Source: Amphibacillus xylanus NBRC 15112
GTDB lineage: Bacteria > Bacillota > Bacilli > Bacillales > Amphibacillaceae
Length of the DNA: 64,000 nt
Direction of reading: 5' to 3'
NCBI RefSeq assembly: GCF_000307165.1
Contig: NC_018704.1
Coordinates: forward strand, 496,001 to 560,000
A program made the position numbers and the translations under genes. Of this stretch, positions 1 to 64,000 are shown one piece after another (position 1 is the stretch's first letter; each line of letters opens with the position of its first letter). A model generated the notes under the pieces. It saw nothing but the letters and a program-made list of their open reading frames with translations, had not been told where the DNA came from and searched no databases.

Positions 1-630
1 TCGGGTTCTGGTAAGACAACACTACTCAACACCTTAGCCACAATTGATCGTGCCACAGGAGGAAATATTTTTATAAATGATCAAGAGATTTCAAAAATGA
101 AAGATACCCAACTATCAAATATTAGGCGAAAGCATCTAGGCTTTATTTTTCAGGATTACAATTTGCTTGATACATTAACGGTAAAAGAAAACATATTGTT
201 ACCTGTTTCTCTAACAAAAATAAGTAAAGATGAGGCCGAAAAAGAGTTTAATGCAATTTCGGGGATGTTAGGAATCAAGCAGTTGGCCAATAAATACCCT
301 TTCGAAATTTCAGGAGGTGAAAAGCAACGAACTTCTGCAGCGCGAGCGTTAATTCACTCACCTGCAATTGTTTTTGCTGATGAACCTACTGGAGCCCTTG
401 ACTCAAAAGCAGCTTCTAATTTATTAGAAAAGTTATGTGAGATTAATAAAAAACGCCAAGTCACTATAGTTATGGTTACTCATGACCCGTTGGCATCGAG
501 CTATTGTAATCGGGTAATCTTTCTAAAGGATGGAAGAGTTTTTTCTGAATTGTATCGGGGAGAGAAAACGAGAGAATACTTCTTTAAGGATATTCTCGAT
601 ATGCAAGCTGTTCTTGGAGGGGGTAGCTAG
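1..630 (+). CDS. BceA-type ABC transporter ATP-binding protein (5' end outside window)
   Basis: The reading frame is open from base 1, so the gene begins before the window. It is the ATPase of a FtsX/BceAB-type ABC transporter, a family that removes or relieves peptide antibiotics such as bacitracin at the membrane. The Walker A motif (SGSGKTT) is the first thing visible. The signature ISGGEKQR, Walker B region [14 protein letters not shown] and the switch histidine in VTHDP follow in normal order. About 30-40 N-terminal residues are missing. It ends 2 bases before the permease gene, so the two are co-transcribed. The peptide substrate cannot be told from sequence. Confidence 0.93.
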
Positions 631-632
631 AA

Positions 633-2555
633 ATGACTATAAAAAAATTAGTGACTCGCAGCATGCGAAAGAACATCAAAATGTATTATCTCTATTTTTT
701 CTCGATGATTTTCAGTATAAGTTTGTATTTTATCTTTGCTACCCTGCAGAATGACCGAACTATTATGAATATGGCCAATGATAGTACCCTCTTCTCTACG
801 GCCTTTCAAGTGGCTGGATTATTACTTATTTTCATTACCATTGTTTTTACGATGTACGCTACGAGCATCTTTATTAGAAGGCGTAGTCAAGAAATTGGAT
901 TGTATCAGTTAATTGGCTTGTCTAAGGCTTGGGTAGCTCGGGTACTAATCTTGGAGCACACTATTCTTGCTTTAGGAGCTTTACTTATTGGAATGATCGT
1001 TGGAGCTTTGCTCTCGCGACTCTTTCTTTTACTGTTTATGAACCTGATAGGTCTTGAAGCTATGGTTGGTTTAACCTTATCCTGCCAAGCAGTCATCCAA
1101 ACAATTGCAGTTTTTACTTGCTTAATTGCTGTCACATCATTACAAATTATATTGACAGTTTATCGCAGAACACTAATACAATTGTTTAAAGCAAATAATC
1201 AAAATGATTACTTTGTCAAGCGTCCAACTATCCTTTCAAGCATTTTAGGGATAGCAGGATTAAGTTTAATAGGGTTTGGCTATTATGTGTCTACCTTGAT
1301 TGTAGAGCATGCAGATTTGCTGATGTTTCTTATGTTAGTAGTCCTAGCTAGTACCATACTGGGAACCTATTTAGTCTTCCATACGACAATAAGCTGGATA
1401 TTAAATGTTTTTCGAAAAAAGAAAAATGGGAATCTGGGCTTGTATAATAGCCTGTCGGTTGCCCCATTAATGCACAGAATGAAAGGTCACGCCAATTCCT
1501 TAACCTTAATCACTGTATTGTCTGCTGCAACCATTACGATGATTTCACTTTCATATTCCTTATACTATTCAACGGAAAAAGATGTGAGATTGGCTATGCC
1601 TTTTGACTTTGCAGTGGAAAATATGCAGGAGGAAGCCGCTATTATATCAAGTAGGTTAGAGGAGGAGCAAATTGGATTCGAACATTATCAACTAGAAGCC
1701 ATGCGATTTAATGGCACATGGGTAGAGCAGGATTCAAGTGTAGATAATCGCCATAGAAGGTTTATGCTTTTTTCAGCAGAGCAAATGGACCAGGCTGGAT
1801 TAGATGTTCAGATTCCCCAAGATGGTGAAGCAATCTACTATAATACACGAGCCATTATAGAGGGAATGGATACCTCATTTCCAAAAAAAGTGCAGTTTGC
1901 ATCAAAACATCAAGCAAATTCACTAACAGTCTCCAAGTTTAGGCTTGAAAATGTGATGAATTACAGATTCTATGGCGAACAATTACTTGTTTCTAATGAA
2001 ACCTTCGAGAAAATGAGGGAAAGCATCCTAGAGGACGAGCACAAAGAACTGTTGATATTTGATGTGTTTCACTTACTAGATACTGAGAAATCAGATATGG
2101 CTTCTAACATCTTTCTAAGGAATGTGGATAGTGACCTATATATCACTGACTTTTATTCCACATACGAGGGATCCCGTCAAACCTTTGGTATACTTATTTT
2201 CATCGCCGGTATTTTAGGCTTTGTATTTATCCTTTCAACAGGAAGTATTTTGTACTTTAAACAAATGACAGAGGCTGAACAAGAAAAGAACCATTATCGA
2301 ACCCTAAGGCAACTAGGATTTCGAGTAAATGATATTATGAAAGGGATCATTCGTAAACAGCTCTTTGTTTATTTAATTCCTCTGGGAATTGGGTTAATTC
2401 ATGCTGCTTTTGCTCTTAACGTAGGTTCTGTTCTCATGGCTGCAAGCATGATTACCCCAATCATCATTAGTATGGCAGCGTATATTGTCATCTATCTTAC
2501 GTTTGCCGTGTTTACTATTCAATATTACAAAAGCATTGTCACAAATGCTCTATAG
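633..2555 (+). CDS. BceB-type ABC transporter permease (FtsX family)
   Basis: This 640-residue integral membrane protein is the size of BceB/VraG permeases. Hydrophobic segments near residues 20-40, 55-75, 105-140 and 150-175 come first, then pairs around 200-250 and 285-310. A large extracellular loop of roughly 200 residues follows (about 315-515), and three more segments close the C-terminus. That loop is the sensing domain of Bce-type transporters. It sits 2 bp behind the ATPase gene. No BceRS-type two-component genes are visible in the window; they may lie upstream of base 1. Confidence 0.9.
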   Translation: MTIKKLVTRSMRKNIKMYYLYFFSMIFSISLYFIFATLQNDRTIMNMANDSTLFSTAFQVAGLLLIFITIVFTMYATSIFIRRRSQEIGLYQLIGLSKAWVARVLILEHTILALGALLIGMIVGALLSRLFLLLFMNLIGLEAMVGLTLSCQAVIQTIAVFTCLIAVTSLQIILTVYRRTLIQLFKANNQNDYFVKRPTILSSILGIAGLSLIGFGYYVSTLIVEHADLLMFLMLVVLASTILGTYLVFHTTISWILNVFRKKKNGNLGLYNSLSVAPLMHRMKGHANSLTLITVLSAATITMISLSYSLYYSTEKDVRLAMPFDFAVENMQEEAAIISSRLEEEQIGFEHYQLEAMRFNGTWVEQDSSVDNRHRRFMLFSAEQMDQAGLDVQIPQDGEAIYYNTRAIIEGMDTSFPKKVQFASKHQANSLTVSKFRLENVMNYRFYGEQLLVSNETFEKMRESILEDEHKELLIFDVFHLLDTEKSDMASNIFLRNVDSDLYITDFYSTYEGSRQTFGILIFIAGILGFVFILSTGSILYFKQMTEAEQEKNHYRTLRQLGFRVNDIMKGIIRKQLFVYLIPLGIGLIHAAFALNVGSVLMAASMITPIIISMAAYIVIYLTFAVFTIQYYKSIVTNAL

Positions 2556-2570
2556 AAAGGAAGAAAAGTT

Positions 2571-2885
2571 ATGAAAAAGTTCTTAATATCCTGTATTGTT
2601 GTAGTCGTTGTTTTTGGAAGCCTATATTTCTTCTTTCGCGAGCCATTCGATCGTTTTAATCCATTGCTTGAACAAGAATATGTCTATATTGAGATTCAAA
2701 ATGAACCTGCAGATGATAACGGAAGATATAAATATAAGGAGGAGGGTGTCACTGAAAAAGGAGAGACTAAACAAGTGGTATTTACGACCAGTACTAGACT
2801 TGAGGAAGGTACACTCTTGAAAGTACTCGCCAAAGGTGCATACACACAAGAATATAAATTTATAAATGAGATTGAAATGCCATAA
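2571..2885 (+). CDS. yxeA: YxeA-family (DUF1093) small secreted or membrane-anchored protein
   Basis: This 104-residue protein has an N-terminal hydrophobic stretch (residues 4-22) and then a small soluble domain carrying the YxeA-family pattern, with YVYIEI and the mid-domain YKYKEEGVTEKGE. It starts 15 bp behind the permease with a GAAAGGAAG ribosome binding site. In B. subtilis yxeA lies beside the Bce-type yxdLM transporter, so the arrangement matches. The role is unknown; an accessory of the peptide-sensing transporter is an inference. Confidence 0.75.
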   Translation: MKKFLISCIVVVVVFGSLYFFFREPFDRFNPLLEQEYVYIEIQNEPADDNGRYKYKEEGVTEKGETKQVVFTTSTRLEEGTLLKVLAKGAYTQEYKFINEIEMP

Positions 2886-3228
2886 AACCCAAGTTAATAG
2901 TCTTCGTAAATGGTACAAATGGTGGATATGTTCCCGCATACGACTATTTCATTAAAAAACGCAAATACATCAATTCTATCAACTCGTCCCACATCGAGTT
3001 GGTTGCATTGATGTCAAGAGTGGACGGATAAGAAGAGTTGAAGTGTTGATAGAATAAGGTTTATATGGTTTCACCTATGTTTATTTTATATGAATAAACA
3101 GGTGGAATCCTTTTTGTTATTGGAGTGAGAAGTGCTAAAAATAGGGGTTGAGTTGATGGAATAGATTTCCAATTGGAGAGTTGACAGAATAAATGAAATT
3201 CTATTTAAAAAAACTGAAAGCAGTAACT
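2886..3228. other. 343-bp intergenic region with two hairpins and a repeated GTTGATAGAATA-like word
   Basis: No supported gene. A long inverted repeat spans about 2968-3014 (ATCAA...TTGAT outside, CAACTCG/CGAGTTG inside). A terminator-like hairpin lies at 3067-3116. A word close to GAGTTGATAGAATA occurs on the minus strand at 2972-2985 and on the plus strand near 3043-3057, 3150-3163 and 3178-3192. An ORF on the minus strand across 2622-2939 is a shadow of yxeA. Confidence 0.6.
3067..3116 (+). terminator. Rho-independent terminator downstream of yxeA
   Basis: GGTTTCACCT-TGTTTAT pairs with ATAAACA-GGTGGAATCC around an AT-rich loop, followed by TTTTT. It is the first strong terminator behind the BceAB/YxeA operon, about 180 bp after the yxeA stop. 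Confidence 0.7.
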
Positions 3229-3280
3229 TGAACTGAACCCTATTTTCTAGACAGTTTAATAAAAAGGGATATAGTTGCTC

Positions 3281-4230
3281 TTATGCTGCGATTAGATGAC
3301 TTCGGTAGGTTGCCGGGGTCATCTTATTTAATGTCCATTGCTTTCTTGTATGGTTGTAATGATTCATATACTCTACGACTAACGTATGTAATTCAGCTAA
3401 GTTTTCAGCTTCCTTATAATCCACTTCATCTTCAAAATGACCAAAGAACGACTCCATTGGCGCATTGTCAAGGCAGTTTCCTCGGCGTGACATCGACTGT
3501 TTTAGCTCCAATTCTTTTATAAGTTACTGAATTGCTGGAGGCGTATAATGAAACCCTTGATCGGAATGAATCGTTGCTTCCAGATGAAGATTACCATCTA
3601 GATGCATATTTAATTGTTCAAGTGTCTCATACACAATCGACATTTTAAGTGTTGTTGATAGTGCATAGGCGACGATTTCTCTTGTAGCGACATTTTTTAC
3701 GCAAGATAAATAAGCTGTTTGACCACCTCGATATTGTAAGTATGTCATATCGGTTAAGAATACTTTCCCTGGCTCATCTTGGTTAAACTCGCGATTTAAA
3801 TGATTTGGTATACGGCGGTGTGACGCTGTTGCTTTTGCTATATGGCGATAAGGATTCACACGACGTACTTTTGCGTATAAGTTGAATTTACGCATTAAAC
3901 GAAGAATCTTTTTATGATTCATGGGTTGGTCTAATACATCAACTAACGCCATATAAAATCCTCGATAACCAATTTTCTCTTTCGCTTTATCATAAATCGA
4001 TTTCAGTAATAAATAATCTTGATAATCTGATTCTTCACGAAGTGCATCATTTTTCTGCATTTTGAAGCCATTTATAATAGCCGCTTGGACTGATATTCGC
4101 GACTTGGCATAAATAGCGTGTCATATTTTTTAGTTGATACAGACGAATTGTTTCATTGATTGCTTGGTATTTTTCTCTTGGTGTTAGAACTGTCTCTTCT
4201 TCGCCTCCCTTTCCATTTCGTCGAGCTTTT
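3281..4230 (-). pseudogene. IS150-type transposase OrfB (DDE domain), broken by a frameshift and a stop codon
   Basis: Entry by -1 slippage at an AAAAAAG heptamer in orfA (4226-4232) gives the usual fused frame, and it reads on as KARRNGKGG...EKYQAINETIRLYQLKN. The frame breaks near 4048-4055, where a run of five A's is two short (or one long) of the number needed, and resumes as MQKNDALREE. An in-frame TAA at 3524-3526 replaces the glutamine codon expected in PAIQ-Q-LIKEL. The DDE motifs (FLTDMTYLQ, HSDQGFHYT, GNCLDNAPMESFF) are still readable. Two independent lesions mean no transposase is made. Confidence 0.88.
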
Positions 4231-4660
4231 TTAGAAGTGTTAACTCAGCTTCTAAAAGTCGAATACGTGCTTCAGCCTTCTCTAATTTTTTGTAAGCTGA
4301 TAGTTTTTCAGCACGCGGACGACCTGTGTTGCCTTTCCCACGACGCCCTTCTAGAAAACCTTGTTCACCAAATGTTTTATAGGTAGACCTCCAACGGTTC
4401 AATGCACTCTGAGCTCTCTTTAATCCAATGATTTCTAAATCAAATCCAGCTACTCTAAAGATTTGAACTGGGCCTTTTCCTGCTAAATTTTCCTGAACAG
4501 CCTTAAATTTAAACTCAGCTGTATATTGAATTGAGCGATCTGAAACAGATGCCACATTTGGATTCGTTTCAATTTGTCTGTGTTGATGTTCATTTTTAGA
4601 GGAAATAGACGAATCATTGATGAATAACCGTGATTTTGATCGCTTAAAAAACATAGACAC
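4184..4660 (-). CDS. IS150-type transposase OrfA (helix-turn-helix)
   Basis: This 158-residue protein has an IS3-family HTH region (YTAEFKFKAVQENLAGKGP...GFDLEIIG) and a C-terminal leucine-zipper-like helix (LEKAEARIRLLEAELTLLKKL). The A-AAA-AAG heptamer near its end is the programmed -1 frameshift site that would make OrfAB. The first 40 residues (rich in S, K and N) do not resemble usual OrfA N-termini, so the start may have been altered by loss of the IS end. Without functional OrfB it is probably irrelevant or at most inhibitory. Confidence 0.75.
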   Translation of the reverse strand: MSMFFKRSKSRLFINDSSISSKNEHQHRQIETNPNVASVSDRSIQYTAEFKFKAVQENLAGKGPVQIFRVAGFDLEIIGLKRAQSALNRWRSTYKTFGEQGFLEGRRGKGNTGRPRAEKLSAYKKLEKAEARIRLLEAELTLLKKLDEMEREAKKRQF

Positions 4661-4710
4661 TTGACAATACCTTTACTTTATGGTTGTCTATGAGTAACTG
4701 AATAAATGAA

Positions 4711-4792
4711 TCACTAGGGGAGCAATATTGCTGAGAAAGACATGTCTTGACCCTTTGAACCTGATCTAGGTCATACTAGCGTAGGGAAGTGA
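4711..4792 (+). promoter_or_regulatory. TPP riboswitch (THI box)
   Basis: The conserved THI-box elements appear in order: GGGGAGC, GCTGAGA, GACCCTTTGAACCTGATC and the closing TACTAGCGTAGGGAAGTG. TCACT (4711-4715) pairs with AGTGA (4788-4792) as helix P1. It precedes tenA-thiZXY and should stop transcription when thiamine pyrophosphate is plentiful. A TTGACA at 4661-4666, overlapping the orfA start, could be part of the promoter, but no convincing -10 was found. Confidence 0.96.
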
Positions 4793-4833
4793 TGGCGGAC
4801 AAAACAACTATCTTAATTTTTGTTGTGTATTGT

Positions 4834-4868
4834 AAACCATTCCTTACGCTTGTAGGAATGGTTTTTTT
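4834..4868 (+). terminator. Expression-platform terminator of the TPP riboswitch
   Basis: AACCATTCCTTA pairs with TAGGAATGGTT, followed by a run of seven T. It lies about 40 bp behind the aptamer and 40 bp before tenA, as expected for transcriptional attenuation. Confidence 0.88.
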
Positions 4869-4907
4869 GGTTCATTATTCAAATAATAAAATAGGGAGAG
4901 AATATAC

Positions 4908-5594
4908 ATGCAATTTACGGATCGTTTATTTGAGAAAGTAAAGCCCGTTTGGGACAGTTATTTAGAGCACCCTTTCGTTAAAGGGATTGGAGAAGGTACG
5001 TTAGACAAAGGAAAGTTTATTCATTATATGAAGCAAGACTATGTTTATTTAATCGAGTATTCACGTGTTTTTGCTATAGGTGCTACGAAAGCAAACGATT
5101 TGAAAACGATGACAATTTTCGCTAATTTGCTACACGGTACAATGAACTTTGAAATGGATTTACACCGTGAATATGCTGAGAAATTTGGTATTTCTAATGA
5201 AGCATTAGAAGCAACGAAACCCTCATCAACGATGACAGCTTATACAAGTTATATGATTAGCCAAGCACAACTCGGTGGAGTTGAAAACGCAGTCGCAGCA
5301 GTCCTTGCGTGTGCTTGGAGTTACAACTGGATCGGAAAGGAATTAGCTAAGTGGCCAGATGCATTAGATCATGAATTGTATGGCAACTGGGTAAAAATGT
5401 ACTCATCAGAAGGCTTTACGAAAATTGCTGATGATTGTATCCATTTAATCAATGAAATTGCTAAAGGTAAGCCCGAACATGAGTTAGATAAATTAGAAGA
5501 CATATTTATTAAAACGAGCTACTTTGAGTATATGTTTTGGGATATGGCAGAAAATATTTCGATGTGGCCAGTATCAAAATTAGCTAACGTTTAA
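4908..5594 (+). CDS. tenA: Aminopyrimidine aminohydrolase / thiaminase II TenA
   Basis: TenA hydrolyses aminomethyl-pyrimidine (a thiamine breakdown product) to HMP for thiamine salvage, and can also cleave thiamine. The protein is 228 residues, normal for the family. The active-site residues of B. subtilis TenA are present at matching positions: Asp44, Tyr47, Tyr112 and Cys135 (in LACAWSYNW). A C-terminal glutamate sits in YFEYMFWDMAE near residue 207. The RBS is AGGGAGAG. It is first behind the TPP riboswitch and is followed by the ABC importer genes. Confidence 0.95.
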   Translation: MQFTDRLFEKVKPVWDSYLEHPFVKGIGEGTLDKGKFIHYMKQDYVYLIEYSRVFAIGATKANDLKTMTIFANLLHGTMNFEMDLHREYAEKFGISNEALEATKPSSTMTAYTSYMISQAQLGGVENAVAAVLACAWSYNWIGKELAKWPDALDHELYGNWVKMYSSEGFTKIADDCIHLINEIAKGKPEHELDKLEDIFIKTSYFEYMFWDMAENISMWPVSKLANV

Positions 5595-5658
5595 TTGATA
5601 AACGATTGATGCGGAGAAGACTTCAATACATCTCCGCCTTCATGTAAGGAGTAAATAT

Positions 5659-6426
5659 ATGTCTCAAGAAAATAAAACTGCAATTAAATTTGACGAAGTA
5701 TCTTTTCAATATGGACGAGGACACGATGAAAGACCTATTTTAAATAAACTGACTTTTTCGATTCCAAAAGGAGAGTTCGTCAGCATCGTTGGAGCTAGTG
5801 GTTCAGGAAAGTCCACCATTTTCCGATTAATCGTCGGTCTTGAACAACCTAATGAGGGCGATATTTACTTAAATGGACGTATTGAACAATCTCGATTTGG
5901 AAAAGTCGGCTATATGCCACAACAAGATTTGCTAATGCCTTGGAGAACTATTAGACAAAATGCCCAGCTCGTTCCTGAAATTAAAAGGAAACGTGACGAT
6001 AAACAAGTGCAGATACTTCTAAAAGAGTTTGGACTAGAAGGATACGAAGACAAATACCCCCACGAATTATCTGGTGGTATGAAACAGCGGGTTTCATTTT
6101 TGCGGGCAACTTTATCTGGATCTGATATTCTTTTACTCGATGAGCCATTTTCCGCCCTAGATGCAATGACAAAGATGTATATGCAAGAATGGTTATTAGA
6201 ACAATGGGAAAAACAACAGTCGACCATCTTATTCATTACACACGATATATCCGAAGCGTTGTTTTTATCAGATCGAGTCTATATCGTAAAAGAAACCCCG
6301 ATTACTTCATTACACTCGATTGAAGTTCCATTAAATAGACCACGCACTAGGAATGATTTAGATAAAAGAGAAGTCATATTATTAAAAAATCAACTAATCG
6401 AACAGTTCAGAACGAGGATGTCATGA
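5659..6426 (+). CDS. thiZ: Thiamine-precursor ABC transporter ATP-binding protein ThiZ
   Basis: This 255-residue NitT/TauT-type ABC ATPase has Walker A GASGSGKST (about residues 43-51), signature LSGGMKQR, Walker B ILLLDEP and the switch histidine in FITHD. It belongs to a ThiXYZ-type importer of N-formyl-aminopyrimidine. It is placed by its position behind tenA and the THI box, and by its 4-bp ATGA overlap with the permease gene. The RBS AAGGAG precedes the ATG. Confidence 0.9.
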   Translation: MSQENKTAIKFDEVSFQYGRGHDERPILNKLTFSIPKGEFVSIVGASGSGKSTIFRLIVGLEQPNEGDIYLNGRIEQSRFGKVGYMPQQDLLMPWRTIRQNAQLVPEIKRKRDDKQVQILLKEFGLEGYEDKYPHELSGGMKQRVSFLRATLSGSDILLLDEPFSALDAMTKMYMQEWLLEQWEKQQSTILFITHDISEALFLSDRVYIVKETPITSLHSIEVPLNRPRTRNDLDKREVILLKNQLIEQFRTRMS

Positions 6427-7175
6427 TGCGAAATTATATCAGTTCATTCATATTTATATTGATATTGCTAACGATCTGGGAAATCGGTGCACGAATGGTG
6501 GATAAAAGTTTCATCTTACCTACACCTACAGATATTGTATGGACCTTGTGGGAACTGAAAGAAGTATTATTGTTACATCACCTGCCTATTACATTAAGCG
6601 TCATTGCAATCGGACTATCTATTTCAATTGTATTAGGTATTAGTTTAGCAATTAGTATGAATCTATTTAAAAGTTTAGAAAAAATGTTTTATCCAATTTT
6701 AATAACGTCTCAGACGATTCCGATCATTGCACTTGCTCCAATTTTCGTCTTATGGTTTGGCTATTCGATTTGGAGTAAAGTAGTCGTCACAATTATTATT
6801 ACCTTTTTCCCGATTACAGTCAGCACTTTCGATGGCTTTCGTTCAACGAATTATCAATTAAAAGAATTATTACAATCCATGGGAGCTAATAAAAGACAAA
6901 TCTTTTTTAAACTTGAAGTACCTTCTGCTTTACCTTCATTTTTCTCAGGTATGAAAGTTGCCGTACCGATGAGTGTGATTGGAGCTGCTATTGGTGAATG
7001 GCTAGGAGCTCAAGCAGGGTTAGGTTATTTTAGCCGTCGAATGATGGCTCAATTTGATGGAGCCGGTGTATTTGCTCCGATTGTCATCTTATCATTAATA
7101 GGTATGCTGTTATTTGCTATTGTCGTTTTTTTAGAAAAAATTTTTATGAAATGGAGGGTTTATGATGAGAAGTAA
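6423..7175 (+). CDS. thiX: Thiamine-precursor ABC transporter permease ThiX
   Basis: This 250-residue membrane protein of the NitT/TauT (BPD_transp_1) permease type has about six membrane segments. The EAA loop that docks the ATPase is readable as LLQSMGANKRQIFFKLEVPS near residues 155-175, followed by GAAIGEWLGAQAGLGY. Its start overlaps the thiZ stop and its end overlaps thiY, so the genes are translationally coupled. Substrate assignment rests on the operon, not on the permease sequence itself. Confidence 0.9.
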   Translation: MMRNYISSFIFILILLTIWEIGARMVDKSFILPTPTDIVWTLWELKEVLLLHHLPITLSVIAIGLSISIVLGISLAISMNLFKSLEKMFYPILITSQTIPIIALAPIFVLWFGYSIWSKVVVTIIITFFPITVSTFDGFRSTNYQLKELLQSMGANKRQIFFKLEVPSALPSFFSGMKVAVPMSVIGAAIGEWLGAQAGLGYFSRRMMAQFDGAGVFAPIVILSLIGMLLFAIVVFLEKIFMKWRVYDEK

Positions 7176-8187
7176 AGTGATGCTATTTTCCCTTATGTTA
7201 ATAACAATATTGATGCTCGTTGCTTGCACTGAAGATGAAACAGAGAGCAAGGATGCTAGAGAGTCAACAACAAATGATGAAAAAGAAACCGTCTCGATTA
7301 TGTTAGATTGGTATCCAAATGCTGTACATAGTTATTTATATGTAGCCCAGGAAAAAGGATATTTTGAGGAAGAAAATATCGTTGTTACATTTCAATTCCC
7401 AGCGAATCCGACAGATCCATTAACCTTGGCCGCTTCTGGAAAAGTAACGATGGGCCTTTATTATCAGCCAGATGTTATAATGGCGAAGGCGAATGAAGAT
7501 ATTCCAATTAAAGCTGTTGCGGCAGTCGTTCGTGAACCATTAAACCACGTCGTATATCGAGAAGATAATCCAATTCATTCACCAAAAGAATTAGTCGATA
7601 AAAAAGTTGGTTACCCTGGTATTCCAATTAATGAAGCGTTAGTCAAAACGATCGTTGAACATGATGGTGGGAACTATGATGAGCTTGAAATGATTAACGT
7701 TGAATTCGAATTAGGTTCTTCTTTAATCTCTGAACAAGTCGACGCCGTTAGTGGAATGTTCGTCAACCATGAAGTGCCTTTATTGCGTAGTCAAGGATAC
7801 GAGGTTGATTATATAAACCCAGTAGATTACGGAGTGCCTAGTTACTATGAAGTTGTAGCGGTAACGAGTGACGAAACGTGGGAAAATAATCAAGAAACAA
7901 TCAAAGCCTTTTGGCGGGCTGCTCGTAAAGGATTTGACGATATGATAGATAATCCAGAAGAAGCTTTAGATATTTTATTAAGCAACCAAGATAAGGCAAA
8001 TTTCCCTCTGGATAAAGAGGTCGAAACTGAAAGTATGAACATTTTACTCCCAAAAATGAAATCCGAAGCAGGTTTTGCTAACCAAGAAAAGGAATCGTGG
8101 GAGGTAACAGCAAAATGGCTAAAAGAATATGGATTAATTGATGAGGTACCAAATATTGATGACCTTATTATTTCAATTGAACCATAA
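7162..8187 (+). CDS. thiY: Thiamine-precursor ABC transporter substrate-binding lipoprotein ThiY
   Basis: This 341-residue lipoprotein has a type II signal with lipobox LVAC (cysteine near residue 22). An NMT1/THI5-like periplasmic-binding fold follows, with the family-typical MLDWYPNAVHSYLYVAQEKGYF segment. Such proteins bind N-formyl-4-amino-5-aminomethyl-2-methylpyrimidine and deliver it to ThiX. Two adjacent ATGs (7162, 7165) lie behind GGAGG inside the end of thiX. No deformylase (YlmB) gene is nearby, so that step must be encoded elsewhere. Confidence 0.92.
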   Translation: MMRSKVMLFSLMLITILMLVACTEDETESKDARESTTNDEKETVSIMLDWYPNAVHSYLYVAQEKGYFEEENIVVTFQFPANPTDPLTLAASGKVTMGLYYQPDVIMAKANEDIPIKAVAAVVREPLNHVVYREDNPIHSPKELVDKKVGYPGIPINEALVKTIVEHDGGNYDELEMINVEFELGSSLISEQVDAVSGMFVNHEVPLLRSQGYEVDYINPVDYGVPSYYEVVAVTSDETWENNQETIKAFWRAARKGFDDMIDNPEEALDILLSNQDKANFPLDKEVETESMNILLPKMKSEAGFANQEKESWEVTAKWLKEYGLIDEVPNIDDLIISIEP

Positions 8188-8296
8188 CTTAGTTTTTAAT
8201 GAGTTTGGTATGTCAACACTAAACTGAACAAATTTTATAAGGTGTATTGATCTGTTTTACCGCGCACGATTAGTGTTCTTCATGAAAATAGTAATT

Positions 8297-9250
8297 TTAT
8301 TTTATCACTTGACTCGGAGCCTCTGCGGGCATGATTTCGATAGCCTTGTCAGCCAATCTAAACAAACAACGCTGGCTATGGCGTAAAAGGCTATCACAGC
8401 CCGCCTCTCCAAGTAAAGTGGTGCTTGTCATATTAGTTTGCTTGTAACTGTGCTTGGTTTCTGTTGGTGTTAAATAATCTAGTGAACCATGGATGCGAAT
8501 ATTGTTAAACCAATTGACGTAATCAAATAATTCTAATTCTAGCTCTTCTTGACTTGTAAATATTCGTCCATTCACGAATTCTGTTTTGATCGTCTTAAAT
8601 GTTGCTTCAGCTACTGCGTTGTCATAGGGAGAACCTTTATCACTTAATGATCGTTCAATGCCAAATGCTTCTAAGGCTTGGTCAATTAACTGGTTATTAA
8701 ACTCACTCCCACGATCTGTGTGAAATAATTGAAGGTGATTTAGATTGTATTTAACCGAAGCGAACGCTTTTTGAACTAGAGCTAAATCTTTTTCGTGGAT
8801 CAGAACTTTGACCTATGATTTCTCGATTAAATAGATCGACTAACACGCAAATATAATGCCAATTATTCTGTGTCCGCACATATGTTAAATCACTGACAAC
8901 AACTTTTAACTCTGTATCTTGAGTGAATTCATGGTTCAACTTATTTCCGATTTCAGATTCATTTACTTATGATTTATTAGGTTTAAACTGTGCTACCGTG
9001 TATTTAGAGACAAGTCCCTGCGCTTTTATAATTCTACCAATTCGGCGGCGTGAAACTTTAGAGCCTAGCTTTTATAGTTCTTTTTTAATTTTTCTTTGAC
9101 CGTAAATGTCGCGACTATCTTTAAAGATTTTAACAATTAATTCGGATAATTCATCGTCTTGATTATCACGTATTTTAGCTTCATAATAGTAGGTGCTTTG
9201 TGGAATTTGTAGGACGTCACACATTGTACCTGCGGTTACTCGGTACATAA
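8297..9250 (-). pseudogene. IS3-family transposase OrfB remnant
   Basis: The DDE triad is readable, but across different frames: VVSDLTYVRTQNNWHY (first D), LFHTDRGSEFNN (second D) and SPYDNAVAEATFKTIKTE (E). The frame breaks near 8800, and there are in-frame stops near 8960 and 9070. The last open piece (8297-8575) runs past the normal C-terminus LDYLTPTETKHSYKQ into the unrelated palindromic segment. It cannot make an active enzyme. Confidence 0.82.
8317..8410. repeat. Nested palindrome inserted at the 3' end of the IS3 orfB remnant
   Basis: Arms pair from outside in: GGAG/CTCC, GCGGGC (8325)/GCCCGC (8399), GATAGCC (8339)/GGCTATC (8389) and AGCCA (8351)/TGGCT (8373). The segment is richer in G+C than its surroundings and interrupts the expected end of the transposase. 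Its identity is unknown. Confidence 0.6.
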
Positions 9251-9304
9251 AAAGACTGCTGATATCGAGTATTTGTATTTGTTATTTCGAATCACATTTA
9301 CGCA

Positions 9305-9583
9305 TCAATCTATTATCAGCGCGGCTTGCTTTAACATATCATTTTCCATCGCAAGTCTTTGGTTTTCTTTACGAAGACGAATCAGCTCTTCCTGTTCAGA
9401 TGTTCGATTATCTTTTTTTTCAAAAGATCCACTTGTTTTGTGCTGGCGAACCCATTTATCGAACGTCGAAGGCATTAATTCGTATTCTTTTATCATTTCA
9501 GCTCGTGGTTTTTTCTGACAAATAAAGTTGGATAACTTGTTGTTTAAATTCTTTTGTAAATGATCTTCTTGGTCTTCTGGTCA
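9305..9583 (-). pseudogene. IS3-family transposase OrfA remnant
   Basis: The start lies near 9583 and reads MTRRPRRSFTKEFKQQVIQLYLS, a typical IS3 OrfA N-terminus behind GGAGGAG. A frameshift in an A-run near 9513 moves the rest into another frame, which continues as RAEMIKEYELMPSTFDKWVRQHK and ends in the usual helix RLRKENQRLAMENDMLKQA. The HTH and coiled coil are therefore both present, but not in one frame. Confidence 0.8.
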
Positions 9584-9667
9584 TTCTAGACACTCCTCCG
9601 ACTTTTATTGTATTAAGTTTAGATGACCTTAACGAATCTGTCCAACTAAGTGTAACCTATCCATACA

Positions 9668-9820
9668 CTAGTCGTAGAGTATATGAATCATTACAATCAT
9701 ACAAGAAAGTAATGGACATTAAATAAGATGACCCCGGCAACCTACCGAAGTCATCTAATCGCAGCATAAGAGCAACTTATCGCTTTTTATTAAACTGTCT
9801 ACAAAATAGGGTTCAGTTCA
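9668..9820 (+). mobile_element. Solo end of the IS150-like element, inverted relative to 3229-3380
   Basis: This stretch is a near-identical reverse complement of about 3229-3382: the last codons of orfB, the GACCCCGGCAACCTACCGAAG segment and the tip GGGTTCAGTTCA at 9809-9820. The rest of the IS is absent. With the first copy it encloses the thi operon between inverted IS tips. The flanking bases (AACT before 3229, GCGA after 9820) do not form a target duplication. Confidence 0.85.
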
Positions 9821-9826
9821 GCGAAA

Positions 9827-10120
9827 CTAAGTAATTATTTTTTTATTTTTTAGTTCTAAAAATATAGGTGCTATATTTAGTAAAATGCAAACAACTGTTA
9901 GAATCCATAACGTCTTTTCCATAGTAGGTACAACATCTAATAAAGCCGACCAATCTTCACCTTTTACCCAATTGGATATAAGGCTATGTTCTGCACAGAG
10001 TGTCAATGCCGTAAATGATAACCCCATTGCCATAGCAAGTCTATAGTCTTTTCCTACTTTATACATATAAAGATTTATAAAAGTTGCTACTATAGCAATA
10101 AGCCCTAATATTAACCACAT
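9827..10120 (-). CDS. Small membrane protein of unknown function
   Basis: This 97-residue protein has three likely membrane segments (residues 2-20, 28-46, 70-90) and a charged C-terminus (LELKNKKIIT). The start follows GGAGG at the right distance. It lies directly beside the solo IS end, and its stop is only 7 bases from the IS tip. I do not recognise a named family; similar three-helix proteins are common hypothetical membrane proteins in Firmicutes. Confidence 0.65.
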   Translation of the reverse strand: MWLILGLIAIVATFINLYMYKVGKDYRLAMAMGLSFTALTLCAEHSLISNWVKGEDWSALLDVVPTMEKTLWILTVVCILLNIAPIFLELKNKKIIT

Positions 10121-10309
10121 ATCTATGCCTCCATTATATTTTTGTTTTAATTGAATATTTATCTGCTGATATGCAACTAGCAGTAGTTAGATATAAGTAT
10201 AGCATATTATTTACAATCTTGAATTGTAATATTAAGTGAGATACCAAAAAAAGACATGTCATGATATACTCATCTATAACCTACCAAAGTTAAGGAGGGT
10301 GTATCTGAC

Positions 10310-10714
10310 ATGTCCTACACCCATCTTACTAAAACAGAACTGGTATTCATAGAGGAATAGCAGTCTTTCAGTCTTTCAGGCCGAAAGACTGCTGAAAAAC
10401 TTAAACGTGGTCATGAAGCAATTTATTGTGTCATAAAATCAGTCAGCAATGAACAAGGTATTGACATATACTTTATGGATCCAGGCACACCGTCTCAACG
10501 TGGATTAAATGAACATTCAAATGGCCTAATGAGACGGAACGGATTACCAAAAGAGATAGATTTCAAGCCAGTTCCACAGGCGTATATATCCAAAGTTTTC
10601 AACTGGCGAAATAATATTCCAAGAAAGTCCTTGGGATACTTAACACCAATTGAGTATTTCATGAAACTTGTTGATCAAGCATTTGAGAAAGGTATGTTGT
10701 CTCGCTTAATTTGA
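10310..10714 (+). pseudogene. IS30-family transposase, internally deleted
   Basis: The N-terminus reads MSYTHLTKTELVFIEE, then a stop, then LSGRKTAEKLKRGHEAIY, the IS30-family HTH region. The sequence then jumps to the C-terminal catalytic part (GTPSQRGLNEHSNGLMRRNGLPK...IPRKSLGYLTPIEYF). About 200 residues in the middle are missing, including the first catalytic aspartates. GGAGG precedes the ATG. The remnant sits where the first half of hsdS should be, so it probably took part in destroying that gene. Confidence 0.82.
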
Positions 10715-10773
10715 CAGACTAAACTAAAAATTAATTAAAGCAAGAACGACGGGCTCTGTAAGGCAAACACTTT

Positions 10774-11644
10774 CATAAAAACCTTTCAGATATAGAAATC
10801 CCAATACCCGATATAGAAACCCGGAAGAAAAAATTGCAAAACCTAAATAACGTAATTGATAAATCAAAATTATTAGAGAACAATGTTAAAGAGCTAGAAG
10901 ATAGTTTAGACAGTGCTCTATTTGAAGAATTGGGAATTAAGAAAATTGAAGAATCTAATAAGACAACAAGTAAACTTCAATTTACCAACTTTAAAAAGCT
11001 CATAAAATGGGGAGTTGAATTTAACTTAGCACTAGGTGGGCCAGATGAAATCATTTTATCAAATTTATTTGAAAATGTTAGGTTAAGTAGTGCTGCTCAT
11101 ATTAATCCAAGAACTAATTATGAAACCATTAGTGACGAATCTCTAATCTCATTTTTACCAATGGAGTGTATTTCAGATATATATGGTGAAATTATTCATA
11201 GATATGAAGGGAGTGTATCAGCTTCTAAGGGCTATACTAGATTCATGGAAGATGATGTACTTTGGGCAAAAATTACTCCGTCTATGCAAAATGGAAAATG
11301 TGCAGTAGCAAAAAAATTGAAAAATGGCTTTGGTTATGGCTCTACAGAATACCATGTGATTAGAACAGATAGCAAGAAACTATTAAATATAGATATTGCC
11401 TCTTGAGAACACGCAGTATAAGAAAACGGCACACTATTATTTTACTGGTTCGGCAGGGCAACAAAGAGTAAGTGCTAATTTCTTTGAAAACTTTGTTATT
11501 CCGTTACCTTCTATAAAAAAACAAGAAGAAATATGTGATAGAATATTTTCTAAGAAAAGAGAGATAAAGAGATTAAGGTTAAATATTAAGTCGCTAAGGG
11601 AAGATGCTAAAAGAATGTTCGAACTCGAAGTTTTTGGTGAATAA
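10774..11644 (+). pseudogene. hsdS: Type I restriction specificity subunit HsdS, truncated and frameshifted
   Basis: The segment starts in mid-gene with the central conserved region (NLSDIEIPIPDIETRKKKLQNL plus a coiled coil). The second target recognition domain follows (residues SAAHINPRTNYETISDE...YTRFMEDDVLWAKITPSMQNGKCAV), then a frame change near 11393, and it ends with GSAGQQRVSANFFENFVIPLPS and the C-terminal coiled coil. The first recognition domain is absent, displaced by the IS30 remnant. No hsdM or hsdR is in the window, so the type I system here is dead or relies on genes elsewhere. Confidence 0.87.
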
Positions 11645-11716
11645 ACCTTTTCAATAGATCAATCAGTATTTAATATAAAGGATTTTTATATCAATATATT
11701 AAGAGGGGGTGGAAAG

Positions 11717-12598
11717 ATGGCGGTGCGGGGTAAAAGCATAAATTTATTTCTGATGGATGGGACAGCTGTTGGGAGGATAAAATGTACTCTCGCTAATTGG
11801 ACGGGTGTTGCTTATAAAATACCTAGAACAGAACTTGATAAATGTAAAGAGCGGGAAGATCTTAAGCAAAGTGGCGTTTACTTTTTATTTGGGACATCTG
11901 ATGAAACGGGAGAAAATATTGTCTACATTGGTCAAGCAGGGGCAAGAAAAAATGGTGAGGGCTTACTTTATCGTCTGCAGGAACATAAAAGAGATGATAG
12001 CAAAGATTATTGGACAGAAGCAGTTGTCTTTACTACTTCAAACAATTCTTTTGGGCCAACTGAAATAAGCTATTTAGAAAATAGATTTTTTAATTTAGCT
12101 AAAAACGCAAGAAGATATAGTGTTAAAAACAATAGCGATCCAACGTCAGGTAATGTAACTGAAGAAAAAGAAAGTGAGTTGGAGGAGTTTATAGAGTATG
12201 CTGAAATAGTTATGGGGACATTCGGTCATCGAGTATTTGAATCCCTTGAAGAAAAGCCAACTAATAAAGAAATTAAGGAAGTAGAAATTGATGATGAGCC
12301 TTTATTATTTTTGAAAACTTCTAAAGCTGAAGCCAAAGGCCGAAGAACTAATGAAGGATTTGTTGTTTACAAAGGTGCGTTAGTTTCTATTAATCCTACT
12401 AAAAGTTGCCCAGAGACTATTAATAATTTGAGAGAGCGATATAGTGATAGGATAAAATGTGGCATGCTTCAAGAGGATATACTTTTTACAAGCCCTTCTG
12501 CAGCAGGTTTTGTAACATATGCCAGTGCTAATGGCATGATTATGTGGTTAGATAAAAAGGGAAGAACTTTAAAAGAAATAGAAAGCAATGAAGATTAA
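11717..12598 (+). CDS. GIY-YIG nuclease-like protein with C-terminal DUF4357
   Basis: This 293-residue protein has a GIY-YIG domain in residues 50-150: GVYFLFG, then VYIGQAG about 20 residues later, the catalytic-type arginine in GLLYRLQEH and the glutamate in YLENRFF. The C-terminal third (LFTSPSAAGFVTYASANG and onward) matches the DUF4357 type. It starts behind AGAGGGGGTGG and ends 26 bp before the DUF262 gene, indicating an operon. Such proteins recur next to restriction genes, so a role in DNA defence is inferred. Confidence 0.82.
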   Translation: MAVRGKSINLFLMDGTAVGRIKCTLANWTGVAYKIPRTELDKCKEREDLKQSGVYFLFGTSDETGENIVYIGQAGARKNGEGLLYRLQEHKRDDSKDYWTEAVVFTTSNNSFGPTEISYLENRFFNLAKNARRYSVKNNSDPTSGNVTEEKESELEEFIEYAEIVMGTFGHRVFESLEEKPTNKEIKEVEIDDEPLLFLKTSKAEAKGRRTNEGFVVYKGALVSINPTKSCPETINNLRERYSDRIKCGMLQEDILFTSPSAAGFVTYASANGMIMWLDKKGRTLKEIESNED

Positions 12599-12624
12599 TG
12601 TCTCTGGAAGGAGGAAGTGCCTAA

Positions 12625-15573
12625 ATGTCAAATGAATTAATTTCTTTATCAACACTATTTCAAAATAGACTATTTAGAATACCAGATTATCAAAGGGGAT
12701 ATGCATGGAAGAAAGAACAGCTAGTAGATTTTTGGGAGGATTTATTAAATCTTCATGAAGATAGATACCATTATACTGGACTTTTATCTTTAAAAGCTGT
12801 TAATAAAGAAAGTTTACGCTTATGGGGAGAAGATAGCTGGTTAATTGATATTGGCTATAAGGCATATCATGTTGTAGATGGTCAGCAAAGATTAACCACG
12901 TTTTCTATACTTATGTATGAGATAATATCTTTTATTAAGCGGTTAGATGAAAATCAAGAAAAATCGGATGATAAGATATTCATAGGATTTGAATCCGTCA
13001 AAGCGATTACAGAAAAGTACATAATGAAGAGTCGGCCACCAGAAAACATGATTAAAACATATATGTTTGGATATGAGCTAGACAATCCTAGCTATAATTA
13101 CTTAAAACATAAAATATTTGAAGAACAATTTGGTGGAACAATTGTTGAGACTTATTATACTCAAAATCTTATGTATGCAAAAAAGTTCTTTGCTAGAAAC
13201 CTTGAGTCTTTATTTGAAGCAGAAGGCATGGATGGGATTGAAAAACTATACAAAAGGCTTACATTAAAACTAATGTTTAACCTACATGAAATTGAGGATG
13301 ATTACGATGTTTTTGTGGCCTTTGAGACAATGAATAATAGAGGAAAAAAACTTAGTAACTTAGAACTTTTAAAAAACAGACTTATCTATTTAACAACTTT
13401 GTTTGATGATGAACAGTTAGACGATAAGGATAAAGGACAATTAAGAAAGAATATCAATGATGCTTGGAAAGAAGTATATTATCAGCTAGGAAGAAATCAA
13501 AACCACCCCTTAGCTGATGATGAATTTTTAAGGGCTCATTGGACAGTTTACTTTCAGTATACCCGAAGAAAAGGCGATGACTATATTAAGTTTTTATTGA
13601 ATAAATTTTCTTCAAAAAATGTATTTGATAAGCATCCTGTTACAATTGATAATGAAATAGCTGAACCTCAAACTGAGGATGAAGATTTTGATGATGAGGA
13701 TGTGATTGAATCTACGGAAGAGGAAACTATCCTAGTAAGCAAATTATCTCCAAGTGAGATAAATGCTTATGTAAGTAGTCTTAAGGAAATCGCAGAATAC
13801 TGGTATTACACTTATTTTCCTCATGATAGTGATGAATTATCTGCTGAAGAAAAGCAATGGATAAATAAATTAAATAGAATTGGAATCGGATATTTTAGAC
13901 CACTAGTTGCTATATCTTTGTCTCTCAAAAATGAAGTTGAAGCGGAGGAACGTGTTTTACTTTTTAAAGAAATAGAACGATTCATATTTCTTTGCTTTAG
14001 AATGGCGGGATATAATGCCAGCTATAAAAGTAGCTATTATTATAATAAGGCAAGAGATGTTTTACAGAGAAAAACAAGTTTGAAATCTGTGGCAGATGAT
14101 TTAATGGAGACAATAGATAATGATTTAAATCCAATTATAACAAACTTTATAGCTAGAACAGATAGACGCTTTGATTCGGGTTTAGGCTTTTATGGTTGGC
14201 GAGATTTAAGATATTTTTTATACGAATATGAAAGCCACTTATCTACTAAAAACAATATTCAAAAAATAGACTGGCGGATGTTTTCTAAGGTTGAAAAAGA
14301 CAAAATTACAATTGAACATATTTTGCCTCAAACACCAACTAAATGGTATTGGCGTAATCAATTCCGTCATTTTAATGAAGAGGAAATAAAGATTTTGTCT
14401 GCTAGTTTAGGTAATCTATTACCTCTTGCACAGAGCATAAATTCTTCTTTGCAAAATGATAGTTTCCCCGATAAGAAGAATCCTTCATCAAAAAGAAGAG
14501 GTTACATTAATGGATCACATTCAGAGATAGAAGTGGCTATAGAAGAAGACTGGACTCCTAAAGCTATTTTAAATAGAGGTTTAAAGCTTTTAGAATTTAT
14601 GGAGAATAGGTGGGGTCTCGACTTTACAGTAGAACAAAAAAATGAGTTGCTCCATATTGACTTTGTTAATGAAGAGAGAGATGAAGTGCCAGAAATTCCA
14701 GAGCCTACAACAAATGATTTACCTGAAACAGATAGTAGCTCTTCATTTTTAAAGGAGGGGTTAACAGATCTCCAACAGCGACGACTCGATTTTTGGAGGA
14801 GCTTTGTTGATTATTGTAAGTCAATTGATAGAGGGAAGGATATAGCCTCACAAAAACCCGCTCATGTAAATTGGTATGATGTAGCTATTGGAAATAGTGA
14901 ATACTATATCTTTTTTCAAATTATGAAACAAAATATTTTACGGATTGGTATCTATGTTCATCAACCTGAGACATTTAAAAGGCTAGAGCTCTTAAGGAAT
15001 GAAATAGAAAGCATGTATGGATCTGAACTTGAGTGGTATACAAGCCGTAAAACTAGCACCGCAAAAAGGATACTTCATTCTATAGAAACAGATGTGTTTA
15101 ACCCAGAGCTATATTTAGAAAATTTCAACTGGCTAATCTCCCAATATGATAAATTAAAATCGACATTAGAAGAAATTGATACAGCTTCTATTCTATCTGT
15201 AGATAATGCCAATAATTCTAGCATTACTAGTGAAATGGTAGCTTACGCTTATGATATCTCTAAAAAGGTATTTGAAGGAAAGTTAGGAAGAACGGAAGGT
15301 AGAGATGAAATTGCAGATAGAGTAAATATGAATTCTGGATCAGCTGGAGATTATATTTCAGCTTTTTATGCAATGATGAATGGCGAAAGATATACAAGAA
15401 CTCTTAATGAATACTCTACTAGATATTTTTTAAAGGCGATTTATGAAGATTATGGAGAGTTAGCTTTTAAAAAAGCTATTGATGCTTGTAGAAAGCATGC
15501 TACTTATTATGCCGCCCTAGGTCGTGGAAGGTTAGCTTATGTTGAAAAGATTGTTGAAGAGTACTCAAATTAA
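12625..15573 (+). CDS. DUF262/DUF1524 (GmrSD-like) restriction-type protein with DUF4268
   Basis: This 982-residue protein has several recognisable modules. The N-terminal DUF262 domain carries IPDYQRGYAW (19-28) and VVDGQQRLTT (about 85-95), the ParB-like NTPase motif of GmrS. A DUF1524 HNH-type region follows near residues 560-620 with TIEHILPQTP and LGNLLPLAQ. A DUF4268-like module lies near 710-860, and a C-terminal 120-residue domain includes MNSGSAGDYISAF. GmrSD-type enzymes cleave modified, often glucosylated, phage DNA. It forms an operon with the GIY-YIG gene beside a dead type I locus. Target specificity is unknown. Confidence 0.87.
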   Translation: MSNELISLSTLFQNRLFRIPDYQRGYAWKKEQLVDFWEDLLNLHEDRYHYTGLLSLKAVNKESLRLWGEDSWLIDIGYKAYHVVDGQQRLTTFSILMYEIISFIKRLDENQEKSDDKIFIGFESVKAITEKYIMKSRPPENMIKTYMFGYELDNPSYNYLKHKIFEEQFGGTIVETYYTQNLMYAKKFFARNLESLFEAEGMDGIEKLYKRLTLKLMFNLHEIEDDYDVFVAFETMNNRGKKLSNLELLKNRLIYLTTLFDDEQLDDKDKGQLRKNINDAWKEVYYQLGRNQNHPLADDEFLRAHWTVYFQYTRRKGDDYIKFLLNKFSSKNVFDKHPVTIDNEIAEPQTEDEDFDDEDVIESTEEETILVSKLSPSEINAYVSSLKEIAEYWYYTYFPHDSDELSAEEKQWINKLNRIGIGYFRPLVAISLSLKNEVEAEERVLLFKEIERFIFLCFRMAGYNASYKSSYYYNKARDVLQRKTSLKSVADDLMETIDNDLNPIITNFIARTDRRFDSGLGFYGWRDLRYFLYEYESHLSTKNNIQKIDWRMFSKVEKDKITIEHILPQTPTKWYWRNQFRHFNEEEIKILSASLGNLLPLAQSINSSLQNDSFPDKKNPSSKRRGYINGSHSEIEVAIEEDWTPKAILNRGLKLLEFMENRWGLDFTVEQKNELLHIDFVNEERDEVPEIPEPTTNDLPETDSSSSFLKEGLTDLQQRRLDFWRSFVDYCKSIDRGKDIASQKPAHVNWYDVAIGNSEYYIFFQIMKQNILRIGIYVHQPETFKRLELLRNEIESMYGSELEWYTSRKTSTAKRILHSIETDVFNPELYLENFNWLISQYDKLKSTLEEIDTASILSVDNANNSSITSEMVAYAYDISKKVFEGKLGRTEGRDEIADRVNMNSGSAGDYISAFYAMMNGERYTRTLNEYSTRYFLKAIYEDYGELAFKKAIDACRKHATYYAALGRGRLAYVEKIVEEYSN

Positions 15574-16068
15574 AGACTTATATCTTTTATTTTTGCCTAA
15601 ACTTTTTAATTATTTCTATAAAGTACAGATAAGGTGTGTTCAAAAATAAAAAACAAAGAAAAGTAAAGATTGATTTTAGCATTATTTATTAATTGAACTA
15701 TGGAAATTTATACTTTAGGTGTATAAAACAACAGAATATTTACTATTAGAACGCATAAAAACCCCCCTAAAGTAGTTTTGTTTTTTAGATGTCTACTTTA
15801 GGGGGAGCATATCATAAGATGTCTTGGTTTTATTAATCTATTAGTACTAAAAGACATAAGCTTTAACCTGTTGACTCAATATAAATCCAGTGCTACATTT
15901 AGGACATTAAGGAAAATCCTTATGTAGCTCTTGGGTCATACCATATTGACACCTTTGTATGCAATAGAAAACCAGTCAAAGATAAAATCTATGGTCCTTT
16001 ACTTTTTCCTCATGGGATTGTGGTGTGAACTGAGCTTTTAGACAAGGAACAATTGAGAGGAGAACTGA
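15574..16068. other. 495-bp intergenic region with a minus-strand terminator hairpin
   Basis: Contains the hairpin listed at 15755-15806 and otherwise no convincing gene. A 37-codon open stretch (about 15903-16025) reads NPYVALGSYHIDTFVCNRKPV and may be a coding remnant, but it has no start and I do not recognise it. The carboxylesterase RBS (GAGAGGAG) closes the region. Confidence 0.5.
15755..15806 (-). terminator. Strong hairpin oriented as a minus-strand terminator
   Basis: CCCCCTAAAGTAG (15763 on) pairs perfectly with CTACTTTAGGGGG. On the minus strand the hairpin is followed by GTTTTTATG. No minus-strand gene precedes it, so it may be a leftover of a lost gene or an IS end. Confidence 0.5.
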
Positions 16069-17595
16069 ATGATGTTAAGAAAGGTAAAAGTAGAAAACGG
16101 TTTGATTAAAGGCTTACCAGCGGCAGATCCTCGGATAACAGTTTTTAAAGGTATACCATTCGCAGCTCCGCCTGTTGGGGAAAATCGTTGGCGTGCGCCA
16201 CAGCCAGCTCTTAATTGGGAAGGTACGCTAAATGCTTTTGAGTTTGCGCCAATATCTATGCAGGCTACTCCAGGTTTAAATAAAGAAGACTTTTATGCTC
16301 GTGAATGGCATGTGGATCCGGAGATTCCAATGGATGAGGATAACCTATATCTTAACGTATGGACACCGGCAACTAGCACTGATGAAAAGCTACCAGTCTA
16401 TGTGTGGTTCTTTGGTGGTGGGTTCCAGTATGGTTATACAGCCGAAATGGAATTTGATGGTGAGAGAATTGCTCGTAGGGGTGCAATTGTTGTTACGGTG
16501 AATTATCGTCTGAATGTATTCGGTTTTCTCGGACACCCTGAGATAACTGCTGAAGCACCACATGCACCTACAAACTTTGGTTTACTAGATCAGCAGGCTG
16601 GTATAAAATGGGTTAAGTGTAACATCGCAGCATTTGGTGGTGACCCTGACAACATTACGATTGGTGGTCAGTCAGCAGGTGGAGGAAGTGTCATGTTCCA
16701 GTTAACCTCACCTCAAAATGAAGGGCTCTTTAATAATGCTGTCGTTCTAAGTGGTGTTTTTGCAAGCGTTTACAGAGATGAAAGGATACCGGGTGGCGGT
16801 AGAACTTTAGCAGAGGTGGAAGAAGCTGGCGTTAAGTTTTTTGATTTTCTAGGAGTATCTTCATTGACGGAAGCCCGTGCACTAGATGGTGAATTCGTTC
16901 GTCAAAAAATGCTAGAATATAAAGCCTTCTGGGGTCCAGTAGTAGATAACCAGTTTGTTATGGGAGATCCACTTAAGCTGTTTATGGAAAATAAGCGCTT
17001 GATGGTTCCAGTCATGTTAGGTCATACATCAGATGAATTCTATAGTGTTCCGAAGGTTTCTAATCTGGATGAGTTTAAGCAAATGGCGGTTCAGCTATTT
17101 GGTTCAGATGCAGATGAATTTTTAAAACTATGTAACGTTGAATCAAATAGTTTAGAAGAGGTGATAAAAAATGCCTCTATAAGAACGATTGAATATGCGA
17201 TACGAATTGCTGGACAGGCAAATTCTGATAGTGGAGCTAATACGCCACTTTATTACTATAACTTTGATCCGGAAATACCTGGTTGGGATAACCCGGGAAC
17301 ATTCCATTCGGCGGATCTATGGTTCTTCTTTGAAACACTAGCCAAGTGCTGGAGACCTTTTGTAGGTAAACATTATGATCTTGCCCGTCAAATGACAAAC
17401 TATTTAGCTAACTTTATTAGTAGTGGAGATCCTAATGGAAAGGATTCTACTGGCGAAGATATGCCGAAGTGGGAGCCATATAGTTCTGACGCTCCATATG
17501 GAATGGTATTTGGAGATCGAGCTGAATTCGTTAAAGAACAGCCTGATGATCTAATGAAGTTTTTAGTTAAACAGTATTTTAAGAATGAAAAATAA
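16069..17595 (+). CDS. Type B carboxylesterase / lipase
   Basis: This 508-residue alpha/beta hydrolase has all the type B carboxylesterase signatures. These are GIPFAAPPVGENRW near the start, EDNLYLNVW, the oxyanion region WFFGGGF and the nucleophile elbow GGQSAGGGS (serine near residue 203). The acid-region HTSDEF and catalytic histidine in TFHSADLW complete the set. It hydrolyses carboxylic esters in the cytoplasm, as no signal peptide is seen. Two consecutive ATGs follow GAGAGGAG. Natural substrate unknown; no operon partners. Confidence 0.9.
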   Translation: MMLRKVKVENGLIKGLPAADPRITVFKGIPFAAPPVGENRWRAPQPALNWEGTLNAFEFAPISMQATPGLNKEDFYAREWHVDPEIPMDEDNLYLNVWTPATSTDEKLPVYVWFFGGGFQYGYTAEMEFDGERIARRGAIVVTVNYRLNVFGFLGHPEITAEAPHAPTNFGLLDQQAGIKWVKCNIAAFGGDPDNITIGGQSAGGGSVMFQLTSPQNEGLFNNAVVLSGVFASVYRDERIPGGGRTLAEVEEAGVKFFDFLGVSSLTEARALDGEFVRQKMLEYKAFWGPVVDNQFVMGDPLKLFMENKRLMVPVMLGHTSDEFYSVPKVSNLDEFKQMAVQLFGSDADEFLKLCNVESNSLEEVIKNASIRTIEYAIRIAGQANSDSGANTPLYYYNFDPEIPGWDNPGTFHSADLWFFFETLAKCWRPFVGKHYDLARQMTNYLANFISSGDPNGKDSTGEDMPKWEPYSSDAPYGMVFGDRAEFVKEQPDDLMKFLVKQYFKNEK

Positions 17596-17668
17596 GTTGG
17601 CAAAGATGTTTTGGTAAACTAATCATCTATTTTAATAGAAGCTGGGACAAAACTAGTCAATTAAGTAT

Positions 17669-17709
17669 AAAAATGGCTCTGAACAAAAAAAGTGTTCAAA
17701 GCCATTTTT
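17669..17709 (+). terminator. Hairpin leader of element A, also terminator of the carboxylesterase
   Basis: AAAAATGGCT-TGAACA pairs with TGTTCA-AAGCCATTTTT and ends in a T-run. It lies about 75 bp behind the esterase stop and would serve as a bidirectional terminator. The same hairpin, slightly changed, opens element B. Confidence 0.75.
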
Positions 17710-17735
17710 GTTTGTTTGATTTATCATTTAAAAAA

Positions 17736-18415
17736 TACACACAAGTTCGCGAGAATACACACAAGTTTTGCGAAATGCACACAAGTTCTCGGAAATGCAC
17801 ACAAGTTCTCGGAAATGCACACAAGTTCTCGGAAATACACACAAGTTTTCGGAAATACACACAAGTTCCCGGAAATACACACAAGTTTTGCAAAATACAC
17901 ACAAGTTTTCGGAAATACACACAAGTTCTGCGAAATGCACACAAGTTCCCGGAAATACACACAAGTTTTGCAAAATACACACAAGTTTTGCGAAATGCAC
18001 ACAAGTTCCCGGAAATACACACAAGTTCCCGGAAATACACACAAGTTTTCGAAAATGCACACAAGTTCGCGAGAATACACACAAGTTTTAGGAAATGCAC
18101 ACAAGTTCGCGAGAATACACACAAGTTTTCGGAAATGCACACAAGTTCTCGGAAATACACACAAGTTTTCGGAAATGCACACAAGTTCCCGGAAATACAC
18201 ACAAGTTCCCGGAAATACACACAAGTTTTCGAAAATGCACACAAGTTCGCGAGAATACACACAAGTTTTAGGAAATGCACACAAGTTCGCGAGAATACAC
18301 ACAAGTTTTCGGAAATGCACACAACTTCCGCGAAATACACACAAGTTTTCGGAAATACACACAAGTTCTGCGAAATACACACAAGTTCTGCGAAATGCAC
18401 ACAAGTTTTCAAAAA
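17736..18415. repeat. Array A: 34 tandem 20-bp units
   Basis: The exact period is 20 bp from 17736, with a degenerate 35th unit at 18416. Each unit is T(A/G)CACACAAGTT followed by eight variable bases such as CTCGGAAA, CCCGGAAA, TTCGGAAA, CGCGAGAA, TTGCGAAA and TTAGGAAA. Bases 17994-18144 are repeated identically at 18174-18324, a 180-bp (nine-unit) internal duplication. The unit is two helical turns, so the conserved half lies on one face of the DNA. Confidence 0.97.
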
Positions 18416-18689
18416 TACACTCAACTTCCTCTTATAGAACAAAGAAGTGGTAATTTTATCTTGATCAGAAGCGTGTTTTGTCCCGGTCTCTTTTAAATTG
18501 GCAGTGTAAAGATTTTCCTACTCTTTATCGAGATCATTTTTTAGAAAATAGTCAAAAACTATATAAAATTTTTCTTGTTAATTTTCCTCTATTGACTATT
18601 TCTTATCAACCACTCAATTCTCTCATCTACACACAAAAAAACAGATATAATTTTTACACATTAATAACAGACATCAGAAGGACGTACAT

Positions 18690-19460
18690 ATGAATAATTT
18701 ATTAATGATTACTGCAACTTTGCTATTAATACTTTTCGGTTGTAGCCAAGAACAAGAAGAAACTAGGCCAGAGACAACTGACTCGGTTGAGAGGCAAATA
18801 ACTGAAGATGTAGATTCAGCCAATGATGTAGAAGCTGAGCTTGATTTGGTAACAGGTTTTTCCCCTTTTGAAGAAATAAATGATTTTGTGATGGATGAGG
18901 AAACTTTTGCATCGGTATATTATGAGTATAGTTATAATGAAGAGGACGATCCATCAACTTGGAGTTTAGGGAATATTTCCCACTCTATAAAAGCAGAGGA
19001 TGGAACGATTTATTATTTCAGTAGTTTTGACCATAAAGAAGCTGGAATGATTTATGAAGTATTTACTTTTGATGAAAATAACCGTGCTGAGGTTGTAAGT
19101 AAGGTTTATTCTCCTACTTATAAAGATTTAATTGCAGAAGGTACAGATTATTATGTTACTAGAGAGATCATTGATGATGTACTTGTATTGAAGTATGAAT
19201 ATAATGATGACTATGATAATCAATCAAAATATGTAACGGTTGAAACATTAGATATGACTAATCTTTTAAATGGTGAAGATAAAGAATATGAAATAGAAAT
19301 TGCTGTTCATAAAATGATTGGATTTATTGAGGAAGAAAGATATGATTATGGTGAAATCATCAATACATCAGAGGGATCATCATTTGTTTTTCAAGAGAAT
19401 TCAGAAAATATTGGTGAGTATCAAGTGATTCAATTAAATAATAATACAGAGAAGAAATGA
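18690..19460 (+). CDS. Lipoprotein of unknown function, N-terminal part of a probably frameshifted gene
   Basis: This 256-residue protein begins with a lipoprotein signal (lipobox LFGC, cysteine near residue 18) and an acidic E/D/T-rich linker. An unrecognised domain follows, rich in acidic and aromatic residues. The RBS is AGAAGGACG. It ends at a TGA that overlaps an ATG in another frame, which continues the same style of sequence without a new signal or RBS. The intact protein was probably about 395 residues, with two frame changes (near 19456 and 19801) splitting it. Confidence 0.7.
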   Translation: MNNLLMITATLLLILFGCSQEQEETRPETTDSVERQITEDVDSANDVEAELDLVTGFSPFEEINDFVMDEETFASVYYEYSYNEEDDPSTWSLGNISHSIKAEDGTIYYFSSFDHKEAGMIYEVFTFDENNRAEVVSKVYSPTYKDLIAEGTDYYVTREIIDDVLVLKYEYNDDYDNQSKYVTVETLDMTNLLNGEDKEYEIEIAVHKMIGFIEEERYDYGEIINTSEGSSFVFQENSENIGEYQVIQLNNNTEKK

Positions 19461-19807
19461 TCATAAAAGATGCATATGAGCTTGTACTTGGTTCAGATGA
19501 TAGTAAGTATATCGATTTAAAACAAGGCTATTATTTTAGTTATGATTACGAGGATGACGGATATAAACGTTTAGATATTGAGACTGGCGAACCGTTATAT
19601 GATGGTGCATATGACAAAGATCTACCATTTGAAAGGGATATTTTCGATTTCTTTATTCCAGTAAATCAAGATTATTTTTATTTAGTAGATGTTTCTGACT
19701 ATAATATTTACGTGATTAATAAGGATCTAGAATTAGTTGATTCTATTTCACTCTTTACAAGTGAGCATGAAATGGATCAATATGACGGACAATTATATTG
19801 GGAATGA
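19457..19807 (+). pseudogene. Middle and C-terminal part of the frameshifted lipoprotein
   Basis: The 116 codons from MIIKDAYELVLG to LYWE continue the preceding protein in the +2 frame. It has no RBS of its own apart from GAGAAGAAATGA at the junction. After the stop at 19805, the original frame resumes as GNDEFLIIEEYEYQ and ends at 19886 with AEYIF. The smooth continuation across both breaks argues for one broken gene rather than two genes, although ATGA-coupled translation of a separate protein cannot be excluded. Confidence 0.6.
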
Positions 19808-20023
19808 TGAATTTCTTATCATTGAGGAGTATGAGTATCAACGAGAAGATCATTTAAAACTTTCAGTGGCTGAATATATATTCTAATCCTTGCTAATTTG
19901 ACTATCGATTGCTCTAAAAACTCGATTATATTTTGCCGCAAATTATAAATCTAGGGTGATCAGAATTGAAGCGGATAAAGTAGTCGGGAGCCAGATAATT
20001 TAAACTGGCTCCCCATTATGATG

Positions 20024-20713
20024 TTAAAAAGTTATTAGTAAACATTTAGAATGATCATGTTGAATAATAGCATGATCTTTTTGATATTGTTCGTCATTCA
20101 TTTTTGTTTTAAAATCTATTCCTATCTGATAAATATATCGATTTAACCGTCTATTGATTTTTCTATTTTTCAAGTAATACTTCTTAAAACCTTTTGATTC
20201 TAGAAATTCTATCCAATCAAACTGCTTACCTTTTAATTCAGCAGCGCTAACATATATATCATCAATTTTTTTCTTTTTTGCTTTGGAGCTATTAATAATC
20301 ATGATTTTATTTTTCTTACCTATAAATCGCCACTTTCTTGCTTTGACTATAGCGACCCAGTGACTGTTGGCAAATGCTCCCCCTCTTTCTTGTGGAAAAG
20401 AACAGTAATTAACGACAATGGCTTGGTTTTCACTTAGTGAATCAACTAATTCTTTGTTAAAATCGACAAACTCATAGTTAAAGCATAATTGTTTGTTATA
20501 ATTCTTAAATTCTAGCATAATCGATTCAAATGCATCATAGCGAAAGATTTCACCAATATTTGAATAGCCTTTTTGAATGGTTGCTTTGATGATTTTTTCA
20601 ACATCTTTGAATTTAAGTAGATTGTCATTAGGTGCGACGTGATTTAGCGCATTAGCGAGAGCAAAATAACCACATGTTCCTCCAAACTGTTTCAATCGCT
20701 TACTTTTCCACAT
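20024..20713 (-). CDS. Putative papain-like (C39-like) cysteine peptidase domain protein
   Basis: This 229-residue protein carries a papain-like triad pattern. A cysteine sits in FGGTCGYFALANAL (residue 14), with a glutamine-type oxyanion position just before it in KQFGG. A histidine follows in NSHWVAIVKA, then an asparagine in MIINSSK. No signal peptide or membrane segment is present, so it is cytosolic. It is preceded by GGAGG on the minus strand. Substrate unknown. The motif set supports the fold, but activity is an inference. Confidence 0.55.
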   Translation of the reverse strand: MWKSKRLKQFGGTCGYFALANALNHVAPNDNLLKFKDVEKIIKATIQKGYSNIGEIFRYDAFESIMLEFKNYNKQLCFNYEFVDFNKELVDSLSENQAIVVNYCSFPQERGGAFANSHWVAIVKARKWRFIGKKNKIMIINSSKAKKKKIDDIYVSAAELKGKQFDWIEFLESKGFKKYYLKNRKINRRLNRYIYQIGIDFKTKMNDEQYQKDHAIIQHDHSKCLLITF

Positions 20714-20863
20714 GCGTTAACCTCCTGTTTTTTAAAAAAGTAATGATAATATGATTATACAACTGTATAATAGGTGAAGTAAAAAGGAATTTTATGAAAG
20801 TGACAAAAAATTATTCAGATATCGTGGATTGCTGTATGGAGCTTTTTTAGGGGGCTATAGTGT

Positions 20864-21502
20864 ATGAAAGAAATAAAGACAAACGGAATATATTATCTTG
20901 AGCCATTAAGTGGAACACGTGAGTGGTATTGGGGCAATGATTATACTCATGGTGATTTGTATGAAGCGGAGAAACTCTTTTACATGAATCATCCTGTGAA
21001 AAGTAACCGCCTTATTTTCGTTCATTACCCTGATGGAAATGTGGTGGAACCAGTTGAAGCTAAAGAAGGATGCTATTTTGGTAGTCCAATCTTTTATAAC
21101 GGCAAAATCAAGTTTATCCGAGTGAATTTTCCAAAAGGTATTATCGAGATCTTACAATACGAAGACGCAAAAAATAAGGTTTCTAGAGTTGCTTTAATTC
21201 CGCTTTCAGAAGTGGCAGACTGTTATAACTTATTGTTGCACACAAAACCTTTAATGTTGACAAGACAACCAGGTGATCATTTGTTTCAAATTATTTGGCC
21301 GGAAAAAGTAGCGTTTGAAGTAGGTGTAACAGAAAGCTTTTGTGGTAGAGTCGATGATAAATTATATTTTAGTGCTTGGTATGAAGATCCTGATTATCGA
21401 GAAGAGATTATTATCCGCAAGTTCCCTTCAGGTCAAGTTATTGAACGTATATCTGGTTCGGTCATGGATATGCCAGACAATCAATTCTGGAAGTTAATAT
21501 AG
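20864..21502 (+). CDS. Conserved hypothetical protein
   Basis: This 212-residue soluble protein has an unusual beta-rich composition with many aromatic residues (GTREWYWGNDYTHGDLYEAE near the start). The start follows TTAGGGGG. I do not recognise the family. It has no membrane segment, signal or catalytic motif. It stands alone, divergent from the papain-like gene, with a terminator about 145 bp downstream. Confidence 0.6.
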   Translation: MKEIKTNGIYYLEPLSGTREWYWGNDYTHGDLYEAEKLFYMNHPVKSNRLIFVHYPDGNVVEPVEAKEGCYFGSPIFYNGKIKFIRVNFPKGIIEILQYEDAKNKVSRVALIPLSEVADCYNLLLHTKPLMLTRQPGDHLFQIIWPEKVAFEVGVTESFCGRVDDKLYFSAWYEDPDYREEIIIRKFPSGQVIERISGSVMDMPDNQFWKLI

Positions 21503-21645
21503 TATTAGAGAAGTTCGTGTATTATAGAAATCGCAATTAGGAAGTTGTTAAAATATAAGTATTAATAGGTCTATAGTATGTGATTTGAATGATGATGTTT
21601 GCGCAATTAACTAGATTTAAATTAAATAAAACAACAAGATGTCAT

Positions 21646-21690
21646 AACAGGGGATATCCAGTTAATTTCGGATTACCCCTGTTATTTTTA
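21646..21690 (+). terminator. Rho-independent terminator
   Basis: AACAGGGG-ATCC pairs with GGAT-CCCCTGTT, followed by ATTTTTAAT. It ends transcription from the hypothetical gene at 20864-21502. The rest of the 380-bp gap up to the AraC gene shows nothing clear. Confidence 0.8.
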
Positions 21691-21906
21691 ATATAGTGGA
21701 TTGCAGATAGAATTCATTAATGATATAAAGAGAATAGCAATATAGCAAAATATAGTGGACTTCGCGATAATTTATCTGAATCCAGCAAGTCAAAGTTCAT
21801 AGATTATTCTGTTATCATTCGTATCCTACAGAACAAAGCAAGAAAAGTCGGGAAGACGAAGAGTGGTAGTATTAAAATAGATTTGCAGTCAATAAGGAGT
21901 GATGAT

Positions 21907-22740
21907 ATGAGCACTTGGACAGAAGGCTTGCAAAACGCTATTGAGTATATGGAAAACAATCTTACTGAGAATATTAAAGTAAAAGATATTGCTGATAAGG
22001 CCCACGTATCAGAGTTCCATTTTCAGCGAATCTTTTCAATGTTGTGTGGATTTAGCGTTGCAGAATATATCCGTAACAGAAGATTAGCATTAGCAGCAAG
22101 AGATCTTATCGGAAGTAATGCAAGAGTCATTGATATTGCGATAAAATATGGTTACGACTCACCAGATAGTTTTGCAAGGGCCTTTACGAAGTTTCATGGT
22201 ATCACACCATCTGCTGCAAAGGAAAAAGGTGTATTATTACGTGATTTTGCACCGCTTAAAATAATATTATCATTGGAAGGTGGAACGCTAATGGATTATC
22301 GAATTGAAGAAAAAGCTGCATTTACTGTATTGGGGAGAAAAAGAAGCTTTAATATGGAAACCTCTTATCAAGAGATTCCGAAGTTTTGGGAAGAACATTT
22401 AAGTGGTGAAGAAAAAGAGCTTGTTGCTGGTATGTTTGGACTTTGTATCGATTCGGATGGATCGAACTTTGATTATCTTATTGCAGATAATTATTTACCG
22501 TGGCAAGAAGTTCCGGAGGGCTATGAAACTAGAACTCTTCCTGCAGGGACATGGGCAGTATTTCCTTGTACATTGGAGACATTACAGGACGTAAATACGA
22601 AAATGTGGCAGGAATGGTTGCCGAACGTTAAGGAATATAAACTTGGTGGAAACTATAATATAGAATTATACGCACCAACTACCGGTGTAGACAGTAACGA
22701 GTTTTATTGTGAAATTTGGCTGCCGATAGTAAAAGCATAA
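21907..22740 (+). CDS. AraC-family regulator with GyrI-like effector domain
   Basis: Two AraC helix-turn-helix motifs occupy roughly the first 105 residues (VKDIADKAHVSEFHFQRIFS and IDIAIKYGYDSPDSFARAFTKFHG). A GyrI-like small-molecule-binding domain occupies the C-terminal 160 residues (YRIEEKAAFTVLGRKRSF... YCEIWLPIVKA). This is the Rob/SoxS-like plus SBP layout of drug-sensing regulators. The ATG at 21907 was chosen because AAGGAG at 21894-21899 is spaced correctly; an upstream TTG in frame is unlikely. No target gene is adjacent. Confidence 0.88.
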   Translation: MSTWTEGLQNAIEYMENNLTENIKVKDIADKAHVSEFHFQRIFSMLCGFSVAEYIRNRRLALAARDLIGSNARVIDIAIKYGYDSPDSFARAFTKFHGITPSAAKEKGVLLRDFAPLKIILSLEGGTLMDYRIEEKAAFTVLGRKRSFNMETSYQEIPKFWEEHLSGEEKELVAGMFGLCIDSDGSNFDYLIADNYLPWQEVPEGYETRTLPAGTWAVFPCTLETLQDVNTKMWQEWLPNVKEYKLGGNYNIELYAPTTGVDSNEFYCEIWLPIVKA

Positions 22741-22801
22741 ATGCTGGCAACAGTTTATTCATAATAAATCTACTGCTAGCTCAAGAACAGTATCAGTTGA
22801 A

Positions 22802-22836
22802 AGCACTCATTTTATCATAATGGGTGCTTTTTTTGT
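22802..22836 (+). terminator. Rho-independent terminator of the AraC gene
   Basis: AAGCACTCATT pairs with AATGGGTGCTT, followed by a run of T. It separates the AraC gene from the two-component operon. Confidence 0.85.
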
Positions 22837-22857
22837 GATTAGACACCATTTAAATGT

Positions 22858-22879
22858 TAAGAAATTCTTAAGAAATTCA
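22858..22879 (+). promoter_or_regulatory. Perfect tandem 11-bp direct repeat, probable response-regulator operator
   Basis: TTAAGAAATTC occurs twice head to tail (22858-22868, 22869-22879), exactly one helical turn apart, as OmpR/PhoB-type dimers bind. It lies about 100 bp before an extended -10 element (TGGTACAAT, 22981-22989) of the downstream operon. Autoregulation by that operon's response regulator is an inference. Confidence 0.6.
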
Positions 22880-23037
22880 TTGATTAATCTATAAGAATTG
22901 GTTGGTATGATATAGCTAACCTTCGGGAAACGGTAACGATTAATCACTGTGAGTTGACCATGATTGGTTAAAGAAAACTATGGTACAATTTTAGTGAAAG
23001 TAAAATTGACAAAAGTTGCTATGAAGGAGTGGGTGGC

Positions 23038-23724
23038 ATGAATATTTTAGTATGTGATGACGATAAGGAAATTGCTGATGCAATCAAGATCTATTTAGAG
23101 AATGAGGGATTTAACGTCTTCAAAGCGGCAAATGGATTAGAAGCAATTGAAGAGCTTAATAAACATGAGATTCATTTAATCATTATGGATATTATGATGC
23201 CTAAAATGGATGGTATACAAGCAACTATGAAAATTAGAGAAGAGTATCATATTCCATTAATTATGCTGTCAGCAAAATCTGAAGACTATGATAAAATTCT
23301 TGGGCTTAATATCGGCGCAGATGATTATGTAACAAAACCATTTAACCCACTTGAATTAATTGCGCGTGTCAAATCACAGTTAAGGAGATATACATCTCTT
23401 GGAAGCATAGAAACTAAACAACATGTCTATCAAACCGGTGGGTTGATATTAGATGATGAACAAAAATTAGTTACCGTTGATGGTGAGTCAGTTCATTTGA
23501 CTCCAGTGCAATACAAAATATTACGGTTATTGATGATGAATGTTGGCAAAGTCTACTCAATCGATCAAATTTACGAAAAGGTGTGGAATGAGCCTTCTTT
23601 TCAGCCAGAGAATACAGTAGCCGTACATATTCGCAAAATAAGAGAAAAAATCGAGATTAATCCAAAAGAACCAAAATATTTAAAGGTGGTGTGGGGTGTT
23701 GGATACAAAATTGAAAAAATTTAG
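23038..23724 (+). CDS. OmpR-family response regulator
   Basis: The N-terminal receiver domain has the acidic pocket CDDDKE, phospho-acceptor aspartate in LIIMDIMMPKMDG, and the conserved threonine/serine (MLSAKS) and lysine (VTKPF). The C-terminal winged helix (QYKILRLLMMNVGKVYSIDQIYEKVW...AVHIRKIREKI) is of the OmpR type. The ATG at 23038 is preferred over the GTG at 23029, which overlaps the GAAGGAG ribosome binding site. It overlaps the kinase gene by 29 bp and is the first gene of a TCS-sigma factor operon. Confidence 0.92.
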   Translation: MNILVCDDDKEIADAIKIYLENEGFNVFKAANGLEAIEELNKHEIHLIIMDIMMPKMDGIQATMKIREEYHIPLIMLSAKSEDYDKILGLNIGADDYVTKPFNPLELIARVKSQLRRYTSLGSIETKQHVYQTGGLILDDEQKLVTVDGESVHLTPVQYKILRLLMMNVGKVYSIDQIYEKVWNEPSFQPENTVAVHIRKIREKIEINPKEPKYLKVVWGVGYKIEKI

Positions 23725-25720
23725 CCACTCAATTTTTGTCAGAACAGTTGTGTTTATTTTAATGCTTGTTGGTGTTGCAGGTTCAATCATATCAGCACTT
23801 AATATTTATGACATTACGGATGGCAATCTAGAGGTAATTGTAGAGGATAGTTATCTTGAGAGTCATTCTTTTAAATTAGATTATAACACTACAATTTATC
23901 AGCTTGCTGATCTAATTGATGTTTATAAGAGTAAGGATCATATTTTAGCTGGAAATACGCTTAAACATAGAGGATCCGATTATGAATCAGATGAATATAC
24001 CGAAGAATTTAAGCAAGAGTTAATTAATTATGATTTAGAGGATTATAATCGGATCTTAAACAAACTTAATAAGCATGATGGAATTATCTATTATGCGACA
24101 GATGGAAAGCACACATTTACGAATACTAAACAAACAGAAAAATCACAGTTCAAGCAATATCCAGCTTATTATATTAGTGAAGATTATGATTGGGAAATGT
24201 ATCCACAAAAATTAGAACATGACTTTTATTCATTTGGATTCCCATCGATATATCGATCTTCAGTTCCGCTAGATACTAAAATATTTCTAGGTTATACAAA
24301 AGACTATCTCGACACGATCTCAAGCGACTGGGTTGAGAAAAAGACAGAGACAACTGATCAAATCTATTATTTCTTTGGCTATGTGATCACATTTTTTATT
24401 AGTCTAATTTATCTAACTGTTACAGCAGGTAGGACTTCTTTTAAGGATAAGGAAGTTGAGATGAATGTGATTGATAAATTATACGTTGATCTTAATTTAA
24501 TTTCAATATTTACAATTTTAACCTTTTGGGTATTAGGTGTAAATGAAATTCTTTCTTACTATTTGAGCACAGCAGAATGGGCATTACCTGCTATTACTAT
24601 ACCGACAGTATCAATCTTAACGGTGTTATTTTTATCAGTCGTTAAGCATTTAAAAAACAGGACATTTATTAAGCATACTTTACTATATACTGTGTGCCAT
24701 TCGATTTACCGATTTGTGAAGGCTATTTTCGATAATGGTAGCTTAGGTATGAAAGTTACGATAATTGTTATTTTATATCCATTAGTAACTGTTGCATCGT
24801 TAGTCTTTTTACCAATCACTATTGGCATTGCAGTTTGGCTGGCACTCAAGCAAGTTAACGCATTTAATAAAATTCAAGAGGGTGCCAAGTTGATGAGAGA
24901 CGGGAACCTTCATCATCAAATTAATATTGATGGTATCGGAGAATTAGCAACACTTGCTACAAATATTAATGGGATTAATGATAACTTTAAACAAGCTGTC
25001 CATAACGAAATAAAAAATGAACGTATGAAAACAGAACTGATCACAAATGTATCGCATGATATTAGAACACCATTAACATCACTTATCACCTATACAGATT
25101 TACTAAAAACAGAGACGGATCCAGAGAAGATGAAGGAGTATATTGATATCCTTGACCAAAAATCAAAACGATTGAAAGTATTGACAGATGACTTGTTTGC
25201 AGCTGCCAAGGCTTCAAGTGGTGATATTCCTGTTGAGTTGCAGACAATTGATGTTGTTGCATTAGTTAATCAAGGAATTGGTGAAGTGAGCGAACAGATT
25301 TCAGAAAAGAATTTTGTCTTCAAGCTTAATTATCAAGAAGAGAGTATGTATGTTCGTGCAGATGGCAAGCTACTATGGCGTTCTGTTGAAAATATTTTAT
25401 CTAATATTTTCAACTATGGATTAGAGAGATCAAGAGTTTATATTGATATCACTTATGAAGTTGATCAAGTACTGATTAGCTTTAAGAACATCTCTAAATA
25501 TGAGCTCAACATCAGTGAAGACGAGCTTATGGAACGTTTCAAGCGTGGGGATGAATCAAGATCTAGCCAAGGTAGTGGACTCGGATTATCGATCACAAAA
25601 AGCTTGATTGAGAATCAAAACGGGGAATTTAAGGTTAGTATCGATGGTGATTTATTTAAGTCAATGATTTACTTGCCAAGGTCGGAAAAAAGCTACTCAA
25701 CAAACAGTAGTCAAGAGTGA
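23696..25720 (+). CDS. Sensor histidine kinase
   Basis: This 674-residue kinase has a membrane segment at residues 12-35 and an extracellular domain of about 170 residues. A cluster of membrane segments (about 225-390) precedes the HAMP-like region. HisKA carries the phospho-histidine in NVSHDIRTPLTSL, the N-box is SVENILSNIFNYG and the G-box GSGLGLSITK. It starts at GTG 23696 (or TTG 23699) inside the regulator gene, behind AAAGGTGG. The number of central membrane helices is higher than in simple two-helix sensors. The signal is unknown. Confidence 0.88.
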   Translation: MLDTKLKKFSHSIFVRTVVFILMLVGVAGSIISALNIYDITDGNLEVIVEDSYLESHSFKLDYNTTIYQLADLIDVYKSKDHILAGNTLKHRGSDYESDEYTEEFKQELINYDLEDYNRILNKLNKHDGIIYYATDGKHTFTNTKQTEKSQFKQYPAYYISEDYDWEMYPQKLEHDFYSFGFPSIYRSSVPLDTKIFLGYTKDYLDTISSDWVEKKTETTDQIYYFFGYVITFFISLIYLTVTAGRTSFKDKEVEMNVIDKLYVDLNLISIFTILTFWVLGVNEILSYYLSTAEWALPAITIPTVSILTVLFLSVVKHLKNRTFIKHTLLYTVCHSIYRFVKAIFDNGSLGMKVTIIVILYPLVTVASLVFLPITIGIAVWLALKQVNAFNKIQEGAKLMRDGNLHHQINIDGIGELATLATNINGINDNFKQAVHNEIKNERMKTELITNVSHDIRTPLTSLITYTDLLKTETDPEKMKEYIDILDQKSKRLKVLTDDLFAAAKASSGDIPVELQTIDVVALVNQGIGEVSEQISEKNFVFKLNYQEESMYVRADGKLLWRSVENILSNIFNYGLERSRVYIDITYEVDQVLISFKNISKYELNISEDELMERFKRGDESRSSQGSGLGLSITKSLIENQNGEFKVSIDGDLFKSMIYLPRSEKSYSTNSSQE

Positions 25721-25749
25721 TAAATGGATCAAGAGAGGAGGGCACGGTC

Positions 25750-26283
25750 ATGTATGAGACAATTGAAGATATTCATGTAGATTTTACGAATTACTATCAC
25801 GAGCATTATCAAGAGATGTATTATGTGGCGAAGCAGATCGTTCATAATCATTATAGTGCTGAAGATGTTGTGCAAGAAGCTTATATTAAAGCTTATAGAA
25901 ACTACAATCATTTAATTGAAAAATCAAAATGTCGTGCCTGGCTACGCACCATAGTGATTCGTACAGCAATTGATTATTACCGTAAGCAGAATAGATACGA
26001 TATATTATCAGTTGAGGAAGGTACAGAAATCGGGCAAGTGCTCCATTGTCCTAACAGCTCTGTTCAAGAGAAAATATACTGGCAGCTTGAATTTGAAAAA
26101 GTATTAGCCAAAATTGAAACTTTACCTAAAAGTATGCAATCAGTCTTAAAAATAAAAATGGTCACTGATGAAAATGATCAATATATTGCTGATCAATTAG
26201 ACATTTCTTTATCAGCAGTTAAAACACGTTTACATCGGGCAAGGAAGTTGTTGAAAACAGAAATAGAGACAATAAATCGATAA
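25750..26283 (+). CDS. ECF-type RNA polymerase sigma factor
   Basis: This 177-residue sigma-70-family protein has region 2 (YVAKQIVHNHYSAEDVVQEAYIKAYRNY) and region 4 (LPKSMQSVLKIKMV...IADQLDISLSAVKTRLHRARKLL) only, as in ECF sigma factors. The ATG at 25750 follows GAGGAGG at the right spacing. The in-frame GTG at 25717, which overlaps the kinase stop, lacks an RBS. It is the last gene of the two-component operon and no anti-sigma gene follows. Control through the kinase/regulator pair is therefore suggested, but not shown. Confidence 0.88.
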   Translation: MYETIEDIHVDFTNYYHEHYQEMYYVAKQIVHNHYSAEDVVQEAYIKAYRNYNHLIEKSKCRAWLRTIVIRTAIDYYRKQNRYDILSVEEGTEIGQVLHCPNSSVQEKIYWQLEFEKVLAKIETLPKSMQSVLKIKMVTDENDQYIADQLDISLSAVKTRLHRARKLLKTEIETINR

Positions 26284-26294
26284 CGATACACACG

Positions 26295-26361
26295 CCACAT
26301 GAATGCTTATGATATGGTCTAAGTTTAGATCTCATATAATTTGCATTTCATGTGGTTTTTT
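26295..26361 (+). terminator. Terminator of the TCS-sigma operon
   Basis: CCACATGAATGC pairs with GCATTTCATGTGG across a 35-base loop and is followed by TTTTTTCT. Confidence 0.75.
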
Positions 26362-26427
26362 CTGATAAATCGTATTTATCACTGTCCAACTTATTTAACC
26401 GATTCAATTTATTTATATAAATACATT

Positions 26428-26471
26428 AAAGGCAACCTCACCCACGAATTAATTGTGAGCTCGGTTGCCTT
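26428..26471 (-). terminator. Terminator of the hydroxyacid dehydrogenase gene
   Basis: AAGGCAACC pairs with GGTTGCCTT, with a further inner pairing (CTCAC/GTGAG). On the minus strand it lies about 45 bases behind the dehydrogenase stop. Confidence 0.65.
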
Positions 26472-26515
26472 GATTATTTGATCGTATAGTTTAGCTTCGA
26501 AAAATTAGATTAAGA

Positions 26516-27475
26516 TTATGAATTGACAATGTTTACTGGTTGGTTAGTTAAAAATGCTTGGATATTTTCAGCTGAAATTTGAACTAATCTTTGTCTTGAC
26601 TCAAGCGTTTTCCAACCAATATGTGGTGTGAGGATAACATTATCCATTGCAAACAATGGATTATCAAGTTGTGGCGGCTCTGGATCTTGAACATCTAAAC
26701 CAGCTCCAGCGATGATTCCTTTTTCTAATGCCTCGATTAAATCTACTTCTTTAATAATAGCGCCTCTTGCGGTATTGATGATAAAAGCAGTCGGCTTCAT
26801 TAATTTTAATTTATCCATATCAATTAGATGCTTGGTCTCAGCTGTTAGCGGACAATGAATTGAGACAAAATCACTTTGACTTAACAGTTCATCTAGTGAG
26901 ACTGACTTAATTCTAGGGTCATCAAAGTTTTTTGGTGTCCGACTGTATGTCAGTACATCCATCCCTAATGCACGAGCAATACTCATTACCTGGTTTCCAA
27001 TTGCACCAGTCCCAATTAGTCCAAGTGTTTTATTTTGAATTTCAAAGTGTGGAACTTGTAGATTTTGTGTGAAATTCGAAAAATTGTCTCTTTCAATCAT
27101 TCTTTGTTGTTGAATGATTGAAGAATTTAAATTTAAGATAAATGTAATTGCCAACTGTGCGACGGCTTCAGTACTATAACCAGGTACATTACATACGAGA
27201 ATACCTTTCTCTTTAGCTGCGGGAAGATCAATATTATTGTAGCCAGTACCTGCCTCACAAATCAGTTTAACAGAAGGGGGGAATTGTTCAATTAAGTGCT
27301 TTGGAAGCGGTAGTTCTTTCGTTATCACTATATTTTGATCAATGACCTTTTCTAATATCTCTTGTTCACTCGTTACATTATAAGACGAAAATTCACCAAG
27401 TTTCATTAGTGGCGAAAAATCAAGCTGACTATCAAAATCTATACTTGAAGAATTTAAAAATGCAATTTTATTCAT
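26516..27475 (-). CDS. D-2-hydroxyacid dehydrogenase family protein
   Basis: This 319-residue NAD-dependent enzyme of the D-lactate/glycerate dehydrogenase family has the nucleotide-binding GLIGTGAIGNQV motif (near residue 150). The catalytic arginine is in NTARGAIIKE, the glutamate in GLDVQDPEP and the histidine in LTPHIGW. It interconverts 2-oxo and D-2-hydroxy acids in the cytoplasm; the precise substrate cannot be read. GGAGG precedes the ATG. It is a single gene followed by a terminator. Confidence 0.9.
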   Translation of the reverse strand: MNKIAFLNSSSIDFDSQLDFSPLMKLGEFSSYNVTSEQEILEKVIDQNIVITKELPLPKHLIEQFPPSVKLICEAGTGYNNIDLPAAKEKGILVCNVPGYSTEAVAQLAITFILNLNSSIIQQQRMIERDNFSNFTQNLQVPHFEIQNKTLGLIGTGAIGNQVMSIARALGMDVLTYSRTPKNFDDPRIKSVSLDELLSQSDFVSIHCPLTAETKHLIDMDKLKLMKPTAFIINTARGAIIKEVDLIEALEKGIIAGAGLDVQDPEPPQLDNPLFAMDNVILTPHIGWKTLESRQRLVQISAENIQAFLTNQPVNIVNS

Positions 27476-27608
27476 ATAAACCTCCAGTAAATCAACATAT
27501 TTATCAACAATTATATCGATGATGTTGATGTTTGTAAATTTATCGGTAGGTTATCAGTTATTTTATGGTGATCATAATGACCATTATCAATCGGTTAAGT
27601 CATGAGCT

Positions 27609-28586
27609 TTAAATGCTAAAAGGATGAATGATACTTCCTAGCCTAATTAATCTCTTATTTGATACATCGTAATCCCAAAGATTAGCTGAGATAATTTGAT
27701 TGTTTTCATATGTTTTAAAGTAGTAGCTACACGTTTTAGTATTCATAAACGCCATATATTTTGTATAATCATCCGTTCCTCGACTCGTTAAGACAATCCC
27801 TTTAGGAATGGATACACTGTTCATGATATGGAAGCATGCCATAAGAGTTTCAGATTGATCGCTAGGAATTGGTATGTGCGTTTTTAAAAATGCCGTTCTG
27901 ACGAAACGTTCCGGTGAAGTAAATCCTCCTGGCAGATTAAATGTTCCCATTCCTTGTCCAAATGGTGTTAATGATACTTTTTGCCAGTATACTTGATCCT
28001 TTTGAGTCGTGGAGAGATTCATATAGTTTCGTAGATTTGTCAAATGCCAACGGAGATCAGGGCTATTTGCCATAACCCCAATCGGATTATCAATAATTTC
28101 AAGACCAGTTTTTGTTTGCTCAATGACTACGGTCTTGCCAGTTTTATCAGTTGCGAACCAATGTAATGGAGCTACTCTTTGGGTGACTGGGTCAGCTACA
28201 CCGACGATTGCTAGATCTTTTAATAAATTTTTCAAATCATTTGTTGAACGGCAGTGGCCTAAAAGGTAATGAACGAAATCTAAAGATGCGATTAATTTTT
28301 TATTCTCCGTCAGTTCCTCATAGTGTGCGTAACCTTCGAAATAGAGAACAGCAACTGCAAATCCAGCTTCATTTACACCATCAAAAAAACTCAACATGCC
28401 TTCTTTTTCTTGTCCGATAGCGATAAAGCTATACGTATTTATATATTGATCAGTAGTTGCTATGCTTTGCCACCGGTGTTTTCGCGGAACAACAAATAAT
28501 TCAGGCTCAATCGGATACGAAAAGTCCATTGTTCGCCCAAAGAAATTCTCGCCTTGCTTTGACTCTAGTGTCATGGCTGTACACAT
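27609..28586 (-). CDS. Choloylglycine hydrolase / penicillin V acylase family (Ntn hydrolase)
   Basis: A linear amide C-N hydrolase of about 325 residues. The start was set at 28586 because GGAGG lies just upstream and the protein then begins Met-Cys-Thr. Cys2 is the N-terminal nucleophile freed by Met removal in this family. A longer frame up to 28724 would bury the nucleophile and is wrong. Family residues follow (FFGRTMDFSYPIEPE, arginine and aspartate of the active site; GVMANSPDL with the asparagine). It may cleave bile-salt or N-acyl-homoserine-lactone/penicillin-type amides; not resolved here. Confidence 0.88.
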   Translation of the reverse strand: MCTAMTLESKQGENFFGRTMDFSYPIEPELFVVPRKHRWQSIATTDQYINTYSFIAIGQEKEGMLSFFDGVNEAGFAVAVLYFEGYAHYEELTENKKLIASLDFVHYLLGHCRSTNDLKNLLKDLAIVGVADPVTQRVAPLHWFATDKTGKTVVIEQTKTGLEIIDNPIGVMANSPDLRWHLTNLRNYMNLSTTQKDQVYWQKVSLTPFGQGMGTFNLPGGFTSPERFVRTAFLKTHIPIPSDQSETLMACFHIMNSVSIPKGIVLTSRGTDDYTKYMAFMNTKTCSYYFKTYENNQIISANLWDYDVSNKRLIRLGSIIHPFSI

Positions 28587-28826
28587 ATCTCTAACCTCCA
28601 ATGAGTGATTTGTCATCATCATTAACTTATGAGTGAATTTTGTTAAACATGTGTAACTTAATCTATCTCTATAATTAAGTAAAAATGTAGTGATTATGGT
28701 TAGAGTGCCAGTTTTGAAGATCATTTACTAATGAATATGAGTGGAGAACTATATTTTCTCCTGTTTGACTAATTAATAGATTGAGATAAGATAATGATAA
28801 CTAGTTTAATAGAGAGGAAGATCTAG

Positions 28827-30863
28827 ATGCACTATCATGTAAGTAAAAATGGAAGCGATTTCAATCCAGGGACTGAGGAGCAGCCCTTTTTAACAATTAG
28901 TAAAGCAGCATATATTGCTAAACCTGGTGATACAATTACTGTTCACGAAGGCGTTTATCGTGAATGGGTTAGTCCAAAAAGTGGTGGAACGAAGGCACAG
29001 CCAATAGTCTACCAAGCTGCAGAAGGTGAAAATGTTGTCATCACAGGTGCGGAGGTCATTACAGATTGGGTAAGGGATGGTGACATCTGGAAAACTGAAA
29101 TTGATAATCAATTTTTTGGTAACTTTAACCCATACAATGAAGTCCTTTTTGGAGACTGGTTATTTAAAACAGACCGTGTGCTTCATTTAGGGGAGGTATA
29201 TTTAGATGGACGTGCGATGTATGAGCAAGCGTCAATTGAGGACGTACGCAATCCGAAAAAGTCAGAGACATCACTTGAACCAGAGTTCACAACTTTTGCT
29301 TGGTATAGTGAAATAGATGATCATAAGACAACGATTTATGCGAATTTCCAAGGTGAAGATCCTACTAAGGGAAATGTTGAGATTAATACACGTCGTTTCT
29401 GCTTCTGGCCTGAAAACCCTGGTCGCAACTACATAACTGTTCGTGGCTTTACGATGAAACAGGCAGCGACACAATGGGCACCACCGACTGCACTTCAGGA
29501 AGGTCTAATTGGCCCTCATTGGAGTAAGGGATGGGTGATTGAAAATAATATTATCAGTGATTCTAAGAACGTTGGTATCAGCTTAGGTAAAGAAGAAAGT
29601 ACGGGTCAAAATGAATGGACGACACTGTTTACGAAAATGGGTCACCAACGTGAACAAGAGGTTATCTTTAGAGCTCTTAATAATGGTTGGAGTAAGGATA
29701 ATATCGGTAGTCATATCGTTAGAAATAATAAAATCTTTAACTGTGGTCAGGCTGGTATTGTCGGTCACCTAGGTTGTGCATTTAGTTTGATTGAGCATAA
29801 CCACATTTATGACATAAGAAAGAAAAGAGAATATCACGGTGCAGAGGTTGGTGGTATTAAACTTCATGCTGCGATTGATACGATTATTAGACATAATGTG
29901 ATCCATGATTCCTTTAGGGGAGTGTGGTTAGATTGGCAATCACAAGGTACACGAGTTCATCATAATCTCATGTTTGGTAACGATAGTGAAGATATTTTAG
30001 TTGAAGTAAGTCATGGTCCAACAATGATTGACCATAATATCTTACTGTCAGACTATTCATTTAAAACATTAAGTCATAGTACTGCGTTAGTTCATAACCT
30101 ACTAGCAGGGATTATCTCAATTGGAAATGAGTTAAATAGACATACACCATATCATGTCCCTCATAGTACAGCGATTGCTGGAATGACAAGATTTACAGGT
30201 GGAGATGATCGCTTCTACAATAACATTTTCTTACGTCCAAAAGATGATTGGCGTACGAATGAACCGATTTATCAAACATTCTTCGGCAATGATATCTTAA
30301 AAGAAGATGAAGTAGAGGATGCACAAGCACCATTCTTAGCTTATCCAGTTGGAACATCAGTCTTTAATGAATATCCTGGAGCTGATGATGAAAAACCATG
30401 GGAGAGAATGCGTAAATTCTTTGAAACAGGTGAGGAGCCGACAAAATCAACAGAGAACGAGGACGATGAGGACGAAAAACCAGCATATGCAAGTCTTTCA
30501 AAGGATGCGCCGTTGGCAATTTATGTAGAGAACAACGTATACTTTAATGGTGCTCTTGCCTATAAGAAAGAAAAAGGTGCAAAGCTGTTTGATGACTCTG
30601 CATTAGAATTTACAATCGACCGAGATAATAAAAAAGTCATTATCGATATTACTAAACCGGAGTTATTGGTTGAGAGCGCTGCGGACATTATTGATACTGA
30701 AAAGCTCGGCTTTGGTTTCCATACGGAGCAACTATTTGAAAAGCCTGATGGTACACCATATTGCTTTAACACTGATTTTTACGGTGAGCCAAGAGGCGAC
30801 AATGCTATCCCAGGTCCATTCCAAGTGACCGATAAAAAACGAATTGAAATCCCATTTAGTTAA
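28827..30863 (+). CDS. GH120 beta-xylosidase
   Basis: This 678-residue right-handed beta-helix protein matches the GH120 beta-xylosidase pattern known from Thermoanaerobacterium XylC. It opens MHYHVSKNGSDFNPGT with HEGVYREWV, has IGPHWSKGWVIE in the middle, and carries the two catalytic acids in VWLDWQSQGT (Asp) and ILVEVSHGP (Glu). No signal peptide, so it works on imported xylo-oligosaccharides. An acidic linker (about residues 535-552, EDDEDE) is longer than in the reference protein. RBS AGAGGAAG. It stands alone with its own terminator. Confidence 0.9.
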   Translation: MHYHVSKNGSDFNPGTEEQPFLTISKAAYIAKPGDTITVHEGVYREWVSPKSGGTKAQPIVYQAAEGENVVITGAEVITDWVRDGDIWKTEIDNQFFGNFNPYNEVLFGDWLFKTDRVLHLGEVYLDGRAMYEQASIEDVRNPKKSETSLEPEFTTFAWYSEIDDHKTTIYANFQGEDPTKGNVEINTRRFCFWPENPGRNYITVRGFTMKQAATQWAPPTALQEGLIGPHWSKGWVIENNIISDSKNVGISLGKEESTGQNEWTTLFTKMGHQREQEVIFRALNNGWSKDNIGSHIVRNNKIFNCGQAGIVGHLGCAFSLIEHNHIYDIRKKREYHGAEVGGIKLHAAIDTIIRHNVIHDSFRGVWLDWQSQGTRVHHNLMFGNDSEDILVEVSHGPTMIDHNILLSDYSFKTLSHSTALVHNLLAGIISIGNELNRHTPYHVPHSTAIAGMTRFTGGDDRFYNNIFLRPKDDWRTNEPIYQTFFGNDILKEDEVEDAQAPFLAYPVGTSVFNEYPGADDEKPWERMRKFFETGEEPTKSTENEDDEDEKPAYASLSKDAPLAIYVENNVYFNGALAYKKEKGAKLFDDSALEFTIDRDNKKVIIDITKPELLVESAADIIDTEKLGFGFHTEQLFEKPDGTPYCFNTDFYGEPRGDNAIPGPFQVTDKKRIEIPFS

Positions 30864-30870
30864 ATAATAT

Positions 30871-30911
30871 ACCACCATCTAGAATCGATGACCTCTAGAT
30901 GGTGGTTGTTT
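30871..30911 (+). terminator. Terminator of the GH120 gene
   Basis: ACCACCATCTAGA pairs with TCTAGATGGTGGT, then TGTTTTA, seven bases after the stop codon. Confidence 0.88.
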
Positions 30912-31077
30912 TATGAGTATATAACGAGCAATTTGATTTACTTTTGTCGAATTCAATATGATAATGATGTGTGTTAATCAATTAACATATAACTTTAGTC
31001 AAATTTAGCTTTAGAAAAAGATAACTATTAAGTGGATTTGATTAAATGTATACATTAGAGAAAGAGGGCGCTATTTT

Positions 31078-32445
31078 ATGCAGTATGACAAGGCTTTATT
31101 TGAAACAATGCCGATTCCAAAAGCGGTAGCCAAAAATTCAATCCCAGCGATTATGAGTATGTTATTGGTTTTTGTATACAATGTGGCTGATACATTTTTT
31201 ATTGGACAAACAGGTGATGAACTACAAGTTGCGGCGGTTACGTTGTCTATGCCAATATTCACCTTACTTATCGGTGCAGGTGTATTATTAGGTGTTGGTA
31301 GTACATCGGTAATTTCACGGGCATTAGGTGCTGGCCGAGAAAGATACGCAAAAAACGTATCATCCTTTGCGTTTTACGGTGCGATTGGATTTGGTCTGCT
31401 TCTAATGGTGTTATTTTGGACATTTATGCCGATCGTTTTGAAAGTTATTGGTGTGACTCCAGATACATATGACTACACGCGTGCTTATTTAAATTATCTT
31501 GTTGTTGGCGCACCGTTTGTTATTTTGTCTCAAGCCTTTAGTAATATCATTCGTGCGGAAGGTCGCTCAAGCTTAGCTATGAGAGGTATGATGCTTGGGT
31601 CGATTGCTAATATCATTTTGGATCCAATCTTTATTTTTACGTTCGATATGGGACTGACGGGAGCAGCAGTTGCCACTGTGCTTGGTAATATTTTAAGTGC
31701 TCTTTATTTTATTCGCTATTTAGTATCGGGTCGTTCAATTCTGTCAATTAATCTTAAGGATTTTAAAGTAACAGATGGCATTATGCTAGGCGTATTGGCG
31801 ATTGGTATTCCGGCGTCATTAAACAATCTTCTGTTATCTGTAGCAAATATATTTATGAATAACTTTTTATCAAATTATGGAGATATTCAGCTTGCCGCTA
31901 TGGGGGTTGCGATCAGGGCAAATATGATTTTAGTTTTTGTTCAGATTGGATTGGGACAAGGAATTCAACCATTGATTGGTTATTGTTATGGTGCAAGGAA
32001 CTTTGATAGGCTGCGAGGAATTATTAAGTTCTCCTCTATTGCAGCGATTTGTTTAGGTAGTGTCTTAACATTAATTTATTGGGTACTGACTGATACGATC
32101 ATTGGATCTTTTATTGATAATAAACAAGTCATTGCCTATGGTACACAAATGTTACGGGCACTGATTATTTCAGGTCCAATTGTTGGGATAATGTTTATTT
32201 TTATTAACGTATTACAAGGGCTTGGTAAGGCAATTCCATCACTAATTTTATCAATATCTAGACATGGTTTAGTATTTATTCCGCTCATTTACTTATTAAA
32301 TCGTATCGCAGGATTAAATGGTGTCGTTTATACACAACCAATTACAGACATCGTGACTTCTATTATAGGCGTTTCAATCTATTTAGCTGTTATGCGTGGA
32401 GTAAAACGCAGTTATGGGACTCAACAAAGACAGGCTGGGACATAA
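31078..32445 (+). CDS. MATE-family efflux transporter
   Basis: This 455-residue protein has twelve membrane segments and the MATE signatures (NVADTFFIGQTGD near residue 40, ALGAGRERYAKNVSS, GLGQGIQPLIGYCYGARN). It exports cationic drugs or metabolites using H+ or Na+. The RBS AAAGAGGG precedes the ATG. Its last codons and its TAA stop are supplied by the left end of repeat element B (CAG GCT GGG ACA TAA), so the original C-terminus has been replaced. Confidence 0.9.
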   Translation: MQYDKALFETMPIPKAVAKNSIPAIMSMLLVFVYNVADTFFIGQTGDELQVAAVTLSMPIFTLLIGAGVLLGVGSTSVISRALGAGRERYAKNVSSFAFYGAIGFGLLLMVLFWTFMPIVLKVIGVTPDTYDYTRAYLNYLVVGAPFVILSQAFSNIIRAEGRSSLAMRGMMLGSIANIILDPIFIFTFDMGLTGAAVATVLGNILSALYFIRYLVSGRSILSINLKDFKVTDGIMLGVLAIGIPASLNNLLLSVANIFMNNFLSNYGDIQLAAMGVAIRANMILVFVQIGLGQGIQPLIGYCYGARNFDRLRGIIKFSSIAAICLGSVLTLIYWVLTDTIIGSFIDNKQVIAYGTQMLRALIISGPIVGIMFIFINVLQGLGKAIPSLILSISRHGLVFIPLIYLLNRIAGLNGVVYTQPITDIVTSIIGVSIYLAVMRGVKRSYGTQQRQAGT

Positions 32446-33079
32446 CTAGCTAAGATAGTGTAAAAAAATGGTTTTGAACATATAATGAAATGTTCGAAGC
32501 CATTTTTGTTTATCTATTACTATTTTCATCGTTAATAAAATACACACAAGTTTCGCGAAATGCACACAAGTTCGCGAGAATACACACAAGTTTCGCGAAA
32601 TGCACACAAGTTTTCGGAAATGCACACAAGTTCGCGGAAATACACACAAGTTCCCGAAAATACACACAAGTTCCCGAAAATACACACAAGTTTTGCGAAA
32701 TACACACAAGTTCGCGAGAATACACACAAGTTCCCGAAAATACACACAAGTTCCCGAAAATACACACAAGTTTTGCGAAATACACACAAGTTCGCGAGAA
32801 TACACACAAGTTCCCGAAAATACACACAAGTTTTGCGAAATACACACAAGTTCGCGAAAATACACACAAGTTCCCGAAAATACACACAAGTTCCCGAAAA
32901 TACACACAAGTTTTGCGAAATACACACAAGTTCGCGAAAATACACACAAGTTTTGCGAAATACACACAAGTTCGCGGAAATACACACAAGTTTCGCGAAA
33001 TACACACAAGTTCATCTTTTAAATCAAAAAAGTATAGTGATAATTTATCTTATCAGAGGTGAGTTTTTGTCCGGGCCTC
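32433..33079. mobile_element. Repeat element B: second copy of the array-bearing element
   Basis: It begins GGCTGGGACATAAC at 32433 and ends TTTTTGTCCGGGCCTC at 33079, with the same hairpin leader (ATGGTTTTGAACA...TGTTCGAAGCCATTTTT, 32462-32508), a 20-bp array and a unique tail as in element A. The ends are less perfectly inverted than in A. The left end overlaps the MATE reading frame. Confidence 0.75.
32541..33000. repeat. Array B: 23 tandem 20-bp units
   Basis: The period is 20 bp, with a partial 24th unit at 33001. The conserved half T(A/G)CACACAAGTT is identical to array A. The variable half differs in usage: CCCGAAAA, TTGCGAAA, CGCGAGAA and CGCGAAAA dominate. A four-unit block (80 bp) at 32641-32720 is repeated exactly at 32721-32800 and, slightly changed, at 32861-32940. 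Confidence 0.97.
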
Positions 33080-33151
33080 TTTTATTAGTCAATTATTCAC
33101 AAGTTATAATTGACAATAATACCAAACTATGATGAGATTAAAATAATAGCA

Positions 33152-33178
33152 AATTAGATATCTAATTAGGTGTCTAAT
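33152..33178. promoter_or_regulatory. Tandem palindromes, probable MarR operator
   Basis: A perfect 16-bp palindrome AATTAGATATCTAATT (33152-33167) overlaps a second, imperfect one ATTAGGTGTCTAAT (33165-33178), directly before the RBS of the MarR-family gene. Placement and symmetry fit autoregulation of the marR-MFS operon. Confidence 0.7.
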
Positions 33179-33199
33179 TTGATAGTAGGAGCGAGTAAA

Positions 33200-33619
33200 A
33201 TGGATCAGCGATTTCATAAATTATTAACTAGAACTGCTAATGCTCATTTTAAAAGGAGCACGAGTCAGTTTGCTGAATTAGGCTTATCATCTGGACAACC
33301 AAAAGTGTTAGAGCGATTAGTTAATTTGGAAGGATGTATGCAAAAAGAGCTGGCGGAGGCGTGTGAAGTTGAACCAGCGACGATAACGAGTATTCTACCT
33401 AGTATGGAGAAAAAGGGCTTGATTAAGCGAGAGCCGATCATTCAAGAATCTGGCACAAGATCATTAAGCGTTCGCTTAACAGAGAAGGGTAAGGAAAAGG
33501 AGCGAGAGGTAGCGAACGTATTTAACCAGGTTGAGTCACTCAGTTTTAAGGGCTTTTCTCAAGAGGAAAAGGAGACGTTTCTCAACTTACTTGAGCGAGT
33601 CTATCAAAATATCAAATAG
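33200..33619 (+). CDS. MarR-family transcriptional regulator
   Basis: This winged-helix protein has 139 residues from the ATG at 33200, chosen because AGGAG at 33187-33191 is correctly spaced and the upstream frame lies within the operator. Motifs are QKELAEACEVEPATITSILPSMEKKGLI (recognition helix) and the wing ESGTRSLSVRLTEKGKE. It is followed 34 bp later by an MFS transporter gene, a common repressor-pump pair. Confidence 0.88.
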   Translation: MDQRFHKLLTRTANAHFKRSTSQFAELGLSSGQPKVLERLVNLEGCMQKELAEACEVEPATITSILPSMEKKGLIKREPIIQESGTRSLSVRLTEKGKEKEREVANVFNQVESLSFKGFSQEEKETFLNLLERVYQNIK

Positions 33620-33653
33620 TTTCAGATTTATTTAACTAGTTAAGGAGATTCAT

Positions 33654-34853
33654 ATGAACGATACAAATCAAACTGAAGATCACAATCATCAATTAGAAGT
33701 AAAGTCATTATGGAATCGATCATTTATACTGTTAATTTTAGTTAGTTTAATTACCGCAATGAGCTTTAATATGGTTTATGTCATTATTTCGAAGTATGCC
33801 TTGGAGGTTACACCTTCATTAACGATTGCAGGAGTAATTGCAGGTATTTTTTCAATCGCTGCATTAATTATTCGTCCAATTGCAGGTGTAACAGCAGATA
33901 CGATGAATAAAAAAAGATTATGTATCATCGCAAACTTGTTAATTACGATTGCATTGTTTGGTTATACATTTTCATTCAATGTACCTACCTTGTTTTTCTT
34001 TAGAATTCTACATGGCGTTGCATTTGGGATAAGTGGAACCGTTAACATTGCTCTCGTTACAAATTACATACCAAAAGGAAGAACTGCTGAGGGAATTGGC
34101 TATTACGGACTTGGTCAGGTTATGGCGCAAATTATTAGCCCCAATCTTGGCGTTCAAATTGAGGAACTATATGGGTTTCAACCGCTATTTTTACTTGTAA
34201 CGGGGTTATCACTTTTAGGTGTATTACTGTTAACGAGGCTTAACTATCCAAAAGAGCAGGTAACAAAAGTAAGCAAGAAACGAAAGCTCACATTGAATTC
34301 ATTAATTGCCAAAGAAGTGTTGATGTATGCCATAATTGGTGGCATGTTCTCCTTTGGTAATGGAATTGTAAGTTCATTTCTAGTGTTACTAGGTGAGGAA
34401 AGAAATATTAGGAATATTGGTTTGTTTTTCTCTGTTGGTGCCATTGTGTTATTTGTTTTAAGAATCTTTGTTGGTAAAATTGCCGACAACCAAGGCATAA
34501 CATTAATCGTTAACATTTCATTAATTGCATCTGCAATTTCAATGATATTAATTGGCTTTGCCCCAGTACTAAGTATTTTACTGCTGGCATCTGTTTTAAA
34601 GTCAATTGGACAAGGTGGGGGGCAGATTTCACTTCAGGCAGAATGTATTAAAAGAGTTGATCCAAGTCGAGTAGGGGTGGCGACAAGTACCTTTTATATC
34701 GGTGCTGATTTGGGTCAGGGCTTTGGTCCAATGATTGGAGGAGCAATTTCATCAACGTTTAATTATACAATACTGTTTCTTTTTTGTGCTGTACTTATGC
34801 TAGTAGCCATGCTTGTTTTTAATCTGTATCAAAGAAAGTATGATACAGCTTGA
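33654..34853 (+). CDS. MFS transporter
   Basis: This 399-residue protein has about twelve membrane segments. MFS loop motifs are present after helix 2 (RPIAGVTADTMNKKR) and in the second half (RIFVGKIADNQG). It probably exports a drug or metabolite sensed by the MarR protein just upstream. The start has AAGGAG at the proper distance. Substrate not inferable. Confidence 0.88.
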   Translation: MNDTNQTEDHNHQLEVKSLWNRSFILLILVSLITAMSFNMVYVIISKYALEVTPSLTIAGVIAGIFSIAALIIRPIAGVTADTMNKKRLCIIANLLITIALFGYTFSFNVPTLFFFRILHGVAFGISGTVNIALVTNYIPKGRTAEGIGYYGLGQVMAQIISPNLGVQIEELYGFQPLFLLVTGLSLLGVLLLTRLNYPKEQVTKVSKKRKLTLNSLIAKEVLMYAIIGGMFSFGNGIVSSFLVLLGEERNIRNIGLFFSVGAIVLFVLRIFVGKIADNQGITLIVNISLIASAISMILIGFAPVLSILLLASVLKSIGQGGGQISLQAECIKRVDPSRVGVATSTFYIGADLGQGFGPMIGGAISSTFNYTILFLFCAVLMLVAMLVFNLYQRKYDTA

Positions 34854-34911
34854 TAATAATTAAGTGTGCAATGATTCAATTATAAATTATCATAACAAAA
34901 GAGAGTTTTTT

Positions 34912-35841
34912 ATGGAGAAAATCTTTAAAGCACTTCCAGAGGCATACAGAAATGAATGTAGTAAGCAAGGTACGATTGAAAGTGTCTATTATCCAGTGCC
35001 GAATCTTGCTGACGGCGCGACTGAAAAGCATTTGAATCTATATCTTCCGAATGGCTATGATAAAGCGGATGATAGCAGAAAGTATAATGTCTTGTATCTT
35101 ATGCATGGTGGAGGAGAAGACGAAAATCTATTGTTTGGTGGCCCAGGTGAGAATAGGGAGTTAAAAAATATTTTAGATCACATGATTGCCAATGGCGATA
35201 TCGAGCCATTAATTGTGGTAACACCGACATTTTACGGTGTGAAAAATAATCTCCAAAATGACCCTGAGCTAAGTCATGTAGAGGGATTAGATCATCCATT
35301 ACCGATTATTGAAACGGATTATTATCATGATGAGCTAGTTAATGATTTAATACCATATATTGAAACGCAATACCATACTTATGCAAAAAGCGGAAGTAAA
35401 GCTGATCTAATTGCATCACGTGAGCATCGGGCTTTTGGTGGATTTTCAATGGGATCTGTAACGACATGGAATGTGTTTATTCATGCGCTTGATTATTTCA
35501 AATACTTCATGCCACTAAGCGGAGATTGTTGGGCATTGGTACAAAAAGCTGAGGGTAAAAAGGCAAAAGAAACAGCTGCATACTTGGCAGATGTGGCGAG
35601 AAAGTCTGGCTATCGTCCTAATGATTATTACTTATTATGTGCAACGGGTAACGGTGATATTGCATATCCAAATATGAAGCCACAAATGGATGCTCTAAAG
35701 GAGCATTCAGATGTATTTATCTATTCTGCTGATACGACTAAAGGGAATTTTTACTTTATTGATTGTGATGGTGGCGTTCATACATGGCATTGGCAAAATC
35801 AATTTATTTATAACATTCTTCTGGATCTATTTAAAAATTAA
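34912..35841 (+). CDS. Alpha/beta-hydrolase esterase (esterase D / feruloyl or acetyl-xylan type)
   Basis: An esterase of about 309 residues with the nucleophile motif GGFSMGS, an HGGGEDE loop and a C-terminal histidine in GGVHTWHWQ. The ATG at 34912, behind AAAAGAGAG, gives the usual N-terminus; a frame from 34864 lacks an RBS. Such enzymes, often next to xylanolytic genes, release feruloyl or acetyl groups. No signal peptide, so it acts on internalised oligosaccharides. Exact ester specificity is not resolved. Confidence 0.82.
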   Translation: MEKIFKALPEAYRNECSKQGTIESVYYPVPNLADGATEKHLNLYLPNGYDKADDSRKYNVLYLMHGGGEDENLLFGGPGENRELKNILDHMIANGDIEPLIVVTPTFYGVKNNLQNDPELSHVEGLDHPLPIIETDYYHDELVNDLIPYIETQYHTYAKSGSKADLIASREHRAFGGFSMGSVTTWNVFIHALDYFKYFMPLSGDCWALVQKAEGKKAKETAAYLADVARKSGYRPNDYYLLCATGNGDIAYPNMKPQMDALKEHSDVFIYSADTTKGNFYFIDCDGGVHTWHWQNQFIYNILLDLFKN

Positions 35842-35856
35842 TTTGGTTAATCCATT

Positions 35857-35892
35857 AACTTCCTGCAAAATAATTTGTGGGAAGTTTTATTA
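35857..35892 (+). terminator. Terminator of the esterase gene
   Basis: AACTTCC pairs with GGAAGTT across a short AT-rich loop, followed by TTATTATTTTATT. Confidence 0.7.
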
Positions 35893-36008
35893 TTTTATTA
35901 GAATATTAAACAATACTTTCCAACTATCGACAATAAAAAGCGCGGTAAATTGGACTTTATGCGATTTCTTGGCTATGGTTAATAATATAAGCCTTATGAG
36001 TATTTTTA

Positions 36009-36036
36009 TTGTAATATGCAAAAATAGGAGTATAAT
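36009..36036 (+). promoter_or_regulatory. Candidate promoter of the V/A-ATPase operon
   Basis: TTGTAA (36009-36014), 16 bases, then a perfect TATAAT (36031-36036). The operon's first ATG follows about 70 bases later behind GGAGGGAGGG. Confidence 0.55.
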
Positions 36037-36104
36037 CAGTTTGTATTAATGGTAGTTAATTTAAGCCAATTTTCAGTTGTTACCAACTGGAGGGAGGGAA
36101 TTAA

Positions 36105-36416
36105 ATGGATCCAGTAATTGATCAACTATTTAAAATTGATCAGATTGCAAAGAACATGGAAAGTGAAATTGACGATCAGAAGGAGAAATTACGTCAGTTA
36201 TATCGAAACAAGCAACAAGAATTTGACCAAGAGAGTAATCGACAGACAGAAGAACAATTGAGGCAAATTCAAAACGAGAGCAAACAGCTTCAAGAAGAAA
36301 TGAGCAAAAAGGTTTATGAGCAACATAAGGCTGAACGCGATCGATTAGAACATGTATACAGGAAGAAACAAGATCAGATTGTAAATCACATTTTTGAAAA
36401 TATTATTAAAGGTTGA
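36105..36416 (+). CDS. ntpF: V/A-type ATPase peripheral stalk subunit G/H-like
   Basis: This 103-residue, almost wholly helical coiled-coil protein (rich in Q, E, K, R from residue 15 on) matches the small stalk subunit that pairs with subunit E. It opens the ATPase operon behind a strong RBS (GGAGGGAGGG). The sequence is too low in complexity for certain naming; position is the main evidence. Its end overlaps the longest possible frame of the next gene. Confidence 0.75.
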   Translation: MDPVIDQLFKIDQIAKNMESEIDDQKEKLRQLYRNKQQEFDQESNRQTEEQLRQIQNESKQLQEEMSKKVYEQHKAERDRLEHVYRKKQDQIVNHIFENIIKG

Positions 36417-36426
36417 GGTGGGTGAG

Positions 36427-37473
36427 TTGCTTAATCAATATACTGCCATAACAACCAAAATCCGCGGTATGCGTGGTAAGTTGCTAAAAAAAGAAGATTA
36501 TCTGAATTTATCTTATTTAAATTCGGAGGCAGAAATTGCTTCATATTTAAAGAGACATCCGGGTTACCAGCATGTGCTGGCACACGTCGTAGAGAATAAG
36601 GTCACACGATTTGAATTAGAGGGACTGCTAAATTCTTCAATCTATGAGGATTATAATAAGCTGTTTCGGTTTGCTAATTTCAAGCAGAGAAAGTTTTTGC
36701 AAATTCATGCGATCACTTATGAAGTTATCGTATTGAAAAAATTCTTAAGACGCGCATTTAATGTCGCTGATATTTATCAGGAAGTCGGAAATGAATTTTT
36801 AGATTTCCTTAGCAGACATTCACGACTAGACCTAGAGACATTGCAAAATGCGCGAACATTAGAACAATTCAGAGAATCGTTAATTGAAAGTCGCTATTAC
36901 CGACCATTAAAATTACTAGAAAATATTCAAAATCCAACTTTATTTGATTATGAATCAGCATTAGATACGTACGCCTTCACTGCGATATGGCAAGAGAAGA
37001 ATAAGTTAATTAATAAAAAAGAACGAAAAACATTTGAAAAAATATATGGTATGCAATTTGATTTGTTAAATATTGTGTTTATCTATCGCTATAAAAAGTT
37101 TTACGATTTACCAGCAGAACAAATTGCTTCTTTGTTGATTCCAATAAACTATCGCTTAAAGCCAGATAAAATTCAAATGCTGATTGAAGCTCATAATCAA
37201 GATGAATTTTGGAAAATTATCGAAACAACGATTTATGCAAAATATGTCGAAGACTTCAGGAATCAAAGTTCGCTCGATATGTTTTATGAAAAATTAATGG
37301 ATGAAGTAATTAAAGGTAGAGAAAAAGAAGCGCCATATTCTGCTGCCGCTATGTATGCTTATTTACATGATAAGGAGAAAGAAGTCGCTTTAATTACTCG
37401 TATTATAGAAGCGATTCATTATGGCCGAGATAAAGCAAGAATACAACAAGTGATTAATCAGAAACTAGGATAA
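36427..37473 (+). CDS. ntpC: V/A-type ATPase subunit C (d-like)
   Basis: The C subunit joins the catalytic head to the membrane ring. A soluble helical protein of about 348 residues, with the family's early RGMRGKLLKKEDYLNL stretch and the repeated three-domain pattern. I place the start at TTG 36427 behind GAGGTGG. The frame is open back to 36394, where it overlaps the preceding gene. It is second in the operon. Confidence 0.82.
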   Translation: MLNQYTAITTKIRGMRGKLLKKEDYLNLSYLNSEAEIASYLKRHPGYQHVLAHVVENKVTRFELEGLLNSSIYEDYNKLFRFANFKQRKFLQIHAITYEVIVLKKFLRRAFNVADIYQEVGNEFLDFLSRHSRLDLETLQNARTLEQFRESLIESRYYRPLKLLENIQNPTLFDYESALDTYAFTAIWQEKNKLINKKERKTFEKIYGMQFDLLNIVFIYRYKKFYDLPAEQIASLLIPINYRLKPDKIQMLIEAHNQDEFWKIIETTIYAKYVEDFRNQSSLDMFYEKLMDEVIKGREKEAPYSAAAMYAYLHDKEKEVALITRIIEAIHYGRDKARIQQVINQKLG

Positions 37474-37512
37474 CCCTAAAGTAGCATGACTTAACGAAGG
37501 AGGGGGATAGCT

Positions 37513-39471
37513 TTGATTAAAGATATGAAATTCGTAACCATTATGGGAAGACAAGATGATATCGATCGGATGGTGGACGAATATTTATCGAAGTATGAAA
37601 TCCATTTTGAAAATGCATTAACCGAGCTTTACGGTTCAAAGAGTTTACGTCCATACACGAGTCCGAATCCATATGCCCCATACTTGGAGCGTGTGAATCA
37701 GTTGTGGAAGTATGTCAGTGAAGAAGATCAATCAAAAAGTCAGATTATCATTGACTCACCTTCAATGGATATTTTAAAAGTATCAATTGAACAAATGGAA
37801 AAGCATATTGAACCTTATTTAAAAAAGGATCAAGAGTTAAAAGTGTTAAAATCAGAAAAACAAGAATTACTCGATATGATTTCTTTGTTTGAGGGAGTAA
37901 ACTACCCAATTGAACAGATTTTGACGATGGACCATATTCATTTTCAGTTTGGTCGTTTTACTCACTCGAACTATGAAAAGTTTAAGAAATATGTGATGGA
38001 TCGATTTATTTCTATTTTCATTGAAGGTGGGAAAGACGAGGATTATACGTACGGTATTTACTTTACACCTAAAGTGTCAACTGAGCGAGTTGATGCGTTG
38101 TATATTTCAATGAACTGGGAGCGGATTTATGTTCCTGATGACGAGGATTATGTCGGTACACCGAAAGAAATTATTGAAAAGCTAACAAGGAAGATTGCTG
38201 AAATTGATCATGAAATTGAACAGAATAATTTATTAATTGAAGAAATGATTCATCCTTATGCATCTGAAATCTATTCAGCGAGAAGTAGATTAAAAGTATT
38301 ATCTAATAACTTTAGCGTTCGTAAATATGCGGCACTGACTCATGATGAGTACTTGCAAACCGAGACTCAGTATTTATTAATGGGCTGGATGCCGGCTGAG
38401 GATGCAGAGCAATTAATTAAGGAAACTGATGAAGATCCAGATGTGATTGCGATCTTAGAAGATGATAATGATCCACCTGGAGGCGGTGTCCCACCAACAA
38501 AGATAAAAAATGCTGCGATTTTCCGTCCATTTGAGATGTTTACAAAGATGTATGGCGTGCCAAATTATCGTGAATTTGATCCAACTTGGATTGTCGCATT
38601 AACTTATTCATTACTATTTGGGATTATGTTTGGTGACGTTGGTCAAGGAGCATTACTGGCATTGGGTGGTTATTTTATTTATAAAAAGAAGAAGGCTGAC
38701 TTAGGTGGAATTATTGCCTTGGCAGGCGTATGTGCGACGTTCTTTGGTTTTATGTATGGAAGTATTTTCGGTTTTGAAGAAGTCATTCCTGCCCTTTGGC
38801 TACATCCAGTTAGTGCAATGACTGATTTACCATTTATCGGATCGATGAATACGATCTTTGTCGTGGCAATTGGATTTGGTATGTTTATCATTTTGATGAC
38901 ATTAATTTTAAACATTATGTCTGGAATTAAAACACATGAAACTAAGGCTGTGCTATTCGATCGAAATGGAGTAGCAGGTCTAATCTTTTATGCATCACTA
39001 ATTATGGTAATTGTTTTATTTGTTACAGGTAATCCAATACCTGGTGGAATCATGCTAGGCATACTATTTGGTATTCCACTGATTATGATGGCGTTTAAAG
39101 AGCCCCTTTTATCAATGATGGAAAGAAAGCACTTAGAAGGCAGTGAAGGTCCTGTTATGTTTGCTGTACAAGCTTTCTTTGAGATATTTGAAATTTTATT
39201 AAGCTACTTTTCAAATACATTGTCATTTGTAAGGGTAGGTGCATTTGCGGTCAGTCACGCTGCAATGATGCAAGTTGTCATGATGCTATCAGGTGCAGCA
39301 AATGGTGGCGATATTAACTGGTTAATGGTTATTTTCGGTAACATCATTGTCATTGGTTTAGAAGGATTGGTTGTTGGAATTCAAGTATTACGTTTAGAGT
39401 TCTATGAAATCTTTAGTCACTTTTATAAAGGTGATGGAAGACCGTTTGAAAATCATTTAATGAAAAATTAA
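37513..39471 (+). CDS. ntpI: V/A-type ATPase subunit I (a-type membrane subunit)
   Basis: A 652-residue protein with a long soluble N-terminal half and about seven to eight membrane helices from residue 355 on. The family motifs are GIMFGDVGQGALL and the ion-path arginine region SFVRVGAFAVSHAAMM. The start is TTG 37513 behind GGAGGGGG. This subunit carries the half-channels for H+ or Na+. Confidence 0.92.
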   Translation: MIKDMKFVTIMGRQDDIDRMVDEYLSKYEIHFENALTELYGSKSLRPYTSPNPYAPYLERVNQLWKYVSEEDQSKSQIIIDSPSMDILKVSIEQMEKHIEPYLKKDQELKVLKSEKQELLDMISLFEGVNYPIEQILTMDHIHFQFGRFTHSNYEKFKKYVMDRFISIFIEGGKDEDYTYGIYFTPKVSTERVDALYISMNWERIYVPDDEDYVGTPKEIIEKLTRKIAEIDHEIEQNNLLIEEMIHPYASEIYSARSRLKVLSNNFSVRKYAALTHDEYLQTETQYLLMGWMPAEDAEQLIKETDEDPDVIAILEDDNDPPGGGVPPTKIKNAAIFRPFEMFTKMYGVPNYREFDPTWIVALTYSLLFGIMFGDVGQGALLALGGYFIYKKKKADLGGIIALAGVCATFFGFMYGSIFGFEEVIPALWLHPVSAMTDLPFIGSMNTIFVVAIGFGMFIILMTLILNIMSGIKTHETKAVLFDRNGVAGLIFYASLIMVIVLFVTGNPIPGGIMLGILFGIPLIMMAFKEPLLSMMERKHLEGSEGPVMFAVQAFFEIFEILLSYFSNTLSFVRVGAFAVSHAAMMQVVMMLSGAANGGDINWLMVIFGNIIVIGLEGLVVGIQVLRLEFYEIFSHFYKGDGRPFENHLMKN

Positions 39472-39488
39472 AAGCTGAAAGTGAGGAA

Positions 39489-39944
39489 ATGAGATTGAAT
39501 ACACTAATTAAATTAACGTTATTGGCTACATTTTTACTAGGATTTGTAATCCCGTTTGCTTATTACTTTTTTGGAATGAAGTCACGAACACGATATAAAC
39601 GCGCATTAATCGGAAATATCTCTGCTGTGATTACTGGGATTGTTATTGCAACAATATTAGCTTACAACCCAGATTTCCAATTGCTAGCTGCTGATACAGC
39701 CGTTGCTGCTCAAGCAACAGATGCAGGATTCGCTACAGGGATGGGTTATATTGCTGCAGCTTTAGTTACAGGCTTGTCATGTATCGGTGGCGGTGTCGCC
39801 GTAGCAAGTGCAGCTTCTGCTGCATTAGGAGCGATCAGTGAGGACGATTCTATCTTTGGTCGTTCATTGATTTTCGTTGGACTTGCTGAAGGTATTGCAC
39901 TTTATGGTTTAATTATCTCATTTATGATTCTGGGGCAATTGTAA
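39489..39944 (+). CDS. ntpK: V/A-type ATPase rotor subunit K (c-type proteolipid)
   Basis: This 151-residue membrane protein ends in a typical ring hairpin (GGGVAVASAASAALGAISED then IFVGLAEGIALYGLIISF). The ion-binding carboxylate is Glu134. The first half contains two further hydrophobic segments (9-28, 43-60) but no second ion-site motif, unlike the duplicated four-helix NtpK of Enterococcus. TTG 39495 has better RBS spacing than ATG 39489. Whether the ion is Na+ or H+ cannot be read with confidence. Confidence 0.87.
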   Translation: MRLNTLIKLTLLATFLLGFVIPFAYYFFGMKSRTRYKRALIGNISAVITGIVIATILAYNPDFQLLAADTAVAAQATDAGFATGMGYIAAALVTGLSCIGGGVAVASAASAALGAISEDDSIFGRSLIFVGLAEGIALYGLIISFMILGQL

Positions 39945-39945
39945 A

Positions 39946-40254
39946 ATGAAACTATTTTTGATTAGTGATAACTTGAGTACATTGACGGGGATGCGTCTAG
40001 CAGGTATTGAAGGTGTCATTGTTCATGAAAAAGAAGAGATACGTCAGGCTTTAGATAAAGCTGTTCAAGATGAAAGTATTGCAATTATTTTGATTACAGA
40101 GAAGCTAGGTAAACAATTTTCTAAGCTTATCGATGATATTCGGGTGGATCACCAACGCCCATTGCTCGTTGAGATTCCGGATCGTTACGGAACAGGGCGT
40201 CGACCTGATTTTATTACTGCATACGTGAATGAAGCGATCGGTGTGAAACTATAG
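39946..40254 (+). CDS. ntpG: V/A-type ATPase subunit F
   Basis: This 102-residue protein of the small CheY-like F family attaches to the central stalk. It begins one base after the K-subunit stop, so translation is coupled. Typical features are the short strand-helix pattern with MRLAGIEG near residue 17 and the buried strand IAIILITEKLG. Named NtpG in Enterococcus. Confidence 0.87.
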   Translation: MKLFLISDNLSTLTGMRLAGIEGVIVHEKEEIRQALDKAVQDESIAIILITEKLGKQFSKLIDDIRVDHQRPLLVEIPDRYGTGRRPDFITAYVNEAIGVKL

Positions 40255-40268
40255 AGCGGGGTGAGTAA

Positions 40269-40862
40269 ATGGATGGCAATGAGAAATTAAGCCTTTTTCG
40301 TGATATCGTCTTTGAACATACGGAAAAGTCAGTTGCAGAACAATTGGAGTCATTTGAAGCTTCTTTGAAGAAAGTCTTTCATGATCATCAAAGTGAGAAG
40401 AAACAAAAAGATGATCTCATGCTAGCAACTGAAAAAGACAATGTGCGTAAAGAAAGAAATAAGCAAGTTGCCCAGCTGCAATTGAAGCTACAACGTGACT
40501 TGCATAAGGAACAACAGAAACTAAAAGCAGAAGTCTTCAATCAAGTGAACCAAAAGCTTAAGGCATTTATGGAGACAGATGATTACGTAAATTTGTTAGA
40601 GAGACAAATTAAACAAGCGTTAGCAATTGCTAAAGATGAGCAAATTCTTATCTATATTGATCCAGTAGATCAGGATAAAATTAACGAGCTTGAGCGACGA
40701 TCAAATCATAAATTAATTGTTTCAGATCGTCCGTTTATTGGTGGTATTCGTGGGGTTATCCAATCAAGAAACATGTTAATTGACTATTCATTTTTAAAAA
40801 GGCTAGAAGCAGAAAGAGATAATTTCTCCTTTGATGTAGCAGATGAGGGGGATAACGCATGA
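40269..40862 (+). CDS. ntpE: V/A-type ATPase subunit E (peripheral stalk)
   Basis: This 197-residue protein has a long N-terminal coiled coil (residues 15-100) and a compact C-terminal head (LIVSDRPFIGGIRGVIQSRNM), as in subunit E. The RBS is GAGCGGGGTGAG. Its TGA overlaps the ATG of subunit A by 4 bp. It pairs with the G/H-like subunit encoded first in the operon. Confidence 0.87.
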   Translation: MDGNEKLSLFRDIVFEHTEKSVAEQLESFEASLKKVFHDHQSEKKQKDDLMLATEKDNVRKERNKQVAQLQLKLQRDLHKEQQKLKAEVFNQVNQKLKAFMETDDYVNLLERQIKQALAIAKDEQILIYIDPVDQDKINELERRSNHKLIVSDRPFIGGIRGVIQSRNMLIDYSFLKRLEAERDNFSFDVADEGDNA

Positions 40863-42625
40863 AACAAATTGCAACAATATATGGGATAAATGGACCAATT
40901 GTCTATGTTAAGGGAAAAACGACGTTTCAGATGTCTGAGATGGTTTATGTCGGCAATTCCAAATTGGTTGGAGAGATTATTTCACTTAATAATGACATGA
41001 CAACAATCCAGGTATACGAAGAAACATCGGGAATGAAACCAGGAGAACCAGTGTATAGCACAGGAGAACAAATGAGTGTCAAGCTTGGTCCGGGAATTTT
41101 AAATAATATTTTTGATGGTATTGAAAGACCGTTGAAAACAATTGAGGAGCAAGTTGGACAGTATATTACAAAAACGGTTCAAGTAGAGCCATTAGATACA
41201 GAACGAAAATGGCCAGTACATGTAACTGTACAAGTTGGACAGGAAGTAATGGGTGGCACCATTATTGCAGAGGTACAAGAAACGAAAACCATTGTGCATA
41301 AATCAATGATTCCACCGCATATAGAAGGTAAAGTCGTTGAAGTAGTACCTGATGGTGAATACACGATTACTGAACCCATTGTTAAAGTAAAACAGCTGGA
41401 TGATACGATTATCGACATTCCACTTGCACAAAAGTGGCCAATTCGAATTCCACGTCCAGTACGAAGACGTCATGAGGGATCTGTACCTCTTATTACAGGT
41501 CAAAGAATTATTGATACGTTATTCCCAATTACCAAAGGCGGAACAGCCGCAATTCCAGGTGGTTTTGGAACAGGGAAAACAATGATGCAACATCAAATTG
41601 CTAAATATTCTGATGCTGACATTATTGTTTATATTGGCTGTGGTGAACGTGGGAATGAAATGACTGAAGTATTAGAGGATTTCTCAGAATTAGAGGATCC
41701 AAAGTCAGGTAATTCATTAATGGAAAGAACAGTCTTAATTGCTAATACATCGAACATGCCCGTAGCTGCGAGGGAAGCATCAATTTACACTGGGATAACC
41801 TTGGCAGAATATTATCGTGATATGGGCTATGACGTTGCAATTATGGCAGACTCGACATCTCGTTGGGCTGAAGCATTACGTGAATTATCAGGTCGTTTAG
41901 AAGAGATGCCAGCAGAAGAGGGATTCCCAGCATATTTAGCTAGCCGATTAGCAACTTTTTATGAACGTGCTGGACTAATGCAAAACTTAAATGAAACAGA
42001 GGGTTCAGTCTCTGTAATTGGGGCAGTCTCACCACAGGGTGGCGATTTCTCTGAGCCGGTAACTCAGAATACAAAGCGTTTCGTTCGTTGCTTCTGGGGC
42101 TTAGACCGTGGGTTAGCAAATGAACGTCACTATCCAGCAGTTAGCTGGCTAAATAGTTATAGTCTTTATGTAGATGATCTGTCGCCGTGGTATCGTGATC
42201 ATGTATCTCCAGACTTTATTAATAATCGACGTCAGATCATGGAGATTTTACATCAGGAAAGCTCATTAATGGATATAGTCAAATTAATTGGTAGTGATGT
42301 TTTACCAGATGATCAAAAATTAACAATCGAAATCGCACGAGTCATTCGTTTAGGTTATTTACAACAAGATGCGTTTCATCAAGAAGATACGAATGTACCT
42401 TTGGCAAAACAAGCAAAAATGATGGAAGTCATTTTACATCTATATCGTCAATGTAGAGAGTTAATCTCAATGGGAATGCCGATGTCATTGCTGTTGGAAA
42501 GTCCGATTTTCTCTAAGATTGTTACAATTAAATATGATGTACGCAATGATCAATTGGAATTACTTGATCAGTATATCGAGGAAATAGATCAATTTTATAA
42601 TCATATTATGGCAACGAACGCTTAA
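40859..42625 (+). CDS. ntpA: V/A-type ATPase catalytic subunit A
   Basis: This 588-residue ATP-hydrolysing/synthesising subunit has P-loop GGFGTGKT (about residues 233-240) and catalytic glutamate in GCGERGNEM. The [24 protein letters not shown] signature and the non-homologous insertion typical of A subunits (about 115-190) are both present. Start overlaps the end of subunit E. Together with B it forms the hexameric head. Confidence 0.96.
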
Positions 42626-42637
42626 GGAGGGGTTTAA

Positions 42638-44023
42638 ATGTCAATTGAATACTTAGGACTCGATTCGATAAATGGACCCCTTGTTGTTTTAGAGGGTGTT
42701 CAGGATGTGGCTTATGATGAGATCGTTGAATTTTACGTTCAAAGAACAAAGCGTAAGCTGGGCCGTGTCATTGAAGTTTATGAAGATAAAGCAATTATAC
42801 AAGTGTTTGAAAGTACTGCTGATATGTCGCTAGAAAATACTCACACTAGATTAACAGGGCGTCCGCTAGAGCTTGCCTTATCACCTGAAATATTAGGTCG
42901 TACATTTGATGGTATCGGTCGTCCAATTGACCAATTAGGAGACATTTCATATGTGACGAAACGAGATGTTAATGGTGATCCGCTAAATCCAGTTTCCAGA
43001 GAGTATCCAAGAAACTTTATACAAACAGGTATTTCATCAATTGACGGATTGACAACACTCATTCGTGGTCAGAAATTACCGTTTTTCTCAGGTGATGGAT
43101 TACCTCATAATGAGTTAGCGGCTCAAATTGTTAGACAAGCAAACCTTGGAGAAGGAAGTAGTGAAAAGTTCGGTGTCGTATTTGCAGCAATGGGTGTCCA
43201 ACACGATGTGGCGGATTTTTTCCGTCGAACGTTTGAGGAAAGTGGTGTGTTGGATCGCGTAACAATGTTCTTAAATGTGGCAAGTGATCCAGTCATTGAA
43301 CGGATTATGACGCCTCGTGTTGCTCTTACGGCTGCAGAGTATTTAGCTTACGATCTAGGGATGCATATTCTTGTCATCATGACAGATATGACGGCGTATT
43401 GTGAAGCATTGCGAGAAGTATCAGCCTCTAAACAGGAGATTCCTTCTAGAAAGGGATATCCAGGCTATTTATATAGTGATTTAGCGATGCTTTATGAGCG
43501 CGCTGGAATTGTGGCTGGTAAGCCTGGATCGGTAACCCAAATTCCGATTCTAACAATGCCAAATGATGATATTACCCACCCGATTCCGGACTTAACGGGT
43601 TATATAACTGAAGGGCAAGTTGTTTTTGATCGTGACTTACAAGGAAAATCAATTTACCCACCAATTGATATTTTGCCATCACTATCAAGGTTAATGAAGG
43701 GTGGAATTGGCGAGAAGTATACGAGAAACGATCATCAAGCAGTTGCGAACCAATTGTTTGCCTCGTATTCACGTGTGAAGGAAGCTCGATCATTAGCATC
43801 AGTTATTGGTGAAGATGAGCTTGCACCGACAGATCGGAAATATTTAGAGTATGGTCGTAAATTTGAACAGGAATTTTTAAATCAAGCAAAAGATGAGAAT
43901 CGAACAATTATAGAAACATTAGATTTAGCATGGGAATTATTGCGAATGTTGCCTCGTGAAGAGTTAGATCGGATTGATACGCAACTATTGGATCAATATT
44001 ATGGTTTAGAGAAGGTGTTATAA
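42638..44023 (+). CDS. ntpB: V/A-type ATPase regulatory subunit B
   Basis: This 461-residue protein lacks a P-loop, having [17 protein letters not shown] in its place. It carries the B-subunit signature [16 protein letters not shown] and the arginine-finger region near [12 protein letters not shown]. The RBS is AAGGAGGGG, 12 bp behind subunit A. Its stop overlaps the start codon of subunit D (TAATG). Confidence 0.96.
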
Positions 44024-44640
44024 TGCCAGAAAACACAGCACCAACAAAGGGTAACTTAATGAGGATTGAGAAAATTCTTTCCCTTTCAAACCAGGGCTAT
44101 GAGATGCTTGATCGGAAGCGGATTATTTTAATTAATGAAATTATGTCATTAGTTAAAGTAGCTGAAGATATCCAGCGCCAAATTGATCAAACATATCGAG
44201 ATGCTTATGCCGCTTTAGAACAAGCAAATATTGAAGCTGGTATTCGATATGTTGAAGAAATTGCTGCAACTGTCCCAATCGAGGATTCACTGAAATTAAA
44301 AGTTCGCAGTGTTATGGGTACTGAGATTCCGTTAGTTGAATATGATGAGGCACCTTCAAGGCCAGCCTATTCATTTTACAGTACGAACTCATCACTCGAT
44401 GAAGCAAGGGCTGCGTTTGAAAAAGTTAAAAAGCTGACCATTCAACTCTCAATGATTGAAAATACAGCTTTTCGCTTAGCGAACAATATCCGAAAAACAC
44501 AGAAACGAGCTAATGCTTTAAAAAACATCTCAATACCAAGGCTTAAAGCTCAGAAAGTTGAGATTGTAAACGCATTGGAAGAAAAAGAACGAGAAGAATT
44601 TACTCGACTTAAAGTTGTCAAAGAGAAGATTCTCCGCTAA
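44023..44640 (+). CDS. ntpD: V/A-type ATPase central-axle subunit D
   Basis: This 205-residue rotor axle has long N- and C-terminal helices that make an antiparallel coiled coil. Family motifs are APTKGNLMRIEKILSLSNQGYEMLDRKR and the C-terminal RRANALKNI-like KRANALKNISIPRLK. It is translationally coupled to subunit B and is the last gene before a terminator. Confidence 0.94.
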   Translation: MPENTAPTKGNLMRIEKILSLSNQGYEMLDRKRIILINEIMSLVKVAEDIQRQIDQTYRDAYAALEQANIEAGIRYVEEIAATVPIEDSLKLKVRSVMGTEIPLVEYDEAPSRPAYSFYSTNSSLDEARAAFEKVKKLTIQLSMIENTAFRLANNIRKTQKRANALKNISIPRLKAQKVEIVNALEEKEREEFTRLKVVKEKILR

Positions 44641-44647
44641 CAGATTA

Positions 44648-44693
44648 AAAAAGCTTGAAAAGAGATAAACCGATCTCATTTCAAGCTTTTTAT
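44648..44693 (+). terminator. Terminator of the V/A-ATPase operon
   Basis: AAGCTTGAAA pairs with TTTCAAGCTT, with an inner GAGAT/ATCTC stem, followed by TTTATT, shortly after the ntpD stop. Confidence 0.88.
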
Positions 44694-44739
44694 TAAGGCT
44701 AAATTCGGATAATGAACTCGATTTAATTATGTTTGTAGA

Positions 44740-45759
44740 TTATAGTAAACCCATAAAATATTGTACGACTAGTGAAACAATGACGACTAGTGCTGAAATA
44801 ATAAACCCATGAATCATTGGATTAATACCAGACTTTTTCATTTCACGGAAATCCGTATTTAAGCCAATCGCAGCAAGTGAAGTTACCATTAGGAACTTGC
44901 TAATCGCCTTGATCGTCACTGATACAGTTTCGGGAATGAAGCCTAAGCTATTAAAAATAGCCATCATAACAAAACCTAAAATAAACCATGGGAATAATGA
45001 GCTGATCTTAATTTTATGTTGTCTTGCGTGAATTTTTTGAGCAGATTTAGCTTTTACCCGGGCGCTAATTAATGAAAAAACTAATACTGTTGGAATAATT
45101 GAAAGTGTTCGCGTTAGTTTGACCATTGTAGCAAAGTCTCCAGCAGCCTCACTATATGCATATCCTGCTGCAACTACACTTGACGTATCATTTACGGCTG
45201 TACCTGTCCATAATCCATAAGCAATATCACTTAGTCCCATTAAACGTCCCATGATAGGGAATAAGATAATCATTAAGACGTCAAAGATAAAAGTAGCTGA
45301 CATAGCATAAGCAATATCATTGTCTTTTGCATCTATTACAGGAGCCATAGCCGCGATAGCTGATCCCCCACAAATGCCAGTACCAGCAGAAATCATATTA
45401 GATAATTTCCAATCTAAGCCGAGCCACTTACCAATAAAATAACCGCCACCAAAAGCAGTTAGTAATGTGAAAAACATAACAGATAATGATAACTTCCCAA
45501 CATTTAAAATCGTGCCAATACTTAAGGAAGCACCTAATAAAATAATAGAAAACTTAAGTATGCGTTTTGAAGTAAAAACTAAACCTGTTTTGATCAGTTG
45601 ATTTGTTTTTTTTAGTTGATTTAAAATCATACCGATAAAGATTGCCATAACAGAAGCCCCGATGATAGGGATTGGTAATAATGATTCAATATACGTTGCA
45701 ATTAAAGCAATTGTTAAAGCAAGTAAAAAACCAGGTATGTTATTAACTATTTTTTTCAT
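44740..45759 (-). CDS. yeiH: YeiH-family putative sulfate/sulfite exporter
   Basis: This 339-residue membrane protein has about ten segments and the UPF0324/YeiH signature GTGICGGSAIAAMAPVI plus AFGGGYFIGKWLGLD and GTAVNDTSSVVAAGYA. The transported ion is not firmly known for this family. It diverges from a LysR-type regulator gene across 155 bp, the same pairing as YeiE-YeiH in enterobacteria. A second, broken copy lies at 50050-50169. Confidence 0.88.
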   Translation of the reverse strand: MKKIVNNIPGFLLALTIALIATYIESLLPIPIIGASVMAIFIGMILNQLKKTNQLIKTGLVFTSKRILKFSIILLGASLSIGTILNVGKLSLSVMFFTLLTAFGGGYFIGKWLGLDWKLSNMISAGTGICGGSAIAAMAPVIDAKDNDIAYAMSATFIFDVLMIILFPIMGRLMGLSDIAYGLWTGTAVNDTSSVVAAGYAYSEAAGDFATMVKLTRTLSIIPTVLVFSLISARVKAKSAQKIHARQHKIKISSLFPWFILGFVMMAIFNSLGFIPETVSVTIKAISKFLMVTSLAAIGLNTDFREMKKSGINPMIHGFIISALVVIVSLVVQYFMGLL

Positions 45760-45871
45760 GTCTATTCTCCTCAGATGTCATTCTACTATTATGATTTTAT
45801 CCGAGATTGATGATAAAATAAAATTATTAAATCTTATTATCGATTACTTTACGTTATAGTCATACGTAATC

Positions 45872-45897
45872 AGCTAAAATAATTAGCTATTTTAGCT
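45872..45897. promoter_or_regulatory. Inverted repeat in the yeiH-lysR divergent region
   Basis: AGCTAAAATA (45872-45881) is mirrored perfectly by TATTTTAGCT (45888-45897), 17 bases before the LysR ATG and next to its RBS (GAAAGGAA). It could be the regulator's own operator or a hairpin that hinders its translation. Confidence 0.55.
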
Positions 45898-45914
45898 CAG
45901 AAAGGAACATCATT

Positions 45915-46781
45915 ATGCTAGATCAAAAGTTGTTTACTTTTTTAAAAGTTGCTCAATTAAAAAATTATACTAAGGCAGCAAAGGAGCTACACTTAACCCA
46001 ACCAGCCGTTACACAGCAGATCAAAAAGTTGGAGGATCATTATGGTTGTCAATTATTTGATATCAAAGGTAAATCGGTTAATTTAACGCCTCAAGGAGAG
46101 GCATTGTATCATTATGCTAAATTTCAAGTAGCGAATGAAAATCAATTGATTGATCAACTCAAAAAGTATGAGACACCCATTAAGATTGGTGCAACACTTT
46201 CAATTGCTGACTATTATTTACCACCTTATTTAAGTAAATACATAAAAAATTATGATGAGTTAATCTCGGTAACAGTCCAAAACACACAAACTATTATTGA
46301 TATGTTGCTGAATAACGAATTGTATTGTGCGTTTATTGAAGGGATTTTTGATAAGTCAATTTTTCAGTACTATCAGTTTAATCAAACTAAGTTTCTCCCT
46401 GTCGCGAGAAAAGGTCACCCTTTAGAAGGATTAAATTTGGAGCTTTCAGATATACACAAATATCCTCTAATATTAAGAGAAAAAGGATCAGGAACTAGAG
46501 AGATTTATGAAAATTTCCTTTATCAAAATAATGATACGCTTGCAAGTGCTAATAAAATTTATGAGATTAATAGCTTCGGAATCTTGAAAAACCTACTTGG
46601 AAATTCAGATGCGATCTCATTTATGTATGAAGAAGTGGCAAGGGAAGAAGTTGAGAATGGAGAGTTATGCTTTCTTTCAATCAATCATTATTCGATTGAA
46701 AGGCCATTATACTTTATCTATCCGAAAAATAGCTTACTAAAGAATAGAATTGAAAGGTTTTATCAGAGATTAATGAATTAA
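45915..46781 (+). CDS. LysR-family transcriptional regulator
   Basis: This 288-residue LysR protein has an N-terminal HTH (FLKVAQLKNYTKAAKELHLTQPAVTQQIKKLE) and a C-terminal two-lobed effector-binding domain. It diverges from yeiH and, by the conserved YeiE-YeiH pairing, probably controls it. The ATG follows AAAGGAAC. Confidence 0.9.
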   Translation: MLDQKLFTFLKVAQLKNYTKAAKELHLTQPAVTQQIKKLEDHYGCQLFDIKGKSVNLTPQGEALYHYAKFQVANENQLIDQLKKYETPIKIGATLSIADYYLPPYLSKYIKNYDELISVTVQNTQTIIDMLLNNELYCAFIEGIFDKSIFQYYQFNQTKFLPVARKGHPLEGLNLELSDIHKYPLILREKGSGTREIYENFLYQNNDTLASANKIYEINSFGILKNLLGNSDAISFMYEEVAREEVENGELCFLSINHYSIERPLYFIYPKNSLLKNRIERFYQRLMN

Positions 46782-46890
46782 AATGCTTATCTAATGACTT
46801 GACAGGATTGTAAAACAGATTAACATAGTTGTAAGCGGATACATAAAGAGAGAATTTTAAAATACTAGATTATTAGAGGGAGAGATTTGT

Positions 46891-48501
46891 GTGAGTCTTG
46901 TACGTCAAATTAAAGTCAATCAATTAGGTTATCCAGTTGATGCAGACAAAATAGCTGTCTTAACTGCGAAATGTTCTGAATTTGAAGTCGTTAATCAAAA
47001 GACAAAGAAAATCGTTTATCGAGGAGAATTGTCGGAGCCTATTGAAGATCAAGCAAGCAATGAAGTGGTTTATCATGCGGATTTTTCTAACGTATCAGAT
47101 AGTGGCCACTACTATATTCAAGCAGATGGTGTAAGATCTGCTACATTTTTGATTAGTGACAACCCCTATTTTGAGGCTCGTCAAGGTATTTTAAAGGCAT
47201 TTTATTTTTTCCGTTGTGGTATGGAACTAACAGAGGAGTATGCTGGGGAGTGGGCCCATAAGGCTTGTCATCTAGCAGAAAGTATTGTATTTGATAATCA
47301 AGAATGTAAGTTGGATGGTACAGGTGGTTGGCATGACGCAGGAGATTATGGCAAATACACGGTACCGGGTGCCAAAGCAGTGGCTGATTTATTACTAGCT
47401 TATGAGCTTAGACCAAATGCATTTAATCAAGCGATCCCAATTCCTGAAACTGATGGTGTGATACCTGATATTTTACACGAATGTCGATATGAGCTGGACT
47501 GGCTGTTGAAAATGCAGGAGCTTGAAACTGGCGCCGTGTACCATAAACTGACTACACTAGAATTTCCAGGACTTGATGTCATGCCTGAGGATGATCTTGA
47601 TCCTCAGTACTTAACACCTGTTTCGGCAACTGCAACTGGAACATTTGCAGCAACGATGGCAATGGCGGCAAGAATATATAAGCCATTTGATCAAGAATTT
47701 GCGGCTGTTTGTTTGGAACGTGCTGAAAAAGCATGGCAATGGTTGCTCATGAATCCAGATGTTCCTGGATTTAAAAACCCAGTAGAAATAACGACTGGTG
47801 AATATGGTGATGAAGATGATCGTGATGAACGATTCTGGGCGGCTGCAGAGCTATACCGTACAACTGGTAATGAAAATTATCATCAAGCATTGATTGAGCT
47901 AGCGGATGAGGATTTTTCAAAAACTGAATTCGGATGGGCTGACATGGGCGGATATGGAACCACTGCCTACTTGCTTAATGGTAAAGCATTAAGTAATCAT
48001 GATGTCTACCAAAAGCTTATGTCAGAATTAATTCATGAAGCTGAGAAGTTGCTTAATAATTGTTCAAAAGATGGCTACTTAATTTCTCTTGAAAATGAGG
48101 ATTATGTTTGGGGTAGTAATATGGGTGTGATGAATAAGGCTATGACGCTATTATTGGCTCACCATTTTACTGGCAATGTGGCATATAAAAATTGTGCACT
48201 CGATCATGTTCATTATTTATTTGGTCGAAATGCATTAGATATTAGCTACGTGACTGGATTTGGTGATCGACCAGTAATGGAGCCACATCATCGTCCATCT
48301 GTAGGAGACCAAGTTGATGCGCCTGTTCCGGGTTTAGTTTCTGGAGGGCCAAATGCGGGATTACAGGATGAATATGCAGCAGCACATCTTCAAGGTAAGG
48401 CACCAGCCAAATGCTTTGTTGACCATGAAGATAGTTATGCAACAAATGAAGTGACGGTTTATTGGAATTCACCAGCTCTGTTTGTATTGGCACATTTTTA
48501 A
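46891..48501 (+). CDS. Glycoside hydrolase family 9 enzyme, cytosolic
   Basis: The N-terminal Ig-like cellulase domain (VNQLGYPVDADKIAVL, residues 1-85) is followed by the GH9 (alpha/alpha)6 catalytic domain. GGWHDAGDYGKYTVPGA carries the catalytic aspartate pair, and EDSYATNEVTVYWNSPALFVLA carries the catalytic glutamate. HHRPS is the conserved histidine loop. GTG start behind GAGGGAGAG. At 536 residues with no signal peptide or binding module, it likely cleaves imported beta-glucan or gluco-oligosaccharides rather than crystalline cellulose. Confidence 0.9.
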   Translation: MSLVRQIKVNQLGYPVDADKIAVLTAKCSEFEVVNQKTKKIVYRGELSEPIEDQASNEVVYHADFSNVSDSGHYYIQADGVRSATFLISDNPYFEARQGILKAFYFFRCGMELTEEYAGEWAHKACHLAESIVFDNQECKLDGTGGWHDAGDYGKYTVPGAKAVADLLLAYELRPNAFNQAIPIPETDGVIPDILHECRYELDWLLKMQELETGAVYHKLTTLEFPGLDVMPEDDLDPQYLTPVSATATGTFAATMAMAARIYKPFDQEFAAVCLERAEKAWQWLLMNPDVPGFKNPVEITTGEYGDEDDRDERFWAAAELYRTTGNENYHQALIELADEDFSKTEFGWADMGGYGTTAYLLNGKALSNHDVYQKLMSELIHEAEKLLNNCSKDGYLISLENEDYVWGSNMGVMNKAMTLLLAHHFTGNVAYKNCALDHVHYLFGRNALDISYVTGFGDRPVMEPHHRPSVGDQVDAPVPGLVSGGPNAGLQDEYAAAHLQGKAPAKCFVDHEDSYATNEVTVYWNSPALFVLAHF

Positions 48502-48627
48502 TAAACAATTGAATTGATAAATAGTATAAGATCATGGTATAAATAGATAGGATCAAACGGTTCTATCTATTTTACATTTTGGGGATACAATGAGCTTAAA
48601 TTATCCCCTACTTGAAAGGGTTTTAAC

Positions 48628-49581
48628 ATGAAAGAAAATTTTTGGCGGGATTTACCGCGACCATTTTTTATTTTAGCACCAATGGAAGATGTAACAGATG
48701 TTGTCTTTCGTCATGTTGTGAGTGAAGCGGCACGTCCAGATGTATTTTTCACAGAGTTCACAAATACAGTTAGCTATTGCCACCCTGAAGGTAAGGAGAG
48801 TGTTCGGGGGAGATTAACTTTTACTGAAGATGAACAACCGATCGTAGCACATATTTGGGGTGATGAGCCTAAATACTTTAGACAAATGAGTATCGGTTTA
48901 GCTGAGATGGGCTTTAAAGGGATCGATATTAATATGGGCTGTCCTGTTCCGAACGTAGCTTCAAAAGGGAAAGGTGCTGGCTTGATCAGATTCCCTGATC
49001 GGGCGGCTGAAATTATTGAAGCAACAAAAGCAGGTGGACTGCCAGTCAGTGTTAAGACAAGGCTCGGTTACACTTATTTAAGTGAATGGCGAGATTGGTT
49101 AACACATATCTTAAAGCAAGATATTGCAAACTTATCGATTCATTTACGAACGCGTAAAGAAATGAGTGATTTCGATGCACATTGGGAGTTGATCCCTGAG
49201 ATCAAGCAGTTGCGTGACGAAATCGCACCAGATACATTATTAACAATTAATGGTGATATTCCTGATCGTCAGACGGGATTAGAACTTGTTGAAAAGTTTG
49301 GTGTTGATGGTGTCATGATCGGTCGTGGCATTTTCAAAAATCCATTTGCTTTTGAAAAAGAGCCTAGAGAACATAGCCATGACGAATTGCTTAATTTGTT
49401 AAAACTTCACTTAGATTTATTTGATCATTATGCTAAACTTGAAGATCGTTCCTTTAAACCGTTAAGACGTTTTTTCAAGATTTACGTTCGTGGCTTTAGA
49501 GGTGCGAGCGAATTAAGGAATGAATTGATGAGTACTGAGACGACTGACGACGTACGTGAAATATTAAAACGCTATGTGTAA
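48628..49581 (+). CDS. tRNA-dihydrouridine synthase family protein
   Basis: This 317-residue FMN-dependent TIM-barrel enzyme has [15 protein letters not shown] at the start. The catalytic-cysteine segment is [20 protein letters not shown], with [21 protein letters not shown], and [12 protein letters not shown] with [13 protein letters not shown] for FMN phosphate binding. It reduces uridines in tRNA. It is a stand-alone gene with AAAGGG as RBS. Which tRNA position it modifies is not known. Confidence 0.88.
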
Positions 49582-49642
49582 GGTTCAGTAGCGATATCAC
49601 GAAACACAAAGCGAAAATAAAGAAAAAAGAGAATTATTAATG

Positions 49643-49675
49643 AGAGACACATCCGATCGATGCTGTCTCTTTTTT
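49643..49675 (+). terminator. Terminator of the dihydrouridine synthase gene
   Basis: GAGACA pairs with TGTCTC around CATCCGATCGATGC, followed by TTTTTTT. Confidence 0.8.
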
Positions 49676-49754
49676 AAAAGGTTCAATGTCAAATAGTGTT
49701 GGTAGGTTTTATCATTAGTCGAGAATAAATTTATCTTAATTTTAATTAAGATAC

Positions 49755-49912
49755 AACTTGTTCACCGCAGGTGAAATACAGTCGCTTTCCGCGGGCACGT
49801 CTTTTAGCTAACTAAGGCAAGCAAAGAGCGCTTGCCTTAGTGGATCTTCAGCTCGTGCTGGGACTGCGATTACTCGTCCCATAGAAATGATTTGTTCCCA
49901 CAGGAGTCTCGT
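49755..49912. repeat. GC-richer intergenic repeat with a hairpin
   Basis: The words CGCTTTCCGCGGGCAC, GGATCTTCAGCTCGTGCT and CACAGGAGTCTCG resemble a dispersed repeat I recall from several Bacillaceae genomes. It contains a perfect hairpin CTAAGGCAAGC/GCTTGCCTTAG at 49812-49840. Base composition differs from the surrounding AT-rich DNA. Confidence 0.55.
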
Positions 49913-50049
49913 CTTTTCTACGATACTTTCAAAATTAGGGATTTCAATTTGCTTTAACGATGATAATAGTTTTTGTCTCCAATAAAATAGAGTGAGGTGA
50001 GTTATATTACCTATTAAGTTAGATGATGAAACTGAAGCATGAACTGTTA

Positions 50050-50169
50050 CTAGCATACCCAAGATAATCCGAGCCATTTACTGATAAAATATCCTCCACC
50101 AAAGCTGGAAAGAAGGTTAAAGGACATTATTGACTGTGACATGCTTTCAACACTTAGAACCGTACGCAT
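50050..50169 (-). pseudogene. Fragment of a second YeiH-family gene
   Basis: Reading the minus strand from 50169 gives TVLSVESMSQSIMSF followed by SFGGGYFISKWLGLSW. This aligns residue for residue with the intact YeiH (TILNVGKLSLSVMFF... AFGGGYFIGKWLGLDW). Only about 38 codons remain before a stop at 50050; both ends of the gene are gone. Confidence 0.8.
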
Positions 50170-50177
50170 ATTAAAAT

Positions 50178-50220
50178 AGGGATATCTTCAATTTAATGAG
50201 TAAATCTTGAAGATATCCCT
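50178..50220 (-). terminator. Terminator of the HxlR gene
   Basis: AGGGATATCTTCAA pairs perfectly (14 bp) with TTGAAGATATCCCT. On the minus strand it is followed by ATTTTAAT. Confidence 0.8.
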
Positions 50221-50263
50221 TATGGTTGTTTCTTAAATCATAGCAAAATTTAAGCTTGCACTA

Positions 50264-50581
50264 TTAGTCGTGTGCCATCCAGTCTTGTGACCAATGCTCA
50301 ATTGATTGAATGATTGGCTCCATTGAGCGTCCTTTGTCTGTTAAAGAATATTGAATAATAACAGGTGTATCGGGAATAACTTCACGATGCACAATCCCCT
50401 CTTGCTCTAGGTCTTTTAATCGATCAGATAAGACCTTGCCACTGATACCAATTGCTGATTGAATTTCATTAAAACGCTGGGTACCGTTTAGTAATTGATA
50501 AATGACCAGAGCAGTCCATCGCTTACTTAATAATAAAATTGCTTTTTCAAATTTAGGACAAATAACTGGTTCTGCCATCAC
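50264..50581 (-). CDS. HxlR-family (CatR/YodB-like) transcriptional regulator
   Basis: This 105-residue winged-helix protein has the family pattern CPKFEKAILLLSKRWTALVIYQLLNG and ISGKVLSDRLKDLEQEGIVHRE. The N-terminal cysteine (residue 7) is the conserved one that senses quinones or aldehydes in YodB/CatR-like members. It diverges from a CatE-like gene. In B. subtilis catE is controlled by such regulators, so this protein probably represses it. RBS GAGGTG. Confidence 0.88.
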   Translation of the reverse strand: MMAEPVICPKFEKAILLLSKRWTALVIYQLLNGTQRFNEIQSAIGISGKVLSDRLKDLEQEGIVHREVIPDTPVIIQYSLTDKGRSMEPIIQSIEHWSQDWMAHD

Positions 50582-50640
50582 AAATCACCTCTTTGGATGA
50601 ATTATACCACAAAACAAAACCAAATTACAAACAGAAACAT

Positions 50641-50700
50641 AATAACTTGACATAAGTTATTATATATTATATAGTTAGTTACATAAAGTAACTTAGTAAT
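50641..50700. promoter_or_regulatory. Promoter/operator region between the HxlR and CatE genes
   Basis: Holds the dyad AGTTAC-ATAAA-GTAACT near 50677-50693 and an upstream ACATAAGTTATTATAT stretch with TTGACA at about 50647. Spacing and symmetry suit an HxlR-type repressor; exact operator bounds are not certain. Confidence 0.5.
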
Positions 50701-50752
50701 ATGAATAAGGCATTAAAGCCATAATATATAATATCAATTAGGAGGGGTTTAA

Positions 50753-51604
50753 ATGGGATTTCATCAAAAACCATCAACATTTGTCAGTCATGTTCGATTG
50801 AAGGTTGAGAATTTGGAACGGTCTTTAGCATATTATCAAGAAATTATTGGTTTTGATATTTTAGAACGGACAAGTACGACAGTGGAGTTAACTGCAGATG
50901 GTAAGACGAGTATATTATCACTTGAGCAACCAAAAGGTGTAAAACCGAAAAAACCACGAACAACAGGAATGTATCACTTTGCTCTACTCTTACCAACGAA
51001 AAAGGATCTAGCAGACTTTGTTATGCACTTGGCGAAAAATGATGTGCAAGTAGCAGCAGGGGATCACTTAGTTAGTGAAGCACTATATATTAAAGATCCG
51101 GATGGAAATGATATTGAAATTTATGTTGATCGTGATCCAAATGTATGGAAATGGAGCAATGGTGAGGTTGCAATGACGACTGATCCAGTTAATTTTCAAG
51201 AATTATTAACACATCAAGTGCCTGGTGAATCATGGCAAGGACTTCCTAAAGATACAATTATGGGGCATATCCATTTGTATGTTGCTGAGTTAGATAAGAC
51301 TGAACAGTTTTATGTTGAAGGTCTAGGATTTGAAGTGGTTAATCGATTTGGTGGTCAAGCACTATTCTTATCGACTGCTAAATATCATCATCATATTGCA
51401 GTTAATACATGGAATGGTGTAGGGGCTCCTAGACCAGAAGAAAATAGTGCTGGTATGGATTATTACCGATTAATATATAATGATGAAGCGGCTGTTAAAG
51501 CGACGATTGCTAATCTAGAAAAAATCGGTGCAACGATTACCCAAGAAAATGATCGAATTATGACATCAGATCCTGCGGGAAATCGAATTCAATTATCGTA
51601 TTAA
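50753..51604 (+). CDS. catE: CatE-like catechol-2,3-dioxygenase (VOC family)
   Basis: This 283-residue protein has two vicinal-oxygen-chelate domains. It matches B. subtilis CatE in length and in motifs GMYHFALLLPT, SEALYIKDPDGNDIEIYVDRD, IMGHIHLYVAEL, YHHHIAVNTW and AGMDYYRL. CatE opens catechol rings to detoxify catechols. RBS AGGAGGGG. The divergent HxlR regulator supports a catechol/quinone response. Confidence 0.88.
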   Translation: MGFHQKPSTFVSHVRLKVENLERSLAYYQEIIGFDILERTSTTVELTADGKTSILSLEQPKGVKPKKPRTTGMYHFALLLPTKKDLADFVMHLAKNDVQVAAGDHLVSEALYIKDPDGNDIEIYVDRDPNVWKWSNGEVAMTTDPVNFQELLTHQVPGESWQGLPKDTIMGHIHLYVAELDKTEQFYVEGLGFEVVNRFGGQALFLSTAKYHHHIAVNTWNGVGAPRPEENSAGMDYYRLIYNDEAAVKATIANLEKIGATITQENDRIMTSDPAGNRIQLSY

Positions 51605-51672
51605 AGCATTCGATCTATTAGCTCAAAATTTAGCATAGAGTTGTATGAGAAAAATTAATATTTAGACATAGC

Positions 51673-51703
51673 AAAAGGTGAGGGGATTTCCTCACCTTTT
51701 TTG
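51673..51703. terminator. Bidirectional terminator between catE and the M50 protease
   Basis: AAAAGGTGAGG pairs with CCTCACCTTTT, with T-runs on both sides. It serves both converging genes. Confidence 0.82.
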
Positions 51704-51705
51704 TT

Positions 51706-52803
51706 TTACTGTGCTGAAGGAGAAAGCTGCTCAATTTTTGCCTCTAATTGATTAATTAGCGATAATTCCATCTGTGCTTGTCCACGGAACGGAAATTTAT
51801 CTGCAACAGCTTTTGCTTGTTTAATATGTTGCTTAGCTTTTGAAATATTATCTTTGTACCAAGCATAATAAGCCTTTACTCGTTCTCCGTTTAAATCGCG
51901 ATCAAGGTTTAACATTTTCTCAGCTTTTGGATAGTATGTTTCCACCCAATCAGGCTGACCAAATAAAATACCGGCAGTAATGATTTCATAATAATATCCT
52001 GGTAAAGCAATTGATGATACGTCATCTAATTTTGATATTATTTTTTCTATTTGTGTCTTTGCAAGGCTGTCATTGCCTTGATCAAGTGCTTGGAAGTATT
52101 GTAAAAAATCTAATGTTGGATCTTCAAATTGACCTAGTTCGTTTTGATCAAAGTTTAGTTGTTTCGGTCGGATGCCACCGGCTAGTTGTGTCATGACATT
52201 TTGTAGTGCAAGTAGTCCTCTTACTTGTTGATTCCCACTGATAATACCGATAATGTACTTCCCATCAGTATATTGATTACCTGATGTTTTAAAAGGAACT
52301 AAATTAATAAAAGCTAATATAATACTAATGAAGCCAAATAGATAATTGAAATTTCGGATATAAAAGTTTGTTAATTGTGGGGCAATAACTAGGGCAACTA
52401 CACCTGTTACGATGTTAAAAATAATACCACCTGCATAAAATAACAAATGCTTTTTATCAAAGGCATTCGTACCTTCTGATGGGATCATTGCACAAAATCC
52501 GTCAAAACCTTTTGTCTTTTTAAAGGAAAATTTCATCTTACCGTTTTCGTATGTAAAATTCAAAATGCCAATTTGGTACATTAATAGCTGATAACCTAGC
52601 AACTTACCAAATACAAAATGTCCAAACTCATGAATATTAATGATTAAAAATAAACTTATTAGAAATAACAGACAGAATGCACCGATGTTAAGTAGAGAAA
52701 GGTCGGCAAAAAAAATATCAAATAGACCAAAATATGCTCCAAAAAAGCCAAATGCCGCACAAGCTAGGTAAAAGAAAGTTATCCATATATATTTCTTTTT
52801 CAA
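51706..52803 (-). CDS. M50-family site-2-type membrane metalloprotease homologue
   Basis: This 365-residue protein has N-terminal membrane helices (10-35, 40-65), the zinc motif HEFGH in the second helix and further helices near 125-150 and 155-170. The third zinc ligand region NLVPFKTSGNQYTDGK carries the aspartate. A soluble helical C-terminal part of about 190 residues, probably cytoplasmic, follows. Site-2 enzymes cut proteins within the membrane. The partner is unknown. The C-terminal part is longer than in minimal M50 proteins and may bind a substrate or regulator. Confidence 0.8.
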   Translation of the reverse strand: MKKKYIWITFFYLACAAFGFFGAYFGLFDIFFADLSLLNIGAFCLLFLISLFLIINIHEFGHFVFGKLLGYQLLMYQIGILNFTYENGKMKFSFKKTKGFDGFCAMIPSEGTNAFDKKHLLFYAGGIIFNIVTGVVALVIAPQLTNFYIRNFNYLFGFISIILAFINLVPFKTSGNQYTDGKYIIGIISGNQQVRGLLALQNVMTQLAGGIRPKQLNFDQNELGQFEDPTLDFLQYFQALDQGNDSLAKTQIEKIISKLDDVSSIALPGYYYEIITAGILFGQPDWVETYYPKAEKMLNLDRDLNGERVKAYYAWYKDNISKAKQHIKQAKAVADKFPFRGQAQMELSLINQLEAKIEQLSPSAQ

Positions 52804-52960
52804 ACTAAATCCCCCTAAATATGTAATTTAATTATCACTATTATACACTTAAATTAAATTAACTAATAGATTGTCATAAAAATTCTGACTAATTCCTTCA
52901 AGTTGCATATTAGTAAATCTTGATGTATGATTGTAGATGGTCAAAAAAACTAAATATAAG

Positions 52961-53120
52961 AACCTTCGTTAGGCCAGGCTCCTGTGTGGAGATACGCTGC
53001 TGCCCAAAAATGTCCAAAGACGCCAATGGGTCAACAGAAACAATCGAATTAAGGTTGTTTTTAACGTAGCTGAAATTAATTTTCTATGCCACACAGTGCT
53101 AAAGCTCTACGATTGAGGGT
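52961..53120 (+). promoter_or_regulatory. M-box (ykoK) magnesium riboswitch
   Basis: The conserved M-box segments are present in order. They are CTTCGTTAGG, AGGCTCCTGT-TGGAGATACGCTGCTGCCC, AAAAATGTCC-AAGACGCCAATGGGTCAACAG, CATCGAATTAAGG-like and TATGCCACACAGTGCTAAAGCTCTACGATTGAGGG. AACC/GGTT closes P1. It lies 315 bp ahead of mgtE and should shut it off when Mg2+ is high. Confidence 0.95.
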
Positions 53121-53255
53121 TATAAATTTGCTAATGAGACGCCTGTTGTTTCTATTGGGATCATTTGAGCTGGAAATGTTGTTTAGATAACATTTTTGCT
53201 TGCGTGAATCCATTAAATTCAATTAGGTTCTGTCTGTTTTATTTGCGATTATTAA

Positions 53256-53284
53256 AACACCTTCTATCGTAGAAGGTGTTTTTT
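53256..53284 (+). terminator. Expression-platform terminator of the M-box
   Basis: AACACCTTCT pairs with AGAAGGTGTT around ATCGT, followed by TTTTATAT. It would end the leader transcript in high Mg2+. Confidence 0.88.
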
Positions 53285-53440
53285 ATATAATTTGAAAAGG
53301 ATGTGGGATGAAAATGGATATGGCTCAAGATCCAGACTCGAGTCCGTGTTACTGTTTATTAAAACTAAATATTACTAGAGTTCATGCCCACAAATTATCT
53401 TCTAATTTAAGGGCGGACTCTTAACTTAGGAGGAATGAAT

Positions 53441-54802
53441 ATGCACCGTTTACAAGATCAAAAGAAAGAGAGATTTAAAAATCGAATCATCAATCGCTTG
53501 GATCAAAAAGATTTAAAAACCTTTCGCTCTCTTTATTTATCATTACATTCACAAGATCAAGTAGATATTTTTTATGCATTTAATGAAGAACAGAGAAAAC
53601 TTGCATATTACTACTTATCTTCTAAAGAAATGGCGATTATTTTTACTGGATTAGAAATAGAAGATCAAGAAAAGATCTATCGTGAAATGGATATTAATTA
53701 TTCAACAGAAATGTTTAATGAGATGTTTACAGATGATGTGGCGATGTTTTTAACTGAAATTGATCCTGAACAAGCTGAAGAAATTCTATCACTGATGGAG
53801 CCTAACAGATCAAGGAAAGTAAAGCGTTTAATGTCATATGCTGATGAAACAGCTGGCTCAATTATGACAACAGATTTAATATATATTTCTTTAACTGATA
53901 CAGTGGCTGAGGTTCATGAAAAGCTACGTGATAAGGCAGTAAGTGCAGAGATAGTTTATTACTTGTATGTCATTGATGAAGAGCAAAAGCTTGTTGGCGT
54001 TGTCTCGCTACGGGATCTGATTACAGCTGCGCTAACTGATACAGTTGAGTCGATTATGAGTACAAAAGTAATCTCAGTTCCAGAGGATATGGATCAAGAA
54101 GACGTTGGGAAAATTATTAAAAAGTATGACTTTCTTGCAGTTCCAGTAGTATCGAGACAAAATCATTTACTAGGAATTATTACAGTGGATGATATTATGG
54201 ATATATTAGAAGAAGAGACAACAGAAGATTTCGAAGATATTTCTGCTGCTTCAGGCTCAACAGATATAGATCTAACAGGTATTGAAACAGCCAAAAAGCG
54301 CGCACCTTGGATTGTTACATTGACTTTTCTTGGCTTGCTCACAGGTGGCGTCATTGGTTATTTTGAAGAAACTTTAGAGTCAGTTGTGCTCTTATCTGTC
54401 TTTATTCCAATGATCATGGATTCGGCAGGTAATGTTGGTACTCAATCATTAACTGTCGCCGTTCGAGGACTTGCTCTTGGTAATATTAAACGAGACGGTT
54501 TTATTCGATTAATCAAACGAGAATTAACAGCGGGCTTCTATCTTGGATTAATTTCGATGATTGCAATTATTATATTAATCTCAATTATTTATCAAAACTG
54601 GCTCTTAGCGGTTATCGTAGGCGTATCTTTACTATGTACGCTAACGATTTCGACAGTTGTAGGCTTTGTCATTCCGTTAGTAATCAATAAGCTGAACTTC
54701 GATCCAGCAATTGCTTCAGGTCCATTTATTACAACAGTCAATGATATTGTTGGTTTAATTATTTATTTTTCAATAGCGACAGCGTTAATGGCTTTTTTAT
54801 AA
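53441..54802 (+). CDS. mgtE: Magnesium transporter MgtE
   Basis: A protein of about 453 residues with an N-terminal superhelical MgtE_N domain, a CBS pair (SIMTTDLIYISLTDT and SIMSTKVISVPEDMD), a connecting helix and a five-helix membrane part from residue 285. The pore region includes PMIMDSAGNVGTQSLTVAVRGLALG. It is a Mg2+ channel gated by the cytosolic domains. The ATG at 53441 is chosen because AGGAGG is too close to the ATG at 53435. Controlled by the M-box upstream. Confidence 0.93.
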   Translation: MHRLQDQKKERFKNRIINRLDQKDLKTFRSLYLSLHSQDQVDIFYAFNEEQRKLAYYYLSSKEMAIIFTGLEIEDQEKIYREMDINYSTEMFNEMFTDDVAMFLTEIDPEQAEEILSLMEPNRSRKVKRLMSYADETAGSIMTTDLIYISLTDTVAEVHEKLRDKAVSAEIVYYLYVIDEEQKLVGVVSLRDLITAALTDTVESIMSTKVISVPEDMDQEDVGKIIKKYDFLAVPVVSRQNHLLGIITVDDIMDILEEETTEDFEDISAASGSTDIDLTGIETAKKRAPWIVTLTFLGLLTGGVIGYFEETLESVVLLSVFIPMIMDSAGNVGTQSLTVAVRGLALGNIKRDGFIRLIKRELTAGFYLGLISMIAIIILISIIYQNWLLAVIVGVSLLCTLTISTVVGFVIPLVINKLNFDPAIASGPFITTVNDIVGLIIYFSIATALMAFL

Positions 54803-55126
54803 CATATGATTTTAATAATGAAAACTCACATATTGATGATTCAAAACTTTGGATCTAAAATATGTGAGTTTTTTTTAGTTCTTTAGAGTAAGTTTGATTT
54901 TTAAGGGAATATAAAATCTGATGAATCATGTTAAAAAACTTCAATAATGACTTTATTCATCTATACCTAAAAAGGTTGGTTACAGTTTTTTAGCATAAGC
55001 TGAGTAAGATTGAGAACACTACTTATTATGTTGTGGGTTGTTTATGCATTATTTTTCAATTAAATTGTGTATTTCAGTCTCATTTCAGCTATTGTAAAAA
55101 ATCATTATTGACTAGGAGGTAATCAA
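54803..55126. other. 324-bp intergenic region ahead of the PTS gene
   Basis: Contains the mgtE terminator, and otherwise only AT-rich sequence. No ribonucleic antiterminator (RAT) site resembling those of bgl operons, no catabolite-responsive element I can support, and no small gene were found. The PTS RBS is AGGAGG at about 55115. Confidence 0.55.
54821..54876 (+). terminator. Terminator of mgtE
   Basis: AACTCACATATT pairs with AATATGTGAGTT across a roughly 24-base loop, followed by eight T. Confidence 0.83.
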
Positions 55127-57046
55127 ATGAAGTACGAAGATTTAGCAAAGGACATTATTGAAAATGTCGGTGGTAAAGAAAACGTTCAAAGTGTGATTCA
55201 CTGTATTACTCGTCTTCGTTTTAAGTTAAAAGATGAATCGAAGGCAAATACAGAATACTTAAAGAATCATGACGAGATCGTTACAGTTCGACAAAGTGGT
55301 GGTCAATATCAAGTTGTTATTGGTAATCATGTGCCTGAGGTCTACAAGGCAGTCAGCTCTGTAGGTGGGTTTGAGTCTACTGGTCAAAGTCAACAAGACA
55401 GTGGAGAAAAAGGTAGTCTATTTAATCAATTTATTGAGATAATCTCAGGTATTTTCCAACCGATTCTAGCAGTTCTTGTCGCTTCAGGTATGATTAAAGG
55501 TTTCTTGGCACTTTTTGTCGCACTAGATGTACTTAATGCTGAAAGTGGTACTTACGCAATTTTTAATGCCATTGGAGATGGATTATTTTACTTCTTACCG
55601 ATTTTCCTAGGTTATACTTCAATGAGGAAATTCGGTGGTTCCCCATTTCTAGGGATGGTAATTGCAAGTGCATTAGTCTATCCAACGCTTGATCCATCAC
55701 TTGGCGGATTTGCAGCAAGTGAACCGTCATATATGCTTTTTTCAGGGACTTTATTTGAATCAGCAGTCCATCTAGAGTTCTTAGGAATTCCGGTTATTTT
55801 AATGACTTATGCTATGTCGGTAATTCCAATTATTATTGCGAACTATTTCGCTGCTAAACTAGAAAATGGTCTGGCAAAGGTCATTCCTAATGTCATTAAA
55901 ACATTTGTTGTTCCGTTATTGACGATGTTGATCATTATTCCACTTACCTTTATCGTGATAGGACCGGTTGCAACATGGGCAAGTCAACTGCTCGGACAAG
56001 GAACAACTTGGCTCTATGGACTAAGCCCAATTATAGCTGGTGCCTTCTTAGGTGGTTTATGGCTTGTATTTGTTATGTTTGGTTTACATTGGGGACTTGT
56101 TCCAGTTGCGTTAAATAACTTTGCTAGTCAAGGTTGGGACCCAATTCTAGCATTAATCTTTGCACACTCATTTGCACTAGCAGGTGCAATTTTAGCAATT
56201 TGGATTCGAACAAGAAGTGAAAAAATAAAATCACTAAGTTTCCCAGCATTCCTTTCAGCTATATTTGGTGTAACTGAACCAGGTATGTACGGTCTTGCTT
56301 TACCATTAAAACGTCCGTTTACTTACACGTTGATTTCATCTGCAGTTGGTGGTGCGATTATCGGTCTATTTGGAACTGTCGGTCATGAATTTGCTGGATT
56401 AGGTGTATTCCAGTGGCCGAGTTTTGTCCATCCAGAGGAAGGCTTAAATACAGCCTTTATGGGTTCAGTCATTGCTGTTGTCGTTGCGACAGTTTTAGCT
56501 TTCGTCTTAACTTATTTCTTCGGTGGAATTAATAAGCAAAATGAAGAATCCGTTGAACAACCTACTCAAGCAACAAATGCTGAAGGTATTCAAAGTGAAT
56601 TGATTGAATCACCTTTAAAAGGAGAGGTGCTTGAATTATCTGAGACTTCCGATGATGCGTTTGCTTCAGGTGCATTAGGAAAAGGAGTCGCGATTATTCC
56701 TAGTGAAGGGAGATTAGTTTCACCTGTCAACGGAAAAGTTTCAGCTTTGTTTGGAACTAATCATGCCATTGGAATTGAAACAGAGCATGGTGCTGAATTG
56801 TTAATTCATATTGGTATTGATACGGTTCAACTAAATGGACAGCATTTTAAAGCACATGTCAGCCAAGGTGATCAAGTTACAAAAGGTCAACTTCTAATCG
56901 AATTTAATATTGATGAGATTAAACAGGCAGGATATGATATTGTAACGCCAGTTGTCGTAACAAATAGCAATGAATATCAATCGATTGTACAAATTAAAAA
57001 AGGTCTAACACAAATAGGTGAGCCAATTTTAGATTTAGAAAGCTAG
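55127..57046 (+). CDS. Beta-glucoside-specific PTS transporter EIIBCA
   Basis: This 639-residue protein has all three domains. EIIB (residues 1-85) has the phospho-cysteine in SVIHCITRLRFKLKD. EIIC (about 95-470) has about ten membrane segments and LPLKRPFTYTLIS. EIIA-glc type (about 490-639) has the phospho-histidine in AELLIHIGIDTVQLNG. It imports and phosphorylates beta-glucosides such as cellobiose or salicin. It is followed 36 bp later by the matching 6-phospho-beta-glucosidase. Confidence 0.94.
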   Translation: MKYEDLAKDIIENVGGKENVQSVIHCITRLRFKLKDESKANTEYLKNHDEIVTVRQSGGQYQVVIGNHVPEVYKAVSSVGGFESTGQSQQDSGEKGSLFNQFIEIISGIFQPILAVLVASGMIKGFLALFVALDVLNAESGTYAIFNAIGDGLFYFLPIFLGYTSMRKFGGSPFLGMVIASALVYPTLDPSLGGFAASEPSYMLFSGTLFESAVHLEFLGIPVILMTYAMSVIPIIIANYFAAKLENGLAKVIPNVIKTFVVPLLTMLIIIPLTFIVIGPVATWASQLLGQGTTWLYGLSPIIAGAFLGGLWLVFVMFGLHWGLVPVALNNFASQGWDPILALIFAHSFALAGAILAIWIRTRSEKIKSLSFPAFLSAIFGVTEPGMYGLALPLKRPFTYTLISSAVGGAIIGLFGTVGHEFAGLGVFQWPSFVHPEEGLNTAFMGSVIAVVVATVLAFVLTYFFGGINKQNEESVEQPTQATNAEGIQSELIESPLKGEVLELSETSDDAFASGALGKGVAIIPSEGRLVSPVNGKVSALFGTNHAIGIETEHGAELLIHIGIDTVQLNGQHFKAHVSQGDQVTKGQLLIEFNIDEIKQAGYDIVTPVVVTNSNEYQSIVQIKKGLTQIGEPILDLES

Positions 57047-58525
<1,479 letters not shown>

Positions 58526-58573
58526 GTATGCTCGATTGCGCAAAAAAAAGATAATCAACGGTCATAAATAAAC

Positions 58574-58618
58574 AAACCTTCATTCAGGTAGGCTTTACTC
58601 TGAATGAAGGTTTTGTTT
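58574..58618. terminator. Bidirectional terminator
   Basis: AAACCTTCATTCAG pairs with CTGAATGAAGGTTT, with T-rich flanks on both strands. It serves the GH1 gene and the converging esterase gene. Confidence 0.85.
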
Positions 58619-58621
58619 TAG

Positions 58622-60469
58622 TTATTCTGTTGTAAATGGTGATGCTGGTAAGTTATCTTTGTTATAAAGGTTAGCATTTTCCGGGTTATCTGACCAACCA
58701 TAGCGAACATGCTTAGGATTTGTGATTTCTGGATGTTTAACGATAACTTTATTGTCTCTAATCTCAGCTTGAGCTGGTTTGAAAATGTTATCTTGTCCTG
58801 AAATAACAAAACCATTTAATTGATCGCCTTTGACTGTTAATCCAGCCCCAACATGATTAAAGGTAATTTCAATTTCATTACCGACCACCTGGTGTGACTG
58901 ATAAAGCGGTCCCATATATTCGATATTTTTTCCATATGCTAAAACATTTGCACATTTTGCAAGACGTTCACCAACGGTTTTCTTATCTTGAGGGTGAAGG
59001 TCATTGGCTTCTCCAACATCAAATGATACAGCCATTGCCGTATTTTTCACTTGTAATGATTTTAATTGTTCATTTCGTAATTTAGCCCAGTAGCTTTCGT
59101 TATCATCTTCACCAGTTTCTAAATTAGCTAGCTGTACGAATAGGAATGGGAAGTCACCAATTTGCCAAGTGTCACGCCAGTCCTGAACCATTCTTTCAAA
59201 TAGTTTATGATAACCATCAGGACGAGCTATGTTTGATTCACCTTGGTACCAAAGTACACCAGTCATTGGAAAATCAGAAATCGATGCAATCATCTCGTTA
59301 TACAATCCTCTAGGGAAGTATTGGAAGAATGTTTTTGGTTTAAGTCCTTCTGTGATAGCTCCAACCTTATATTTCCATGTTCCAGTTAGAGGTATATGAC
59401 CTTCACTCGTAATCAGTTCGTATGGCATATCCTTCACAAATCCACCAGTAGATTCAGTGCTAACTAGTCTTACTGTTACTGTGTTTTTACCTGGCTTTAA
59501 AATTCCTTTAGGTACTGGATAGCGTCTAGGTGGATATTTATATCCTGTATGTCCAACTAGCTCACCATTAAGATAAGTATGATCAGCATCTATTAAAGTA
59601 CCTAAACTTAGCGTTGTTTCTTGATCTTTAAAATCTTCTGGTAGATTAAAAGTCTTCTGATACCAAACTGCTCCTCTAATTGGCTCTAATTCTGTGTCTG
59701 CCCATGAGTTAGGTACATCAAATGATTCCCAAGTGCTTGTATCAGTATCTGGGTGATACCACTTTTCAACCATTCCTTGATCTTGTTGATTAAGATTTTG
59801 ATGCCAGTCTTGCTCACGTTTTTCTTCCATCTCAATCGTGTCTTTAATATATTGATCATCTTTACTTTTATCAAGAATCTCGTCATAGCCTCCGACTTCT
59901 CTTAAAGTTTCCTCACGCATCCAAGCTTCTATCGGAGTTCCACCAACTGCTGTTGCAATAAGTCCAATAGGCACACGATGCTTTCGGTAAATTTCTGCGG
60001 CAAAGAAGTAACCAATTGCACTAAAGTTCAATACATCTTCAGGAGTAGCCTTTTTCCATTCGCCACCAGCAAGCATTTCTTTAGGCTGATGGAAATTATA
60101 TACTTGAGGCACACTGAAATGTCTAATTTCAGGATTATTAACCGCTTTCATTTCTTCGGCAAATAAATCAAGTGTGCGATTTACAGGCAGCTCCATATTT
60201 GATTGACCACCAAGTACCCAAACATCACCAACTAAAATATCATCAATATGTATTTCTTCAGTTCCAACTATTTTTAGTTGATGAGGTCCGCCTGCTTCAG
60301 CAGGATCAAGTGTAACTGACCACTTACCATTTTCAGCTGCGACAGTTGTGTATGTTTTATTTAAAAATGTAACTTCAATTTTTTCGTTAGCTGTCGCTTC
60401 ACCCGAAATAGTTAATGGTTTGTTCCGTTGAATAACCATTCCATTACTAATTAAACTGGATAATTTCAT
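58622..60469 (-). CDS. SGNH-fold sialate O-acetylesterase-like / acetyl-xylan esterase
   Basis: This 615-residue protein has a beta-sandwich N-terminus and then the catalytic SGNH domain. Nucleophile block GGQSNMELPVNR is followed by GLIATAVGGTPIEAWM, the asparagine block GVLWYQGESNI and the DLHPQDK Asp-x-x-His block. A jelly-roll module (YQKTFNLPEDF...) is inserted at about residues 245-355. This is the layout of sialate O-acetylesterase-type enzymes from polysaccharide loci. The ATG at 60469 was chosen because it has GAGGTGAGG upstream; the GTG at 60478 overlaps it. No signal peptide; likely removes acetyl groups from imported oligosaccharides. Confidence 0.85.
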   Translation of the reverse strand: MKLSSLISNGMVIQRNKPLTISGEATANEKIEVTFLNKTYTTVAAENGKWSVTLDPAEAGGPHQLKIVGTEEIHIDDILVGDVWVLGGQSNMELPVNRTLDLFAEEMKAVNNPEIRHFSVPQVYNFHQPKEMLAGGEWKKATPEDVLNFSAIGYFFAAEIYRKHRVPIGLIATAVGGTPIEAWMREETLREVGGYDEILDKSKDDQYIKDTIEMEEKREQDWHQNLNQQDQGMVEKWYHPDTDTSTWESFDVPNSWADTELEPIRGAVWYQKTFNLPEDFKDQETTLSLGTLIDADHTYLNGELVGHTGYKYPPRRYPVPKGILKPGKNTVTVRLVSTESTGGFVKDMPYELITSEGHIPLTGTWKYKVGAITEGLKPKTFFQYFPRGLYNEMIASISDFPMTGVLWYQGESNIARPDGYHKLFERMVQDWRDTWQIGDFPFLFVQLANLETGEDDNESYWAKLRNEQLKSLQVKNTAMAVSFDVGEANDLHPQDKKTVGERLAKCANVLAYGKNIEYMGPLYQSHQVVGNEIEITFNHVGAGLTVKGDQLNGFVISGQDNIFKPAQAEIRDNKVIVKHPEITNPKHVRYGWSDNPENANLYNKDNLPASPFTTE

Positions 60470-60545
60470 TTTCCTCACCTCAAAAAGATTATATCACAAG
60501 GAAAGATATTCAACCTTATTAATAAACTAATTTTACAAATAAAGA

Positions 60546-60604
60546 TTGACATTAACTGATTACAAGTGTAAACTTAAATTAGATCAACGATTACAAGTGT
60601 AAAC
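60546..60604 (+). promoter_or_regulatory. cop promoter with two CopY boxes
   Basis: GATTACAAGTGTAAAC occurs twice, at 60558-60573 and 60589-60604, both with the cop-box core TACA-nn-TGTA. TTGACA at 60546-60551 and TAAACT 17 bases later make a candidate promoter whose spacer is covered by box 1. Copper released from CopY-type repressors would open it. Confidence 0.83.
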
Positions 60605-60638
60605 GAACTGTATTATATTTAGAAAAGAGGGAAGGTAT

Positions 60639-61088
60639 ATGACTGTCGATCATGAGATAAAAATATCAGACTCTGAATGGGAAGTTATGCGCGTTGTATG
60701 GGCGAATAATCAAGTGACTAGTAAAGAAATCATTGATGTATTAGAGCAAAAGAAAGCTTGGAAACCAGCGACAACTAAAACATTTATTGGTCGGTTAGTT
60801 AAGAAAGATATGTTACAAGTAGAACGTAGCGGTAAAAGATATCTTTACTCAACTGATGTGAACGAAGCAGATTTTGTTAAACATATGCTGAAAGATTTGT
60901 TTGAAAATGTTTGTAATCGGCAAAAAGGTGGTATGATTGCTTATTTACTAAGTCAAGTCCCTTTAAGTCATGATGATATAGAAAGCATTACAAGAATTTT
61001 AAATAAAAAACGTGACGAAGCAGTTGATGTTGTGCCGTGTAATTGTTTGCCAGGCCAATGTCACTGTAGAACGATTAAAGAAAAGTGA
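60639..61088 (+). CDS. copY: CopY-type copper-responsive repressor (BlaI/MecI family)
   Basis: This 149-residue protein has a winged-helix BlaI/MecI domain (ISDSEWEVMRVVWANNQVTSKEIIDVL...KTFIGRLVKKDMLQVERSGKRYLYS). The C-terminal Cys-x-Cys-x4-Cys-x-Cys motif (CNCLPGQCHC) binds Zn or Cu in CopY. Two cop boxes lie upstream of its own gene. First gene of the copYZA operon; RBS AGAGGGAAGG. Confidence 0.93.
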   Translation: MTVDHEIKISDSEWEVMRVVWANNQVTSKEIIDVLEQKKAWKPATTKTFIGRLVKKDMLQVERSGKRYLYSTDVNEADFVKHMLKDLFENVCNRQKGGMIAYLLSQVPLSHDDIESITRILNKKRDEAVDVVPCNCLPGQCHCRTIKEK

Positions 61089-61099
61089 GGAGAATCATA

Positions 61100-61315
61100 A
61101 TGAAAAAAATTAAACTTAATATAACTGGAATGAGTTGTAATCATTGTTTAAATCGTGTTCAAACGGCATTAACTGAGCTTGAAGGTGTAGAAAAGGCAAA
61201 GGTGAACTTAAAAAAAGCAACTGCTAGTGTAAAATTTGATGAAATGATACAAAGCCCTGAAGCTATAGCAAATGCAGTTAAGGAAGTCGGTTATCAAGCT
61301 GAAGTAGCAAAATAA
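61100..61315 (+). CDS. copZ: Copper chaperone CopZ
   Basis: This 71-residue HMA-domain protein has the metal-binding GMSCNHC motif and the ferredoxin-like beta-alpha pattern ([16 protein letters not shown]). The ATG at 61100 follows GAGGAGAA. An in-frame ATG 15 bases upstream overlaps the copY stop and lacks an RBS. It hands Cu(I) to CopA or CopY. Confidence 0.92.
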
Positions 61316-61334
61316 CACGAGAGGGGGACGTATA

Positions 61335-63797
61335 ATGCAAAATAAAACATTTACTGTTGAAGGAATGACCTGTGCCTCTTGTGCACAAACAGTTGAAAAA
61401 ACAGCAAGTAAACTCCCTGGTGTTGAAACAGCTCAAGTCAATTTAGCAACAGAGAAATTAACAGTGAACTATGATGAAGCAGTTTTATCGACTGAAGAAA
61501 TTGAAGAAGCGGTTAGCCGAGCAGGTTATCAGGTGAAGACAGCAACAAAGAAGCAAACGTTATTAATTTCAGGAATGACCTGTGCATCGTGTGCTCAAAC
61601 GGTTGAAAAGTCAGTGGCAAATCTTGAGGCAGTTAAGCATGCTGAAGTAAATTTAGCAACAGAAAAATTGACTGTCGAGTTTGATGAGACAGTGCTTTCT
61701 ACTGAACAAATTATTTTGGCGGTCGAAAAAGCTGGTTATCAAGCTAATGTTGAACTCGATTCAACAGACAACTCATACAGTGATGCAAAGCAAAAAAAAC
61801 TAAATCAATTAAACTCAATTTGGCGACGATTTTGGTTATCAGCCATATTTACGATTCCATTATTCTATATTTCTATGGGACCGATGATTGGCTTGCCTGT
61901 ACCATCAATCATTGATCCGGACCTCAATTCATTAAATTTTGCACTAACCCAATTAGTACTCACTGTCCCAGTCATGCTCTTAGGATTAAGCTACTATACA
62001 GGTGGCTTTAAAGCATTGTTTAGAGGTCATCCAAATATGGATTCTCTCATCGCCTTAGGAACGAGTGCAGCATTTATTTATAGTTTATCTGCAACCATTT
62101 TAATATGGAACGGTGATACAACTTACGCGCATGAGCTATATTATGAATCAGCAGCAGTCATTTTAACCTTAATTACTTTGGGTAAATATTTGGAATCCCG
62201 TTCTAAAGGGAAAACATCAGAGGCGATTGAAAAATTAATGGATTTAGCACCTAAAACAGCAACAGTCATTCGTGATGGTGATGAAGTAGAAATTGGCATC
62301 GATCAAGTTGTTGTCGGTGATTTAATAATTGTTAAACCAGGTGAAAAAATTCCAGTCGATGGTACGATTGTAGAAGGCCGAACATCAGTCGATGAGTCCA
62401 TGCTTACAGGTGAAAGTATTCCTGTTGAAAAGAATATTGGCGATTCATTGGTTGGGGGAAGCTTTAACAATAATGGAACGGTTAAATATAAGGCTGATAA
62501 GGTAGGTAATGATACTGCCTTAGCACAAATTATTCAATTGGTTGAAGACGCACAAGGATCAAAAGCACCGATTGCTAAAATGGCAGATATTATTTCTGGT
62601 TACTTTGTTCCGATCGTGATTGGCCTTGCCATTATTTCTGGCTTAGGTTGGTATATATCTGGAGAGTCAGGCATTTTTGCTTTAACGATAGCAATATCTG
62701 TTTTAGTCATTGCTTGTCCGTGTGCCCTTGGCTTAGCAACACCTACTGCGATTATGGTCGGTACTGGAAAAGGTGCAGAACATGGTGTGTTAATCAAAGG
62801 TGGCGCTGCACTTGAAACAACACATAAAATTGATATGGTAGTTTTTGATAAAACAGGTACGATTACAGAAGGTAAACCAGTTGTAACTGATATTATCACA
62901 GCAGAAGGCATCAATGAAGAGGAATTATTAATGTTAACAGCCTCAGCTGAAAAAGGTTCTGAACACCCATTAGGTGAAGCGATTGTTGAAGAAGCGGAGA
63001 AAAGAGCCTTAACATTTATGAATGTCGAAGATTTCTCGGCTATTCCTGGACACGGCATCGAAGTAACGATCGATGGTAAGCAACTGTTAGCTGGTAATAA
63101 AAAGTTAATGGTTGATCGAGGTATTACGTTAGACAATCTTAATGTGCAATCAGATCGCTTAGCAGATGATGGGAAGACACCGATGTATATCGCGATCGAT
63201 CGAAAAATTGCAGGGATTATCGCAGTAGCGGATACAGTTAAAGAAAACAGTGCTAAAGCAATTGAAAAACTTCATGAAATGGGTATAGAGGTAGGCATGA
63301 TTACGGGCGATAACGCACGAACAGCAGATGCAATAGCCAAACAAGTTGGGATTGATCGTGTTTTAAGTGAAGTTTTACCTGAAGACAAAACAAATGAAGT
63401 TAAGAAGCTTCAAGCTGAAGGAAAGAAAGTAGCGATGGTAGGTGATGGAATTAATGATGCACCAGCACTTGCCCAAGCAGATATTGGAATTGCGATTGGA
63501 ACGGGTACAGATGTCGCGATTGAATCAGCAGATATTGTCTTAATGAGAAGTGACTTATTAGATGTCCCAAGCTCGATTGAATTAAGTAAAGCAACAATTC
63601 GTAATATTAAAGAAAACCTATTTTGGGCATTTGCTTATAACGTATTGGGTATTCCATTTGCGATGGGAATCTTTTATATCTTTGATGGACCATTACTAAG
63701 CCCAATGATTGCTGGAGCAGCGATGAGCCTTAGTTCTGTTTCAGTACTTGCAAACGCATTGAGACTTAAGCGATTCAAACCATCACGCACTAAATAA
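61335..63797 (+). CDS. copA: Copper-exporting P1B-type ATPase CopA
   Basis: This 820-residue protein has two N-terminal HMA domains (GMTCASC with cysteines 13/16 and 83/86) and eight membrane helices. The actuator motif is MLTGES and the membrane site CPC lies in [13 protein letters not shown] (near residue 460). The phosphorylation site is DKTGT (near 504), with the nucleotide-binding SEHPLG and hinge [10 protein letters not shown]. It exports Cu(I). The RBS is GAGAGGGGG, 19 bp behind copZ. Confidence 0.96.
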
Positions 63798-63802
63798 CAA
63801 AA

Positions 63803-63890
63803 AAGGCAGGGGCAAAACCCGCCGCTGAAATAAAGAAGCCGTTGGATTTTTACTCGAAGTAAAATTTCAACGGCTTTAAATATTTTTTCA
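63803..63890. repeat. Hairpin repeat with a GGCAGGGGCAAAAC end, related in layout to elements A and B
   Basis: Begins GGCAGGGGCAAAACCCGCC and contains a stem AAGCCGTTG/CAACGGCTT (about 63825-63880) enclosing the inner pair ATTTTTACT/AGTAAAATT. It matches the GCTGGGACAAAAC-plus-hairpin design of the array elements but has no 20-bp units. It also serves as the terminator of copA. Confidence 0.6.
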
Positions 63891-63906
63891 ATAAAAATAA
63901 GAACCT

Positions 63907-64000
63907 TTAAATTTTCATAATATCGGAAACAAGTTTGTCATCAAATTCAAATACATTATCAATCATCGTTTGTTCACTTTTATTGATCGTGCCACTTTTT
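63907..64000 (-). pseudogene. Fragment of a hemolysin/CorC-like CBS-domain membrane protein
   Basis: The minus strand from 63999 reads SGTINKSEQTMIDNVFEFDD then KLVSDIMKI and a TAA at 63907. This is the conserved segment that comes just before the CBS pair of UPF0053/TlyC-CorC proteins (…MI-NVFEFDD--V-DIM). The protein should continue with TPR and two CBS domains, but it stops beside the repeat element at 63803-63890, so the gene looks truncated. The 5' part lies beyond the window. Confidence 0.6.

Follow-up and report, generated by a model that had tools for sequence, protein, structure and literature searches.

The window analysed here, a 64,000-nucleotide stretch of the Amphibacillus xylanus NBRC 15112 chromosome (NC_018704.1, positions 496,001 to 560,000), contains two tandem arrays of a 20-bp unit, each following the 3′ end of a gene. 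Using TRF, we found 34.8 copies in array 1 (17733–18428, + strand), downstream of a carboxylesterase-family gene (16069–17595, +), and 23.8 copies in array 2 (32538–33013, +), downstream of a MatE-family gene (31078–32445, +). The array 1 unit reads CACACAAGTT-YNSNR-AAATR; array 2 has the same period and an 80-bp higher-order repeat. In total, CACACAAGTT occurs 60 times in the window at ≤1 mismatch against 4.9 expected, a count reached by 0/100 shuffles. Array 1 had initially been annotated as 34 exact units. Its period is indeed exact, with a spacing of 20 in 34/34 intervals, but the unit is not: among the 35 that match CACACAAGTT at ≤2 mismatches, 33 do so exactly. The window also holds an M-box riboswitch (52958–53124) and a TPP riboswitch (4706–4804).

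Both arrays lie within longer elements. The first opens with a left end at 17641–17656 (+; GCTGGGACAAAACTAG), containing an exact GGGACAAAAC at 17644–17653, and a terminator-like hairpin at 17669–17709 (+; ATGGCTCTGAACA...TGTTCAAAGCCAT plus a T-run). It closes with a right end at 18475–18494 (−; GTTTTGTCCC...), in which an exact GGGACAAAAC (18475–18484, −) is followed by GGTCTCTTTT. In the second element, the left end (32433–32449, +; GGCTGGGACATAACTAG) overlaps the end of the upstream gene and contains GGGACAAAAC with 1 mismatch at 32437–32446; a hairpin (32465–32507, +), the array and an imperfect right end (33063–33079, −; GTTTTTGTCCGGGCCTC) follow.

Sixteen arrays share one unit across the chromosome

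The initial annotation had recorded a second copy 15 kb away, namely array 2, and had tied a functionless minisatellite to a genome holding these two arrays only. Searching the whole chromosome (a single contig of 2,569,486 bp), we found not 2 but 16 arrays, the window's two included. Exact unit pairs numbered 137 on the + strand and 110 on the − strand, with 0 in the control, while pairs at 2 mismatches numbered 174 and 151, respectively. Since the pair sums over the 16 arrays equal the genome totals at both 0 and 2 mismatches, the list is complete for the core CACACAAGTT. The arrays comprise 9–42 units, and the spacing is 20 bp throughout all 16 except for five intervals, which measure 21 bp (three cases), 39 bp (one) and 40 bp (one).

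When ORFs inside the arrays themselves are disregarded, each of the 16 is intergenic with respect to the predicted genes; two are overlapped by gene ends, by 15 and 3 bp, and 13/16 follow a co-oriented gene. Pfam matches (E cut-off 1e-5 in one scan and 1e-8 in others) were obtained for 24 of the 32 immediate flanking ORFs; the matches are mutually unrelated and for the most part concern metabolism, transport, the cell surface or regulation. The other 8 had no match, and no ParM, ParR or Cas domain was found among the 32. A DDE transposase gene adjoins the array at 575 kb. A tandem array of a different period (52 bp, 7.9 copies) lies at chromosome positions 1076043–1076451, between ribosomal L27-like and spo0B-like genes. 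The names dnaA, dnaN, glpK, degV, typA, rpmA (ribosomal L27) and spo0B are presumptive, given by us from the translations; that of glpK is backed by a Pfam FGGY match.

The head with its terminator-like hairpin was found at 10/16 arrays among the BLAST matches listed, in agreement with our reading of all 16 flanks, while right ends, judged by eye, are present at fewer arrays than heads. The array at 2050k has no standard head; its start resembles one, but the hairpin is of another kind. Over the 10 heads, the hairpin has 15 predicted pairs, of which 3 show changes on both sides. A sister-species array at an orthologous site has no such head. Because it is found at only 10/16 arrays, the head does not define them, and the GGGACAAAAC ends are incidental. 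The inverted ends and opening hairpin that had been annotated are thus present in the window, with GGGACAAAAC exact at both ends of the first element and a hairpin in both elements, but the head is lacking at 6/16 arrays. A mobile inverted-repeat element would have inverted ends at every copy; with six headless arrays here and a headless orthologous array in the sister species, spread by a GGGACAAAAC element, as first proposed, is not supported as a general account.

Variation is concentrated at set positions of the unit

Across 333 internal units (114 distinct), the unit follows the pattern C A C A/t C A A G T T Y N S N R A A A T R. The fixed part (positions 1–10 and 16–19, with a purine at 20) therefore measures ~15 bp and leaves a variable part of 5 bp, in place of the 12 constant and 8 variable bp of the earlier description. 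Positions 11–15 and 20 account for 88% of the within-array variation. Adjacent units differ 202, 240, 162, 197 and 195 times at positions 11–15 and 188 times at 20, as against 66 at 16, 37 at 4 and 0 at 6, 7, 9, 10, 17 and 19. This spread is uneven (χ2 = 2302), and its unbiased test is restricted to positions 11–20, as the units were chosen by positions 1–10. Outside that selection region, 17 and 19 are invariant, 18 seldom varies and 16 varies in 39/333 units.

Variants of the variable part recur within and between arrays. Adjacent units had an identical variable part in 6.6% of pairs, compared with 11.0% after shuffling (P = 0.0024), whereas alternate units did so in 20.9%, a value matched by 0/5,000 shuffles. 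As alternate units are alike and neighbours are not, the higher repeat is 40 bp, and this is the step by which the arrays grow or function. Reading the flanks and arrays, we also found degenerate end units and block repeats or duplications.

Several other properties were examined. A hairpin inside the unit was dropped: the association between Y11 and R15 gave P = 4e-9 over 333 units, 0.056 over the 114 distinct units and 0.40 over 55 distinct 5-mers. A bent-DNA signature was dropped as weak and not shared. A coding repeat was rejected, with a stop in at least one of six frames in 15/16 arrays and no array-start frame open in all 16; array 2 is open in six of six frames and array 1 in four. Rfam gave no match at the window's two arrays or at 4 further loci. 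Regarding a phage or plasmid origin, array 1 had no blastn match in plasmid and phage collections, where the low-complexity filter may hide repeats, and a viral scan returned 9 contigs with AAGTT at 20 bp.

The arrays occupy a mid-arm zone

The arrays lie at 398, 428, 514, 529, 575, 610, 701 and 728 kb on one arm and at 2003, 2032, 2051, 2138, 2161, 2180, 2192 and 2222 kb on the other. Given that dnaA- and dnaN-like ORFs stand at the sequence start and that the GC skew of samples switches sign between 1.30 and 1.40 Mb, these positions place 16/16 arrays, eight per arm, 348–728 kb from the replication origin. The narrowness of this range has P = 1.4e-7 under a uniform model that assumes independent arrays, an assumption that recent copying would violate. 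Outside the zone, TRF detected no 20-bp array of ≥3 copies in 20 pieces of 20 kb (400 kb); the same sample yielded one 52-bp array. Mirror pairing of the two arms was not significant (P = 0.07 for the median, 0.22 for the mean), and replichore-specific orientation was dropped, arrays pointing both ways on both arms.

Several relatives have a similar plan in other letters

The exact unit pair was absent from 60 other genomes. At 2 mismatches it matched once each in two of 158 other family genomes, both times inside 20-bp arrays whose sequence is different. A pattern of five AAGTT spaced 20 bp apart (≤3 mismatches) matched 28/159 family genomes in 12/46 genera, several of the 28 having a single match (3 mismatches where shown) that may be chance. 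The reversed control, TTGAA at 20 bp, was found in 15/159, three of them with many matches, which are probably 20-bp arrays of yet other sequence. The other 131/159 family genomes had no match to the AAGTT array pattern; either the family can dispense with this type of array or it went undetected in those genomes. A GCAACTT pattern was found in 1/397 order genomes. A scan of named genomes returned at least 116 stretches, among them Amphibacillus, Lentibacillus, Saliterribacillus, Gracilibacillus and Oceanobacillus, and 20-bp arrays also occur, many among the matches listed, in cyanobacteria and other phyla.

In relatives with variable units, a fixed part ending AASTT is followed by ~5 variable bases, and the letters differ by species. 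Position profiles compared with that of A. xylanus were best in register (rank 1 of 15 shifts) for Amphibacillus sp. MSJ-3 (r = 0.76), S. persicus (0.80; one array of 12 units) and L. sediminis (0.40), and ranked 2 and 3 of 15 in register for DUPD01 and L. jeotgali, so that two of five relatives were not best in register under a choice of strand (greater variation after the pentamer) that favours an in-register result. The sister MAG DUPD01 has several cores (CAGAC, CTCTC and CATTC), mostly in separate arrays. At two MSJ-3 loci, 28-bp tandem arrays lie close to 20-bp arrays. In 400 kb of L. sediminis there are also arrays with periods of 52, 42 and 21 bp, together with a few others; 52-bp periods thus appear in two sampled genomes, the L. 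sediminis arrays being without clear sequence similarity to the A. xylanus 52-bp array.

From the same genus we sampled 13 arrays of MSJ-3 and DUPD01 (more exist there) and placed 12 via flanking genes; some placements rest on one flank or on genes a few kb away, and in one case two contig ends with an identical unit were treated as one array. On the A. xylanus map, the MSJ-3 arrays lie ~690, 694, 599, 485, 525 and 131 kb from the origin, with one unplaced, and those of DUPD01 ~738, 418, 434, 325 and 408 kb, with one at a junction (419/502). At this synteny junction, one flank maps to 419 kb and the other to 2,068 kb, which lie on opposite A. xylanus arms. In total, 11/12 sister arrays fall at 325–738 kb (P = 3.2e-5, with bounds chosen after placement) and 9/12 in the zone of 348–728 kb fixed beforehand (P = 0.0015). 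Eleven of the 12 occupy other sites than the A. xylanus arrays. The one shared site, between NERD-domain and ribosomal L31 genes, has the same orientation, with CTCTCAAGTT replacing CACACAAGTT.

Nine of 19 L. sediminis arrays examined could be placed (flank identity ≥56%), at ~565, 598, 711, 655, 323, 317, 116, 1002 and 78 kb from the origin. Zone enrichment was not significant here (4/9 in 348–728 kb, P = 0.26), in a count that omits one array whose flank matches several ABC paralogues and four with a 49%-identity flank (~722, 669, 741 and 467 kb), inclusion of the four giving 7/13. Within the L. sediminis genome itself, one array lies 156 kb from dnaA. One of the nine placed arrays follows the 3′ end of glpK (71% identical to that of A. 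xylanus), like the A. xylanus array at 2003 kb; the two are oriented alike but differ in their units. Two further arrays have a neighbour gene in common with a sister-genome array, on the gene's other side.

Discussion

The constraint on fixed positions, a plan that recurs in other letters and a zone kept despite turnover of sites suggest a selected function at the DNA level, most simply protein docking. Our preferred reading, to which we assign a probability of roughly 0.43, is that the arrays are docking strips for a DNA-binding protein that would assemble cooperatively on them. The initial annotation had likewise considered a binding-site array, which fits both the constraint seen inside the unit and its reappearance in relatives. 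Each unit would be a putative protein site, probably for a dimer, contacting CAAGTT and AAATRCAC on the two sides of a 5-bp spacer that is free to vary (YNSNR). A pair of units 40 bp apart may form one assembly step. Because units recur every two helical turns, the bound proteins would lie on one DNA face and could build up into a filament or solenoid in the manner of ParR on plasmid parC. The arrays may work at the DNA and not the RNA level, in pockets that lie behind transcription terminators, with a possible role in organizing or helping to segregate the middle of each arm. Sites would turn over, perhaps by recombination, with zone and plan persisting in the genus. The several cores of DUPD01 would be incompatible with one protein that reads all 15 bases strictly. 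We consider it doubtful that docking extends to a centromere-like mid-arm system, in which a protein would polymerize on the arrays of both arms, gather them and keep the arms in register, with site and protein changing together between species.

Ranked below docking, and its main rival, is a minisatellite without function, a reading we regard as quite possible. Unequal recombination in 40-bp and larger blocks would generate such arrays, which would spread to new intergenic sites. Spread from arm to arm would perhaps involve template switching between replication forks, which are equidistant from the origin at any moment. Degenerate end units, block repeats and alternation at even lags all fit this origin, as do the different sites of 11/12 placed sister arrays, the DUPD01 array whose flanks map to opposite arms and the presence of tandem arrays with a different period, for instance 52 bp in two sampled genomes. 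The replication slippage of the initial annotation correspondingly fits part of the data, namely the block duplications, the 40-bp alternation and the turnover of sites. A dispensable or neutral repeat is further favoured by the several cores in one sister genome, the many pattern-free family genomes and the loose distribution in Lentibacillus. However, a functionless repeat sits poorly with variation concentrated at set unit positions, as homogenizing recombination alone would not be expected to spare single positions. Nor does it account readily for a similar plan with different letters in other species or for adjacent units being less alike than shuffled ones, and mirror pairing of the two arms was not significant.

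Two further explanations carry less weight. The two A/T-rich patches per unit, ~10 bp apart, could create a curved stretch preferred by general nucleoid proteins or gyrase, with no dedicated reader; the second harmonic (10 bp) indeed takes 0.21 of the A/T-profile power in A. xylanus versus 0.10 expected. However, this property is not shared (an 18-species mean of 0.13 against a null of 0.10) and leaves invariant single bases unexplained, which makes bendable DNA improbable. We hold an RNA-level element to be very improbable, whether as transcribed sponge or leader RNAs or as a sequence coding for a repeat protein. Compensatory changes at 3/15 head-hairpin pairs and the open frames of array 2 (all six) and array 1 (four) would be in keeping with it, but the hairpin, which precedes the array, resembles a terminator, and 20 is no multiple of 3. 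Moreover, 15/16 arrays have a stop in at least one of six frames, no frame counted from the array start is open in all 16, and Rfam was silent at the window's arrays and 4 further loci.

Among known systems, parS, Noc sites and matS are single dispersed sites. The arrays resemble them in being repeated, zone-restricted (for this genus, L. sediminis not being significant) and predicted to bind protein, and differ in forming long tandem arrays at mid-arm positions. The regular succession of constant and variable segments recalls CRISPR, but here the variable part is 5 bp, its variants recur and the 32 immediate flanking ORFs have no cas match. Inverted ends and a hairpin at several copies are reminiscent of REP/BIME and MITE-like elements, whereas here the head is at 10/16 and arrays also occur headless, and with other flanks in relatives. 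Minisatellites or VNTRs are likewise head-to-tail, intergenic and of differing lengths, with block duplications; the present arrays are set apart by substitutions uneven over the unit, one consensus at 16 loci and one chromosomal zone. Finally, parC of the pSK41 type is described in PMC9426499 as 20-bp direct repeats bound by ParR, which acts as a dimer and builds a solenoid-shaped segrosome. By that description, both systems have tandem direct repeats with a fixed 20-bp spacing, while here there are 16 chromosomal arrays of 9–42 units, and none of the 32 flanking ORFs matched parM or parR. Among the matches listed in a search of open-access literature (titles and abstract openings), such arrays were not described.

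To our knowledge, origin and terminus domains have known site systems and the middle of the arms few. An array family confined to a mid-arm zone in one genus, with its plan kept but not its letters, would give a direct handle on this part of the chromosome. If the arrays are instead a minisatellite, they show recombination building helix-phased repeats that look functional.
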